From an uncultured Ruminococcus sp. (lineage in GTDB: Bacteria; Bacillota; Clostridia; Oscillospirales; Acutalibacteraceae), in assembly GCA_902779615.1 (NCBI GenBank), contig CACZCM010000012.1, positions 1 through 51,743 of the forward strand: 51,743 bases of DNA, read 5' to 3'. Positions 1 through 51,743 of the stretch are shown piece by piece. The notes under the pieces are model-generated. The model did no database searches and was not told where the DNA came from. It was given only the letters and a program-made list of their open reading frames with translations. The position numbers and the translations under genes were made by a program. Each line of letters starts with the position of its first letter. The stretch's first letter is position 1.

Positions 1-283
1 GCTCTTTTCTCATCTGTTCCCGGTAGCGTTCGGTCATGCAGCCCGTTGCGATCAACGCCTTTATCCGCCCTTCGGCTTTCAGCTTCGCAAGCTCCAGTAT
101 CTCGTCAATGCTCTCCTGCTTTGCGCTCTCGATAAAGCCGCAGGTATTTATTATCGCCACATCTGCCATCGCGGGGTCATCGTTGATCTTGTAGCCCGCT
201 TCACGAAGAGTATTGAGCATCATCTCTGCGTCAATGCGGTTTTTTGCACAGCCTAAGCTGATTATCCCAACGGAATTCTCCAT
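1..283 (-). CDS. rimO: Ribosomal protein S12 methylthiotransferase RimO, N-terminal part (cut by window edge)
   Basis: The reading frame starts at the ATG complementary to 281-283 and runs off the left edge after 94 codons. RimO is a radical SAM enzyme that adds a methylthio group to an Asp of ribosomal protein S12. Only the N-terminal UPF0004 domain is visible. It begins with [14 protein letters not shown], the LGCxKNxxDxE signature that separates RimO from its paralogue MiaB, and it carries Cys12, Cys48 and Cys82, the three conserved ligands of the auxiliary iron-sulfur cluster. The radical SAM CxxxCxxC and TRAM domains lie outside the window. recX starts 17 bases upstream, so rimO is probably co-transcribed with recA-recX. 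The family call is secure; completeness cannot be judged. Confidence 0.92.
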
Positions 284-300
284 ATATATTCCTCCGACTA

Positions 301-903
301 TTATTCTTCAAACTGACTGATCGCTGCGCTGATATCGCTCCACGAATACCCCAGCCGCTGTAGGGCAGCGATCGTCCTTCGCCGGAGCTTTTCGTCATCA
401 AGCTTATCGGCGTATTTGCGTTCGATAAGCTCGACCAGCTGCTCCACGGGGTCGGCGTCAAATTCGCCCAGCACTTCCTCCGCCAATTCTCTCTCTATGC
501 CCTTTTCCATGAGCTTATAGAGCGCGCCCCTTGGCGACAGCTTTTTAAGGTATATAAGGTCGTGAGCAAGCCGCCTTGAGTAGCTTTCATCATTCAAAAG
601 CCCTACCTCCTCCATGCGGTCGCACACCGACTCGGCAGCGTCCTCGGACGTTTCGGATCTCAGCTTCTCGAACAATTTTTTTCTCGAATAATCACGCTGT
701 GACAAAAGCCACAGCGCCTTTTCTCTTGCACGCTTTTTATCGGACTTTTCCAGAAGCTCCCGCAGCCGCTCGTCATCGATCACGCAGCCCTCTCGGACGC
801 ACTCCTCATACAGCACCTCGGTATCGAGCTTCATCGCATATTCGCCGTCGATATAAACAAGCGTCAGCTTCTTTTTGACGGGTTTCAGTTCGGTGATCGT
901 CAT
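301..903 (-). CDS. recX: Regulatory protein RecX
   Basis: This 200-residue protein fits the RecX family, which binds RecA filaments and limits or modulates recombinase activity in the cytoplasm. The three tandem three-helix RecX repeats can be followed: one around residues 63-100 ([19 protein letters not shown]), one around 105-150 ([19 protein letters not shown]) and a C-terminal one ending with [15 protein letters not shown]. The ATG overlaps the recA stop codon by four bases (ATGA), indicating translational coupling. An N-terminal extension of about 60 residues before the first repeat is usual for Gram-positive RecX. Nothing is abnormal. Confidence 0.93.
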
Positions 904-2072
904 ACATCAACAGCAGCGATATCGAGATCGCTGTCATCTACAGCAGCCGCATTATCTTCGGGCGCCGCTGTCGGCTCGGGCATTTCAGCCGCAGGCATTC
1001 CCGAGGAAGCTTCCTCTTCCGGTCCTTCGTCTGCGCTCTTCTTTGCCTTTTTGAGCTTGCTGCCCTTCGTCAGCGGCTTGGTTGCGATCTCATCGGCTTT
1101 TTCGGTGATCTTCGCCTCCAACTCTGCCGCCAGCTCCTTATCCTCGCTGAGCAGGATCTTGACCTTGTCACGCCCCTGCGCCAAACGCTTATCGCCGTAG
1201 CTGAACCACGAGCCTGATTTAATTATCAGGTCGGCGCGAAGTCCAAGATCGACTATCTCGCCTTCCTTCGATATTCCCTTTCCGTACATAATGTCGAATT
1301 CAGCCTCACGGAACGGCGGAGCTACCTTATTCTTTACAACTTTGACCTTGGTATGAGAGCCGACCATCTCGCCGTTGACCTTGAGTGTTTCGACTTTTCT
1401 TATGTCAAGACGAACCGACGAATAGAACTTGAGCGCTCTGCCGCCGGGAGTGACCTCGGGGCTTCCGAACATGACGCCGACTTTCTCTCTCAGCTGATTG
1501 ATAAATATCGCAACGCAGTTGCTCTTTGAGATAGCACCCGTCAGCTTACGAAGCGCCTGCGACATAAGTCTTGCCTGAAGTCCAACGTGAGAATCTCCCA
1601 TCTCGCCCTCGATCTCCGCCTTCGGAACGAGAGCCGCAACGGAATCGACAACGATCACGTCGATCGCGCCCGAACGAACGAGAGCCTCCGTGATCTCGAG
1701 CGCCTGTTCGCCCGTATCCGGCTGCGACACGAGCAGCTCGTCAACATTAACGCCGAGAGCAGCCGCATACACCGGGTCCAGAGCGTGTTCAACATCGATA
1801 AATGCCGCCGTGCCGTTATTCTTCTGCCCCTCTGCAATGCAGTGGAGAGCAAGAGTAGTCTTACCCGAGCTTTCGGGGCCGTACATTTCAATTATTCTTC
1901 CTCTCGGCAAGCCTCCGATACCGAGCGCTATGTCGAGCGAAAGCGAACCTGTGGAAATGGAATCCACCTTCAGCTTCTCCTGCTTTCCCAAGCGCATAAC
2001 AGCGCCCTTGCCGAACTGCTTCTCGATCTGACCAAGCGCAGTATTCAGAGCTTTTTCCTTATCAAATGCCAT
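900..2072 (-). CDS. recA: Recombinase RecA
   Basis: RecA forms ATP-dependent filaments on single-stranded DNA for homologous recombination and induction of the SOS response. The 390-residue product has the Walker A motif GPESSGKTT at residues 65-73, the catalytic-Glu segment IDVEHALDP, Walker [11 protein letters not shown], the L1/L2 DNA-binding region around [22 protein letters not shown], and a long acidic, Ala/Pro-rich C-terminal tail that normally restrains DNA binding. The tail is longer than in Escherichia coli (353 aa). A consensus promoter lies at 2207-2235, leaving a leader of about 130 bases. recX overlaps the 3' end. No clear LexA box was found. Confidence 0.98.
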
Positions 2073-2106
2073 TGCAGCTCATCCTTTCTTTGTTCAAATT
2101 ATCGGA

Positions 2107-2187
2107 TATATGCGATCAACGCATATAAATATTCGTATTTGTATATTTATTGCGAATGCCGACTGTCTGCTGCGGCAGGACATTCGC
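2107..2187 (-). promoter_or_regulatory. recA 5' leader with two inverted repeats
   Basis: The transcribed leader of recA contains two palindromes. One, at 2107-2127, is an 8-bp perfect stem (TATATGCG) around a 5-base centre. The other, at 2152-2187, has arms GCGAATG and CATTCGC enclosing a CTGC/GCAG inner hairpin. Both lie downstream of the promoter and upstream of the Shine-Dalgarno sequence. They could be operator or RNA structure. Neither fits the usual Gram-positive SOS box CGAAC-N4-GTTCG. Confidence 0.45.
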
Positions 2188-2206
2188 CCGCACAATTCCA
2201 GTATCA

Positions 2207-2235
2207 ATTATAACGCATTCCCAGATTTATGTCAA
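2207..2235 (-). promoter_or_regulatory. Sigma-A promoter for recA
   Basis: On the minus strand the sequence reads TTGACA (2230-2235), a 17-base spacer, then TATAAT (2207-2212). This is a perfect consensus vegetative promoter, about 135 bases before the recA ATG. It presumably drives recA-recX-rimO. Confidence 0.85.
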
Positions 2236-2423
2236 TAAACAAACTATTAATCTGCGCGGAAATTCCACATGGAGATCATTTTTTAAAAGAATGTCATTTT
2301 TTTATTTCCCCGTCCGGCGCATCGGCTTCTTTATATGATGAAAAAATATATCTTATTGCGTTTCGCGTTGTTTTTTATTTTATTACACATATACAGACTT
2401 TTATGGAGTTCTGCCCCATCATT

Positions 2424-2612
2424 GTCATTAACTTAAGGTTCGATAGAGCACAGTATAAAGTTTTCGCCAAGCCTTTTTCAAAAGGCTTGCGGTTTCCAAA
2501 GGCAGAGGTCTCCGCTGCCGCGTCGGTCGGTGCTTCTGCTGCGCAGAGGTCTCGAGACCCGCACCCCCCACACCCTCGGCAGCTTTTTTGAAAAAAAGCT
2601 GCACAAAAAACT
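2424..2612. repeat. Intergenic repeat, family A copy 1
   Basis: The 650-base gap between the recA and DUF951 genes holds no gene that I can support. From about 2424 it contains a repeat that starts with TTAACTTAAGGTTCGATAGA, followed by a hairpin formed by CAAGCCTTTTTCAAAAGGCTTG. It continues through a GTCGGTCGGTGCTTCTG segment and ends with a second hairpin (AGCTTTTTTGAAAAAAAGCT). The first 75 bases are nearly identical to 33776-33845 and are found inverted at 41510-41571 and 30870-30952. It has no coding capacity and looks like a non-autonomous mosaic element. Confidence 0.75.
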
Positions 2613-2669
2613 TTTAATTAACAGTTTTTTAACTCATTCAAAAGCCGTCGAAAATTCCAAACCCCCGAC

Positions 2670-2698
2670 TTTACATTTTTTCACATTTATGGTAAAAT
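2670..2698 (+). promoter_or_regulatory. Sigma-A promoter for DUF951-prfA
   Basis: TTTACA at 2670-2675, a 17-base spacer and TAAAAT at 2693-2698 form a good vegetative promoter. A start site near 2705 would leave a leader of only about 20-30 bases before the Shine-Dalgarno GGAGG at 2725-2729. Confidence 0.75.
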
Positions 2699-2722
2699 AG
2701 ATAATATGCAAAAATATCCATT

Positions 2723-2929
2723 TTGGAGGTGGCCGAAACGGACGTCAGAACAGGCGATGTACTTATCATGAAAAAGCCCCACCCGTGCGGGGAACGTAAA
2801 TTTAAGGTACTCAGAGTCGGAATGGATTTTAAACTCGTTTGCTGCCGCTGCGGACGTGAAATCATGGCGCCACGTACCCGTATTGAAAAGAATGTCAAAA
2901 ATATTACCCGCGCCGAGGAGAACGAGTGA
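2723..2929 (+). CDS. DUF951 family small zinc-ribbon-like protein; likely ACG start at 2738
   Basis: This is a short basic protein of the DUF951 family, function unknown, with the family core KKPHPCGERKFKVLRVG followed by CCRCGR. The Cys residues suggest a metal-binding knuckle. The frame is open from a TTG at 2723, but that codon has no Shine-Dalgarno upstream and itself overlaps the only good one, GGAGG at 2725-2729. The codon at ideal spacing (8 bases) is ACG at 2738. Starting there would give M-D-V-R-T-G-D-V, which matches the usual family N-terminus (MDxxxGD). No ATG, GTG or TTG sits at that position. It ends three bases before prfA, so the two are co-translated. The family call is firm and the start is uncertain. 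Confidence 0.85.
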   Translation: MEVAETDVRTGDVLIMKKPHPCGERKFKVLRVGMDFKLVCCRCGREIMAPRTRIEKNVKNITRAEENE

Positions 2930-2932
2930 GTT

Positions 2933-3997
2933 ATGTTTGATAAGCTTGATGTGTTTGAAAAAAGAGCCGAGGAGCTGAACCAAAAGCTGTTTGATCCGGA
3001 AATTGCCGCTAACGCAGAGCAATACGCAGCTATAATGAAGGAGCTTTCCGAGATCGAGCCGATCGTGGAAAAATACCGTGAATACAAAACGGCCGTTCGG
3101 GACGAAGCCGATGCGAAGCTGATGCTTGCCGAGGGCGGCGATGAAGAACTCAAAGCAATGCTCAATGAGGAGCTGCGCCGTTCGGGTGAGGAGATCAAAC
3201 GCTGCGGGGAAGAACTGAAGATCCTCCTGCTGCCGAAAGACCCCAATGACGAACGCAATGTTATTATGGAAATACGCGCCGGGGCAGGCGGCGAAGAGGC
3301 TGCGCTGTTCGTTGCCGCGCTCTTCAGAATGTACTCCATGTACGCCGAGAAGCGAGGCTTCAAGACCGATCTTATCGGAGCAAACGAAACGGGGCTTGGC
3401 GGCTACCGTGAGATCTCATTCATAGTAAACGGAAACGGAGCATTCTCAAGGCTCAAGTTTGAAAGCGGTGTCCACCGTGTCCAGCGTGTTCCCGATACCG
3501 AAAGTCAGGGGCGTATCCACACTTCGACCGTTACCGTGGCGGTACTTCCCGAGGCAAAGGAAGTCGAGCTTGAGATCGACCCCAAAGATCTGAAGATCGA
3601 CACCTTCCGTTCAAGCGGCGCCGGCGGCCAGCATATCAACAAAACGTCCTCCGCCATCAGGATCACTCATCTTCCTACGGGAATGGTAGTTGAATGTCAG
3701 GACGAACGCAGTCAGTTCAAAAACCGTGACAAAGCGCTCAGAGTTCTGAAATCACGCCTGTTAAGCGAGAAGCAGCAGGCGCAGTCGGACGCTATCGCTG
3801 CCGAAAGAAAAGCGCAGGTCGGCACCGGAGAGCGAAACGAGCGTATACGCACCTACAACTTCCCGCAGTCGAGAGTGACGGACCACCGGATCGGACTGAC
3901 GCTGTATAAGCTTGACGCAGTTATGAACGGCGATCTTGACGAGATCATAGACGCGCTAATCACCGCAGACCGATCGGCAAAGCTGACGAAGGAATAG
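2933..3997 (+). CDS. prfA: Peptide chain release factor 1
   Basis: RF1 recognises UAA and UAG stop codons and triggers peptidyl-tRNA hydrolysis on the ribosome. The 354-residue length is normal. The catalytic GGQ motif is at residues 231-233 within [15 protein letters not shown]. The codon-recognition tripeptide at 187-189 reads PDT, a PxT variant of the usual PAT/PVT and clearly not the SPF of RF2. The N-terminal coiled-coil domain and the C-terminal segment RVTDHRIGL are complete. It follows DUF951 by three bases. The prmC methyltransferase that often follows prfA is not next door. Confidence 0.97.
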
Positions 3998-4120
3998 GCT
4001 TTTAGCGGACGAATTATTCACCGCTTTTTCACATAATGAAAACATTACCGTTATAAATATGTAATATACTTACATTTATGGCATTCGGGATAAACAGATG
4101 TACAAGAGGAGGCGATCCCG

Positions 4121-4255
4121 GTGAGTGCAGAGCAAGGCAGAGCACGAAGGAATACCGGCGTATTTCCGGGCTTATCTGCTATAAGTTCGCCGGAACGCCG
4201 AACTTGTACGGCTATTTGTTTGGTTTGCTGTATTAAATTGGAATTCTGGTGCTGA
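4121..4255 (+). other. Leader ORF with strong ribosome site, ending in UGA at the tsaC frame junction
   Basis: An AGAGGAGG Shine-Dalgarno at 4105-4112 is spaced 8 bases from a GTG at 4121. That GTG opens a 44-codon frame ending at TGA 4253-4255. The peptide is Cys/Arg-rich and I do not recognise it. One base after the T of this stop, the tsaC frame reads GAT ATC GAG CTT (DIEL), where recognisable Sua5 sequence begins. A +1 shift at the TGC-TGA junction would fuse the leader to tsaC. The fused N-terminus would be about 30 residues longer than usual, so this may instead be a chance ORF or the mark of an indel. The gap 3998-4120 shows nothing else. Confidence 0.4.
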
Positions 4256-5243
4256 TATCGAGCTTGCGGGGCGCGCGCTTCGTGAAGGCAAACTGGTCGG
4301 GATACCTACAGAAACGGTATACGGGCTTGCCGCCAACGCATTAAACGGCAGCGCTGTCAGCAGTATTTTTGCCGCTAAGGGCAGACCTGCGGACAACCCG
4401 CTGATCGTACACATTTCCGATATAGATCAGATAAACAAGTGGTCGCTTGTGAGTGAAATACCCGAAAGCGCAAAAAAACTGATGGACGCCTTTTGGCCCG
4501 GCCCGCTTACTATTATAATGAAAAGGGGCAGCGTGCCCGACGAGGTGACAGCGGGACTTGACACTGTGGCGATACGATTCCCCTCTCACCCAGTCACGGG
4601 AAAAATAATTACTGCAGCAGGCTGTCCTCTCGCAGCGCCCTCTGCCAACACCTCCGGAAAGCCCAGCCCCACAACTGCCGAACACGTTTTCCACGACATG
4701 AACGGCAAGATACCGTTTATTGTTGACGGCGGCGCGTGCGAGGTCGGCGTTGAATCGACGGTCATAACAACAGCGGGCGATACCCCTGTGCTGCTGCGCC
4801 CGGGCGGAGTTACTTACGAGGAGCTTCAGGCGGTTCTCGGTCACGTTGAGATCGCTCACGCCGTATTGGAACGCATGAGCGACGGCGAGGTCGCCGCAAG
4901 TCCCGGAATGAAATACAAGCATTATGCGCCGAGCGCCAATGTGATATTGCTAAGCGGCAGCAGTGAAAAATATATCGATTATGTAAATCGTCACATGATC
5001 GGAAACAACGCCGCTTTGTGCTATGATGAGGATATTCCGTTCATAAACGGCAAAACATACTCATTCGGTCACATGGGTAATTACGACGAACAGTCGGCGC
5101 AGCTGTTCGGGGTTCTCAGACAGATCGACGAGGACGGCTGCGGGGTGGTGTATGCGCGCTGCCCGGACAGGACGGGCAAGGCAATGGCAGTGTATAACCG
5201 GCTTATTCGCGCCGCAGGTTTCGAGGTGATGGAGCTTGCGTGA
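4185..5243 (+). CDS. tsaC: Threonylcarbamoyl-AMP synthase (TsaC/Sua5), no canonical start in frame
   Basis: Sua5-type enzymes make threonylcarbamoyl-AMP for the t6A37 modification of ANN-decoding tRNAs. The frame encodes the substrate-binding segments IPTETVYGLAANA and KGRPADNPLIVHI, then FWPGPLTII, the SAPSANTSG-type motif (APSANTSGKPSPTTA) and VESTVI. A C-terminal Sua5 domain follows a GMKYKHYAP linker. The frame is open from 4185 (after a TAA at 4182), yet holds no ATG, GTG or TTG before GTG 4449. A start at 4449 would delete the catalytic KGRP region. About 15 residues are normally expected before DIELAG, so the true start should lie near 4206-4220. The 5' end has therefore shifted frame, been miscalled, or uses recoding. 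The rest of the gene is intact. coaE overlaps its 3' end. Confidence 0.85.
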   Translation, partial: VRRNAELVRLFVWFAVLNWNSGADIELAGRALREGKLVGIPTETVYGLAANALNGSAVSSIFAAKGRPADNPLIVHISDIDQINKWSLVSEIPESAKKLMDAFWPGPLTIIMKRGSVPDEVTAGLDTVAIRFPSHPVTGKIITAAGCPLAAPSANTSGKPSPTTAEHVFHDMNGKIPFIVDGGACEVGVESTVITTAGDTPVLLRPGGVTYEELQAVLGHVEIAHAVLERMSDGEVAASPGMKYKHYAPSANVILLSGSSEKYIDYVNRHMIGNNAALCYDEDIPFINGKTYSFGHMGNYDEQSAQLFGVLRQIDEDGCGVVYARCPDRTGKAMAVYNRLIRAAGFEVMELA

Positions 5244-5847
5244 TTTTTTGATCGTAGGGCTGACAGGCCCCAGCGGTTCGGGGAAAAGCACCGTGTGCAA
5301 AGCTTTTCTCGATCGTGGTTTCTCCGTTATCAACGCCGATGAGATCGCCCACAGTGTTCTTGCGGAAGACAAGGCGTGCGCGCTTGCTCTGTGCGCCGCT
5401 TTCGGAAGTGATATCGCAGCCGACGGCGCAGTGATCGACAGAAAGCTCCTTGCGGAGAGGGCGTTCTCTTCGAAAGAAAACACGCAGCTTCTCAACGACA
5501 TCACTCATCCGGCAATATTTCTCAGGACGCTTAAAACATGCCGAAGGCTGATAGACAGCGGAAACAGGAGAATAGTTTTTGACGCTCCGGTCCTGTTTGA
5601 AAGTCACGCGGAGATAATGTGCGACTGCACAGTGTGCATAACCGCGCCCGAAAATGTTCGGATCGATCGACTAAAGATGCGCGACGGGCTTAACGAAAAT
5701 GCGGTCAGAAAACGTCTTTCGGCGCAGCATGGCGACGAATACTATACTTCGCGTTCGGATCACTGCATTGACGGAGGACGGCCGCTCGAAGACGTTATTC
5801 GCAGTGTGGATTCAGTGATCGACATTATAACAAATAGATTTATATAA
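5236..5847 (+). CDS. coaE: Dephospho-CoA kinase
   Basis: CoaE phosphorylates the ribose 3'-hydroxyl of dephospho-CoA, the last step of coenzyme A synthesis. The 203-residue product has the P-loop GPSGSGKST at residues 11-19, the substrate segment INADEIAHSVL and the LID/CoA region around MRDGLNENAVRKRL. The start is a TTG at 5236, overlapping the end of tsaC by 8 bases, with a GGTGATGGAG ribosome site inside tsaC; the two are translationally coupled. Its TAA stop is also the first codon of a family B repeat. Confidence 0.95.
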   Translation: MRDFLIVGLTGPSGSGKSTVCKAFLDRGFSVINADEIAHSVLAEDKACALALCAAFGSDIAADGAVIDRKLLAERAFSSKENTQLLNDITHPAIFLRTLKTCRRLIDSGNRRIVFDAPVLFESHAEIMCDCTVCITAPENVRIDRLKMRDGLNENAVRKRLSAQHGDEYYTSRSDHCIDGGRPLEDVIRSVDSVIDIITNRFI

Positions 5848-5920
5848 CCAAAGAGGGAATGTCCCTTAATGAACGCACAAGCCTATGGCTTGTGTCTGCT
5901 TGCTGAAAGCAGAGCTTTTA
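5845..5920 (+). repeat. Family B structured repeat, short form, starting at the coaE stop
   Basis: The element begins TAACCAAAGAGGGAATGTCC at the coaE TAA. The long middle hairpin is absent. It then has the CACAAGCC-TAT-GGCTTGTG hairpin and the CTGCTT/AAGCAG hairpin, and ends GAGCTTTTA. It lies in the same orientation as the upstream gene and separates coaE from the transglycosylase gene. Confidence 0.7.
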
Positions 5921-5945
5921 TCAGTTTGGCAAGGCGGGTGAAACA

Positions 5946-6785
5946 ATGGCAAAAAAATCGGCAGAAGAAACAAAAAAGAATATATCTTTTTCATTTGCGG
6001 TCGGAGGGCTTGCGGTGCTTATAGTTGTACCGATAGTTTTTTTTGTCATATCGACAGTTCTGCACAACAGGTCCTCGGGCGAGTTCAATAAAAGCGTCTA
6101 CCCCATCAAATACGAGTACTACGTTGAAAAATACTCCAAGGAATTTGACGTTGACGTCTGCCTGATATATGGCGTCATTCGCACCGAAAGCGGCTTTGAC
6201 CCCGAAGCGGTATCGCAGGCAGGAGCGATCGGTCTAATGCAGATCATGCCCGATACCTTTACTTGGCTGCAAAACTACCGAACGGAATTTATGCCCGAAA
6301 AAATACTCGATCCAAGCGAACTCTACAAACCGCAGGTCAATATCGAATACGGAACTTTTCTTCTGAAATTCCTGCTCGATCATTATGACGGCAACCGTTC
6401 GCTTGCTATAATAGCCTATAATGCAGGTTACGGCAATGTCGACACATGGCTTGCGGACGGTATCATTCAGCGTGACGTCACCGCGGAAAGCGTACCGTTT
6501 ACGGAAACGTCAAATTATCTTACCAGAGTGACGGAAGCGGCGGAGATGTACCGCAGCTTGTATTACAGCGACATGGAAAGCGATTTCCCCGAAAATGATA
6601 CTGATACCTTCTCAAGCGGCAGCGACGGATCCGACACTAATGCGGACGAGTACGCTCCGAATGATGATATCGGAGATACATACGAAGATCAGGTATCCTC
6701 TTTTTCGGACGGCGCAGATGAAGACGAGCAGAACGGCGTTATGTATTACGATAACTACGAGAATTACGAAAACGAGTATTATTAA
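5946..6785 (+). CDS. Membrane-anchored lytic transglycosylase (SLT domain)
   Basis: Soluble lytic transglycosylases cleave the MurNAc-GlcNAc bond of peptidoglycan, leaving a 1,6-anhydro end. Residues 1-15 are basic, and about 13-38 form one hydrophobic segment that acts as signal anchor. The SLT fold covers about 55-205, with catalytic Glu in RTESGFDPEAVS, the AIGLMQIMPDT motif and the IIAYNAGYGNV motif. The last about 70 residues are acidic, rich in Asp, Ser and Tyr and without fold, ending with repeated YENYENEYY-like sequence, an unusual surface-exposed tail. The SD is GGCGGGTGA. It is close to B. subtilis YjbJ-like enzymes in layout. The family call is secure, the cellular role is inferred. 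Confidence 0.92.
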   Translation: MAKKSAEETKKNISFSFAVGGLAVLIVVPIVFFVISTVLHNRSSGEFNKSVYPIKYEYYVEKYSKEFDVDVCLIYGVIRTESGFDPEAVSQAGAIGLMQIMPDTFTWLQNYRTEFMPEKILDPSELYKPQVNIEYGTFLLKFLLDHYDGNRSLAIIAYNAGYGNVDTWLADGIIQRDVTAESVPFTETSNYLTRVTEAAEMYRSLYYSDMESDFPENDTDTFSSGSDGSDTNADEYAPNDDIGDTYEDQVSSFSDGADEDEQNGVMYYDNYENYENEYY

Positions 6786-6859
6786 CAGTACGGCGCTGTT
6801 CGTTCTTGTAGCTATGATATCTATATTTTTATAATTGATACAAATAATAATACAGAGGA

Positions 6860-8158
6860 GTGATCATTCTGAATAGCTTTAAAAGAGAGAAGATCGGGAA
6901 CGGGATATTTTTCAGCACGATCTTGGACAACAGATTCAAAACATGCAGGATCACCGTTATTCTGCGAACCGAAATAGACGATAAAAAAAGCTCGGCATAC
7001 TCGGCGGCGGCAGAACTTCTGACACGCTCCACCAAAGAATACCCGACGTTTTTGGAGCTTAGCCGCAGGCTGGACTCGCTCTATGGAACGGAGATCTCAA
7101 GCGGCTGCAGCAAGATCGGCGATACTCAGGTGCTGAGAATATCGGGCGTATGCATCGACGACAGATACAGCTTGGACGGAGAGCCGATCTACGCCGAAAT
7201 GGCGAAGTTAATATGCAGCGCGATATTTGAACCGAACGCCGAAAACGGCGCATTCAGCGAAGCCGAATTCAAACAGGCACAAAGGCAGCTTATCGACAAT
7301 ATCGACGCGCAGTTCAACGATAAACGGATCTACGCAAAACGCCGTTTGCAGGAGCTTATGTGCGAAGGCGAAAAGTACGGCATCAGCTTGGTCGGCACTA
7401 AAGAGAAAGCTCAGTCGCTGACCGCAAAGAGCGTTTATGAAGCATACGAAGAGCTGCTGAAGACCGCTAAGGTAGAGGTATTGTGTCTGACCGGCAGCAG
7501 CGACACCGAAAGCGTCAAGGAGATCTTCACACGTGAATTTGCAAAAATAGACAGAGCGCCGCTCGACTGCTCGACAGATGTTATCAAAAAAGCAGGTAAG
7601 ACGCGGGAGTTCACCGAAACGTACGACGTTACGCAGTCAAAGCTTCTGATGGGCTTCAGAACCGACTGCGCAGAACCTTCAAAAGACGTTCCCGCAGAAA
7701 ACCTGATGTGCGCAGTCCTTGGCGGCACGGCGCACTCAAAGCTGTTCAATAACGTTCGAGAAAAGCTTAGCGTTTGCTATTACTGCTCTTCCGTTTATGA
7801 TTCGGTAAAGGGTATTATGCAGATCGAAAGCGGCGTTCAGAAAGAAAATATCGAAAGGGCGAAAACTGCGATCTTAAACGAAGTTGAGCAGATGAAGCAG
7901 GGCAATATCACCGACGAGGAGATAGAAAGCGCAAAGCTCAGCATCACTAATTCTTACACGACCGTCACCGACACATCAGCCGGCACTCTCGGCTGGTATT
8001 TGTCACAGATCATGTTTGGCGAAGAGATACTGACGCCCGAGGAAAAGGCGCAGAAAATTAACGGCGTAACAAAAGAAATGATCGTCAAAGCGGCAAACAA
8101 GCTCAGCCTTGATACGATCTATCTGCTGACAAGCGAGGACAAGGAGGATGAAAATTAA
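6860..8158 (+). CDS. M16-family peptidase-like subunit without zinc motif (YmfF-like)
   Basis: This 432-residue protein belongs to the pitrilysin (M16) family by its paired gene and by segments such as FNNVREKLSVCYYCSSVYDSV, the M16 C-terminal R-Y region. The HxxEH zinc motif is absent; the corresponding stretch near residue 65 reads FLELSRRLDSLYG. It therefore resembles the non-catalytic partner of M16 heterodimers, as in B. subtilis YmfF/YmfH. The start is unclear. GTG 6860 abuts the only Shine-Dalgarno (AGAGGAG, 6854-6860), while ATT 6866 and CTG 6869 are at more normal spacing. The next gene overlaps by 11 bases, supporting a complex. Confidence 0.88.
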   Translation: MIILNSFKREKIGNGIFFSTILDNRFKTCRITVILRTEIDDKKSSAYSAAAELLTRSTKEYPTFLELSRRLDSLYGTEISSGCSKIGDTQVLRISGVCIDDRYSLDGEPIYAEMAKLICSAIFEPNAENGAFSEAEFKQAQRQLIDNIDAQFNDKRIYAKRRLQELMCEGEKYGISLVGTKEKAQSLTAKSVYEAYEELLKTAKVEVLCLTGSSDTESVKEIFTREFAKIDRAPLDCSTDVIKKAGKTREFTETYDVTQSKLLMGFRTDCAEPSKDVPAENLMCAVLGGTAHSKLFNNVREKLSVCYYCSSVYDSVKGIMQIESGVQKENIERAKTAILNEVEQMKQGNITDEEIESAKLSITNSYTTVTDTSAGTLGWYLSQIMFGEEILTPEEKAQKINGVTKEMIVKAANKLSLDTIYLLTSEDKEDEN

Positions 8159-9434
8159 CATGGATATCAGAACAGTCGAAAGCAGTATTGTAAAAGATAA
8201 GTATTATGTTATAGATCATTCTTCGGGTCTGACGATATATGTCTACCCCAAGCCGGGATACAATTCATCATACGCAATTTTCGGCACAAATTACGGCTCC
8301 GTCAACACTCGCTTTAAGGTCGACGGAGGCGAGGAGATAGTCACTCCCGACGGTATCGCGCACTATCTGGAGCACAAGATGTTCGAAAGCGAGGACGGCG
8401 ACGCATTCGCACGCTACGCAAAGACCGGCGCAAACGCAAATGCATACACGTCGTTTGAGAAGACCTGCTATTTGTTCTCATGCGGAGATCATTTCGAGGA
8501 GTCGCTTGAAATACTGCTGGATTTTGTTCAGTCGCCGTACTTCACCGCAGAAACGGTTGCAAAGGAACAGGGAATTATCGGTCAGGAGATCAAGATGTAT
8601 GACGATTCACCGTCATGGAGAGTGATGTTCAACACGCTGGTGGGAATGTATCAGAAGCACCCCGTTCGAGTTGACATTGCGGGTACGGTCGAATCGATAG
8701 CCGAGATAACAGCTGAGAAGCTGTACCAATGCTACAACAGCTTTTACAATCTGCACAACATGGTGCTGTGCGTTGCAGGCAACGTAACGGCGGAACAGGT
8801 ACTCAAAATCGCCGACAAGCTTTTAAAGCCGAATGAAAAGCATGATGTAGAGCCGATATTTGAAGACGAGCCTTATGAGGTAGGTCAGGAATATGTGGAA
8901 CAGACCTTTGCGGTAAATATCCCAATGTTCGATCTGGGCTTCAAAGAAAAGGTCGGCGCAGAACCGATCACCTCGCAGCAGGCAGCGTACAACGACATAC
9001 TGCTTTATGCGCTGGCGTCGCCGTCAAGCCGACTGTACAATGATCTATTGAACAGCGAACTGATCAACGACACCTTCGGCTACGAAAGACTGGAAGGTCC
9101 CGGCTACGCCGCAATTCTGTTCGGCGGTGAATCAAGAGAGCCTAAAAAGGCAGCCGAAGTAATTAAGAAACACATCGCCGAGCTGAAACAGAGCGGCGTA
9201 CCTCAGGAAGAATTTGAGAGAGCGAAAAGAGCCGTTTACGGCAGCGTGATCTCAGATTTCAACTCCAACGACTCGATAGCAAACGTAATGGTAGATATGC
9301 ATTTTGAACAGAGAGAGCTTTTCTCGTATGTTGACGCCATTGCCAACGCCACATTGGAAGACATAAACGCAAGGCTTGATGAAGTACTTGACGTAAACAA
9401 CTGCACTTTATCGGTAGTTACCGCAGAGAAATAA
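8148..9434 (+). CDS. M16-family zinc metallopeptidase, active subunit (YmfH-like)
   Basis: The 428-residue product has the inverted zinc motif HYLEH at residues 72-76 and the third zinc ligand likely Glu147 in GQEIKMYDD, both expected for an active M16 peptidase. The C-terminal substrate region contains PSSRLYNDLLN. It overlaps the preceding inactive M16 gene by 11 bases, so the pair probably makes a heterodimer of catalytic and scaffold subunits. In B. subtilis the equivalent pair ymfF-ymfH lies in a locus linked to EF-P modification; no such partner is visible here, so the substrate is unknown. A strong terminator follows. Confidence 0.93.
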   Translation: MKINMDIRTVESSIVKDKYYVIDHSSGLTIYVYPKPGYNSSYAIFGTNYGSVNTRFKVDGGEEIVTPDGIAHYLEHKMFESEDGDAFARYAKTGANANAYTSFEKTCYLFSCGDHFEESLEILLDFVQSPYFTAETVAKEQGIIGQEIKMYDDSPSWRVMFNTLVGMYQKHPVRVDIAGTVESIAEITAEKLYQCYNSFYNLHNMVLCVAGNVTAEQVLKIADKLLKPNEKHDVEPIFEDEPYEVGQEYVEQTFAVNIPMFDLGFKEKVGAEPITSQQAAYNDILLYALASPSSRLYNDLLNSELINDTFGYERLEGPGYAAILFGGESREPKKAAEVIKKHIAELKQSGVPQEEFERAKRAVYGSVISDFNSNDSIANVMVDMHFEQRELFSYVDAIANATLEDINARLDEVLDVNNCTLSVVTAEK

Positions 9435-9454
9435 CAAAAACACGTCAATATGCA

Positions 9455-9502
9455 ATTACTCCCTCACAGGATCTTTTATCCGTGAGGGAGTAATGTTTTT
9501 TG
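9455..9502. terminator. Bidirectional terminator between M16 operon and leuS
   Basis: Arms ATTACTCCCTCAC (9455-9467) and GTGAGGGAGTAAT (9482-9494) form a perfect 13-bp stem with a T-run after it on the plus strand. The convergent genes on both sides suggest use in both directions. Confidence 0.9.
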
Positions 9503-9522
9503 AAAAAAACTATATATTCGGT

Positions 9523-11931
9523 TTACTTCTTAACTACAATGTTAACAAGCTTGCCCTTAACGTAGATCTCCTTAACAATGTTCATGCCGTCGATCGCCGC
9601 CGCAACCTTTGCGTCAGCCTTTGCCGCTGCGATCGCTTCGTCATTTCCGGCGTCTGCCGCAATGTTCAGACGAGCCTTTATCTTGCCGTTGACCTGAACT
9701 GCGATCTCTACAGTTTCGTCCTTGCACTTCGCCTCGTCATACTCAGGCCACTTCTGCTCTGCAACAAGTCCTTCGCCAAGCTTTGCGATCTCCCAGACCT
9801 CTTCCGTTACGTGCGGCGCAAACGGATTGAGCAGCAGCGCAAAAATTCTCAATTCGCCCTTTGTAATGCCCTTCTGTCCGAACACGTTGATAAGCGACAT
9901 TAGACACGCGATCGCCGTGTTGAATTTAAGCGTTTCGATGTCCTCGTCAACCTTCTTGATCGCCTTGTGGATATCGCTCTCAACCTCGCTGCGGATCTCG
10001 TCGCTGTCGATCACGTTCTCTGCAAGGTTGTAGAAACGTTCAACAAGTCTGCGGCAGCCCTTGATGCCCTTCGGATCCCACGGCGCGGCCTTCTCGAAAT
10101 CACCGATAAACATCTCGTACAGACGAAGCGTGTCTGCGCCGTACTCGTTAACAACATCGTCGGGGTTGACAACATTTCCCCTCGACTTGCTCATCTTCAC
10201 GCCGCCTTCGCCCAGAACCATGCCGTGGCTCGTGCGCTTTGCATACGGCTCGGGCGTGGGAACTGCGCCGATGTCATACAGGAACTTGTGCCAGAAACGG
10301 CTGTAAAGCAAGTGCAGCGTTGTGTGCTCCATGCCGCCGTTGTACCAGTCAACGGGCGCCCAGTAATTGAGAGCCTCCTTGCTCGCAAGCGCATTATCGT
10401 TGTGGGGGTCCATGTATCTCAGGTAGTACCACGACGAACCCGCCCACTGCGGCATCGTATCAGTTTCACGCTTTGCATCGCCGCCGCACTTCGGACACTT
10501 CACGTTGACCCACTCTTCGATATTCGCAAGCGGAGATTCTCCCGTATCGGTCGGCTCGTAGCTGTCAACCATCGGCAGCTCAAGCGGAAGTTCTCTCTCG
10601 TCCATCGGAACAAATCCGCAGCACGGACAATTAATGATCGGGATCGGCTCGCCCCAGTAACGCTGACGCGAGAACACCCAGTCGCGCAGCTTGAAGTTGA
10701 CCTTCTCCTTGCCCTTGCCGTTTTCTTTAAGCCACTCCTTGATCTTGACCTTTGCCTCTTCGACCGTCAGCCCGTCAAGAATACCGCTGTTCACCATAAC
10801 GCCGGTTGCGCAGTCGGTGAACGCTTCGTTTTGAACGTCGCCGCCCTTAACGACCTCGATTATCGGCAGATCGAACTTCTTCGCAAACTCCCAGTCACGG
10901 GTATCATGCGCCGGTACAGCCATAATTGCGCCCGTGCCGTATGAAACGAGAACGTAGTCCGAAATAAAGATCGGAATTTCCTTATCGTTTACGGGATTGA
11001 TCGCGCGAATGCCCTTAATGAGCACACCGGTCTTATCCTTCGCCATTTCGGTGCGCTCGAAATCGCTCTTGCGCGCCGCCTGAGCCTGATATGCGCGAAC
11101 CTCGTCTATGTTCTCGATCTTGTCAGCCCACTTGTCGATGTACGGGTGCTCGGGGGATACTACCATGTATGTTGCGCCGAAAAGCGTGTCGGGGCGCGTT
11201 GTATAAACCGTAAGAATATCGCCTGTTGTAGCGGTAAAATCGACCTCCGCGCCGGTCGAACGTCCAATCCAGTTGCGCTGCTGAAGCTTTACTCTTGACG
11301 GATAGTCAACCGTATCGAGATCGTCGGAAAGTCTTTCGGCATACTCTGTAATTTTGAGCATCCACTGCGACTTGACCTTACGAACGACCTCGCTGCCGCA
11401 GCGTTCGCACACACCGTTTACGACTTCCTCGTTCGCAAGCACGCATTTACACGAAGTACACCAGTTGACCGCCATTTCCTTTTTATAAGCAAGACCGTGC
11501 TTAAAGAGTTGGAGGAAGATCCACTGCGTCCACTTGAAATACTTCGGGTCGGTGGTGTTGACCTCTCTGCTCCAGTCGAACGAGATACCAAGCGACTGGA
11601 TCTGCTTCTTGAAGCGAGCAATATTATTCTTGGTTACCTCGGCGGGGTGGATATGGTTTTTGATAGCATAATTCTCGGTAGGAAGACCGAAAGCGTCCCA
11701 GCCGATGGGGTAAAGAACGTTATAGCCCTGAAGACGGCGTTTTCTTGCAACGGTATCGAGCGCGGTGTACGGTCTCGGGTGACCTACGTGAAGTCCTTGA
11801 CCGGAAGGATACGGGAACTCGATAAGAGCATAAAATTTCTCTTTATCGGAATTCTCCTCGGCATGAAAAACGCCTTTTTCCTCCCATCTGTCCTGCCATT
11901 TCTTTTCAATATCTTTATGAACGTATTTCAA
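9523..11931 (-). CDS. leuS: Leucyl-tRNA synthetase
   Basis: LeuRS charges tRNA-Leu and edits mischarged amino acids. The 802-residue class I synthetase carries the HIGH-type motif HVGH at residues 48-51 and KMSKS at 579-583. The CP1 editing domain between them includes the Thr-rich [14 protein letters not shown]. Zinc-knuckle Cys pairs occur at [13 protein letters not shown] plus CERCG, and at CPCCG plus CPKCGG. The start is TTG (complement of 11929-11931), spaced about 9 bases from GGAG. No T-box leader could be recognised; the upstream gap instead holds two repeats. Confidence 0.98.
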
Positions 11932-12042
11932 TGTAAATGATCTCCTTTACTAACAGTTTTAATGTTTTGTAACTATTCAGTACCCCTCCGTCTTCGCTGC
12001 CGCGTCGGTCGGTGGTGCCCAAGCGGACACAGGCAATTACGC

Positions 12043-12112
12043 GATTAAACAAGCCTCCCCTACAGGGAAGGTGGCACGGCGTTAGTCGTGCCGAAGGGGT
12101 TGCAAAGCGTAT
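12043..12112. repeat. Half-copy of a GC-rich palindromic repeat upstream of leuS
   Basis: The 395-base gap 11932-12326 has no gene. This part carries CTCCCCTACAGGGAAGG followed by the hairpin GGCACGGCGTTAGTCGTGCC and AAGGGGTTG. The CTCCCCTACAGGG core also occurs in the inverted-repeat element at 37147-37298. Positions 11990-12035 also share the GCCGCGTCGGTCGGTG segment of family A. It looks like decayed mosaic repeat sequence. Confidence 0.55.
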
Positions 12113-12121
12113 TTCAAGCGA

Positions 12122-12257
12122 ATTAAAAGCTCTGCTTTAAACAAGCAGAGACAAAGCCAAAGGCTTTGTGCGTTCAGTAGGGGATTTATACACCTACTGA
12201 ACGTGGGGATGGAACCCGCCGCCTATAGAGGCGAGGGACATTCCCCTCTGCGGTTAT
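12122..12257 (-). repeat. Family B structured repeat, full-length
   Basis: Read on the minus strand this is the most complete copy. It starts ATAACCGCAGAGGGGAATGT, then has a GC-rich hairpin (CCCTCGCC/GGCGGCGGG), a long hairpin with arms CGTTCAGTAGG and CCTACTGAACG, a hairpin CACAAAGCC/GGCTTTGTC, a hairpin CTGCTT/AAGCAG, and the end GAGCTTTTAA. It lies downstream of rsfS in the same orientation, about 70 bases from its stop. Confidence 0.75.
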
Positions 12258-12326
12258 ATATTTTTTATTAGGTTCCGAATAGTTACCATATTTTCTAAAA
12301 ATCGATCGCCTTAATGACACCCCGCC

Positions 12327-12689
12327 TTAATTCTCGACAATGAGAACATCGGAAATATCTATCTCCTCGCCGTCCGCCCACAGCTTGTCAAGATCATAAT
12401 ACTCCCGAGCCTCTTCCGAGAACACATGAACTACAACGTCAACGTAATCCAGCAGGATCCAGCTGTCATTCTTGTGCCCTTCGATATGGCTGACGGTCTC
12501 GCCCGCCTCTTTCAGACGAAATTCGACCTCGTCCGCCAGCGCGCGGACCTGAGTTGAACTGAATCCCGTTGCGATCACGAAATAATCCGTCATTGCCGTT
12601 ACTGCGTCAACCTTTATGACTTTTATGCCTGCGCCCTTCTTGCTGTCGATGGCCTTTGCCGCAAGCTTTGCAGTTTCCAATGATGTCAT
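12327..12689 (-). CDS. rsfS: Ribosomal silencing factor RsfS
   Basis: RsfS binds ribosomal protein L14 on the 50S subunit and blocks subunit joining when nutrients are short. The 120-residue protein shows the family core DYFVIATGFSSTQVRALAD, then HIEGHKNDSWILLDYVDVVV and the C-terminal YYDLDKLWADGE. The SD AAGGAGTGACAG precedes the ATG. It follows nadD-yqeK, a common Firmicutes order (nadD-yqeK-rsfS), and a family B repeat fills the space between them. Confidence 0.96.
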   Translation of the reverse strand: MTSLETAKLAAKAIDSKKGAGIKVIKVDAVTAMTDYFVIATGFSSTQVRALADEVEFRLKEAGETVSHIEGHKNDSWILLDYVDVVVHVFSEEAREYYDLDKLWADGEEIDISDVLIVEN

Positions 12690-12760
12690 ACTGTCACTCC
12701 TTTATTTCTATATGATATTTTTTTACTGATCGGTAATGCTGTAAAGATCGATCAGTTTTT

Positions 12761-12892
12761 TAAAAGCTCTTCATTCAACAAGCAGTAGGCTTGCGAGTTC
12801 ATCAGGGGATATTTATGCAGCTGATGAACTTAAGACTTGATCCGCCGCCCTTAGATACGGGCGACATCTCCTCTGCGGTTATTTAGTACTAC
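12761..12892 (-). repeat. Family B structured repeat overlapping the nadD-yqeK 3' end
   Basis: On the minus strand the element begins AATAACCGCAGAGGAGATGT inside the last codons of nadD-yqeK. It then has a CCCGTATCTAAGGGCGGCGG hairpin (the TAA stop lies in the loop) and a long hairpin with arms AGTTCATCAG and CTGATGAACT. It finishes with GCAAGCC-type and AAGAGCTTTTA segments. The last roughly nine residues of the protein come from it. Confidence 0.75.
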
Positions 12893-14056
12893 TTCATTGT
12901 AGCACGCAACGGCGTTCGGGTCAATAGCTGTATTTTTTTCGGCAAGCTCGGCTATACTGAACGAAAGCCCATAGATCATCGCCGATTCAAGGCTTTTATC
13001 CGCAAGCTCCCTCATCTTTTCAACGCCGCTGTAGTTCCTTTCTGCGCTCGTGAAATCCGCAATAAAAATACATTTTTCAAGCAGACTCATTCCCGCTCTT
13101 CCCGAGGTGTGATATCGTATTGCATTGCAGATATCCTCGTCCGCAACTCCTATCACATTCTTTACAAACGCCGCTCCCGACATTGCGTGCCACAGCTTCG
13201 GACTTGAAAGAACAAGGTCGTCAAGCGGAACGCTGTAACGCTTCATGATATCCAGCTGATCCTCGTGCGGAGTTTCCTTCGTGATATCGTGAAGCAGTCC
13301 CGCAAGCTTCGCCTTATCCTTGTCTGCACCGTAAAGCCCCGCAAGCCGAACTGCCTCATCGGATACATTGCAGGAATGCTGATACCGCTTCTCGCCCATT
13401 CTCGCCTTCAGCACCTTGTGCAGCCAGGGATAATTGATCTGCTCTTTGTTCATATATAGATAATGCGCATAGATATACCGCTCGACATCTTCGCAGACGT
13501 ATTTTGAAATGCTCTTGTCGTTATAGACCGCAGCTCGGATCTGAGTGCTCGAAATATCGGACTTTTTCATATCAAGCACGATAGTTTCGGCGCCCATCGC
13601 CTTATACTTTTCGTCCATCTCATAAAGAAGAGTAACATCGCCGCCGCCCCGTGCAACAGTGCAGATCACCGCAAGCTTAAACAGCTCCTCGGGCTGTCTC
13701 CAATCAAGCAGCGACACAAACATATCTTCTCCCATTATCAGGTAAAACTCACTGTCGGGATAAATTTCCGAAAGCTGTCTGAGAGTATCTACAGTATAGC
13801 TTTTCCCCTCTCGTTCGAGTTCAATACTGCACACTTCCGCTTTTTTTATCTGCTTTGCGGCAAGCTGACACATCTCAAGACGTTCTCTGTTTTGAGCCAT
13901 GTTTTCACTTGATTTATGCGGCGGGATATTGGTCGGGATAAGCAAAAGCTTATCCGGCTTCAGCTTCTTGACGAACGCTTGGGCAATAGATATATGCGCA
14001 TTATGTATCGGGTTGAAGCTTCCTCCGTAAATGGCTATTTTACGTAACTTTTTCAT
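12851..14056 (-). CDS. nadD: Nicotinate-nucleotide adenylyltransferase fused to YqeK HD-domain hydrolase
   Basis: One 401-residue chain contains two normally separate proteins. Residues 1-200 are NadD, which adenylates nicotinate mononucleotide in NAD synthesis, with the nucleotidyltransferase motif GGSFNPIHNAH and C-terminal SSTQIR. Residues about 205-401 are a YqeK-type HD domain (symmetrical Ap4A hydrolase in characterised members) with RYQHSCNVS, the LLHDITKE metal site and IRYHTSG. In B. subtilis the two are adjacent genes, so this is a fusion of neighbours. The ATG at 14056 is preferred over a TTG three codons earlier. The final residues RRGDVARI are encoded by a family B repeat, beyond the usual family end. 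Confidence 0.94.
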   Translation of the reverse strand: MKKLRKIAIYGGSFNPIHNAHISIAQAFVKKLKPDKLLLIPTNIPPHKSSENMAQNRERLEMCQLAAKQIKKAEVCSIELEREGKSYTVDTLRQLSEIYPDSEFYLIMGEDMFVSLLDWRQPEELFKLAVICTVARGGGDVTLLYEMDEKYKAMGAETIVLDMKKSDISSTQIRAAVYNDKSISKYVCEDVERYIYAHYLYMNKEQINYPWLHKVLKARMGEKRYQHSCNVSDEAVRLAGLYGADKDKAKLAGLLHDITKETPHEDQLDIMKRYSVPLDDLVLSSPKLWHAMSGAAFVKNVIGVADEDICNAIRYHTSGRAGMSLLEKCIFIADFTSAERNYSGVEKMRELADKSLESAMIYGLSFSIAELAEKNTAIDPNAVACYNEVVLNNRRGDVARI

Positions 14057-14061
14057 TAAGA

Positions 14062-14370
14062 TCAACCCTTTTTGTTTTTCTTGGGTAATTCGATTTTCGG
14101 ATCCTTTTCGTTTCGTTTATACAAAACGAACTTGGAGCCTATCACCTGTACCACATCGGCTTTTACAGCTTCTGCGATCTGCTCTGCCGCCTCTCTGGCC
14201 GACAACTCGCAGGTTTCGAGAACTCTGCCTTTTATCAGTTCTCTTGCTTTAAGTGCGTCTGCTGCCTGCTTCTCGATCTGCTCGCTCATGCCGCCCTTGC
14301 CGACCATCAGTATCGTGTCGATACCGTTTGCAAGTGATCTCAGATATGCTCTTTGTTTACTGCTTATCAT
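14062..14370 (-). CDS. yhbY: YhbY/CRS1 family RNA-binding protein
   Basis: YhbY proteins bind the pre-50S ribosome through a small CRM domain. The family start MISSKQRAYLRSLANGI and the GKGGMSEQI loop (GxxG RNA-binding signature) are clear, followed by VVQVIGSKFVLYKRN and a lysine-rich tail. The ATG at 14370 is chosen because AAGGAGAG precedes it at normal spacing; an upstream in-frame extension to 14427 lacks similarity. It directly precedes nadD-yqeK, as in other Firmicutes. Confidence 0.95.
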   Translation of the reverse strand: MISSKQRAYLRSLANGIDTILMVGKGGMSEQIEKQAADALKARELIKGRVLETCELSAREAAEQIAEAVKADVVQVIGSKFVLYKRNEKDPKIELPKKNKKG

Positions 14371-14429
14371 GTCATCTCTCCTTGCGGCACACCCGCCGCT
14401 TGTTCTGTACGTGTGCTTATCGCTCATTT

Positions 14430-14663
14430 TAACCTAATAGTTAATGCATCGCCTTGGAGCGGCGAGGGTACTTTATGCAAACCGTTAGTAAGGGACGCTT
14501 TCTGCCAAAGCGTCCCTCTTTCAAAACAGTCCCCCGGACTGTTTTGAAATTCACCCTTGCAAAGGGCCGAAACATACCTTCGGCGAGCGGGACTCCGTCC
14601 CTGCACCCTGCCCGCTTTTTGAAAAAAGCGGGGCAAAAACTTCGTGCTATGCTCTATCACACT
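14430..14663. repeat. Intergenic repeat, family A copy 3, overlapping the rdgB 3' end
   Basis: The segment shares GCGTCGCCTTGG-like, CCGTTAGTA-GGGACGCTTTC, CTGCCAAAGCGTCCC and CCCTTGCAAAGGGC blocks with 41295-41571. It contains several hairpins: GGGACGCTTTCTGCCAAAGCGTCCC, AAAACAGTCC/GGACTGTTTT and a CCGCTTTTTGAAAAAAGCGG terminator-like palindrome. Its right end reads AGTGTGATAGAGCATAGCAC on the minus strand, matching the conserved end of family A, and encodes the last codons and stop of rdgB. Confidence 0.7.
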
Positions 14664-15243
14664 TTAATTTTTCACTAAGCTCCCGCAGTGCCTTTCCTCT
14701 ATGACTAACACTGTCCTTCTCCTCGGCAGTCAGCTGTCCGAACGTCTTGCCGCCGTCAGTCAGAAATATGGGATCATATCCGAAACCGCCGTTACCCATC
14801 GGTTTGTCGGCGATCACACCGTAACACTTGCCTTCCGCCGTAATTATCGTATCTTTATCAATAATGCAGCATATCGAACAGGTAAAATGCGCCGTGCGGT
14901 TCTGCTTCTCCACTCCGTCAAGATTTTTGAGCAGCTTTGCAATGCGCATACTGTCGTCCGCGCCCTCGCCTGCGTAGCGTGCAGAGTATACTCCCGGCTC
15001 GCCGTTTAAAGCGTCCACCGACAATCCCGAATCATCGGCGATCGAAGGCAGTCCCGTTCTCTCAAATGCCGCCTTCGCCTTTATATATGCATTCTCCGCA
15101 AAAGTCGTGCCGGTTTCCTCGACATCATCAAGTGAAATCCCTGCTTCCCTCGCGGACACAGCTTCTATCCCGAGAGGTTCAAGTATCCGTCCGAACTCGC
15201 GCACCTTTCCGACATTTCCCGTTGCGATCAAAAACTTAGTCAT
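14647..15243 (-). CDS. rdgB: Non-canonical purine NTP pyrophosphatase (RdgB/HAM1)
   Basis: RdgB hydrolyses dITP, ITP and XTP to monophosphates, keeping deaminated purines out of nucleic acids. The protein starts MTKFLIATGNVGKVREF and includes the family motifs ETGTTFAENAYIKA, ADDSGLSVDALNGEPGVYSARYAG, GFGYDPIF and SHRGKAL. The ATG at 15243 is chosen because it matches the family start and lies 8 bases inside the end of ftsY, suggesting coupling. Its terminal residues CDRA and TAG lie in a family A repeat. Confidence 0.96.
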   Translation of the reverse strand: MTKFLIATGNVGKVREFGRILEPLGIEAVSAREAGISLDDVEETGTTFAENAYIKAKAAFERTGLPSIADDSGLSVDALNGEPGVYSARYAGEGADDSMRIAKLLKNLDGVEKQNRTAHFTCSICCIIDKDTIITAEGKCYGVIADKPMGNGGFGYDPIFLTDGGKTFGQLTAEEKDSVSHRGKALRELSEKLKCDRA

Positions 15244-16156
15244 TCTTTTCCACCTCAAAAAGCGCCTTTGCAAAATCATCCGGGTCAAACGGCTGCAGAT
15301 CGTCTATCTGCTCGCCGACGCCGATGTATTTCACGGGAACATCAAGCTCCTCTTTGATCGAAAGAACAATGCCGCCCTTCGCCGTTCCGTCAAGCTTTGT
15401 AAGCACGATACCTGTAATATCAGCAGCCTTCTTGAACTCTCTCGCTTGATTCACAGCATTTTGTCCTGTCGTTGCATCGAGAACCAAGAGAACTTCTTTA
15501 TCCGCATCAGGCAGTTCGCGGTCGATTATCCTGTTGATCTTCGCAAGTTCGTCCATCAAATGACGCTTGTTGTGCAGTCTTCCCGCAGTGTCAACAAGTA
15601 TAACATCAGCACCTCTCGCTTTGCCGGCCTGTATCGAGTCGAACACAACAGCCGCAGGGTCTGCGCCTTCCTTCTGCTTTACTATGTCACAGCGGCTTCT
15701 CTCCGCCCATATCTCAAGCTGTTCGACCGCCGCTGCGCGAAACGTATCGGCTGCCGACAAAAGCACCTTCTTACCGTCACGGCGCAGGGAATCGGCAAGC
15801 TTTCCAATAGACGTTGTTTTTCCGACTCCGTTTACCCCGATCACCAGCACAACAGACGGCTTCGTTGAAATATGAAGCTCCTGACCGCCTGTCAGCATCT
15901 CCGAAACGATCTGTTCAAGCAGCCTGTGGACCTCCTTCGGATCGGTCACGCCTTCCTTCTTGACCTTTTTTCTAAGTTCATCGCAGATCTTCTCCGACGT
16001 CACTGCGCCGACATCGCCCATGATGAGCAGCTCTTCAAGCTCCTCAAACAGCTCCTCGTCAATTTTTGTGAACGACTTGAGCATAGAATCTATCTGCCCC
16101 ACAACGGTGTCGCGCGTCTTCTTGAGTCCTTCTTTTATCTTAGCAAATAATCCCAC
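15236..16156 (-). CDS. ftsY: Signal recognition particle receptor FtsY
   Basis: FtsY is the GTPase that docks SRP-ribosome complexes at the membrane. The 306-residue product has the amphipathic N-terminal helix (MGLFAKIKEGLKKTRDT), the N domain, and the G domain with G1 GVNGVGKTTS, DTFRAAAVEQL, G3 DTAGR and G4 TKLDGTAKGG. The acidic A domain is absent, as usual in Gram-positives. It lies between smc and rdgB; the smc-ftsY pair is conserved in Firmicutes. Confidence 0.98.
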   Translation of the reverse strand: MGLFAKIKEGLKKTRDTVVGQIDSMLKSFTKIDEELFEELEELLIMGDVGAVTSEKICDELRKKVKKEGVTDPKEVHRLLEQIVSEMLTGGQELHISTKPSVVLVIGVNGVGKTTSIGKLADSLRRDGKKVLLSAADTFRAAAVEQLEIWAERSRCDIVKQKEGADPAAVVFDSIQAGKARGADVILVDTAGRLHNKRHLMDELAKINRIIDRELPDADKEVLLVLDATTGQNAVNQAREFKKAADITGIVLTKLDGTAKGGIVLSIKEELDVPVKYIGVGEQIDDLQPFDPDDFAKALFEVEKND

Positions 16157-16168
16157 AAAATCACTTCC

Positions 16169-19100
16169 TTATCTTGCTTTCATCATCGCAGCCGCCTCGG
16201 ACGCCTTGAGCGCAAGCAGCTTCGATATTCCTTCGTCCTGCATAGTAACGCCGTAGAGCACGTCCGCTTCCTCCATCGTGCCTCGTCTGTGCGTAATAAG
16301 TATGAACTGCGTTCTGTCGTTGATCCTTCTCATGTACGCCGCAAACCGATCGACATTGACCTCGTCGAGAGCCGCCTCGATCTCGTCCATCACGCAAAAC
16401 GGCGCGGGGCTGACCTTCATTATCGCAAAATACAACGATATCGCCACAAGCGCCCTCTCGCCGCCCGAAAGCGACTCCAAATGCGATACGATCTTCCCCG
16501 GCGGGTGACAGTTGATATCGATGCCGCTGCCCAATATATCGTCTGCGTTAGTCAGCGACAAGCTTGCCTCGCCGCCGCCGAAGAGTTCCTTGAACGTTTC
16601 GCCGAAGTTCTTGTTGATAAGCGCGAAACGCTCGGTGAATATCTCCTTCATCTGCTTTGTAAGATCTCCGATGAGCGACACGATCTCCTTCTTTGATCGT
16701 TCGACGTCGCCGACCTGCGCTTTAAGGAATTCGTAACGCTCCGACACTTCTTTGTATTCGTCTATAGCGGCAACGTTTACGCTGCCAAGCCCTTTTATCT
16801 TGGCTTTTAGCTCGGAAAGACGCTTCTGCGCCGAATTCAGGCTCTCGATCTTCGACGCTGCCTGCTGCGCAGTTTTCGGCGTGAGTTCATACTCGTCCCA
16901 AAGCTTGCGGATAATGTCGTCATACTGCTTTTTGAGATTCTCACGCCGCTCTTCAAGCCGCGAAAGCTCCCGTCCGACATTTTCCTTTTCGTCCGATTTC
17001 TCCCGCTCCAGCTTTCTAAGCTGCGACGCTCTCTTCTCAAGCTTCGCCCTCTCTGCGCTGAGCTTTGCCACCAATTCGTTATTCTCTGCCGTTTTGCGCC
17101 GCCGCTTTTGCTCTTCGCCGTTATATCTCATTATCAGCTGCTCTGTCTGAAGCTTGTTTTCGTTCTCCGAATCGATCTCACGCTTCAGCTGCCTGAGCTT
17201 TTCATCGTTGCCGCTTCCGATAAGCTTCAGCGACCCGATCTCGCCCTTGATCGACTCCATATCCTTGTCGATCCCCAGCATTTTCAGCTTTATATCCGAC
17301 AGTGTTTTCGTAAGCGTTTCACGCTTTTTTGTCTGCCGTTCGATCTCTCCCGAAACGCCGTCTGCTCCCGACTGCGTTTTTGCGATCTCAGCCTCCAGCG
17401 TGCGTGCCCGCTCCTCTGCGCTCTTATACGCCGATTCTGCCTCAGCCTGCCGTTTATCGAGTTCGCTGTTATCCCGGTTAAGGCCGCCAAGCGTATCTTC
17501 GAGCAGCTTTATCTCAGCCTCGCACGACCTTACCGCCGACTCCGCTCTGAATTTGTCCTCATTTATCACGGCTAAGCGTGACTTGTCGCTTTCGATCTCG
17601 CTTTCGGTCTTTGTAAGCGTACCGTTTGACTTAGACAATTCATCACGGCTTTGGTCAAGTCTTTTTGTGATATCGGCAATTTTGACCTTATCTTTTTCGA
17701 TATCTCCTACACGGCTCAGCAGCCCGGTTTTCTTGCCGAGAGAACCACCCGTAAGCGAACCGCCCGCGTTGACCACCTGACCGTCAAGAGTCACTATCCT
17801 GAACCGGTAGCTGTAACGCCGCGCGATATTTACGGCGTCGTCAAGAGTTTCTGCAATACATATCCTGCCCAAAAGCGAATTAAGTATACCGCCGTACTGC
17901 GCCTCGCATTCGCAAAGCGTACTTGCAACTCCCACAAAGCCGCGCTGACGATCAAGATCACGTTCTTCGAGCAATCTGCCTTTTATCGTGGACATCGGCA
18001 AAAAAGTCGCTCTGCCCGCGTCTTTGCGCTTTAAGAAGGCGATAGCCCTTTTTGCGTCGTCTTCGGTAGCAGTCACGATATTCTGCATAGCCGCTCCAAG
18101 CGCAGTTTCGATCGCAACGGCGTATTCCGGCGGCACCTTTATCACTCTCGAAACAGGGCCGTGTATGCCCGAAAGCATACCGTTCTTCGCCTCCCGCACA
18201 ACGATCTTTACACTGTTTGAAAAGCCCTCAAGATTACGCTCCAGATTTTCGAGAAAAGACTTGTGGCGGTTGACCTCATTCAGATCGAGCGTAAGCTTGT
18301 CGCAGCGTGACTTCAGCTCATCTCTCAGGCGCCTCGATTCTGAAAGTGCCCTCTCTTTTTTAGCGATCTCAGCTGACATATTTGCAGCCTGCTTTGTGAG
18401 TTCGCTGCATTCGTCGAGAAATTCGGAAAGCTCGCTGCGCCGTGAATCCAAAGCGGCGCTTTTATCCTTGATCGCGGTCTTTGCGTTTGCAATACGCTCC
18501 CTGAGATCCAGCGCGCTCGAACGCCCCGCAGCCGCCGCAGCCCTTGCATTTGCAAGCTCCACGTTCAATGCGGCGATCCCGCTGTTGAATTTATTAAGCA
18601 GCTCGCTGCTCTTGCCGTCGTTTTCGATTATCTGCGACAGCTCCAGCGTCGCCTTATTGAATTCTTCGCGGCACGCTTTCTTTTCGCCTTCAAGCGATTC
18701 GATCCTGCGCTTTTTTTCTTCGATCTCACGCTTGGCAGACTTTGATTCAATATCAAGATCTGCGATATTCTTCTCGAGCCGCTGAACATTCTCAAGAGAA
18801 TGCTTGATGTTGTTTTCCTCCACCGAGATCCGCGCTCTGATCTCGCCTATTTCCTTCTCGAGTTCGGAATTTATGCGGCGGATATCGTCCATTTTTGATG
18901 AATATTTCCCCGTCGCTGCGTATATTTCCTCTGTTTCGGTTTCGATGTCGGCAAGCGCCCTTATCGCCGCTTCGTGCTGCGCTCTCGCAACCGTAAGCTT
19001 GTCCTCCTGCTCCCGCAGCTGGGCGCTTGATCTCTCTATGGTATTAAGCCACAAGGCAATCTCAAGCCCCTCTTTTTCCTTTGCGTACTCAAGGTATAGC

Positions 19101-19738
19101 TTCGCTTTTTCCGCCTGTTTCGAAAGCGGTCCTACCCGCTCCTCAAGCTCGCTTAAAATATCTCGCAGACGCAGCAGGTTCTCCTCCGTCTGGCTAAGCT
19201 TACGCTCCGCCTCCGTCTTTCGGTAGCGGTAGCGCGATATCCCGGACGCTTCCTCGAATACCTCTCGCCTGTCCTCGCTTTTCGAGGCAACGATACTGTC
19301 GATCTTGCCCTGACTTATCATCGAATAGCCGTCGCGGCCAAGTCCCGTATCCATAAACAGCTCATGGATATCCTTTAATCTGACGCTCGTTTTGTTGATG
19401 AGATAATCGCTGTCGCCCGAACGGTAGTATCTTCTTGTGACTGCAACGCTGTCGCCGTCAAAAGCAAGCGTCCTGTCGGTGTTGTCGATGGTAAGCGTGA
19501 CCTCCGCATAACCTACCTTTTTACGATTGTCGGTACCGTTAAACACAACGTCCTCCATTTTGGAGCAGCGCAGCGCCTTTGCCGACTGTTCGCCCAAGAC
19601 CCAGCGGATAGCGTCGCTGATATTGCTTTTTCCCGAACCGTTCGGACCCACAACGGCGGTTATCCCCTTGTTGAATTCGAGCTTCGTTCGATCGGGGAAA
19701 GTCTTGAAGCCTTGTATTTCAAGTGATTTGAGCAGCAT
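16169..19738 (-). CDS. smc: Chromosome segregation protein SMC
   Basis: SMC is the ATPase of the bacterial condensin that loads at parS and aligns chromosome arms with ScpA and ScpB. The 1189-residue chain has the Walker A GPNGSGKSN near residue 32 and a long coiled coil to about 500. The hinge (GIHGPVSRVI... to SLTGGS) spans about 505-665, followed by a second coiled coil. The C-terminal head carries LSGGERALVAISL and Walker B VMDEIEAALD. The order rnc, radical SAM, smc, ftsY is typical of Clostridia. Many antisense frames across it are composition shadows. Confidence 0.98.
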   Translation of the reverse strand: MLLKSLEIQGFKTFPDRTKLEFNKGITAVVGPNGSGKSNISDAIRWVLGEQSAKALRCSKMEDVVFNGTDNRKKVGYAEVTLTIDNTDRTLAFDGDSVAVTRRYYRSGDSDYLINKTSVRLKDIHELFMDTGLGRDGYSMISQGKIDSIVASKSEDRREVFEEASGISRYRYRKTEAERKLSQTEENLLRLRDILSELEERVGPLSKQAEKAKLYLEYAKEKEGLEIALWLNTIERSSAQLREQEDKLTVARAQHEAAIRALADIETETEEIYAATGKYSSKMDDIRRINSELEKEIGEIRARISVEENNIKHSLENVQRLEKNIADLDIESKSAKREIEEKKRRIESLEGEKKACREEFNKATLELSQIIENDGKSSELLNKFNSGIAALNVELANARAAAAAGRSSALDLRERIANAKTAIKDKSAALDSRRSELSEFLDECSELTKQAANMSAEIAKKERALSESRRLRDELKSRCDKLTLDLNEVNRHKSFLENLERNLEGFSNSVKIVVREAKNGMLSGIHGPVSRVIKVPPEYAVAIETALGAAMQNIVTATEDDAKRAIAFLKRKDAGRATFLPMSTIKGRLLEERDLDRQRGFVGVASTLCECEAQYGGILNSLLGRICIAETLDDAVNIARRYSYRFRIVTLDGQVVNAGGSLTGGSLGKKTGLLSRVGDIEKDKVKIADITKRLDQSRDELSKSNGTLTKTESEIESDKSRLAVINEDKFRAESAVRSCEAEIKLLEDTLGGLNRDNSELDKRQAEAESAYKSAEERARTLEAEIAKTQSGADGVSGEIERQTKKRETLTKTLSDIKLKMLGIDKDMESIKGEIGSLKLIGSGNDEKLRQLKREIDSENENKLQTEQLIMRYNGEEQKRRRKTAENNELVAKLSAERAKLEKRASQLRKLEREKSDEKENVGRELSRLEERRENLKKQYDDIIRKLWDEYELTPKTAQQAASKIESLNSAQKRLSELKAKIKGLGSVNVAAIDEYKEVSERYEFLKAQVGDVERSKKEIVSLIGDLTKQMKEIFTERFALINKNFGETFKELFGGGEASLSLTNADDILGSGIDINCHPPGKIVSHLESLSGGERALVAISLYFAIMKVSPAPFCVMDEIEAALDEVNVDRFAAYMRRINDRTQFILITHRRGTMEEADVLYGVTMQDEGISKLLALKASEAAAMMKAR

Positions 19739-19756
19739 TTCTTTTTCTTCCTTACT

Positions 19757-20800
19757 TTATTTCGGTATTGCGACCCCGCCGGACTGCACCTCTATTCTCA
19801 TATTATACGGCAAAACGCCGCTGTCAGGTATCGTCTTTACATAAAGTCCTCGTTCGCTTATTCTTTTAATATTTGCTCGCCCATGCCCGATAAATTTCGA
19901 TACGCACGAGGGATTGACATATACCCTCAGATACCCGCCCCGGTCGATACCCGCATCTTCGCACATCTCAAAAAAACGGTCAAGCATTATTTTGTTTTCG
20001 CACAGTTCCCTGAATGCAGGGTGATAATTGTCAAAAAGAATATCCCGCTTCAACTCTTCGCTGTAATGAAGTCCCAATCGAATAACCTCTATGTTATGCT
20101 CGGAAAATTTATCCAAAAGTAAAGCACACAGATTAACCGATTCAGAAAGCGGCATCGGCTTGTATTCTCCTCTTTCAAAAAGCTCGCCCAAACGTGTTCC
20201 TCTGAGTGTGACCGTGGGATAGATCCTCACCGTGTCGGGCGCAAGCTCGATTATCCTGTCGGCAGTATACACATCAAGTTCAGCCGTGCTGCCGTACAGC
20301 CCCGTCATCATTTGCAGCCCAAGCGAAAAGCCGTGCTGCTTTATCATGTTTGACGCATCAACGACCGCATTTTGATCGTGACCTCTTTCGTTGAGCGCCA
20401 GCACATTGTCGCTCATGCTTTGCGCGCCCAGTTCGATCGCCGTCACACCGTAATTCTTCAATATATCAAGTACATTTTCGTCGATCGCGTCCGGGCGTGT
20501 CGAAATTCGTATCCCGCCGACCTGTCCGCTCTTTACGTACCCATATGCCGCGCTCAGAAGCCGCTCCATATAATTGCGGTCAATCGCAGTAAAGCTGCCG
20601 CCGAAGAACGCTATCTCGTAGTCGTATTTTTGTTTTGAAGACAGCGCCGTTTTGACTGCATTGTGAACATCTTCCTCGGTTGGCTGATACGCCGTACCGG
20701 TAATAGTTCTCTGGTCGCAGAACGAGCATCTGTGCGGGCAGCCGTTTAGCGGTACAAACAGCGCAATGTTCGCCTTTTTTGTTCTGCTTTTCCCGATCAT
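19757..20800 (-). CDS. Elp3-like radical SAM protein
   Basis: The protein has the radical SAM cluster motif C21-x3-C25-x2-C28 in NGCPHRCSFCDQ and the glycine-rich FFGGSFTAID. It also has RISTRPDAID, the Elp3-like IELGAQSMSDNVL and LQMMTGLYGS segments. The C-terminal acetyltransferase domain of true Elp3 is missing, giving the short bacterial form commonly found between rnc and smc in Clostridia. Its substrate is unknown; tRNA modification is a guess from the Elp3 relation. Its ATG overlaps the rnc TGA by one base. Confidence 0.9.
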   Translation of the reverse strand: MIGKSRTKKANIALFVPLNGCPHRCSFCDQRTITGTAYQPTEEDVHNAVKTALSSKQKYDYEIAFFGGSFTAIDRNYMERLLSAAYGYVKSGQVGGIRISTRPDAIDENVLDILKNYGVTAIELGAQSMSDNVLALNERGHDQNAVVDASNMIKQHGFSLGLQMMTGLYGSTAELDVYTADRIIELAPDTVRIYPTVTLRGTRLGELFERGEYKPMPLSESVNLCALLLDKFSEHNIEVIRLGLHYSEELKRDILFDNYHPAFRELCENKIMLDRFFEMCEDAGIDRGGYLRVYVNPSCVSKFIGHGRANIKRISERGLYVKTIPDSGVLPYNMRIEVQSGGVAIPK

Positions 20801-21510
20801 CAGTAGCCCATCAGCTCAAGCGCAACTCTTGCTGCCTCCTGCTCGGCTTCCTTCTTGCTTCTGCCGCCGCCTTTGCCGATAACGTTTGAATTCAAGTGCA
20901 CCTCGACCACAAAATGCTTATCGTGATCGGGACCTGTTTCCTTCACCAAAACATATGTGATCCGCTCTTCCGGGTTCTTCTGAATGATCTCCTGCAAAAC
21001 CGTTTTGTAGTCTTTATATTTTACGGGCTTTGCGCTCTTGATATCGGGCAGAACATAATTCAGAATGAATTCACGGGCAGGCTTTATACCCCCGTCAAGA
21101 TAGATCGCTGCGATAACTGCCTCAAAAGCGTCCGATAAGATAGACGGGCGGTCATCTCCGCCGGAATGCTTCTCGCCCTTCGAAAGTCTGATAAACTCGC
21201 CAAGTCCCAGCGCTTTGGCGTAGCCGTAGAGCGACTTCTCACAGACCAGCGACGCCCGCAGCTTAGTCAGCTTGCCCTCCGGAAATTCGGGACAGTTTTT
21301 ATAGATATAATCCGATACCACAATGCTCAGAACACTGTCGCCCAAAAACTCCAGCCGCTCGTTATATTTGGTCCCGTCATGTATTTCGTTGGCGTATGAC
21401 GAATGAGTAAGCGCCGTCACTGCAAGCTGTTTATTCTTAAATGTATAGCCGACCGCCGCTTCAAAGCCGCTCATATTGATATCTCTGGCATGCCTCTGTG
21501 TTTTATTCAT
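20800..21510 (-). CDS. rnc: Ribonuclease III
   Basis: RNase III cuts double-stranded RNA in rRNA and mRNA processing. The 236-residue protein has the signature ERLEFLGDSVLSIVVSDYI near residue 40, the second acidic cluster SDAFEAVIAAIYLDGG, and a C-terminal dsRNA-binding domain (YKTVLQEIIQK... to GKGGGRSKKEAEQEAA). The ATG at 21510 is preceded by GGGGGTGA and matches the family start. The plsX stop is four bases upstream. In many Firmicutes acpP sits between plsX and rnc; here it does not. Confidence 0.97.
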   Translation of the reverse strand: MNKTQRHARDINMSGFEAAVGYTFKNKQLAVTALTHSSYANEIHDGTKYNERLEFLGDSVLSIVVSDYIYKNCPEFPEGKLTKLRASLVCEKSLYGYAKALGLGEFIRLSKGEKHSGGDDRPSILSDAFEAVIAAIYLDGGIKPAREFILNYVLPDIKSAKPVKYKDYKTVLQEIIQKNPEERITYVLVKETGPDHDKHFVVEVHLNSNVIGKGGGRSKKEAEQEAARVALELMGY

Positions 21511-21514
21511 GATG

Positions 21515-22525
21515 TCACCCCCGCGTATTATTGTCGGCAAGCTTCCCCGCCGTTTCCTCAATCGCTTCGATAACTCCCGTTTCGGCGTAATCAATCGCAA
21601 GCTTTATTGCATAATGCATAGTAACTGCGGTTGCGTTGCCGTGTACCTTGAACACGGGCTTCGCTGCGCCCAATATCGGCGCGCCGCCGTAAACGTCCGA
21701 ATTGACCTCGCCTTTCAGAGCTTTCAGATCGGACGCTATCATCGCCGCAGAAAGCTTGTTCTTTGCGCTTTTTTTGTAGATAGCTTTGATCCTTCCCATA
21801 ACGGCCGCCGCTGCGCCCTCGTAAGTTTTAAGGATCAGATTGCCTGTGAAGCCGTCCGTCACCAACACCTCGCAGCCGTCGAACGGGATCTGAGTTCCCT
21901 CGATATTGCCCACGAAGTTTATTGGGGTATCCTTCAGCAGCGCAAAAGCCTCGCGCCGCAGCGAATCGCCCTTGTGATGTTCTGTACCGACATTCGCAAG
22001 TCCCACTCTCGGGTTTTTCACACCCATAACGCGCTCCATATACACCGAGCCCATGATCCCGAACTGCCTGAGCATTTCAGGCTTGCATTCCACATTTGCG
22101 CCGCCGTCGATCAGCATGAACATTCCCGGGCTTTTAGGCAGTACAGGTGAAAATGCGGGACGCATGATCCCCTTTATACGCTTCACAAAAAGCGTTGCGC
22201 CCGTAATGAGAGCGCCGCTGTTGCCCGCCGACAAAAATGCGTCGCCCTCGCCTTTGGCAAGCATACCAAGCCCCACTGCCATTGATGAATCTCTGCGTTT
22301 TCGGACCTCAAGCGGATCGTCCTCCATAGTAAGGATATCGCTGCAGTCCCTGATCGAAAGCCCGCTGATATCGATATTGTTATCCTCGGCGCATTTGTTG
22401 ATCTTATCTGCCGGTCCTGTCAGTATGATCTCAAGATCATTATGTTCCAGCAACGACTCGACGCACCCTTTTATTATCTCCAAAGGTGCATTGTCGCCGC
22501 CGAATGCGTCAACTATCAGTTTCAT
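21515..22525 (-). CDS. plsX: Phosphate acyltransferase PlsX
   Basis: PlsX converts acyl-ACP to acyl-phosphate, the first step of phospholipid synthesis in the PlsX/PlsY pathway. The family start MKLIVDAFGGDNAP is clear, followed by LSAGNSGALI, the RPAFSPVLP segment and LVTDGFTGNLILKTYEG. The ATG at 22525 is selected over upstream in-frame codons because GGGGGC lies 8 bases before it. It overlaps the end of trmFO by 17 bases. Confidence 0.96.
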   Translation of the reverse strand: MKLIVDAFGGDNAPLEIIKGCVESLLEHNDLEIILTGPADKINKCAEDNNIDISGLSIRDCSDILTMEDDPLEVRKRRDSSMAVGLGMLAKGEGDAFLSAGNSGALITGATLFVKRIKGIMRPAFSPVLPKSPGMFMLIDGGANVECKPEMLRQFGIMGSVYMERVMGVKNPRVGLANVGTEHHKGDSLRREAFALLKDTPINFVGNIEGTQIPFDGCEVLVTDGFTGNLILKTYEGAAAAVMGRIKAIYKKSAKNKLSAAMIASDLKALKGEVNSDVYGGAPILGAAKPVFKVHGNATAVTMHYAIKLAIDYAETGVIEAIEETAGKLADNNTRG

Positions 22526-23825
22526 GCGCAAGCCCCCTTTCATCAAAATATTTCAGCGATCTTTCGGCATACTTACAAGCGCGCTGCTGCTTGTCACGGA
22601 TATGCTCCTCAAGCGGCGGCAGCACTCCCAGATTAGCGCCCATCGGCTGAAAATCCTTCACACTCTCATCGCTGATATATTCGCAAAGCGCGCCTGTCAT
22701 TGTATACGGCGGAAGAATAAGTCTGTCACCGGCTCCCGCTGCCGCAACTGCGTTTACACCGGCTATAAGTCCCGACACACCGGACTCCATATAACCCTCA
22801 ACGCCTGTCATCTGACCCGCAAAGAACAAATTACTGTTCGTTCTCAACGAAAAATCGGCATTAAGCAGCCTCGGCGAATCGATAAAAGTATTGCGGTGCA
22901 TAACGCCGTACCGAACGAACTCGGCATTTTTCAGCGCAGGTATCATTCCGAACACACGCTTCTGCTCGCCAAATCGCAGATTAGTCTGAAACCCGACCAG
23001 ATTATACATCGTACCATCTGCGTTTTCTTTGCGAAGCTGCAGACACGCCCACGGTCTGTGACCTGTTCTCGGGTCTGTAAGCCCCACCGGCTTCATCGGT
23101 CCGAATCTGATCGTATCGCTGCCCCTCTGCGCCATAACCTCGATCGGCATACAACCCTCGTACACCTTCGGGTTCTGAACGTCAACGCCATGCAGCGGAG
23201 TTCTCTCGGCATTGACCAATGCGTAATGAAACGCCTCGTACTCTTCCTTATTGAGCGGGCAGTTCACATAATCGTCGCCATCGCCCTTTCCGTATCGTGA
23301 AGCGGTAAACGCATGATCCATATCGATACTTTCAGCCGTAACTATCGGCGCAGCGGCGTCAAAAAAACTCAGCGCGCCGCCAAAGCGAGCCTTTATATCC
23401 TTAGCCAAAGCGTCGCTTGTCAGAGGTCCCGTTGCAATGACGTTCACTCCGTCATCGGGAAGGCTCGTCCACTCCCTTGTAATAAGGGTAATGTTCGGGT
23501 GTGACTTTATCTTCTCCGTCACCATACCCGAAAACAGCTCTCTGTCTACCGCCAGCGCGCCTCCTGCGGGAACGCTGCATTTATCGGCGCACTCCATCAA
23601 GAGCGAACCCATGCGCCGCATTTCTTCTTTAAGCAGTCCCGCAGCGCTGTTTACCCTTGCCGCTTTAAATGAATTGGAACAAACCAGCTCCGCCGCAAGA
23701 TCTGTTTTATGGGCAGGAGTGCGCTTTTCGGGCTTCATATCGAAAAGCTGCACTTCAACGCCTCTCTGCGCCGCCTGCCACGCTGCCTCGCAGCCCGCAA
23801 GCCCTGCGCCGATAACTCTTATCAT
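22509..23825 (-). CDS. trmFO: Methylenetetrahydrofolate-tRNA-(uracil-5-)-methyltransferase TrmFO
   Basis: TrmFO makes m5U54 in the tRNA T-loop using methylenetetrahydrofolate and FAD; Gram-positives use it instead of TrmA. The 438-residue enzyme begins MIRVIGAGLAGCEAAW, the FAD-binding glycine motif. It continues with TDLAAELVCSNSFKA, containing the conserved active-site-region Cys, then GPMKPVGLTDPRTGHRPWA and FAGQMTGVEGYMESGVSGL. The ATG at 23825 follows GGCGGTGA. It lies directly after topA, the classic topA-trmFO order. Confidence 0.97.
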   Translation of the reverse strand: MIRVIGAGLAGCEAAWQAAQRGVEVQLFDMKPEKRTPAHKTDLAAELVCSNSFKAARVNSAAGLLKEEMRRMGSLLMECADKCSVPAGGALAVDRELFSGMVTEKIKSHPNITLITREWTSLPDDGVNVIATGPLTSDALAKDIKARFGGALSFFDAAAPIVTAESIDMDHAFTASRYGKGDGDDYVNCPLNKEEYEAFHYALVNAERTPLHGVDVQNPKVYEGCMPIEVMAQRGSDTIRFGPMKPVGLTDPRTGHRPWACLQLRKENADGTMYNLVGFQTNLRFGEQKRVFGMIPALKNAEFVRYGVMHRNTFIDSPRLLNADFSLRTNSNLFFAGQMTGVEGYMESGVSGLIAGVNAVAAAGAGDRLILPPYTMTGALCEYISDESVKDFQPMGANLGVLPPLEEHIRDKQQRACKYAERSLKYFDERGLAHETDS

Positions 23826-23847
23826 TTTTTCACCGCCTCGTTGTCGA

Positions 23848-25938
23848 TCACTTCTCTGCGCCGTCATCGTCACGCTCATAACCGCAGCTTTCGGTATTGC
23901 AAACTATCTTCGGCTTCTTGCCTGCCTTTTTAAACAGCATACCTCCGCAGTTCGGGCACTTCTCCTCTGTCGGTTCGCTCCATGACGCAAATGTGCACTT
24001 CGGGAAGTTCCCGCAGCCGTAAAATACCCTTCCCCTCTTCGTATGGCGAACTATGATGTCGCCGCCGCACTTCGGGCACGGTATCCCCAGCTTCTCCACG
24101 ACCTTCTTTACCGTCTTGCATTCCGGATAACCAGAGCAGGCGATAAATCTGCCGTATCTGCCATATTTATATACCATCGGCTTGCCGCAGTTTTCGCAGA
24201 TATAATCCGTCTTGTCCTGCTCCAGCTCGATCTTTTCGTCCTTCATGTCCTCTTTTGCCTTCTTGAGCGTATCGGCAAAATCATCATAAAACACATGAAG
24301 CAGCTCGACCCACTGCTCGTTGCCATGTTCGACCTCGTCCAGCTCCGTTTCCATCTGCGCAGTAAATTTCACATTCACGATCTTAGGGAAATGATCCTTC
24401 ATAAGTCCCGTGATCGCTTCGCCAAGTTCAGTCGGGAAAAGCGTCTTGCTTTCACGGCGAACATATCCTCTCGATACTATCGTTGTGATAGTGGCGGAAT
24501 ACGTGGACGGTCTGCCGATGCCGTTTTCTTCGAGAGCCTTGATGAGCGACGCTTCGGTGTATCGCGCGGGAGGCTGAGTAAAGTGCTGATTCGGCACGAT
24601 CTCCTTGGGCTTGACCTCGGTGTCCTTCTCAAGCGGCGGCAGCTCGCCCGCCTTTTCGTCCTCGGTATCCTTACCCTCAACGTACAAGACCGTAAATCCG
24701 TCAAAATCCACATAATATCCGCTCGCCCTGAAGGTGTAGCCGTTTGCATCGATATTCGCCTGCGTTGTTTTCTGAATGCACTCAGCCATCTGCGACGCCA
24801 AAAAACGCTCCCAGATCAGCTTGTAAAGCTTATACTGATCGCTCGAAAGATCGCCCTTGATCTTGTCGGGCGCAAGATCTACCATCGTGGGACGGATAGC
24901 CTCGTGACCGTCCTGAGCATTGCTCTTCGACTTGAATACGCGGGGGTTCTTAGGCAAGTATTTTTCGCCCCAGTGATTCAGAATAAACTCCTTCGCCTCT
25001 GCCTTAGCTTCATCGGAAATACGCAGCGAGTCGGTCCTCATATATGTGATCAGACCGGTCGCGCCGATACCCGACACCGTTACGCCCTCATAAAGCTCCT
25101 GCGCTACTTTCATGGTGCGCTTTGACTGAAAACCAAGCTTCCTCGAGGCGTCCTGCTGCAGGGTAGATGTGATGAACGGCGGCGCGGGCTGCTTCTTTCG
25201 GGTGCCATGCTTGACCGATGATACAATATACCGTGCGCCGTCCAGATCCTTGAGTATCTGCTGCGCTTGATCGCCGCTCGTGATCTTTATCTTCTTGCCG
25301 TCCTTTGCATACAGCGCCGCCGAAAACGTGCGTCTGCTGCCCTTGGCAATAAACTTTCCGTCTATCGTCCAATACTCCTCGGGAACAAACTTGCGGATCT
25401 CCTCTTCTCTGTCACAGATGATCCTCAGCGCTACCGACTGAACACGTCCCGCCGACAAGCCTCTGCGGATCTTCTGAGAAATAAACGGGCTTAGCTTGTA
25501 GCCGACAAGTCTGTCAAGAATACGCCGCGCCTGCTGAGCGTTCACCAGGTCTAAATCGATGGCGCGGGGGTGAGCCATACCGTTTTTCACGCCCGTTTTT
25601 GTGATCTCGTTAAACTCGATACGGTTCTTGCTGTCAAGCGGCAAACCTAAAATATACGCCAAGTGCCACGAAATAGCCTCTCCTTCCCGGTCGGGGTCGG
25701 TAGCAAGATAAACGTTGTCGCATTTCTCGACCGCTGCCTTCAGCTCGTCCACAAGCGCCGCCTTATCCTTCATTATTTCATATTTCGGCTCGAAATCCTT
25801 TTTTATCTCCACTCCCAGACGCTTTACCGGAAGATCTCTGACGTGTCCCTTTGACGCCAGCACCTCATAGCCGCTGCCCAGGTATTTTTTTATTGTATGC
25901 GCCTTCGAAGGCGACTCCACTATTACAAGATCTGACAT
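23848..25938 (-). CDS. topA: DNA topoisomerase I
   Basis: TopA is the type IA enzyme that relaxes negative supercoils. The 696-residue protein starts MSDLVIVESPSKAHTIKKYL (TOPRIM domain), has LATDPDREGEAISWHLA, and carries the nucleophile Tyr299 in GLITYMRTDS. The C-terminus contains three zinc-binding Cys4 modules, starting [21 protein letters not shown] and CPNCGGMLF. The ATG at 25938 follows GGAGGG. The product is complete. Confidence 0.98.
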   Translation of the reverse strand: MSDLVIVESPSKAHTIKKYLGSGYEVLASKGHVRDLPVKRLGVEIKKDFEPKYEIMKDKAALVDELKAAVEKCDNVYLATDPDREGEAISWHLAYILGLPLDSKNRIEFNEITKTGVKNGMAHPRAIDLDLVNAQQARRILDRLVGYKLSPFISQKIRRGLSAGRVQSVALRIICDREEEIRKFVPEEYWTIDGKFIAKGSRRTFSAALYAKDGKKIKITSGDQAQQILKDLDGARYIVSSVKHGTRKKQPAPPFITSTLQQDASRKLGFQSKRTMKVAQELYEGVTVSGIGATGLITYMRTDSLRISDEAKAEAKEFILNHWGEKYLPKNPRVFKSKSNAQDGHEAIRPTMVDLAPDKIKGDLSSDQYKLYKLIWERFLASQMAECIQKTTQANIDANGYTFRASGYYVDFDGFTVLYVEGKDTEDEKAGELPPLEKDTEVKPKEIVPNQHFTQPPARYTEASLIKALEENGIGRPSTYSATITTIVSRGYVRRESKTLFPTELGEAITGLMKDHFPKIVNVKFTAQMETELDEVEHGNEQWVELLHVFYDDFADTLKKAKEDMKDEKIELEQDKTDYICENCGKPMVYKYGRYGRFIACSGYPECKTVKKVVEKLGIPCPKCGGDIIVRHTKRGRVFYGCGNFPKCTFASWSEPTEEKCPNCGGMLFKKAGKKPKIVCNTESCGYERDDDGAEK

Positions 25939-26083
25939 TTTACCCTCCACCACACTATTACCGCTTCACGACAAAGCGGCGCAAAGGAGCCTGCAGCGCT
26001 GTCTGTTCTTTTGCCGCAGCAAGCCTCCCACACCCGTTTTTATCGTAAAAGCAATACAAGGCCATCATACTGATCTATTATTG

Positions 26084-27946
26084 TCATTTTATTCTTTTAT
26101 AATATCTGCCGTCAAGAGCCTCGATCAAATTACCCAACTCCAGCTCCGTTGCCGCTGCGTGCACTAAATATATCGGCAAACCGCACCTCATTGCGATCGT
26201 ATCGATATGCAGAGTTTCGCTGCCCAGTTCTTCGAGCACCTTTCCGGCATTTTCCGACAACTCATCGATTATTCCATCGTCGGATCGTTTTACATTTATA
26301 ACGTCAGCTCCGTCAAAAGCCTCCTGCTTTTTATTATTATTCGCCAAAGTGGCTTTCGCTTGTTTCGGGGATCTCTTCGGATTCTTCTGCCGATCTCCGA
26401 CAACATTCGTGACTTCGCTTTTTATATTGTTTTCAGATTTGATCTGTTCTGTTTTCTTTTTTGTCTTATTAGTTTTCGGCATCGGGGATTTCCGAGCAGC
26501 AAATCTCTCTGCATTCTTCATATTTTTTAGCTCGGCTTGCCAATCATCGCCGGTAACCCTATATATTTTAACTTCATCAGCGTTATCGCTGTCATAGCTG
26601 TACACACAGGTTTCCACTGCGGTATCGTCGTCGTCCTTATCAAACATAAAAGCGTCGGCGCCAAGATCGTATTCCAAATTCTTAGCAAGCTGAACGATCC
26701 AGTCGGGAGCCTCATCGAACCTGAGCGACGTTGAATCATATCCGGTCTTCGTAAGATCTCTGAGCTTGATTTTTCCGGCGATGCCGTCTATTATGACGTA
26801 ATTGGCAGCCTTTTGCAGCTCTTGGATCGCCTCGTATTCCGAAGTCCTTTGATTTGAAAACCTCGTGACGCAGTGTGACGGCTCCTCCCCGTATCCCGTC
26901 GGTTCGGCAGCTTTTTCACAAGGCATAACATAGAGAGGATCATGCGCGTCGTTATCATATTTCCAAATACGCTGCTCCCTTTTATCGGGAACTCCGCTCC
27001 TGCCGCGGTGCGATTCCTTCGCAGACGTGTGACGCTTGCTGCTGCCGTCATCTTTTTTCCGCCTGATTTCCTCTGCCCCGCCGTATGCGTCAAGTATATC
27101 ATGCGCCGACGACACTGCAGCCGCGCCTTCTTTTATGAGCCTGTTAGTGCCTTTTGCATAAGGATTGTCAAACGCGCCCGGAACGGCAAACACATCGCGT
27201 CCCTGCTTTATAGCATAATCCACCGTGATAAGCGAACCGCTTTTCTCGCCAGCCTCCACTACAACAACGCCACTCGAAAGGCCGCTTATGATCCTGTTTC
27301 GTATCGGGAAAGTGTATTTTGTGGGGTGAAGATCGGGCGGATATTCGGACACTACAGCGCCGTTTTCAGCGATAAGCTGCTTTATGCAGTCATGTGACTT
27401 CAGATACGCCGCCTCATGACCGCAGCCCAATACGCAAACTGTCGTTCCGTTTGATCGCAGAGCGCCCTTGTGGGCCTGTATGTCGATCCCGACCGCGCCG
27501 CCGCTGACAACGCACACTCCGACCGCCGCCAGATCCGACGCAAGCTCGTATGCCATCTCGCTGCCGGCCGGACCGGCTTTTCGTGTTCCGACCATGCCGA
27601 TACACAACGGCGTCTTCAGCACAGCCGCCTGTCCCTTGACATAGAGCACCGCCGGAGGATCTTCAATATCCTTCAAAAGAGTTGGATACGCCTCGTCGCC
27701 GTATGCTATAATTTGTATCCCGCATTTTTCGCAGCTTCTGATGATAGCCTGTGCCCGGCTTAGCGAGGTATCGGCAAGCCGTAACTTCACCGAATTTTTG
27801 AAGTCGGCAGCGGCGAGCCGAACGTCTTCGTCTTCGGAATAATAATCCTCCGCAAAGCTGTATTTTGATACTATTTTTTTGAGGTCGTTCGAGGCGTAGC
27901 CCAACGCCTGCTGAAGCCACACCCAGAATATTGTCTGATTATTCAT
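26084..27946 (-). CDS. dprA: DNA-processing protein DprA with a long internal insert
   Basis: DprA loads RecA on incoming single-stranded DNA during natural transformation. The SAM-like N-terminal domain covers about residues 1-75. The Rossmann DprA core covers about 100-290, with MVGTRKAGPAGSEMA, VVSGGAVGIDIQAHKGAL, TFPIRNRIISGLS and SGSLITVDYAIKQGRDVFAVPG. A winged-helix C-terminal domain occupies about 555-620. Between core and winged helix lie about 255 extra residues. They include a compact-looking stretch at about 365-450 and a Lys/Asn-rich unstructured stretch at about 480-550. Ordinary DprA is 290-370 aa. The insert is open and in frame, so this is not a broken gene. I do not recognise a domain in it. 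Confidence 0.93.
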   Translation of the reverse strand: MNNQTIFWVWLQQALGYASNDLKKIVSKYSFAEDYYSEDEDVRLAAADFKNSVKLRLADTSLSRAQAIIRSCEKCGIQIIAYGDEAYPTLLKDIEDPPAVLYVKGQAAVLKTPLCIGMVGTRKAGPAGSEMAYELASDLAAVGVCVVSGGAVGIDIQAHKGALRSNGTTVCVLGCGHEAAYLKSHDCIKQLIAENGAVVSEYPPDLHPTKYTFPIRNRIISGLSSGVVVVEAGEKSGSLITVDYAIKQGRDVFAVPGAFDNPYAKGTNRLIKEGAAAVSSAHDILDAYGGAEEIRRKKDDGSSKRHTSAKESHRGRSGVPDKREQRIWKYDNDAHDPLYVMPCEKAAEPTGYGEEPSHCVTRFSNQRTSEYEAIQELQKAANYVIIDGIAGKIKLRDLTKTGYDSTSLRFDEAPDWIVQLAKNLEYDLGADAFMFDKDDDDTAVETCVYSYDSDNADEVKIYRVTGDDWQAELKNMKNAERFAARKSPMPKTNKTKKKTEQIKSENNIKSEVTNVVGDRQKNPKRSPKQAKATLANNNKKQEAFDGADVINVKRSDDGIIDELSENAGKVLEELGSETLHIDTIAMRCGLPIYLVHAAATELELGNLIEALDGRYYKRIK

Positions 27947-27978
27947 ACGTAACTGCCTCCTCCCATGCAGTCACAAAG

Positions 27979-28764
27979 CTATCGCTGCCGCGCCATCTCC
28001 CACAGAAGTATAGCCGCTGCAGCCGAGGCGTTGAGCGATTCCGCCCTGCCCTTCATCGGTATCATAACACGCAGCGTACACGCCTCGATCGCTTCATCGC
28101 TTAGCCCGCTGCCCTCGTTTCCGATCAGCATGACTCCTCTTGAAACATCGATCTTTGTTACGTCCGACGCATTGCGCGGCGTTGAGGCAAATGTATTTAT
28201 ACCATTGTGAGAAAGTTCACGTATATATTGCACAAAATTATCGGGGATACTTATCGGCAAACGAAAAACAGCGCCCATGCTTCCGCGAACCGTTTTCGGG
28301 GAATAAACATCGCAGCAGTCGTCCGAAAGGATCACTCCGTCAGCGCCTACCGCTTCAGCCGTTCTGAGTATCGTTCCGAGATTGGAAGGATCTTGGATTC
28401 TTTCGCAGCCAAGATAAGTTCCTCTGTTATTTATTCTACCAAGATTTTTTTGTTTGTCAAGCATATTAAATACACAAAGGAATCCCTGCGGAGATTTTGT
28501 ATCGCTCATTTTTGCGAATACGTCCTTCGATACCTCACACACGCGCTCGGACGCTTGTGCAATAAGTCGAAATTCTTCTCTGTATTTATCCCTTGCGTCG
28601 GCAGTATACATAAACGTTTTCGGAATTGCCCCCGAGATAACTCCGTCTTTACAGAGTCTTGCGCCTTCCGCAAAAAACTCTCCGCAGCTGCTGCGGTATG
28701 ACGCGCTTTTTGCAAGCTTGGCTATATGCTTTACCGTGTCGTTGTCTTTCGCAGTTATCATCAT
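27979..28764 (-). CDS. TrmH/SpoU-family RNA 2'-O-methyltransferase
   Basis: This SPOUT-fold methyltransferase uses SAM to methylate a ribose 2'-hydroxyl in rRNA or tRNA. Motif 1 is seen in QDPSNLGTILRTAEAVGADG, motif 2 in MLIGNEGSGLSDEAIE and motif 3 in VMIPMKGRAESLNASAAAAI. The N-terminal roughly 100 residues form the usual SpoU substrate-binding domain (FAEGARLCKDGV). Members between dprA and the rplT operon are usually annotated as 23S rRNA methyltransferases, but the target is not fixed by sequence. Confidence 0.92.
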   Translation of the reverse strand: MMITAKDNDTVKHIAKLAKSASYRSSCGEFFAEGARLCKDGVISGAIPKTFMYTADARDKYREEFRLIAQASERVCEVSKDVFAKMSDTKSPQGFLCVFNMLDKQKNLGRINNRGTYLGCERIQDPSNLGTILRTAEAVGADGVILSDDCCDVYSPKTVRGSMGAVFRLPISIPDNFVQYIRELSHNGINTFASTPRNASDVTKIDVSRGVMLIGNEGSGLSDEAIEACTLRVMIPMKGRAESLNASAAAAILLWEMARQR

Positions 28765-29388
28765 CTATTCTTCACCGACCTCTGTTGTTTCAAGCGTTAA
28801 GATCGTATCGCCGGTCTTTGCGGTCTGCAAATTCATAATAACGCTTTCCCCGTTTTCCTTTATATATATGTCAGCTTCGGCGCTTTTAAGTACCTGGGAT
28901 ATATCGTTTACATACCGTCCGCTCTTAACTTTGACGATATCGTTATTTTCGTTTTTATATTCGGCGATGAAACGCCATGTTTCTTCTTCAAATATTTGAT
29001 TTGCATAGGCGATCTTTCTTGTATGCTTTTCGGCCGCCGTGATCTTTCCCTTATAAACAGCGGCATTTTTCATCATTTCATTTTCCTTCTTTTCAAACTC
29101 GCGCTGCCTTTTACGGTCTGCAAGCGACAGAAAAAAAACAGTTATCCCGCACGCCAACGCGCCGCCGAGCGACCACAGCAGCCGATCGCCGCCCTTGCCC
29201 GCAGACGCCAGCGCAAACAGCGACGACAGCGCGCCCATCACGCCCGCCAGCACGCCCGTCCAGCACACCGCCAGCATTACCCTCAGCAGAGGCGAATGCT
29301 CCGCCTGCTCCGGCTCCGCGCTTTCAAGCGTCATATCATTTTCTGCGACAACCGATTTTTCGTTATTTTGATTATTATCCGTGTTCAT
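28765..29388 (-). CDS. Unknown protein with two membrane helices and a cytosolic/extracytosolic domain
   Basis: I do not recognise a family. The 207-residue product has a charged Asn/Glu-rich start (1-30), two hydrophobic helices at about 34-62 and 70-92 and a basic, coiled-coil-like linker. A soluble C-terminal domain of about 110 residues follows, rich in beta-prone segments, with the recurring pattern YVNDISQVLKSAEADIYI. The stop directly abuts the methyltransferase start, so it is probably co-expressed. Its base composition at 29130-29340 is more GC-rich than its surroundings, in the membrane-spanning part. Confidence 0.75.
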   Translation of the reverse strand: MNTDNNQNNEKSVVAENDMTLESAEPEQAEHSPLLRVMLAVCWTGVLAGVMGALSSLFALASAGKGGDRLLWSLGGALACGITVFFLSLADRKRQREFEKKENEMMKNAAVYKGKITAAEKHTRKIAYANQIFEEETWRFIAEYKNENNDIVKVKSGRYVNDISQVLKSAEADIYIKENGESVIMNLQTAKTGDTILTLETTEVGEE

Positions 29389-29415
29389 TCCGTATCACCA
29401 TATGGGTTTACCATT

Positions 29416-29451
29416 TGAAAACAGCACCCAAGGGCACGCCCTCGAGTGCTG
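29416..29451 (-). terminator. Terminator of the infC-rpmI-rplT operon
   Basis: On the minus strand CAGCACTCGAGGGC pairs with GCCCTTGGGTGCTG (29422-29451), followed by GTTTTC, directly after the rplT stop. It looks like a rho-independent terminator with a short U-tract. Confidence 0.75.
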
Positions 29452-29463
29452 AATTATTAAGTA

Positions 29464-29820
29464 TTAGCCGAGAGCCTTCTTAGACTGCTCTACGAGCTTT
29501 GTGAAGCCCTGAGGATCGGCGATAGCGATCTCCGAGAGCATCTTGCGGTTAAGCGTAACGCCTGCCTTCTTGAGTCCGTTCATGAATGTGGAATAGTTAG
29601 TTCCGTTAAGCTTGCAGGCAGCATTGATACGAGCGATCCAAAGTCTTCTGAAATCTCTCTTTCTCTGCTTACGGCCGATATAAGCGTAGTTGCCCGACTT
29701 ATTAACAGCCTGCTTAGCCATCTTAAAGTGCTTGCTCTTCGCACCCCAGTAGCCCTTTGCAAGCTTCAATACCTTTTTTCTTCTCTTGCGAGTCATCATC
29801 GCACCCTTAACACGAGCCAT
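29464..29820 (-). CDS. rplT: 50S ribosomal protein L20
   Basis: The 118-residue basic protein matches L20, an early assembly protein of the large subunit. It starts [20 protein letters not shown] and includes [18 protein letters not shown] and [17 protein letters not shown]20 also represses its own operon by binding the leader mRNA; the leader at 30646-30790 fits this. It is the last gene of infC-rpmI-rplT. Confidence 0.98.
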
Positions 29821-29874
29821 TTATATTACCTCCATATCGTGGTTGTCTTTTTTAAGTCCCATTATCAAGCAAAA

Positions 29875-30072
29875 TTACTTGTAAGGAATGAGTCTTTTAA
29901 CCTGAGCAACATTTGTCTTATCGGCAACAGTTGTCTTTCTCAGTCCTCTTTTGCGCTTTGTTGTTTTCTTATTGAGGATATGACTCTTATTTGCGTGTGC
30001 ACGGATAACCTTTCCGTTCTTTGAAAGCTTAAAGCGCTTTTTTGCGCCGCTGTGTGTCTTGATCTTAGGCAT
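29875..30072 (-). CDS. rpmI: 50S ribosomal protein L35
   Basis: The 65-residue protein begins [20 protein letters not shown] and ends with the usual RLIPYK. The ATG at 30072 follows GGAGG in the gap after infC. Upstream in-frame codons belong to the infC region and are not part of the gene. Confidence 0.98.
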
Positions 30073-30091
30073 AATTATTTCCTCCTTAGTA

Positions 30092-30610
30092 TCACTTTGT
30101 CGGCTTGGGAGCAAGGAACATAAGCATACTTCTTCCCTCAAGCTTAGGCTGCTTTTCAACCGAAGCCGCCTCAGCGCATGCATCGGCAAATCTCTGCATA
30201 ATAGCCGTACCCAGCTCAGGGTGACCCATTTCTCTGCCTCTGAAGCGAATCGAAACCTTTACCTTGTCGCCCTTAGCCAAAAACTTGAGGGCATGATTCA
30301 GCTTTGTATTGAAATCGTGGGTATCGATATTCAGCGAAAGTCTTACTTCCTTAATATCAACGACCTTCTGATTCTTGCGTTTCTCTTTTTCACGTCTTGC
30401 CTGTTCAAAGCGATACTTGCCGTAATCCATGATCTTGCATACGGGCGGCTTTGCCTGCGGCGAGATCATCACGAGATCGAGATTCTTCTCTTCTGCGAGA
30501 GCCAGAGCCTGCTGTGAAGTGAGAATACCCAGCTGCGAACCGTCGGAATCTATTACCCGAAGCTCCTTTCCCCGGATCTCCTCATTGATGTAAAGTTCCT
30601 TCTTGCTAAT
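30092..30610 (-). CDS. infC: Translation initiation factor IF-3, with AUU start codon
   Basis: IF-3 prevents subunit joining and checks the start codon. The protein shows [29 protein letters not shown] and the C-terminal domain with [14 protein letters not shown]. An in-frame ATG exists at 30625, but it overlaps the Shine-Dalgarno itself (ATGGAGG). The codon at correct spacing, 8 bases after GGAGG, is ATT at 30608-30610. An AUU start is the conserved device by which IF-3 limits its own synthesis, since it rejects non-canonical starts. The product from ATT is 172 aa. Confidence 0.95.
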
Positions 30611-30645
30611 GTTAAGCACCTCCATGACCGATTTATCAGACTGTC

Positions 30646-30790
30646 AATAAAAAATGCAGACGATGAACACGTCTGCAAGTCAAAACCGAAAAGCCGCACC
30701 CGCCGAAAGCGAGTGTGTTATCCAAAAGGTATTGACCCGTGCAGACGACACCCCACAGGTGAAGACGTTGACCGTCCTGCTTTATTGCTT
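30646..30790 (-). promoter_or_regulatory. L20-type leader with transcription attenuator
   Basis: Between the promoter and infC, the transcribed leader can fold into several stems, including CGTCTTCACCTGTGGGGTG with a following GTCGTCTGCACGGG. It ends in an intrinsic terminator with arms TGCAGACG (30670-30677) and CGTCTGCA (30655-30662) and a U-rich tail (30646-30654). This matches the Gram-positive infC-rpmI-rplT leader, in which bound L20 favours the terminator. The exact pseudoknot cannot be fixed by eye. Confidence 0.8.
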
Positions 30791-30795
30791 ATACG

Positions 30796-30824
30796 ATTAT
30801 ATCACGGCGCAAAGCCGTTGTCAA
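30796..30824 (-). promoter_or_regulatory. Sigma-A promoter of infC-rpmI-rplT
   Basis: On the minus strand TTGACA (30819-30824), a 17-base spacer and TATAAT (30796-30801) form a perfect consensus promoter directly before the L20 leader. Confidence 0.9.
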
Positions 30825-30869
30825 GTGTTTTTTTACTTTTTTACAGAAATCAACTTTCTTTTAGAGAGT

Positions 30870-30952
30870 ATTAATCAATGTTTTCGCAAGCCTTTTGAAA
30901 ATGGATCGGCGAAAACTTTATGCTCTTGCTCTACCGAACCTTAAGTTAACCG
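30870..30952. repeat. Intergenic repeat, family A copy 5 (partial)
   Basis: It contains TTTTCGCAAGCCTTTTGAAA followed by GCGAAAACTTTATGCTCTTG and CTCTACCGAACCTTAAGTTAA, the inverse of the conserved family A end seen at 2424 and 33776. The central part is missing. Confidence 0.7.
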
Positions 30953-30973
30953 CTTTTGCTAAAAAAAGTGGTC

Positions 30974-31062
30974 ACAAGGCGGGCAGTGATCTATACCCGT
31001 ACCTAACACGAGATGCAGTCACTAGCCTTATTTAGGCTAGTGACATCTCCTATGCGGTTATT
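30974..31062 (-). repeat. Family B structured repeat downstream of spoIIE
   Basis: On the minus strand it starts AAATAACCGCATAGGAGATG and forms a perfect hairpin with arms GTCACTAGCCT and AGGCTAGTGAC. The 3' half has diverged from other copies. It lies about 33 bases after the spoIIE stop, in the same orientation. The gap 30611-31094 otherwise holds only the L20 leader, a promoter and a family A repeat. Confidence 0.65.
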
Positions 31063-31094
31063 TATGACGGGCAGCAGAAGTATTCCGGTCGATG

Positions 31095-33404
31095 CTACCT
31101 CACCTTCACTCCCACTACCGTAATATCATCGTCCCGATCGAGCTTGCTGCCGATCATCGCTTCATCAATAATATCATTCACGAGCGACTGTATGTCGTCG
31201 CCCTCAAAATCTCTCAGCATAGCCGCTATCCAGCCGTCGCTAATCGCTATCGCTCCGTCCGACACCATTATCACGATATCACCCTCGTTGAGCTGCATAA
31301 GATCGTGCGTCAGCCTTACGTCCGGCATTATTCCCGCAGGCAGCGACGGCGGCTCTACCCTAGCCACCTTCCCGCTTTTTCGCACGAATGTCACAGGCGC
31401 TCCCGCTTTCATTATCTCGGTTTCGCCGCTGAACAGGTCTATGCACATGATGTCTATCGTTGCAAGCGACTCGTCGTCCGACTTCACCATCAGCGCAGAG
31501 TTCGCCGCGCTCATCGCCGCGTCAAAGCCAAGCCCCGAGCGTATCAGCTTTGATACGATGCTGACTGCCATGCAGCCGTCAACAGCCGCGCGTCCGCCCG
31601 TACCCATCCCGTCGCTGATGACCGTTACGAACCTGCCCTGCCCATCGCTGAAGTAATTCAGGCTGTCGCCGCACAGCCGCCCGTCCCTGCAAATATGCTG
31701 CGCTGTCCCGACCTGAACGTCAAGCTTCGGCTTCTCGTTGAGAGTTATCCTCAGCCGTGTCCCCGAATTCGTCAGCTTCGCAGAGTCCAGCTTTCTGCCG
31801 CACAGGCGGGAAATGTCACTCTCTATTCCTTCGCTTTTAAGTATTCGCCTGTCGTCCGCAGACGCCTCCGCTTCCACCGTCATTCTGCCGTAGGTATCAA
31901 GCCTGACCGCGCAGTCAAAAACCACACACCCCTTCATTCTCAGATAATCCGATATCCGCTCCTGCGCCGCCTCATCAAAGGATTCGAACCTCTCCAGCTC
32001 CGACTTTATCCCGCTGAGTATCTCGCCAAGCCCGCCAAACTGCCCCGCAACGACTCCTCTTATCTGCGCTGTCCTAGCCTTCGCCGTCAGATATCCCCGA
32101 TAGCTCAGATAGCTGTCGTTAATTGTCTGCGCAAGCTCCTGCGCCCTGCAGCACCTCTTGCTGAATATACGCTTTACATCGTCCTCGCCGACCTCTCCAG
32201 CTGCCGTTAATATCGGCGTCAGCGCCTCCATTTTCTCGCTGTCGCTGCCGTCCTTGAAGCAGAAAGCCCGCATTCCGCAGCGTGAACAGCATTCTTCTAT
32301 ACTGCGTTCAAACACGCTGCTCAGCTCCTCGCTGTAATGCTCGCCCAGCCGCTTCGCGACCGCATTGACCGCCTCGTTTATGCCGCCGATCGCTTTTGAC
32401 GCAAGGTCGAGCCGCATTATAACATTGCGTCTTGCGCTGTCGCCGTCGTCCTCGTTTCTGTGCGGCGATACCATAAACGCCGCTCTGCTGCCCCACTCCT
32501 TCGGTATACAAAGAAAAGCTACCGACGCCAAAGCCGTCTCATAAAACATAACAGCCGTCTGCTGAGTGATCCCTCCGGTCATTGCGATAACGGTGCTGCA
32601 AAACAAGAACGCCGCAGCAGCCGCTGCCCTGCCGACATATGAGAACATTCCCGCCATCAGCCCGCCAAACGCGCAGCCTATCGGCATGGTAAGCGCAGCG
32701 CCAACGCCCGGGGAGAACAGCACCCCGACCGCCGTACCCCCGATACTGCCGCCGGCCGCAGCGCCGTAATACGCGCAGAACATAACGGCGATATACGCAA
32801 GTATCCTTCCGACGGAAATATTTCCGACCGTAACATTGCTCACCGAAAGAAGGAACACACAGCACGTCATTATTATGCAGACGACCTCTCTTCTGTTGAA
32901 GGCTGCCACACCCCTTCTTCCGCCCGCAAGCCGAGCGCACTCCTTCATAAAATATGCGCCGCACGCTGCAAGCATCGCCTCCGCAAGACAAAGCACGATC
33001 TCAGCCGAGCCTTTGCCGCCTGCAATTATCATCACGCCGCCCGTACAGAGAAGCGGCGCCGCAGCGGCGATCGGCGAAAACACCTTGCTCTCCGAGATTC
33101 GTCTCAGGTCGGAGAAAAGCCACCTCAGCGCCGCCACCGTTACGACCGACGCCGCAAGACGGAAGCTGTCGCCCCGAAGGATCATCACATACCCAAGCAC
33201 CGCTCCCGCAGCGCACGACGGAACATACTGCCAGTCAGCCGCAGCCGCAAGCGCCACGCCGAAGGGCATACACCCGCCCCAAACTCGTCCGCCCGACACA
33301 ACGGCGCCGCAAATAAAATACGCAGTCTGTACAAGCGCCGCTCTCAGCGCGCTGCTTTTTCCGACTCTGCCGATCAGCGAATTATACTTTGCAACCTCTT
33401 TCAT
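31095..33404 (-). CDS. spoIIE: Stage II sporulation protein E (SpoIIE phosphatase)
   Basis: SpoIIE sits at the polar septum and dephosphorylates SpoIIAA to release sigma-F in the forespore. The 769-residue protein has an N-terminal domain with about ten hydrophobic helices (residues about 20-310) and a central regulatory region with Cys pairs (CCSRCGMRAFC). The C-terminal PP2C-type domain carries VTVISDGMGTGGRA, LMVKSDDESLATIDIMCI and IVMVSDGAI, which hold the metal-binding Asp residues. Length and layout match B. subtilis SpoIIE (827 aa). It implies that the organism, or its recent ancestors, sporulates. Confidence 0.96.
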   Translation of the reverse strand: MKEVAKYNSLIGRVGKSSALRAALVQTAYFICGAVVSGGRVWGGCMPFGVALAAAADWQYVPSCAAGAVLGYVMILRGDSFRLAASVVTVAALRWLFSDLRRISESKVFSPIAAAAPLLCTGGVMIIAGGKGSAEIVLCLAEAMLAACGAYFMKECARLAGGRRGVAAFNRREVVCIIMTCCVFLLSVSNVTVGNISVGRILAYIAVMFCAYYGAAAGGSIGGTAVGVLFSPGVGAALTMPIGCAFGGLMAGMFSYVGRAAAAAAFLFCSTVIAMTGGITQQTAVMFYETALASVAFLCIPKEWGSRAAFMVSPHRNEDDGDSARRNVIMRLDLASKAIGGINEAVNAVAKRLGEHYSEELSSVFERSIEECCSRCGMRAFCFKDGSDSEKMEALTPILTAAGEVGEDDVKRIFSKRCCRAQELAQTINDSYLSYRGYLTAKARTAQIRGVVAGQFGGLGEILSGIKSELERFESFDEAAQERISDYLRMKGCVVFDCAVRLDTYGRMTVEAEASADDRRILKSEGIESDISRLCGRKLDSAKLTNSGTRLRITLNEKPKLDVQVGTAQHICRDGRLCGDSLNYFSDGQGRFVTVISDGMGTGGRAAVDGCMAVSIVSKLIRSGLGFDAAMSAANSALMVKSDDESLATIDIMCIDLFSGETEIMKAGAPVTFVRKSGKVARVEPPSLPAGIMPDVRLTHDLMQLNEGDIVIMVSDGAIAISDGWIAAMLRDFEGDDIQSLVNDIIDEAMIGSKLDRDDDITVVGVKVR

Positions 33405-33453
33405 CTAATCGTTCCTTTCCTTTTCCGCCTGTTATCTCGGATCTCATACTGCA

Positions 33454-33501
33454 ATTATACTCACGCTGCGTTCAATTTTATGTCACTCTTGGTTTGTCGT
33501 T
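33454..33501 (-). promoter_or_regulatory. Candidate Spo0A-type promoter of spoIIE
   Basis: On the minus strand TATAAT (33454-33459) has no -35 at 17 bases, but GTGACA (33481-33486) lies 21 bases upstream. This long spacing is characteristic of Spo0A-activated sigma-A promoters such as B. subtilis spoIIG and spoIIE. AACGACA at 33495-33501 resembles the 0A box (TTCGACA) with mismatches. The assignment is by analogy. Confidence 0.4.
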
Positions 33502-33708
33502 TGCGGCTGTCAGTTGTATTTCAGCTGAGTATTTTCACGATTTCCACGCAGGTTACGTTCTTTAGCGGCTGATTTTTGTAATTATGCGGTTAATTTGGCG
33601 TATTAAAAATTGACTAAAAATCAGCTTGAATATTTGTTCAACTTTTTTTATGAAAAAAGGTATAATTATTTGCGCCGTACTGTTATAATAAAATTATCCG
33701 CGGCTCTT

Positions 33709-33775
33709 ATTTATTAAAAGCTCTGCTTTCAGCAAGCAGACACGAACCGCAGGCTTGGGCGCTGCGCCAATGTCA
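33709..33775 (-). repeat. Family B structured repeat, 3' fragment
   Basis: On the minus strand it reads GTGTCTGCTTGCTGAAAGCA then GAGCTTTTAATA, the conserved 3' end of family B. The 5' part is replaced by the adjacent family A copy. The rest of the gap 33405-33995 holds AT-rich sequence with possible -10 elements near 33660 and 33690, but no gene. Confidence 0.6.
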
Positions 33776-33850
33776 TTAACTTAAGGTTCGATAGAGCACA
33801 GCATAAAGTTTTCGCCAAGCCTTTTTCAAAAGGCTTGCGGGGTATGAGGC
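33776..33850. repeat. Intergenic repeat, family A copy 4
   Basis: About 70 bases from TGTCATTAACTTAAGGTTCG through the CAAGCCTTTTTCAAAAGGCT hairpin match the copy at 2424 with only about one difference. This is much closer than random drift between non-coding sequences would give, so the spread is recent or the sequence is constrained. Confidence 0.75.
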
Positions 33851-33995
33851 AAAGCCCAATAAAAGTTAGTATATGCGGACTTTATCGGCGGTGCTGCTTA
33901 TCGCCGCATAAAGGCTCTGTTTTCTGCGGCGATTTGGCGGTCAAAGCAATATAATTGCGGATAGCGATATATTAATTGAAAAGGCGGTGAGATAA

Positions 33996-34835
33996 TTGGA
34001 TTTTACAAAGGAACAGCTTGAACGTAATTCCATGAGGTGGAATTACTCCGAGGCCGTCAGACTTGTGGAGAAATGCGAAAGCTACGCCTCTCTTGTCGAG
34101 CCGCTAAAACTAGAAAGCGCTTTCACCAGGATCGCAGGCGATTCCTACTCCAAAGCGATCATCACCACAAAGGAAATACTGACTCTGCTTTACAACGGAT
34201 ACCCCGAGGGCGCTATGGCGCTGTCGCGTATTCTGTATGAATCGATGGTCATTATGCGGTTTTTGTATATGCGCCGTGACGATGAAAAGCTTCTCGAACG
34301 ATATATAGATGATTTCCACGTTAAGGTGTCCCGCGATACGATCAAATATTACAGCTACATACTGAACTATTCGCAGGACGAAAAGGAGCTGGAGGACGCC
34401 CGCCGCCGCAAGGTCGCCGCACGCAAGGAGCACAACAAGCTGAAGGAGAAATATTCCGAATTTCTGTCCTATAACAAGCAGGGCAATTACCTCCACGACT
34501 ACTGGTGGATAGGCGACGTTCTTCCTTCCCGCAGCTTTGGCGCAATACAAAATGAAATGACGCTCGAGAACCTGAAGATCCTGTATGTGATATCGTGCTA
34601 CAGAGCGCACTCGGGCGTTGTCGGGAACGCTGTTCGCTTCGGCACGATGCTCGATGAATCGGCTCTCTCAACAAGCGGCAGCCTCGAGGGCTTTCAGGTA
34701 CCGCTGTGCTTTTCGCTGGTATGCTTCGGAATACTGACCGAAACCACCTTCGACTGCATCGGGATCGACACTAAAGAGGTCATCGAAAAGATCGAGCAGC
34801 TTATCGCTCCGTTTGAAGACTATCTATACAGATGA
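33996..34835 (+). CDS. Unknown helical protein, possibly DUF5677-like
   Basis: I can only place this 279-residue protein tentatively. It is mostly helical, has no signal peptide or membrane segment, and contains the stretch ALSRILYESMVIMRFLYMRR followed by a charged helical region rich in Arg and Lys (residues 128-160). The R-x-L-x-E-x-x-x pattern resembles DUF5677 proteins, which are of unknown function and often occur in accessory or defence loci. The start is TTG at 33996 after GGCGGTGAGA. It stands alone between repeats, with a family B element beginning at its TGA stop, and may be a transferred gene. Confidence 0.65.
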   Translation: MDFTKEQLERNSMRWNYSEAVRLVEKCESYASLVEPLKLESAFTRIAGDSYSKAIITTKEILTLLYNGYPEGAMALSRILYESMVIMRFLYMRRDDEKLLERYIDDFHVKVSRDTIKYYSYILNYSQDEKELEDARRRKVAARKEHNKLKEKYSEFLSYNKQGNYLHDYWWIGDVLPSRSFGAIQNEMTLENLKILYVISCYRAHSGVVGNAVRFGTMLDESALSTSGSLEGFQVPLCFSLVCFGILTETTFDCIGIDTKEVIEKIEQLIAPFEDYLYR

Positions 34836-34885
34836 CCGCAGAGTATACGGCTTATATCTGCTTGTTGAAAGCATATCTTTTAAAG
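34833..34885 (+). repeat. Family B structured repeat, degenerate, starting at the upstream stop
   Basis: It begins TGACCGCAGAGTATACGGCT, where TGA is the stop of the preceding gene, and ends CTGCTTGTTGAAAGCATATC TTTTAAAG. The middle hairpins are lost. The following AT-rich stretch to 35055 shows nothing else. Confidence 0.55.
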
Positions 34886-35055
34886 AGGATCTCATTTAAA
34901 TCATCGCCAATATTGTTATCCCAAAATATACCCATTGTTATTATGATTTATGCTCTGCGTTCAGGTGATTTGGAGCAAATATTAATTTTTTATTGCAGCA
35001 AACACGCTAAAATCAAAGTCATGTAAAAATTAGTATAAAAAATTTTAGTTTTTAC

Positions 35056-35083
35056 TTGAAATTTTGCAAATTATTGATATAAT
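35056..35083 (+). promoter_or_regulatory. Candidate sigma-A promoter
   Basis: TTGAAA at 35056-35061, a 16-base spacer and TATAAT at 35078-35083 lie about 40 bases before the start of the small membrane protein gene. Confidence 0.65.
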
Positions 35084-35122
35084 ATAATTGTAAGGTTTTT
35101 TTACTTGAGAGGGGCAGTAGTT

Positions 35123-35494
35123 ATGAACAAGTATATCAGAAAGCTGGGCTTCAGAGCCTCCGACGAAATGGAAATGAGAGTAACCATTAAGTCGATCAGG
35201 TACTCATGGCTGTATGTTATGTGTTTCCTTATCGTATGGGGCGTACTCCATGCCATTGACTCATCAGAGATCCCGATGGTTCAACTCGCTCTTGTCTTCA
35301 CAGCAGAACTTCTGTACTTTGCACTCCAGTGGTGGTACACAAAGAAAGCTGTCAACGAAAATAAGTCTGAGCATCACGACATCAAGACTTTGAAGGCAAA
35401 AGGCAGAGGCAAGAACTCCTACGAGTACATCTACGAGGACGAAGACGGTAACCAGTACATTTATGAAGAGGTTCCTGCTGAGGAAGACAAATAA
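35123..35494 (+). CDS. Unknown small protein with two membrane helices
   Basis: The 123-residue product starts with a basic segment (MNKYIRKLGFRASDEMEMRV). Two hydrophobic helices follow at about 27-45 and 53-71. The cytosolic tail contains KGRGKNSYEY and an acidic Tyr-rich stretch with the near-repeat YIYEDEDGNQYIYEE. I recognise no family. The ATG at 35123 is chosen because GAGAGGGG precedes it; an in-frame TTG at 35105 has no ribosome site. It has its own promoter and is followed at its stop codon by a family B repeat and a terminator. Confidence 0.75.
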   Translation: MNKYIRKLGFRASDEMEMRVTIKSIRYSWLYVMCFLIVWGVLHAIDSSEIPMVQLALVFTAELLYFALQWWYTKKAVNENKSEHHDIKTLKAKGRGKNSYEYIYEDEDGNQYIYEEVPAEEDK

Positions 35495-35620
35495 CTGCAT
35501 AGGAAATGTCCCTCGTCTTTAAGACAGCGGGACATTCCGCGTTCAGCAGGGAGGGTGAATCCCATACCGAACGCACAAGCTGCAGGCTTGTGTCTGCTGT
35601 TGAAAGCAGGGCTTTTAATA
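35492..35620 (+). repeat. Family B structured repeat, full-length, starting at a stop codon
   Basis: The first bases TAACTGCATAGGAAATGTCC include the TAA of the upstream gene. Hairpins are visible at 35508-35533 (GTCCC/GGGAC with inner GTCT/AGAC), 35539-35574 (GCGTTC/GAACGC), 35574-35592 (CACAAGC/GCTTGTG) and 35594-35609 (CTGCT/AGCAG), then GGGCTTTTAATA. It shares layout with 12122-12257 although the sequences differ inside the stems. Confidence 0.75.
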
Positions 35621-35647
35621 CTTTCGAACGCAATAATTCTTCAAAGT

Positions 35648-35740
35648 AGAGAGCGGGCAGTTCATGCTCGCTCTCTTTTGATCTGTAATTCTATCATGAC
35701 CTCAATATCACACGACCCGCAGGTATTTTTCCTGCGGGTC
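35648..35740. terminator. Terminator hairpins between convergent genes
   Basis: AGAGAGCG (35648-35655) pairs with CGCTCTCT (35669-35676), with a short T-run after it on the plus strand. A second perfect stem follows, GACCCGCAGG (35714-35723) with CCTGCGGGTC (35731-35740), next to the dnaJ stop on the other strand. Together they separate the two convergent units. Confidence 0.75.
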
Positions 35741-35751
35741 TAGCTGCGTTA

Positions 35752-36915
35752 TTATTTATTCAGAAACTCATCGATCTTTTCGCCGAACGCCTCTATCTTA
35801 TCCTTCAGGCTTTTTCTCCCGGGGTAATTCTTATCGGTTGAGTTTGTGTCAAACTCCTTGAGCAGCTCCTTCTGACGTTTCGATAAGTTCTTCGGAACTT
35901 CTATAGTGACCTTAACATACTCGTCGCCCTTGCCTCTGCCGTTAAGACTCTGGATACCTCTGCCCTTCAAGCGGAACGTATCGCCCGGCTGAACGCCCTC
36001 TTTGATCGTGTACTTGACCTTTCCGTCAAGCGTCGGCACTACCACCTCTGCGCCAAGACACGCCTGCACAAAAGTCAGCGGAAGCGTGCAGTAAACATCG
36101 TTGCCCTTGCGCTCAAACAGCTGATGCGGCTTGACGGTGATATCGATGTAAAGATCGCCTGCGGGACCATGATTTATTCCTGCGTTGCCCTTACCGCTGA
36201 TAGAAAGTCTCTGACCCTCGTCAACGCCTGCGGGAATATTGAATTCGTCCTCGACCGTGCGGCGTATCCTGCCCTTACCGTCGCAGCGGGGGCACGGATT
36301 ATCGACCACCTTGCCCTTGCCGCCGCAGGAGTCGCAGGCTCTCGTTGTCTGAACAACGCCGAACGGAGTCCGGGAGTTTATGGTAACACGACCCGAGCCG
36401 CCGCACGCCGAACAGGTTTTTGCGGACGTCCCCTTCTTTGCGCCCGAGCCGCCGCACTCATCGCAGTCCTCGATACGCTGATATGTAATTTTTTTATGGC
36501 AGCCCTTCGCAGCCTCTTCAAACGTGATGCTGAGTACGGTTTCGATATCGGTGCCTCGTCTGGGCGCGTTGGGGTTTGACTGACGTCTGCCGCCAAAGCC
36601 GCCGAAGAAACTCGAGAAAATATCGTCAACGTCGAATCCGCCCGAGTATCCGCCGTAGCCGCCCGCGCCGCCTGCGCCGTAGCTGGGGTCTACGCCTGCG
36701 TGACCGAACTGATCGTAGCGGGCTTTTTTATCTTTATCGGACAGCACTTCATACGCTTCGTTGACTTCCTTAAAGTTCTTCTCGGCTTCCTTATCATCAG
36801 GGTGAAGGTCGGGGTGATACTGCTTTGCCTTTTTTCGGAAAGCCTTCTTTATCTCGTCCTCGGACGCAGATTTTTCAACTCCCAAGACCTCGTAATAATC
36901 TCTTTTATCTGCCAA
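35752..36915 (-). CDS. dnaJ: Chaperone DnaJ
   Basis: DnaJ is the J-domain cochaperone that stimulates DnaK ATP hydrolysis. From the TTG at 36915 the protein is 387 aa. The J domain begins [20 protein letters not shown] and has the HPD motif in [10 protein letters not shown] Gly/Phe-rich linker ([16 protein letters not shown]) follows, then four zinc repeats ([32 protein letters not shown]) and the C-terminal substrate domains. TTG is chosen because GGAGGGAATTATC lies before it; a longer frame upstream is not conserved. It lies about 690 bases after dnaK in the same direction, in place of the usual close spacing. Confidence 0.96.
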
Positions 36916-37146
36916 GATAATTCCCTCCTGTAAAGTACGAACCTTTCTCAGCAAAAGAGAAAGGATAACATTTCTTTTCTTATATTTTCATTTAGCCGGA
37001 CATATTCCACTATGATATTCTACTTGATTTTTCTTCGAATTGCAAGAACTAAATACAAATATAAAAAAAGAATCTTTGAGTTTTTAGTTGGTAGTTGGTA
37101 TAAATAGGTAATTTTTGAATTGTTTGTCATTTTGTACAAATTAAGA

Positions 37147-37298
37147 TTAACCCCTCATTCTCACCGTGCTCACTTTGTTCGCGCAGTTCGACAGCTCCCC
37201 TACAGGGGAGCCGGTGCTCTTTTTTAGCTCATTGAGAGCTTAAAGCTAATGCCTCCCCTGTAGGGGAGGTGCCGAACGAAGTGAGACGGAAGGGTTAA
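37147..37298. repeat. MITE-like inverted-repeat element
   Basis: The ends TTAACCCCTCATTCTCACCG and, inverted on the right, TTTAACCCTTCCGTCTCACT are imperfect terminal inverted repeats. Moving inward, GTTCG with CTCCCCTACAGGGGAG on the left faces CTCCCCTGTAGGGGAG with CGAAC on the right, and a small hairpin (AGCTC/GAGCT) sits at the centre. It codes for nothing. A half-copy lies at 12043-12112. No clear target-site duplication was found. Confidence 0.7.
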
Positions 37299-37607
37299 AG
37301 TAAAAACTTATTGCGCGGCGAAGTCTATCGTTAACAATACAGCCGGACGAAACTGTCAGCGGCGGCGTGTCGCCGCCGACAAACTCGCACTCGCGCTTTG
37401 TGCAAACAGCAGCTTCTTCTCCTGCGCCCTACAATACAGTGAGGTGCGCCGGGCGCACCGTGGCGCGGAACAGAACTCTCGTACTGTTCCGAACCAAAGC
37501 GCGTGCTTGCCGCCGAACGCCTGTTGGTAGAAAAATAAATGTCGAACGCGGAGACATCTACCTGTTATTACGAAGTATGGGCGGAACTGTTTGCGGCGAC
37601 CCGCCGC
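37299..37607. other. GC-rich gap between dnaK and the MITE, no gene seen
   Basis: This stretch contains the perfect hairpin GTCGGCGGCGACACGCCGCC (minus strand, about 37355-37380), a GTGCGCCGGGCGCAC palindrome near 37443-37458 and an AGTACGAGAGTTCT-type palindrome region near 37470-37492. A short plus-strand frame crosses it, but it shows no family features or ribosome site. It may hold decayed repeats. Confidence 0.4.
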
Positions 37608-39447
37608 TTAGTCTACGTCCTTGAAGTCAGCGTCATATACGTTGCCGTCGCTGCCGCCGTTCGAGCCTGCATTATCATTCGGGATATCCGTCGGCTGCGC
37701 GGTCTGCGCCTGCTGCTGTGCGCCCGCTGCCTGATACAGCTTTGTAGATACGCCCTGAATGCACTTTTCAAGATCCTCCTTTGATCTTGTCGATGTCGTC
37801 TGTCTTAATAGCTTCGCGAACCGATGCTGCCTTAGTTTCCATTTCGGTCTTATCGGAAGCGTCGATCTTGTCGCCGTTCTCCTTGATGAGCTTCTCTGCG
37901 GAGTATGCGAGATTTTCTGCGGAGTTCTTCTCGTCAACAGCCTCTCTGCGCTTCTTATCTTCAGCTGCGTACTTCTCTGCTTCCGCAACAGCCTTTTCGA
38001 TGTCCTCCTTACTCATGTTCGTGTCGGACTTGATCGTTACCTTCTGCTCCTTGCCCGTGCCGAGATCCTTCGCCGACACATTAACGATACCGTTGGAATC
38101 GATGTCGAAGGTTACCTCGATCTGCGGGATACCTCTCGGAGCTGCCGGGATACCCGAAAGAATGAAGTCGCCGAGCTTCTTGTTATCTCTTGCAAACTCA
38201 CGCTCGCCCTGGAGAACGTTGATCTCAACAGAGGGCTGATTGTCGGCAGCCGTCGAGAAGATCTGACTCTTCTTTGTCGGGATAGTTGTGTTTCTCTCGA
38301 TGATCTTTGTCATGATACCGCCCATGGTTTCAACGCCGAGTGAAAGCGGAGTAACGTCGAGGAGCAGCAAGCCTTCAACCTCGCCGCCGAGTACGCCTGC
38401 CTGGATAGCTGCGCCGATCGCAACGCACTCATCGGGATTGATGCCCTTGAACGGATCCTTGCCGATAAACGACTTAACTGCGTTGATTACAGCCGGAATT
38501 CTCGACGAACCGCCGACCATGAGCACCTTGTCGATCTCGTTGATCGAAAGCTTCGAGTCGGAAAGAGCCTGCTTAACGGGACCCATTGTCTTCTCAACGA
38601 GATCGCTCGTAAGTTCGTCAAACTTAGCTCTTGTGAGAGTGAGGTCAAGGTGCATAGGACCATTTTCGTCCTGCCAGATGAAGGGGATATTGATCGATGT
38701 GCTCGTAACGCCCGAAAGATCGATCTTTGCCTTCTCAGCAGCGTCCTTGATGCGCTGCTTTGTTGTAGGGTCGTTTCCGATAGCAACGCCGTTTTCCTTC
38801 TTGAACTCCTCGATCATCCAATCCATGATCCTCTGGTCGAAGTCGTCGCCGCCAAGACGGTTGTTGCCCGCTGTTGCGAGAACTTCCTGAACGCCGTCGC
38901 CCATTTCGATGATAGATACGTCGAATGTGCCGCCGCCGAGGTCATAAACCATTACCTTCTGCTCGTTGCCCTTGTCGATACCGTAGGACAATGCAGCAGC
39001 TGTCGGCTCGTTGATGATTCTCTTAACGTCAAGGCCTGCAATCTGTCCTGCATTCTTTGTAGCCTGACGCTGAGCGTCCGTGAAGTATGCGGGAACGGTG
39101 ATGACTGCCTGAGTAACAGTTTCGCCGAGATATGCCTCTGCGTCTGTCTTGAGCTTCTGAAGGATCATAGCCGAGATCTGCTCGGGCGTATAGGTCTTAT
39201 CGTCAATATTCACCTTATAGTTTGTGCCCATTTCTCTCTTGATGGAGCTTACTGTCTTATTCGGGTTAGATACTGCCTGACGCTTTGCGATCTGACCAAC
39301 AAGACGCTCGCCCGTCTTCGAAAAACCTACAACAGACGGAGTTGTTCTTGCGCCTTCTGCATTTGCGATAACAACAGGCTCGCCGCCTTCGATAACTGCT
39401 ACGCATGAGTTAGTTGTACCAAGATCTATACCAATTACTTTTGCCAT
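37608..39447 (-). CDS. dnaK: Chaperone DnaK (Hsp70), with a +1 frame break near the C-terminus
   Basis: DnaK binds exposed hydrophobic peptides in an ATP-driven cycle with DnaJ and GrpE. The ATPase domain starts [14 protein letters not shown] and includes [12 protein letters not shown] and [10 protein letters not shown]; the substrate domain follows ([16 protein letters not shown]). The frame from the ATG stops at TGA 37768-37770 after 559 residues. The continuation [16 protein letters not shown] to DADFKDVD is in the +1 frame and ends at TAA 37608. Total length is 1840 bases, so removing one base gives a normal 612-aa DnaK. Around the break the minus strand reads CAAGATCAAAGGAGGATCTT G, an AGGAGG with flanking 7-bp palindrome. 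The most likely original reading is IKEDLEKC. Error, mutation or recoding are all possible. Confidence 0.93.
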
Positions 39448-39507
39448 GATAAATTTCTCCTTTTAATATAATTTGAAAATATTACAATGACCATTTATAT
39501 TTGATCA

Positions 39508-40065
39508 TCAATTGACTGTCTGGACCATCGCATGACGAATTATCTTATCGCCGATCTTGTATCCCTTCTGATACACAACTGCGATAGTGTCGCTCTCCAA
39601 TTCGTCGCTGTCTACGCTCGAAATCGCATTGTGGAACTCCGGATCGAATGTATCGCCCACCTCGCCGAACGCTGTGATATTCAGCTTCTCCAGGCTTTTT
39701 GCGATCTGATTAGCTATCATCTCAAGTCCCTTGCGAAACTCCTCGGGAGCGTTCTTTGACGCTTCAAGCGCTCTGTCTATATTGTCTGCTATCGGTAGTA
39801 TCTCACTGACCGTATCGGATACGGCATTAGCATAAACCGCTGCCTTTTCTCTTTCACTTCTTGTGCGGTAGTTTGCGTACTCGGCAGCCGTGCGCAGCAG
39901 CTTCTCCTTCTCTTCCTCAAGAGCCTTTTTAAGAGCGTCCGTGCCGTCGGCAGGCTCGGTATTCGCCGCATCCTCGCCGCTTTTGTCCGTTTTTGCCTCT
40001 TCGCTTTCCTCAGTGTCAAGCTCCTCGGCAGCTTCGGTTTTCTCCTTCTCTTTCTCTGTACCCAT
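39508..40065 (-). CDS. grpE: Nucleotide exchange factor GrpE
   Basis: GrpE releases ADP from DnaK. The 185-residue protein has a long acidic, low-complexity N-terminus (to residue about 45), a coiled coil (ALKKALEEEKEKLLRTAAEY) and the family segment YRTRSEREKAAVYANAVSD. The C-terminal beta domain contains GDTFDPEFHNAI and VVYQKGYKIGDKIIRHAMV. It lies between hrcA and dnaK in the CIRCE-controlled operon. Confidence 0.96.
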   Translation of the reverse strand: MGTEKEKEKTEAAEELDTEESEEAKTDKSGEDAANTEPADGTDALKKALEEEKEKLLRTAAEYANYRTRSEREKAAVYANAVSDTVSEILPIADNIDRALEASKNAPEEFRKGLEMIANQIAKSLEKLNITAFGEVGDTFDPEFHNAISSVDSDELESDTIAVVYQKGYKIGDKIIRHAMVQTVN

Positions 40066-40122
40066 CTATCTCATTTCCTTTCCTTTGCGCTTATCCCCCA
40101 AAAGAGGTATCAAGCGTTATCG

Positions 40123-41151
40123 CTATTCTGTCAAGATCATTTCCTTCAGCAGCCGCCCCGCAACATCTGCGGCATACTCGAGAACCGCCTCGGCGTAAGC
40201 ATAATCACACCTCATAGGGAGCAGCGCCGTAACAAATCCGCCGTTCGTCCCCTCGAGAAAATACGGCGCGGCAGCAAAGCTGAAGCGTTCGAGCGCCGCC
40301 TCGCCGAGATCAGACCCGATAAGGAATCGGTTTCCGCCTCTCAGCTTCATGATGAGCGACTTCAGCGCTTCGTCCGAGTGCAGCGTCTTCAACAGCGCAG
40401 CAGCGTTATCGATACCGGTTTCGTCTGCGGATATAAGCCTTTCTCTCCCCGCAACCGCAATATCGAAATCGCCGACCTCTCTGCACGCCTCCATTATCGC
40501 CATCAAGACCGGAGGAACAAGCAGCGCGATCTCGCCGAGCTTTATCGCCTGTGTTTGAATATATGCGGGAGTCACGCTTCTGATCGGCAGCCCTTCCATG
40601 TCCCTATTGAATATCGTTTCATATATATTCACGATATCGGGAGTTATTACGTAGTCGCACTTAAACAGCTTCGTTTTGATAAGACCTTTTGAAGTTATCA
40701 GAACAGTCATGCACGACTGCCTTCCCGTCTGCACGAATTTCAGTCGGTGGATACGCTCGTTTTCGGAAAACGGCGTAGTCACGATCGACGCAGACCCAAG
40801 CAGCGCCGAAATAATATCGGCAGCCGACTTAATGAGCATTTCCGGATCTCCGCAGTCATGAAGCTTCTCATACACCGCCGCTTTTTCAGTTCCCGAAAGC
40901 GGCTTGGGCGTCATCAGCGAATCAACATACATACGAAATCCCGCCTCTGACGGCTGTCTGCCCGCCGATGTATGAGGCTGCGTCAACAGACCCATATCCG
41001 TCAGCCTGACCATCTCGCTGCGAACGGTTGCAGGCGACACGCTGAAGTCAAGCGCTCCGCACACAAGCTTCGAACCGACAGGCTCTCCGCTGCTGATATA
41101 TTCCTCAACTATCGTCTTGAGGATCTTTATCGTTCGCTCTCTCGTCTGCAT
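40123..41151 (-). CDS. hrcA: Heat-inducible transcription repressor HrcA
   Basis: HrcA binds CIRCE operators and represses class I heat-shock genes; its folding depends on GroEL. The 342-residue protein has an N-terminal winged helix (ERTIKILKTIVEEYISSGEP, then SPATVRSEMVRLTDMGLLTQ) with the conserved PHTSAGR-type sequence at QPHTSAGRQPSE. The dimerisation and GAF-like domains follow. It is first in hrcA-grpE-dnaK and lies just downstream of a perfect CIRCE, so it is autoregulated. Confidence 0.97.
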   Translation of the reverse strand: MQTRERTIKILKTIVEEYISSGEPVGSKLVCGALDFSVSPATVRSEMVRLTDMGLLTQPHTSAGRQPSEAGFRMYVDSLMTPKPLSGTEKAAVYEKLHDCGDPEMLIKSAADIISALLGSASIVTTPFSENERIHRLKFVQTGRQSCMTVLITSKGLIKTKLFKCDYVITPDIVNIYETIFNRDMEGLPIRSVTPAYIQTQAIKLGEIALLVPPVLMAIMEACREVGDFDIAVAGRERLISADETGIDNAAALLKTLHSDEALKSLIMKLRGGNRFLIGSDLGEAALERFSFAAAPYFLEGTNGGFVTALLPMRCDYAYAEAVLEYAADVAGRLLKEMILTE

Positions 41152-41172
41152 AAGCTCACCTCGATCATTGAA

Positions 41173-41199
41173 TTAGCACTCACATCTATCGAGTGCTAA
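41173..41199 (-). promoter_or_regulatory. CIRCE operator
   Basis: TTAGCACTC (41173-41181), nine bases, and GAGTGCTAA (41191-41199) match the CIRCE consensus without mismatch. It lies between the -10 element and hrcA, over the expected transcription start, which is where HrcA would block the polymerase. Confidence 0.97.
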
Positions 41200-41209
41200 C
41201 CTACTTTTA

Positions 41210-41237
41210 ATTATACATTTATTCTACGATTTGTCAA
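41210..41237 (-). promoter_or_regulatory. Sigma-A promoter of hrcA-grpE-dnaK
   Basis: On the minus strand TTGACA (41232-41237), a 16-base spacer and TATAAT (41210-41215) precede the CIRCE. Confidence 0.88.
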
Positions 41238-41294
41238 TAGGTTTATGCGCCAAAATTTGAAAAAATTTGCGGATCGATATATCCGTACGGGAGC

Positions 41295-41571
41295 AATGTC
41301 ATTAACTTAAGACTTTAGCGTCGCCTTGGGGCGGCGAGGATACTTTATTCTTGCCGTTAGTAGGAGACGCTTTCTGCCAAAGCGTCCCCTCTTCCGAAAC
41401 AATCCACTGGATTGTTTCGGAACTCACCCCTTGCAAAGGGCTGGAGCATGCCTCCGGCGGGCGGGACTCCGGTCTCACCTGCCGGTTCGGTCGGTGCTTC
41501 TGCCTTTGGAAACCGCAAGCCTTTTGAAAAAGGCTTGACGAAAACTTTATGCTGTGCTCTACCGAACCTTT
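41295..41571. repeat. Intergenic repeat, family A copy 2, longest
   Basis: It opens with TGTCATTAACTTAAGACTTT, then carries blocks shared with 14430-14663: the GGGGCGGCGAGGATACTTTA segment, AGACGCTTTCTGCCAAAGCG, CGAAACAATCC/GGATTGTTTCG and CCCTTGCAAAGGGCTG. It ends with the GTCGGTGCTTCTGCCTTTGG segment and an inverted copy of the conserved end (AAAACTTTATGCTGTGCTCT then ACCGAACC). Each end of the element carries the TTAACTTAAG or GGTTCG module, one direct and one inverted. The rest of the gap 41238-41796 holds a family B remnant and a promoter. Confidence 0.7.
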
Positions 41572-41632
41572 GACCGCCGAAAGGAATGCCGACTATGGGC
41601 AGGCTTGTGCTTGTTCTAAACAGAGCTTTGAA
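41570..41632 (+). repeat. Family B structured repeat, degenerate, joined to family A
   Basis: It starts TTGACCGCCGAAAGGAATGC and retains the AGGCTTGTGCTTGTTCTAAA and CAGAGCTTTGAAAAA blocks, so both ends of family B are recognisable but the hairpins are eroded. There is no gene directly upstream; it abuts the right end of the family A copy. Confidence 0.5.
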
Positions 41633-41648
41633 AAATTTCTTTTTTTCA

Positions 41649-41675
41649 TTGACAAGACTTCAAAAATGGTATAAT
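41649..41675 (+). promoter_or_regulatory. Candidate promoter of the membrane protein gene
   Basis: TTGACA at 41649-41654 and TATAAT at 41670-41675 are separated by 15 bases, slightly short; a TAATAT two bases on gives 17. The leader to the ATG is about 115 bases. Confidence 0.55.
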
Positions 41676-41796
41676 ATTATAATTGAGTTTGTATCCCATC
41701 AGATCGGCGAAGCTGTGTTTTCGCCGTAACTTATGCAAAGATCATTATCGGTTTGCCGACAATTTATATTATATAATGAAAGGACGTATATCTATT

Positions 41797-42921
41797 ATGA
41801 AAATAAGGGCTAGTTGGGTTGCGTTTGTACCGCTCTCGGTCGGCGCGGTGCTGCTGCATATTTATTACCTGTTTTTTATCGGCGGTGAAGAGATTACACA
41901 GCCGCTGTTTTCGAATTATTCCCTGCTGATAAACAAGTCCACCGAACCGGAGCTGATATCCATTTTCGCCGGAATACTGCTTATATTTGCGGTGTTTTTC
42001 TCACTAATCGACCGCAAAACCGCGCCGTACTGCGAGATAAAATCGTCGCCTCTCAGCGGATTGTTCCTGATAATCGCAGCCCTCATTATGGGCGTTGACA
42101 GTGCGCTGGGAGTTGTGAACGTTCTTTCAGGCTCGGTATCGGGCGGATTGATCCTCCTGTTTTACGCCGCGGGCGTTGTAACGGCGATGCTGCTGGCGTC
42201 TGTGGGAATGGGACTTATGATGGGCTACAATATCGCAAAGAAGATCCGCGCGGCAATGCTTCTTCCCACGATCTGGGCAGCTGTCAATCTCGTAATGGGC
42301 TTTATGCGCCACCGCAGAGAAGCGCCGTCGTTTGCGCTTTACGATATGTTCGTATGGGTAGCGCTGACTCTGTTCATTTTCTATAACTCAATGGTCCTGT
42401 GCGGAGTGGAGATAAAGAACCCCGTCAAATCGTCGTTCGTTTGGGGTATGCTGCTGTTATTTTACGATATAATATACGTTATATCCGAAACAGACGCTTC
42501 CATGAGAGAATTCGGCAGCTTCCGCTTTATGGAGCTGCTCCCGCAGATGATGATAGCCGCTTTCGGGCTGTATGCGCTGTTCTTCCTGTTTAAGCTTTCG
42601 TCCTGCATGATAACAAAAGAGCAGGAAAAAGCGCTCGAATCAAGCGGCGACTCTGCGCCCGCTCGAACGGACAAGCGCAAAAAGACAGACACCGCAGGCG
42701 AGGACGATGAGCCTGAATCGGCATACGGAGTCGGCAGCACGAAGTATGTCACCGCAGAATTTGAGAAGATCAGGATCGAAAAAGCAGCGAAAAAAGCAAA
42801 GGAGCGCACCGGAGCGCTTCCGCAGACCGCACCCTCCGAAGCCTCCGACGACAGCGATGAAGATGAGCTTTCGACGCTGGACAAGATCGATCAGCTGATA
42901 CAGGAGCTTTCGGAAGAATGA
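41797..42921 (+). CDS. Unknown polytopic membrane protein with charged cytosolic tail
   Basis: I do not recognise a family. From the ATG at 41797 (after AAAGGACG) the product is 374 aa. About eight hydrophobic helices occupy residues 5-275; recognisable ones include LISIFAGILLIFAVFFSLI and FLIIAALIMGVDSALGVV. About 100 residues of charged, Ala/Glu/Lys-rich tail follow, predicted as coiled coil or disordered (FEKIRIEKAAKKAKERTGAL), ending STLDKIDQLIQELSEE. An upstream in-frame extension to 41683 looks non-coding. A terminator follows it, so it is transcribed separately from the next operon. Confidence 0.75.
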   Translation: MKIRASWVAFVPLSVGAVLLHIYYLFFIGGEEITQPLFSNYSLLINKSTEPELISIFAGILLIFAVFFSLIDRKTAPYCEIKSSPLSGLFLIIAALIMGVDSALGVVNVLSGSVSGGLILLFYAAGVVTAMLLASVGMGLMMGYNIAKKIRAAMLLPTIWAAVNLVMGFMRHRREAPSFALYDMFVWVALTLFIFYNSMVLCGVEIKNPVKSSFVWGMLLLFYDIIYVISETDASMREFGSFRFMELLPQMMIAAFGLYALFFLFKLSSCMITKEQEKALESSGDSAPARTDKRKKTDTAGEDDEPESAYGVGSTKYVTAEFEKIRIEKAAKKAKERTGALPQTAPSEASDDSDEDELSTLDKIDQLIQELSEE

Positions 42922-42947
42922 TCCGCCGGAACATACGAGTAACTAAC

Positions 42948-42976
42948 GGACGCAGGTTTTACGCTTGCGTCCTTTT
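42948..42976 (+). terminator. Rho-independent terminator
   Basis: GGACGCA (42948-42954) pairs with TGCGTCC (42966-42972), extended inward by G-T and T-A pairs, followed by TTTT. It closes the membrane protein transcript. Confidence 0.8.
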
Positions 42977-43039
42977 CGTTTATCTGTAATTTTCCGAACA
43001 AAATCAAAAAAAGCCCTACCAATTTTTGCCGACATATGG

Positions 43040-43045
43040 TATAAT
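43040..43045 (+). promoter_or_regulatory. Extended -10 promoter of the four-gene operon
   Basis: TATAAT is preceded by TGG, giving the extended -10 form (TGnTATAAT). No good -35 is present at 17 bases. The leader to the first ATG is about 75 bases. Confidence 0.5.
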
Positions 43046-43127
43046 GGGAATAGTGCCTGCAAATAAGGCTGTTTGGAATGTATATAGGCGCAATAAATTT
43101 TTATTTTAGAGGAGTTCGTATTCGGTC

Positions 43128-44090
43128 ATGAAGAACGACAAAATATATTACAGCGTTGGCGCGCTGCTTTATTGTCCCGCAAACAACGAAAGTATTGTTC
43201 GCTCCGTCACGACGGAAAAGTTTGGGACCAAGTATTCTTTGGCGCTTTGCCTTGAAGATACCATCAACGATGATTTTGTTGACGAAGCGGAAGCTATTAT
43301 GATAAAATCGATAAAAAAGATATACGAATACAGCTGTTCAAATAATATATTTATCCCGAAAATATTTATTAGAGTACGCAGCCATGAACAGATCGAGCGG
43401 ATATTTGACGAGCTTGGTTCGGCTGCCTCGCTCCTTTTCGGCGTAATAGTACCGAAATTCACAGCCGACATCGCCGATGATTACATCAGAGCAATTCGCA
43501 GGATCAACGATACATATCACCGAACGAAATACATTATGCCGATACTTGAAAGCTCGGATATGATAGATCTCAGGGCCCGATGCAGTATGCTGTACAGCAT
43601 CAAAGAAAAGATCGATGAGATCGAGCCGCTTGTCCTGAATATCAGAGTGGGCGGCAACGACCTGTGCAAGACCTTCGGGTTCCGCCGTCACAACGACGAA
43701 TCGATACACAATATCAAGCCTGTGTCCAACATTCTAAGCGATATAGTCACGGTATTCGGCAGAGATTACGTTGTATCCGGTCCGGTGTGGGAGTATTACA
43801 ACGGCAGCGGCTGGGATACAGGACTTCTCAACGAGATCAAGGGCGATATTCTGTGCGGCTTTGTCGGAAAAACCGTCATCCACCCGAACCAGATCGCCGT
43901 TGTGAACAAAGCGTACATGGTCAGCCGCAAAGATCTTGAGGATGCAAACGCAGTGCTCAACTGGAGCAAGGGAAGCATTTCGATGGTAGCAGGCTCACAA
44001 AACAACGAGCGAATGAATGAATACAAGACTCATGCCGTTTGGGCTGAAAAAATAAAGATCCTCGCCGATGTTTACGGCGTGCAAAGCTGA
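43128..44090 (+). CDS. HpcH/HpaI (citrate lyase beta-like) C-C lyase, ter-module type
   Basis: The 320-residue protein is a TIM-barrel C-C lyase of the HpcH/HpaI superfamily. Recognisable parts are the N-terminal ALLYCPANNE and LEDTI (42-46), IFIRVRS (80-85), the VPKF strand, Glu141 in MPILESSDM and Asp178 in IRVGGNDLC as likely Mg2+ ligands, and GKTVIHPNQIAVV near the C-terminus. Family members split or join a pyruvate or acetyl unit using CoA or free acids; the substrate here is unknown. It heads an operon with two phosphoribosyltransferases and an ATP-grasp enzyme, the arrangement linked to a predicted nucleoside-like product. The SD AGAGGAG is 13 bases from the ATG, which is long. Confidence 0.9.
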   Translation: MKNDKIYYSVGALLYCPANNESIVRSVTTEKFGTKYSLALCLEDTINDDFVDEAEAIMIKSIKKIYEYSCSNNIFIPKIFIRVRSHEQIERIFDELGSAASLLFGVIVPKFTADIADDYIRAIRRINDTYHRTKYIMPILESSDMIDLRARCSMLYSIKEKIDEIEPLVLNIRVGGNDLCKTFGFRRHNDESIHNIKPVSNILSDIVTVFGRDYVVSGPVWEYYNGSGWDTGLLNEIKGDILCGFVGKTVIHPNQIAVVNKAYMVSRKDLEDANAVLNWSKGSISMVAGSQNNERMNEYKTHAVWAEKIKILADVYGVQS

Positions 44091-44099
44091 GGATAGTAT

Positions 44100-45230
44100 A
44101 TGAAAGACATTTTATTTACAGAAGATAATCTTGCAAAGACAGCCAAAAGAGAAAATAACAACAAACGTAAATATTTGGTAGTTAACCCCTATCAGGGAAA
44201 GCACGTTCCGACAAGCGGCAGACAGGCAGAGGAAATGTTTGACACGCTTGCAGAAAAGCTGAAAAACGCATACGGCGAGAGATCGGGGCGAATACTTATT
44301 GTCGGGTTTGCTGAAACTGCAACGGCGATCGGCGCGCGGCTGGCAATAACTCTCGGCACGCTTTACACTCAGACTACCCGTGAACCGATAGATAATGTTG
44401 AATATTTATTCTTCACGGAATCCCACAGTCACGCAACAGAACAAAAGCTTTGCAGAAACGATCTTGAATCGGTCATTGATAATATCGATATGATCGTTTT
44501 CGCCGAGGACGAGGTAACGACAGGCAGCACTATCTTAAAAATAATCGATATTATCGAGGGCTTATACCCGGGCAGGCTGAAGTTTTCGGTGGCGTCGCTG
44601 CTGAACGGTATGGAAAACGAGTCGCTCGCCGTCTACAGCAGCCGTAATATCGACGTGCATTACCTTGTCAAAACTCATCATGAGGGATATACGGCGATCG
44701 CAGAATCGTACACCGCAAACGGAATCTATATTGAAAAAGATACTGCTGCGCGCAGCGACTTAATCATCACCGATATCGGCGAAAACTACGTAAACACACG
44801 CCGAATTTGCAGCGGCAGCGAATATCTTGCCGCCTGCACCGCGCTTGCCCGCAGTATCTGCGAGCGTATACCGATAGAAAATGTGCATTCGGCTGCCGTT
44901 ATCGGAACGGAAGAATTTATGTATCCCGCGATCCACACTGCGGCGCACCTTGAATCACTGGGTATCAGCGCAAAAACTCATTCAACCACACGAAGTCCTA
45001 TCGAGGTGTGTACCGATAAAAATTACCCGCTGCACACCCGATTTTCTCTTACAAGCCTGTATGATCCAGAACGTCAGACATTTATTTACGATATCGGAAA
45101 ATATGATATCGTGATAGTAATAACGGACTCTCCGTTTATTTCGGAGAAAGGATATCATTCTTTGATGAATGCTTTGCGTTATTCCGGCAATACTAATATA
45201 TACACATTCAGGTGGTGCAGCAATGAATAA
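44100..45230 (+). CDS. Phosphoribosyltransferase with C-terminal TRSP domain
   Basis: The N-terminal half is an orotate-PRTase-like fold: GFAETATAIG at 69-78 fits the pyrophosphate loop, and the PRPP-binding loop EDEVTTGST at 136-144 is canonical (acidic pair, then TTGxT). The conserved FTESHSHATEQ at 105-115 is typical of this subfamily. The C-terminal domain carries the motif TRSP at residues 297-300 (in HSTTRSPIEV), after which the TRSP domain is named. It should transfer a ribose 5-phosphate from PRPP to an unknown acceptor. It begins 10 bases after the lyase gene and its stop overlaps the next gene by 8 bases, so the four genes are one transcript. Confidence 0.92.
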   Translation: MKDILFTEDNLAKTAKRENNNKRKYLVVNPYQGKHVPTSGRQAEEMFDTLAEKLKNAYGERSGRILIVGFAETATAIGARLAITLGTLYTQTTREPIDNVEYLFFTESHSHATEQKLCRNDLESVIDNIDMIVFAEDEVTTGSTILKIIDIIEGLYPGRLKFSVASLLNGMENESLAVYSSRNIDVHYLVKTHHEGYTAIAESYTANGIYIEKDTAARSDLIITDIGENYVNTRRICSGSEYLAACTALARSICERIPIENVHSAAVIGTEEFMYPAIHTAAHLESLGISAKTHSTTRSPIEVCTDKNYPLHTRFSLTSLYDPERQTFIYDIGKYDIVIVITDSPFISEKGYHSLMNALRYSGNTNIYTFRWCSNE

Positions 45231-46296
45231 AACAAACGAATATCTTGTAAAGACATCCTACAAGCCCGAGGACGTGACTCTGCTTTTGAAGGACGTTACG
45301 GGGCTTGTTGAACCGCAGCCCACCGAAGAAAGGGAGCGGCTGATACAATCGGGGCGGCATTACTGCGAGATGCTGCCTATTGAGTACGTACCCACACAAC
45401 GGTATATGCAGGTCTACGAGGAAGCGCTGCAGGCATTCGCCAAGCCGACCGCCGAAGCGATAAGCCGCCTTGGCGACAAAGTTATTGCACAAAAAGGCGA
45501 AGGTGTGGTGCTTGTATCGCTTGCCAGAGCAGGCATACCGATAGGTATCCTTTTGAAGCGTTACATAAAGCGGAAATTCGGCGCGGATGTACCGCACTAC
45601 TCGATCTCAATAATCAGAGGACGGGGTATCGACCGCCGCGCAATGGAATACATCTTGGAACGGCACGCGTCGCGCGACATACTTTTTGTGGACGGCTGGA
45701 TAGGCAAGGGCGCAATACTGAGGGAGCTTCAGAAGGAGCTGTCGCAGTACAAGGGTGTATCGAGCGACATTGCAGTTGTTGCAGACCCGGCAAACGTGAC
45801 GGAGCTATGCGGAACGCACGACGATATACTCATACCCAGTTCATGCTTAAATTCAACTGTATCGGGTCTTGTCAGCAGGACATTCCTGCGCAGCGATATT
45901 ATCGGGAGCGATGATTTCCACGGCGCAGTGTATTACGGAGAACTGAGGGACGCCGATCTGTCGTATGAATTTATAGATGCGATCGAATCGAAATTCGATA
46001 TGAACGTGCCGCCCGCAAAGCCGGCAGTTCCCGGATACGGACTCGACGAGGTAAGATCGCTTGCCGAGAGATATTCGGTAGACGATATCAATCTTATAAA
46101 ACCCGGTATCGGCGAAACGACACGTGTTTTGCTCCGAAGAGTGCCGTGGAAGGTGCTGATAGACGAGCATTACAAAAACTCCCCCGACCTTGCGCACCTT
46201 ATCCGTTTAGCGCAGGAGAAAAACGTTCCGATCGAATACTGCCCGCTTACGCACTACAAAACGTGCGGCATAATAAAAAAGCTTGCCGATGCGTAA
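45223..46296 (+). CDS. StiP-like phosphoribosyltransferase with Pelota-like C-terminal domain
   Basis: The 357-residue protein matches the StiP/PRTase_1 family seen in ter loci. SLARAGIPIG at 99-108 fits the pyrophosphate loop. The loop aligned with the PRPP motif reads FVDGWIGKGAI at 155-165, lacking the usual Asp-Asp and Thr-Thr-Gly, so its chemistry may differ; the family was once annotated as a cysteine protease. Residues about 265-357 (INLIKPGIGETTRVLLRR to HYKTCGIIKKL) look like a Pelota/L7Ae-type RNA-binding fold. The ATG at 45223 follows CAGGTGG and overlaps the TRSP gene by 8 bases, implying coupled synthesis. Confidence 0.9.
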   Translation: MNKTNEYLVKTSYKPEDVTLLLKDVTGLVEPQPTEERERLIQSGRHYCEMLPIEYVPTQRYMQVYEEALQAFAKPTAEAISRLGDKVIAQKGEGVVLVSLARAGIPIGILLKRYIKRKFGADVPHYSISIIRGRGIDRRAMEYILERHASRDILFVDGWIGKGAILRELQKELSQYKGVSSDIAVVADPANVTELCGTHDDILIPSSCLNSTVSGLVSRTFLRSDIIGSDDFHGAVYYGELRDADLSYEFIDAIESKFDMNVPPAKPAVPGYGLDEVRSLAERYSVDDINLIKPGIGETTRVLLRRVPWKVLIDEHYKNSPDLAHLIRLAQEKNVPIEYCPLTHYKTCGIIKKLADA

Positions 46297-46344
46297 AACG
46301 GCAAGCTGCAGCATAAAACAATTAAGGAGAATTAATATTTTTAA

Positions 46345-47355
46345 ATGATTCGTGTATGGTTCAACCATTGGTTTCGCACTGCATACAGCCTGATCGAACT
46401 GGTCAGGCAGACTGAAGATGAAGATATATATATTATCGGCTCTAACCTGACAGCGGAGTCACCGATAAAGCTTATGTGCGATGAATGGTATGTTGAAGAA
46501 AACCTGCGGGAAGATGAATACGTTGGGTTTTGTCTTGATTTTTGTAAAAAGCACAATATCGACGTATTGGTGCCGTACCGCAATATGGCGGTCATAGCCG
46601 CAGAGAAAGATAAATTCGAAGCGATCGGCGTAAAGCTTATGTGCGAATCATCCTGTTTAATGGATCTGCTTGAAGATAAGGCCGCCGCATATGAACATCT
46701 TTCGGTCAGCGGCATAAATATTCCCGAATACAGGATCATAAGCACGGCTTCCGAGCTGGAATGCGCATATAAAGATCTGAGCGCGCGTTACGATCGGCTG
46801 TGCATAAAATGCACAAACGACAGGGGCGGTCAAAGCTTCCGTGTTATCAGCGAGCACATAGACAAGTACGAAAGTCTGTTTAAGTATCCGTCTTCTGCGG
46901 TAAGCTATGATTCGCTGCGCAGGATCTTATCCGAAAAAGCCTCATTTAAAAGCATGATGATAATGCCTCTGATGTCGCAGCCCGAAGTTGAGGTCAGCGC
47001 AGACTGCCTTGACTGCGGCAGTGAAAGGATAATTATCCCAAGATTTAAATACAGCGGTCATGTTGAAAAGATCATATATGATAACGAGATAATATCCATG
47101 GTAAATAAAGTCATGGATATTATCGCCCCGAAATATATTATTGATGTGCAGTTCCGATATCTTAACGGTGTACCTCATTTGCTCGAAGTGAATGCCAGAA
47201 TGTCGGGCGGACTTCCGCTTAGCTGCGCGGCGGCAGGAGTCAATATCCCAGCTCTTTCGCTGAAAAAAGTCCTCGGGCGGGAGATGACCGCGCCCAAATA
47301 TATAAAAGAAACGAAGACGATATCATTTGTTGAAGTGCCGACCGCTCCCCATTGA
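46345..47355 (+). CDS. ATP-grasp ligase of the four-gene operon
   Basis: ATP-grasp enzymes form an acyl-phosphate and join it to an amine or thiol. The 336-residue chain has a pre-ATP-grasp domain (1-105) and the nucleotide-binding segment LCIKCTNDRGGQSFRVIS. The metal-binding C-terminal motif is EVNARMSGG, with Glu281 and Asn283, equivalent to the E-x-N of the family. It has Cys at NDR-adjacent and CLDCGS positions of unknown meaning. A TAA directly before the ATG fixes the start at 46345; the SD AAGGAGA is 14 bases away, which is long. It would ligate the product of the upstream lyase and PRTases to another molecule. No HAD phosphatase follows. Confidence 0.9.
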   Translation: MIRVWFNHWFRTAYSLIELVRQTEDEDIYIIGSNLTAESPIKLMCDEWYVEENLREDEYVGFCLDFCKKHNIDVLVPYRNMAVIAAEKDKFEAIGVKLMCESSCLMDLLEDKAAAYEHLSVSGINIPEYRIISTASELECAYKDLSARYDRLCIKCTNDRGGQSFRVISEHIDKYESLFKYPSSAVSYDSLRRILSEKASFKSMMIMPLMSQPEVEVSADCLDCGSERIIIPRFKYSGHVEKIIYDNEIISMVNKVMDIIAPKYIIDVQFRYLNGVPHLLEVNARMSGGLPLSCAAAGVNIPALSLKKVLGREMTAPKYIKETKTISFVEVPTAPH

Positions 47356-47368
47356 CCGCAAAAATAAG

Positions 47369-47403
47369 ACGCCCTCCCGTAATTGCCGGAGGGCGTTGAT
47401 TTT
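47369..47403. terminator. Terminator closing the four-gene operon (bidirectional)
   Basis: ACGCCCTCC (47369-47377) pairs with GGAGGGCGT (47388-47396), followed by TGATTTTTT. It lies between convergent genes; the permease gene stop is directly beside it. Confidence 0.88.
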
Positions 47404-48231
47404 TTAATCCATTATCAAATCAATTTTGTTATATCTCATGCAGCTTATGACAAGGCTGACAACAGTCATCAATAGTCCCGCAGCTATTCCGATCACATAT
47501 AACCGGCTTTCGCCTGTTATGATGCCGAATATGCTGATGTATGAGTACGGAGAAAAGATCTTCATTATGCTCAGAGTCTTTGCAGCCGAACCGATGATCC
47601 CGAAAAGTATCGTTATCGTTACAACGACCGCAGATATCGAAGACGCCTGCGAGCCGCTGTTCATAAATGTCGCAAGCAGGAACGAGATCGCCAGATAGAT
47701 TATCTCTATCAGCAAAAATGCGCCGACCGCAAGCAATACTTTGCCGAGATACGACATCTTGTTGTTCGAATACAGTACCGCTATCGACACAAGCGCGACC
47801 ACGATGTTATGCAGGAACAGAGTTACAAGCTGCGCGACAAATCCCGTCATTACCGCGCACGTTCTCGAAACAGGCAGAGAGTAAACAAACGTTACGTCAC
47901 TGTCGCCCCTGCCGTTTGTATTGGCGGACGCTCCCAGGTAGCTTGCATACACGCAGCCGACTATGAGCATTATTTGCAGGCAGACTCCGAAATTTACGCC
48001 GAAGTCCTTAAAGTCAAGCGGTTCGGAATCGGGCGCGCTGCCCGTAACAGCTCCCGGCATTGACGAAGCCATATCGCTGATGAACTCGGGCAGACCTGCG
48101 CTCAGCAAATTCGAGAACATCACAACGATGAGAATAAAAAGACACAGTGAGATCGTTGACCACACGAGGAAATTTTTTGTGCGGCTTTTGAGCTTATAGC
48201 CCAGCAGTGTAAAAGAAAAGTATTCATTCAT
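47404..48231 (-). CDS. ABC-2-type transporter permease
   Basis: The 275-residue membrane protein has six hydrophobic helices at about 20-45, 80-105, 125-150, 155-185, 190-215 and 240-265. A long extracellular loop lies after the first (FISDMASSMPGAVTG...), the layout of ABC-2 export permeases. The FVYSLPVSRTCAVM segment before helix 3 is the coupling region typical of this family. Its ATG overlaps the stop of the ATPase gene (ATGA). The substrate is unknown. Confidence 0.85.
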   Translation of the reverse strand: MNEYFSFTLLGYKLKSRTKNFLVWSTISLCLFILIVVMFSNLLSAGLPEFISDMASSMPGAVTGSAPDSEPLDFKDFGVNFGVCLQIMLIVGCVYASYLGASANTNGRGDSDVTFVYSLPVSRTCAVMTGFVAQLVTLFLHNIVVALVSIAVLYSNNKMSYLGKVLLAVGAFLLIEIIYLAISFLLATFMNSGSQASSISAVVVTITILFGIIGSAAKTLSIMKIFSPYSYISIFGIITGESRLYVIGIAAGLLMTVVSLVISCMRYNKIDLIMD

Positions 48232-49142
48232 CAGTTTTCACCTCCGTTTTCCTGTTCAAGCTGCCTTTCATAAAAGCGAACTAAAGCGTCGCCCAAAGAC
48301 GGAAGCGTGATCTGAAGATCGTCAAGATCATATGTTGCAAGAGCGCCGATAAGACTGTTCATATCCTTTTTATACAGGAATGATATATAGCCGTTGTCGT
48401 CCTTATCGACCTCCGTTATGCGGAACAGATTGTAAAGAGCCGACAGATCGTCCGATGTCTTTACGCTGATACGGCGGGTATCGCTCTTTAGCAGAACCTC
48501 CTTCTCGGAGATCTCAAGCAGCGTACCTTTTCTCATGATAGCAATGCGGGTGCATATTTGCTGAAGCAGATCGATATTTCGGTCGCTTATCACCACCGTG
48601 ACGCCTTCTTTATTGTTAAGGTCGAGCAGATAGTGCGCTAGCTTGTTCTTTGTTTCTTTATCGAGCGCAACAAAGCAGTTGTCCATGATAACAAGCCTCG
48701 GACTGCCCATGAGCGCGATAACTATAGCGATCTTTTTCCTGCACGAAAGCGGGAGACTGCCGACGCGCTTGTTGCGGTCAACATTAAAATGCTTGCACAG
48801 GCGCATTACCTGCTCGTTATCGGTAACTCCCTTTATCTTTGCGGCGGTACGGATAACGTCGATAGCCTTCATGGTTTCGCAGTACGTAGGATTGGACGGC
48901 ATGAACCCGATCATTCGCTTCTTTTCGGTAGAAAGCTTCCAGGACTTTTGTCCCATAACGGTGATAACTCCCGATGTAGGGCGGATAAAGTCCATACAAA
49001 GGTTGATGATCGTACTCTTTCCGCTTTTCTTAGGTCCCGCTATGCCAAAAAAGTCACCTTCGTTCACGGCGAATGACGTGTCACCGAGCGCAGGCCGTTT
49101 GGTATAGTATTTGGAAACTTTATCCAGGGTGATAATAGCCAA
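48231..49142 (-). CDS. ABC transporter ATP-binding protein with degenerate catalytic motifs
   Basis: Walker A is intact (GPKKSGKST, residues 36-44), but other motifs have changed. The signature LSGGQ reads LSCRK (132-136). Walker B reads VIMDN, so the catalytic Glu is Asn155. The H-loop His position reads Arg188 in VISDRNIDLL. The Q-loop region MPSNP lacks a clear Gln. It probably binds ATP but hydrolyses it slowly or not at all, unless another ATPase pairs with it. A C-terminal domain of about 100 residues follows. TTG 49142 is selected because AAAGGAGAG lies 7 bases before it. It is coupled to the permease. Confidence 0.9.
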   Translation of the reverse strand: MAIITLDKVSKYYTKRPALGDTSFAVNEGDFFGIAGPKKSGKSTIINLCMDFIRPTSGVITVMGQKSWKLSTEKKRMIGFMPSNPTYCETMKAIDVIRTAAKIKGVTDNEQVMRLCKHFNVDRNKRVGSLPLSCRKKIAIVIALMGSPRLVIMDNCFVALDKETKNKLAHYLLDLNNKEGVTVVISDRNIDLLQQICTRIAIMRKGTLLEISEKEVLLKSDTRRISVKTSDDLSALYNLFRITEVDKDDNGYISFLYKKDMNSLIGALATYDLDDLQITLPSLGDALVRFYERQLEQENGGEN

Positions 49143-49210
49143 TTCGGAACTCTCCTTTAATACATTCATTTTCTTTTCATTTCTTTTGGATAAACATCCG
49201 GACACTATAA

Positions 49211-49239
49211 ATTATACTTAATTTCCGGAAACTTTTCAA
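49211..49239 (-). promoter_or_regulatory. Sigma-A promoter of the ABC transporter operon
   Basis: On the minus strand TTGAAA (49234-49239), a 17-base spacer and TATAAT (49211-49216) lie about 70 bases before the TTG start of the ATPase gene. Confidence 0.8.
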
Positions 49240-49306
49240 CATATATTTCTCCATTTTAAAAATTTTTTATACGCAGGTTTTAATGTGATTATTTGCAATT
49301 ATGTTA

Positions 49307-49335
49307 TTGAAAAATATCACGAAATATGGTAAAAT
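49307..49335 (+). promoter_or_regulatory. Sigma-A promoter of glyA
   Basis: TTGAAA (49307-49312), a 17-base spacer and TAAAAT (49330-49335) precede glyA by about 85 bases. It is divergent from the ABC promoter. No riboswitch was recognised in the short leader. Confidence 0.78.
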
Positions 49336-49419
49336 CAAAGCAGACAGTTTATATACGCTCACGGTAGGCTTGTTCCATACCGTTAAGTCTAAAATAGTAT
49401 TATATGAGGTGTGATAACA

Positions 49420-50673
49420 ATGTACAATGAATATCTCGATACCATCAGCTTCGTGGCTAAGTTTGACCCCGATGTTGCAGACGGTATGCAGCAGGAACTG
49501 AAGCGTCAAAGAAGAAATCTTGAACTTATTGCCTCGGAGAACCTCGTTTCTCCGGCAGTTATGGCTGCAATGGGCTCGGTTCTGACAAATAAATACGCCG
49601 AGGGCTATCCGGGAAAGCGTTATTACGGCGGCTGCCAGTGCGTCGATATCGTTGAGGATATCGCAAGGAAAAGAGCGTGCGAGCTTTTTGGCGCGGATCA
49701 CGCAAACGTTCAGCCTCACTCGGGCGCTCAGGCTAACATGGCGGTTTACTTTGCGCTGCTCAATCCGGGCGATACGGTTATGGGCATGAACCTCGCCGAA
49801 GGCGGACACCTTTCACACGGCTCACCCGTAAATATGTCGGGCAAGTATTACAATTTCGTAAGCTACGGCGTTGACCCCGTTACTCATCGCATTGACTACG
49901 ATAAGGTCATGGAGATCGCTATGGAGTGCAAGCCGAAGCTTATCGTTGCTGGCGCAAGCGCATATCCCCGCATTATCGATTTCAAGAAGTTCAGAGAGAT
50001 CGCAGACGCCTGCGGCGCTATCCTCATGGTTGATATGGCTCACATCGCAGGTCTTGTTGCCGCAGGCGCTCACCCCAACCCGGTTGAGTACGCCGACATC
50101 GTGACAACCACTACCCACAAAACGCTCAGAGGCCCCAGAGGCGGTCTTATTCTCTGCAAGGAAGAGTACGCCAAGGCGATAGACAAGGCTGTTTTCCCCG
50201 GTTCTCAGGGCGGCCCGCTCATGCACGTTATAGCCGCTAAGGCTGTTTGCCTCGGCGAAGCTCTCAAGCCCGAGTTCAAGGCTTACGGCGAGCAGATCGT
50301 TAAAAACGCTCAGGCTCTCGCCAACGGACTGACAAGCAGAGGTCACAAGCTTGTTTCGGGAGGCACTGATAACCACGTTATGCTGCTCGATCTGTCGGGC
50401 ACGGAGCTTACCGGCAAGGAGCTGGAGCACAACCTTGACGAGGTGTATATCACGGCAAACAAGAACACCATTCCGAATGAACAGAGAAGTCCGTTCGTAA
50501 CCTCGGGCGTTCGTCTTGGAACGGCTGCCGTTACTTCAAGAGGTCTTGTTGAGGAAGATATGGACAAGATCGCAGAGTTTATCCATCTCGTTATCGAGGA
50601 CTTCGAGGGCAACAAAGAAAAAGTTCAGGCTGGCGTTACGGAGCTGCTTGAAAAATATCCGCTTTACGAATAA
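49420..50673 (+). CDS. glyA: Serine hydroxymethyltransferase
   Basis: SHMT converts serine and tetrahydrofolate to glycine and methylene-tetrahydrofolate with PLP. The 417-residue protein contains [59 protein letters not shown] and the PLP lysine K234 in [14 protein letters not shown]. The ATG at 49420 is preferred to a GTG three codons earlier, because that GTG forms part of the GAGGTG ribosome site. Methylene-THF is also the donor for TrmFO. Confidence 0.98.
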
Positions 50674-50686
50674 TATCAAAATGCTT

Positions 50687-50711
50687 CAAGGGGAGGGTAA
50701 ACCTTCCCTTG
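50687..50711. terminator. Hairpin after glyA, possible weak terminator
   Basis: CAAGGGGAGGG pairs with CTTCCCTTG across a TAAAC loop. No T-run follows, so it may stabilise the glyA message or terminate weakly before rarA. Confidence 0.45.
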
Positions 50712-50748
50712 ATCGTATATTACAGCGAATTTGAAAGCAGGTGAAAAT

Positions 50749-51743
50749 ATGCCGCCGCTGGCAGACAAGATCCGCCCCCGAAGGCTTGACGATGTTGTGG
50801 GGCAAACTCATTTGATCGGGCAGGGCAAACCGCTTCGCCGAATAATCGAGTCCGGAGAGATCCCGAACATGGTGTTCTACGGCCCTTCCGGCGTGGGAAA
50901 AACTACTATCGCTTCGATAATCGCCGACAGCACCAACAAAACGCTCCGCCGCTTAAACGCTACGACCGCTTCAACTCAGGATATCAAAGATGTGGTGGCG
51001 CAGATCGACACCTTTGCGGGAATGAACGGGATACTGCTTTATCTTGACGAGATACAGTACTTTAACAAAAAGCAGCAGCAGACTTTGCTTGAGTTTATCG
51101 AGAACGGCAGCATTACGCTCATAGCTTCGACTACAGAAAACCCCTATTTTTATGTATACAACGCAATATTATCACGCAGTACTGTATTTGAATTCAAAAC
51201 CATTGAATCGAAAGAGGTTCAGCGGGCAGTCAAACGGGCTTACGAGTGCATTGAAAAAGAAAAGGGCTTAACATACACGATCGAGAACGGCGTAACGGAA
51301 TATATAGCAACGGCGTGCGGCGGCGATGTGCGAAAAGCGCTGAACGCAGTGGAGCTGACTGCTCTGACCGCGGAGGATAACGGCAATGCGAAGATCATAA
51401 CGCTTGAAAGCGCAAAGCAGCTTACACAAAGATCTGCTCTGCGCTACGACAAAGACGGCGACTCTCATTACGACATTCTGTCGGGATATCAGAAATCAAT
51501 GAGAGGGTCGGACGCAAACGCTGCTTTGTATTATCTGGCAAGGCTGCTTGAAGCGGGCGATCTGCCTTCCGCCTGCCGCAGACTTATGGTTTGCGCGTGC
51601 GAAGATGTGGGGCTTGCATATCCTCAGCTGCTGCCGATAGTCAAAGCGTGTGTGGATATGGCAAATGCGGTCGGACTTCCCGAAGCGGCGATACCGCTTG
51701 CCGACGCAGTTGTGATGGTCGCAAATGCGCCGAAATCGAATTC
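50749..51743 (+). CDS. rarA: Replication-associated recombination protein A (RarA/MgsA), 3' end cut
   Basis: RarA is a clamp-loader-like AAA+ ATPase acting at stalled replication forks. It opens MPPLADKIRPRRLDDVVGQ and has Walker A GPSGVGKTT, Walker B LLYLDEIQYF, sensor 1 IASTTENPYFYV and the arginine finger region LSRSTVFEF. The C-terminal oligomerisation region begins near DILSGYQKSMRGSDANAA. The frame stays open to the window edge after 331 codons; about 90-110 more residues would be expected. It follows glyA by 75 bases. Confidence 0.95.
   Translation, partial: MPPLADKIRPRRLDDVVGQTHLIGQGKPLRRIIESGEIPNMVFYGPSGVGKTTIASIIADSTNKTLRRLNATTASTQDIKDVVAQIDTFAGMNGILLYLDEIQYFNKKQQQTLLEFIENGSITLIASTTENPYFYVYNAILSRSTVFEFKTIESKEVQRAVKRAYECIEKEKGLTYTIENGVTEYIATACGGDVRKALNAVELTALTAEDNGNAKIITLESAKQLTQRSALRYDKDGDSHYDILSGYQKSMRGSDANAALYYLARLLEAGDLPSACRRLMVCACEDVGLAYPQLLPIVKACVDMANAVGLPEAAIPLADAVVMVANAPKSN

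Follow-up and report, generated by a model that had tools for sequence, protein, structure and literature searches.

A Ter-type biosynthetic operon in an uncultured Ruminococcus lies apart from the TerD and TelA genes found elsewhere in the same assembly

The window, i.e., the whole stretch of DNA analysed here (51,743 nucleotides), is positions 1-51,743 of contig CACZCM010000012.1 (C12) in assembly GCA_902779615.1, obtained from an uncultured Ruminococcus sp. Four open reading frames, all on the plus strand, occupy positions 43128-47355, and their products (LY, PT, ST, and AG) matched the Pfam families C-C_Bond_Lyase, PRTase_2 plus TRSP, StiP plus PELOTA_1, and ATPgrasp_Ter, respectively, all above the Pfam cut-offs (Table 1). 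The four same-strand genes are closely packed, as the initial annotation had described: the intergenic gaps are 9 and 48 bases, and PT and ST overlap by 8 bases when the ST reading frame (45169-46296) is started from its internal ATG at 45223. The extended -10 promoter in front and the strong terminator behind, which had also been proposed, are borne out by the conservation of the element in the sister locus and by the z-score of the hairpin, and we infer that the four genes are co-transcribed. Matches to TGNTATAAT numbered 9 in the window against 1.36 expected, and neither the extended -10 element nor the operon terminator was among the results of a sigma-70 consensus scan. The terminator was unrecognisable in the 161-base stretch of the sister that was compared. 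Its minus-strand copy folds too and could serve as a terminator for the convergent ABC genes.

Table 1. Positions of genes and signals in and around the operon (all positions are those of the window).
Feature	Position	Strand	Evidence or remark
MEM, membrane protein	41797-42921	+	start inferred from relatives
Terminator-like hairpin between MEM and operon	42948-42972	+	fold and consensus scan
Extended -10 promoter element TGGTATAAT	43037-43045	+	element and flanking block conserved in sister locus L001
LY, CitE/HpcH-like C-C bond lyase, 320 aa	43128-44090	+	PF15617 309 bits
PT, PRTase_2 and TRSP domain, 376 aa	44100-45230	+	PF15609 131 bits, PF12500 76 bits
ST, StiP and PELOTA_1 (L7Ae-like), 357 aa	45223-46296	+	PF11202 347 bits, PF15608 106 bits
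AG, ATP-grasp ligase, PylC-like N-terminus, 336 aa	46345-47355	+	PF15632 ATPgrasp_Ter 101 bits
Terminator hairpin, then U-rich tail TGATTTTTT	47368-47397	+	fold with surroundings -20.9 kcal/mol, z -4.5

Residues E43/D44, R82/R84, E141, and D178 of LY were invariant in 24 sequences, and E281, N283, R285, S287, G288, and G289 of AG in 23 sequences. The PRPP loop of PT reads E136-D-E-V-T-T-G-S-T144, of which E136, D137, E138, T141, G142, and T144 were invariant in 38 sequences; the predicted model of this protein has a pLDDT of 93.8, and its best matches among solved folds are adenine phosphoribosyltransferases (PRTases). The profile search supports the four protein families, all of which bear a Ter name or are associated with Ter in Pfam, and their filing as the "biosynthetic module" of the Ter system, which was reportedly described by Anantharaman et al. 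in 2012. A search of this genome for PRTase_3 (PF15610) gave no match, and no control genome matched either. In two papers (PMC8115787, PMC7824862), the nucleoside-like metabolite of the module is a prediction, and among the top-ranked titles and opening lines of abstracts in our literature search, which covered mainly open-access papers, there was no biochemical study of the module. Filing of the operon as a known phage-defence system was dropped for want of a useful PADLOC match: version 2.0.0 left three of the four proteins unmatched and gave PT a weak PRTase_III-A match (E 0.0066).

The third protein, ST, has the loop D157-G-W-I-G-K-G-A, which is unusual for a PRTase fold. Its predicted model (pLDDT 86.8) found its best fold matches in PyrR/HGPRT and in L7Ae with modest scores (the best E was 2e-4, with a TM of about 0.25 for the query and 0.50 for the target), and as modelled StiP looks like a PRTase-fold domain combined with an L7Ae-like domain. 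Since the PRPP loop of ST has neither the usual second acidic residue nor the Thr, a PRTase activity of this protein is doubtful. Pfam and many among 40 listed plasmid records name StiP a cysteine protease, but no Cys is invariant across seven homologues from different groups, and the enterobacterial protein has other residues in place of the two Cys that are invariant in 40 mostly clostridial sequences; the 50 fold matches listed include no cysteine peptidase, and two are cysteine desulfurases with a probability of about 0.5. Because a conserved catalytic Cys is absent, this reading is disfavoured as extremely improbable, and the evidence speaks against a misleading name that is carried by many of the listed records. 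It is also conceivable that StiP works on RNA, its L7Ae-like tail docking to the RNA and its PRTase-fold domain exchanging or attaching a base, so that the operon would make and install a modified base and release no free signal. The atypical PRPP loop and the PELOTA_1/L7Ae domain, which is supported by profile and fold and whose GIxExTR stretch is invariant in the seven diverse homologues, are consistent with such a role; we nevertheless regard it as quite unlikely, since no RNA partner was found in an Rfam scan of positions 38000-51743, which gave no match, and since the PRTase-fold matches of ST are enzymes or regulators for free bases and nucleotides.

Neither Ter genes nor a HAD phosphatase lie beside the operon, in agreement with the initial annotation. 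When the whole genome was searched, as that annotation had recommended for Ter genes, seven TerD matches were found on C80, C87, and C114 (the last being a partial and weaker match at the contig end), together with two TelA matches, of which that on C80 is full and that on C83 partial. None of these nine is on C12, and the operon is therefore unlinked to the TerD/TelA cluster. The unlinked Ter core consists of rhomboid, YceG, TelA, four TerD, and P-type ATPase genes, and YceG, rhomboid, and P-type ATPase are on C80. TerC was not matched in this genome (9 of 14 control genomes matched). Because the assembly has 281 contigs with an estimated contamination of 4.07%, and C80 and the window have a tetranucleotide correlation of 0.892, against 0.927-0.970 for chunks of the window, membership of C80 is judged mostly by identity to the sister species. 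The sister genome (G019) is the closest of the genus for all six proteins compared, i.e., LY, PT, ST, AG, TelA, and YceG (83, 72, 84, 66, 90, and 76% identity, respectively), and this ties C80 to the genome of the operon.

Co-occurrence was surveyed in samples of 22 genomes of the genus, 197 of the order, and 391 of the class. In the genus, TerD and TelA were each present in 22 of 22 genomes and StiP in 18; StiP was found in 7 of the 197 order genomes (hits from four genera) and, above the cut-off, in 11 of the 391 class genomes, and TerD was present in 7/7 and 11/11 of these, respectively. The order and class samples together gave 15 distinct StiP genomes, all with TerD, while some TerD genomes were without StiP, and TerD was present in all 32 StiP-positive genomes examined. 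Fisher tests of this association gave 6e-11 for the order and 2e-17 for the class if genomes are taken as independent and shared ancestry is ignored. StiP is at most 10 kb from a TerD in 12 of the 15 distinct genomes, and in 10 of the 18 StiP genomes of the genus it shares a contig with TelA/TerD at a distance of no more than about 10 kb. The closest operon gene in these 10 genomes is about 0.4-2.5 kb from the rhomboid-YceG-TelA-TerD-pump cluster. The operon is away from the Ter cluster both in this genome (G000) and in G019, which are sisters in the StiP tree (100/99) and in the TelA tree (100/100).

These results bear on the proposal of the initial annotation that the operon is a minimal, autonomous pathway that can be analysed without the Ter complex. 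Such autonomy would accord with its own promoter element and terminator, with the absence of TerD/TelA matches from its 51.7-kb contig, and with five of 36 long loci of relatives (L049, L053, L068, L070, and L072), in whose available flanking DNA no TerD, TelA, or YceG was seen. We have rejected it as very unlikely because TerD, TelA, and YceG, with the rhomboid and P-type ATPase genes, are on other contigs of the assembly, and because TerD accompanies StiP in 15/15 distinct order and class genomes and 18/18 genus genomes. The operon seems to stand alone because it lies apart from partner genes that are still present elsewhere.

The most likely explanation, with a probability of about 0.78, is that the operon is the small-molecule half of the Ter stress system, which has been apart from the sensor/effector half since the common ancestor with the sister and acts in trans. 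This is favoured because the Ter core is present elsewhere in the assembly and TerD in every StiP genome examined. LY may make or trim a carboxylic-acid building block, PT with its canonical PRPP loop may use PRPP as the donor of phosphoribose for a base-like acceptor, and AG may couple a carboxylate with an amine, while StiP, whose putative PRTase fold has an atypical loop and which ends in an L7Ae-like tail, would perform or gate a second step. Since the nucleotide-like product would diffuse to the TerD/TelA complex, linkage of the module to the Ter genes would be dispensable. Judging from the survey, the module seems to need TerD in the genome but not next to it. What was found is in itself an ordinary Ter module whose place has been rearranged.

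Rumen genomes of the Ruminococcus type and Lachnospiraceae (L002-L080) carry the same enzymes in their Ter loci, and loci of the genus have 66-83, 56-72, and 69-84% identity to the window in LY, PT, and StiP, respectively; the Ter core adjoins the operon in 10 genus genomes, whereas here the two are apart. The Ter locus of Enterobacter cloacae plasmid pECL_A (L143) also has an ATP-grasp, a PRTase of the TRSP type, StiP, and a lyase in one run, with 39% identity to the window in StiP and 30% in the lyase. It has, however, a HAD-like gene between PRTase and StiP, undetected here, and adjoining TerZ/A/B/C/D-type genes on the other strand, whereas here TerD and TelA are unlinked and TerC was not found in the genome. 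The yceC-H genes of Bacillus subtilis, which we take to be of the TerD, TerC, YceG, and TelA types, resemble C80 with its YceG, TelA, and TerD. In the B. subtilis control genome TerD was matched and StiP was not, i.e., a core without the biosynthetic module is present. According to one paper (PMC3498285), yceC-yceH form one operon.

A HAD from Alkaliphilus, used as the first probe, gave scattered matches, and a HAD of the genus (L119) was a better probe. This Ter-type HAD was matched in 19 of the 22 genus genomes and in neither the whole assembly nor the sister genome; the apparent lack of HAD and TerC is thus more extensive than the initial annotation had claimed. As it is undetected, the last dephosphorylation would be carried out by another phosphatase, or by none. 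The 36 long loci contained PT in 34, LY in 32, an ATP-grasp in 10, and HAD in 9 cases, which suggests a narrower shared core made up of lyase, PRTase_2-TRSP, and StiP, whereas ATP-grasp and HAD are optional. Because just nine have HAD, it is no strict requirement for the module, and with the narrowed core the Ter chemistry becomes more testable. The module as such is known already; new here are the undetected HAD in both sister genomes, the optional ATP-grasp and HAD elsewhere, and the reading of the StiP fold without an invariant Cys. It is tentatively suggested, as a rather unlikely reading, that this species and its sister have dropped HAD and moved out the four synthetic enzymes as one unit, and that the active compound, because the dedicated HAD was dropped, is a phosphorylated nucleotide-like signal acting in trans on TerD proteins. 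If this is true, the lineage would be a natural experiment showing that lyase, PRTase, and StiP are the essential steps and that the compound does not act as the free nucleoside. The upstream MEM, which had been called an orphan membrane protein, is no random flank, since in 10 of the 13 genus loci examined its orthologue and the Ter-type HAD are no more than about 1.3 kb apart.

The four ORFs of the operon are separated by gaps of 9 and 48 bases and by one 8-base overlap, and all four proteins scored above the Pfam cut-offs, for C-C_Bond_Lyase (lyase, LY), PRTase_2 and TRSP (PT), StiP and PELOTA_1 (StiP), and ATPgrasp_Ter (AG); none of the four reached the cut-off of an NCBIfam model. The terminator is claimed for the present genome (G000) only, since a 161-base stretch of the sister genome (G019, locus L001) showed no terminator in alignment.

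Features of the operon region in the window
Feature	Position	Strand	Remark
Membrane protein gene (MEM)	41797..42921	+	5' of the operon
TGGTATAAT element	43037-43045	+	element and surrounding block kept in sister genome
Operon	43128-47355	+	four ORFs
PT	44100-45230	+	PRTase_2 and TRSP
StiP gene	45223 (start ATG)	+	StiP and PELOTA_1
Terminator	47368-47397	+	hairpin and U-rich tail; fold -20.9 kcal/mol
ABC ATPase	48231-49205		beside operon

The initial annotation read these genes well, but its proposal of a minimal pathway independent of the Ter complex is unsupported. Profile searches of the same assembly (2.8 Mb in 281 contigs, the window being contig C12; estimated completeness 99.43%, estimated contamination 4.07%) gave seven TerD matches on contigs C80, C87 and C114, that on C114 being weaker and partial, and TelA matches on C80 (full) and C83 (partial), so that the assembly is not Ter-less. 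The gene order on C80 is a putative pyruvate phosphate dikinase fragment (named by eye), rhomboid, YceG, TelA, four TerD and P-type ATPase, and C87 carries two TerD with an AIM24 gene between them. TerC had no match in this genome, the same search being positive in 9 of 14 controls. The cation P-type ATPase (C80, 8195-9595), a pump whose gene comes after the TerD array in most of the mapped loci of the genus, may be a stand-in for TerC.

Every StiP genome counted in the order, class and genus samples also has TerD. StiP was found in 7 and TerD in 10 of the 197 genomes of the order sample, and in 11 (above cut-off) and 17 of the 391 genomes of the class sample, with TerD present in 7/7 and 11/11 StiP genomes; G550 and G590, which have StiP matches below cut-off and no TerD, were left out of the StiP count. 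The two samples overlap by three StiP genomes, leaving 15 distinct, and together with 17 other StiP-positive genus genomes TerD is present in 32/32; the Fisher values for the order and class samples assume independent genomes, an assumption that does not hold. TerD without StiP was found in 3/10 (order) and 6/17 (class) TerD genomes, and also in B. subtilis, used as a control. StiP lies within 10 kb of a TerD on the same contig in 12 of the 15 distinct genomes; in G000, G238 and G573 the two are on different contigs.

Among 22 genomes of the genus, the present one included, StiP was found in 18 and both TerD and TelA in all 22. Of the 18 StiP genomes, 10 (G002, G004, G005, G008, G009, G010, G012, G015, G017 and G018) have the operon and the Ter core (rhomboid-YceG-TelA-TerD-P-type ATPase) on the same contig, ~10 kb apart or less, and contig ends near the operon cut the view in G003, G006, G013, G016 and G021. 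In G007 (L119 and L133), LY adjoins the core and PT-StiP-AG lies on another contig, so that the operon may be split there also, or the assembly chimeric. LY is still beside the core, less than 1 kb from a contig end, in three of the four StiP-negative genomes (G001, G011 and G020). In G000 the operon is flanked by MEM and an ABC pair, with HrcA and GrpE (both named by eye) nearby, and the available sequence extends 43 kb to one side of it and 4.4 kb to the other; in G019 the lyase side carries the same genes (~7 kb) and the contig ends soon after AG. Since these genomes are sisters in both StiP and TelA trees, sequence comparison suggests that the native operon was relocated rather than newly acquired. 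The ABC ATPase has LPLSCRKK in its signature region, where LSGGQ is usual, in line with the degenerate ABC pair annotated initially.

MEM, previously regarded as an orphan flank, lies within ~1.3 kb of a HAD phosphatase in 10 of 13 loci examined; the other three have no MEM in the available piece, two being at contig ends. The HAD near MEM in G007 has 48-49% identity to HADs directly upstream of PT in two relatives' loci (L030, L052) and ~30% to that of the Alkaliphilus ter locus, and was therefore taken as Ter-type. At E <= 1e-10 this HAD was matched in 19 of the 22 genus genomes, and was not matched in G000, G019 (83% complete) and G021 (68% complete). Its absence from G000 and G019 may be an assembly gap; since MEM adjoins LY instead of HAD in both, the missing match points to HAD loss together with the operon rearrangement. 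This apparent loss and the natural split help to tell the shared from the optional parts of the pathway, and the remaining interest lies there.

Regarding the enzymes, the PRPP loop of PT keeps E136, D137, E138, T141, G142 and T144 in all 38 sequences compared, and the best solved folds for its model (pLDDT 93.8) are adenine PRTases. The StiP model (pLDDT 86.8) matches PyrR and HGPRT best in the PDB with its first domain and L7Ae with its second (profile support E 0.0055), the fold-match scores being modest (best E 2e-4). Its loop, D157-G158-W159-I160-G161-K162-G163-A164, does not vary among 40 sequences; Alkaliphilus and pECL_A have Thr in place of I160. Since this departs from the usual PRPP loop, an acidic pair with a Thr-Gly pattern, StiP may bind PRPP in a different way. 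A cysteine protease role, taken from the name, is disfavoured, because no Cys is invariant over seven diverse sequences (Clostridia, Treponema, a Gastranaerophilales MAG, Alkaliphilus and Enterobacter). In LY, conserved E141, D178 and a GKxxIHPxQI stretch, residues with a catalytic role, align with 5vxc, a citrate lyase beta-like protein, and the nearest solved relative of AG is the carbamoyl-phosphate-synthase-like protein 2pn1 (E 1.6e-15).

The protein families, their residues, the TerD co-occurrence and the separate places of operon and core in the assembly are shown by the analysis. LY would supply an acid, PT would phosphoribosylate, AG would ligate and StiP would carry out a second step, and the resulting signal would reach the unlinked TerD/TelA complex. 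This signal model follows PMC7824862, according to which the Ter PRTases and HAD enzymes produce derivatives of nucleosides or nucleotides, and TerB and TerD might be the sensors of these compounds. Metronidazole raises synthesis of two TerD paralogues in C. difficile, according to an excerpt of PMC6262375, which bears on the Ter core only and not on the operon.

Gene content was surveyed in 36 relatives' loci having at least 20 kb of sequence, out of 80 retrieved, StiP being present in all 36 by construction. PT was found in 34, LY in 32, AG in 10 and HAD in 9, and, for the core, YceG in 31, TelA in 29, TerD in 28, P-type ATPase in 20 and rhomboid in 12. Given their low counts, ATP-grasp and HAD appear to be optional parts of the module. 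Five loci (L049, L053, L068, L070 and L072) have no TerD, TelA or YceG in the available flanks, so that separation of operon and core is not unique to our genome. In the genus search for AG, G005, G016, G020 and G021 gave no Ter-type match, their matches being limited to long carbamoyl-phosphate-synthase-like frames; G001 had no match of any kind, and G014 only a weaker, separate one. In three of these genomes (G001, G020 and G021) a contig end interrupts the sequence close to the operon. In G018, AG (L128, 10501-11455) appears as two adjoining match pieces, as if broken, and LY, PT and StiP as one piece each.

A putative viral IMG/VR contig (L162, 7898-13372) carries the run LY-PT-StiP-HAD-small membrane protein-AG, surrounded by macro-domain-like and vWA-like frames (by eye), and the 21 kb available gave no TerD, TelA or YceG match. 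Between LY and rhomboid, L116 (8369-10090) encodes a protein that combines a Pro-rich linker with a trypsin-like C-terminus, the Trypsin_2 profile having been run on this protein only. The gene was not seen beside the core on C80; genes of the same type occur in L120, L121, L123, L125, L127, L133, L139 and L142, giving 9 of 14 gap regions inspected, and some of these trypsin-like frames also match the YceG profile.
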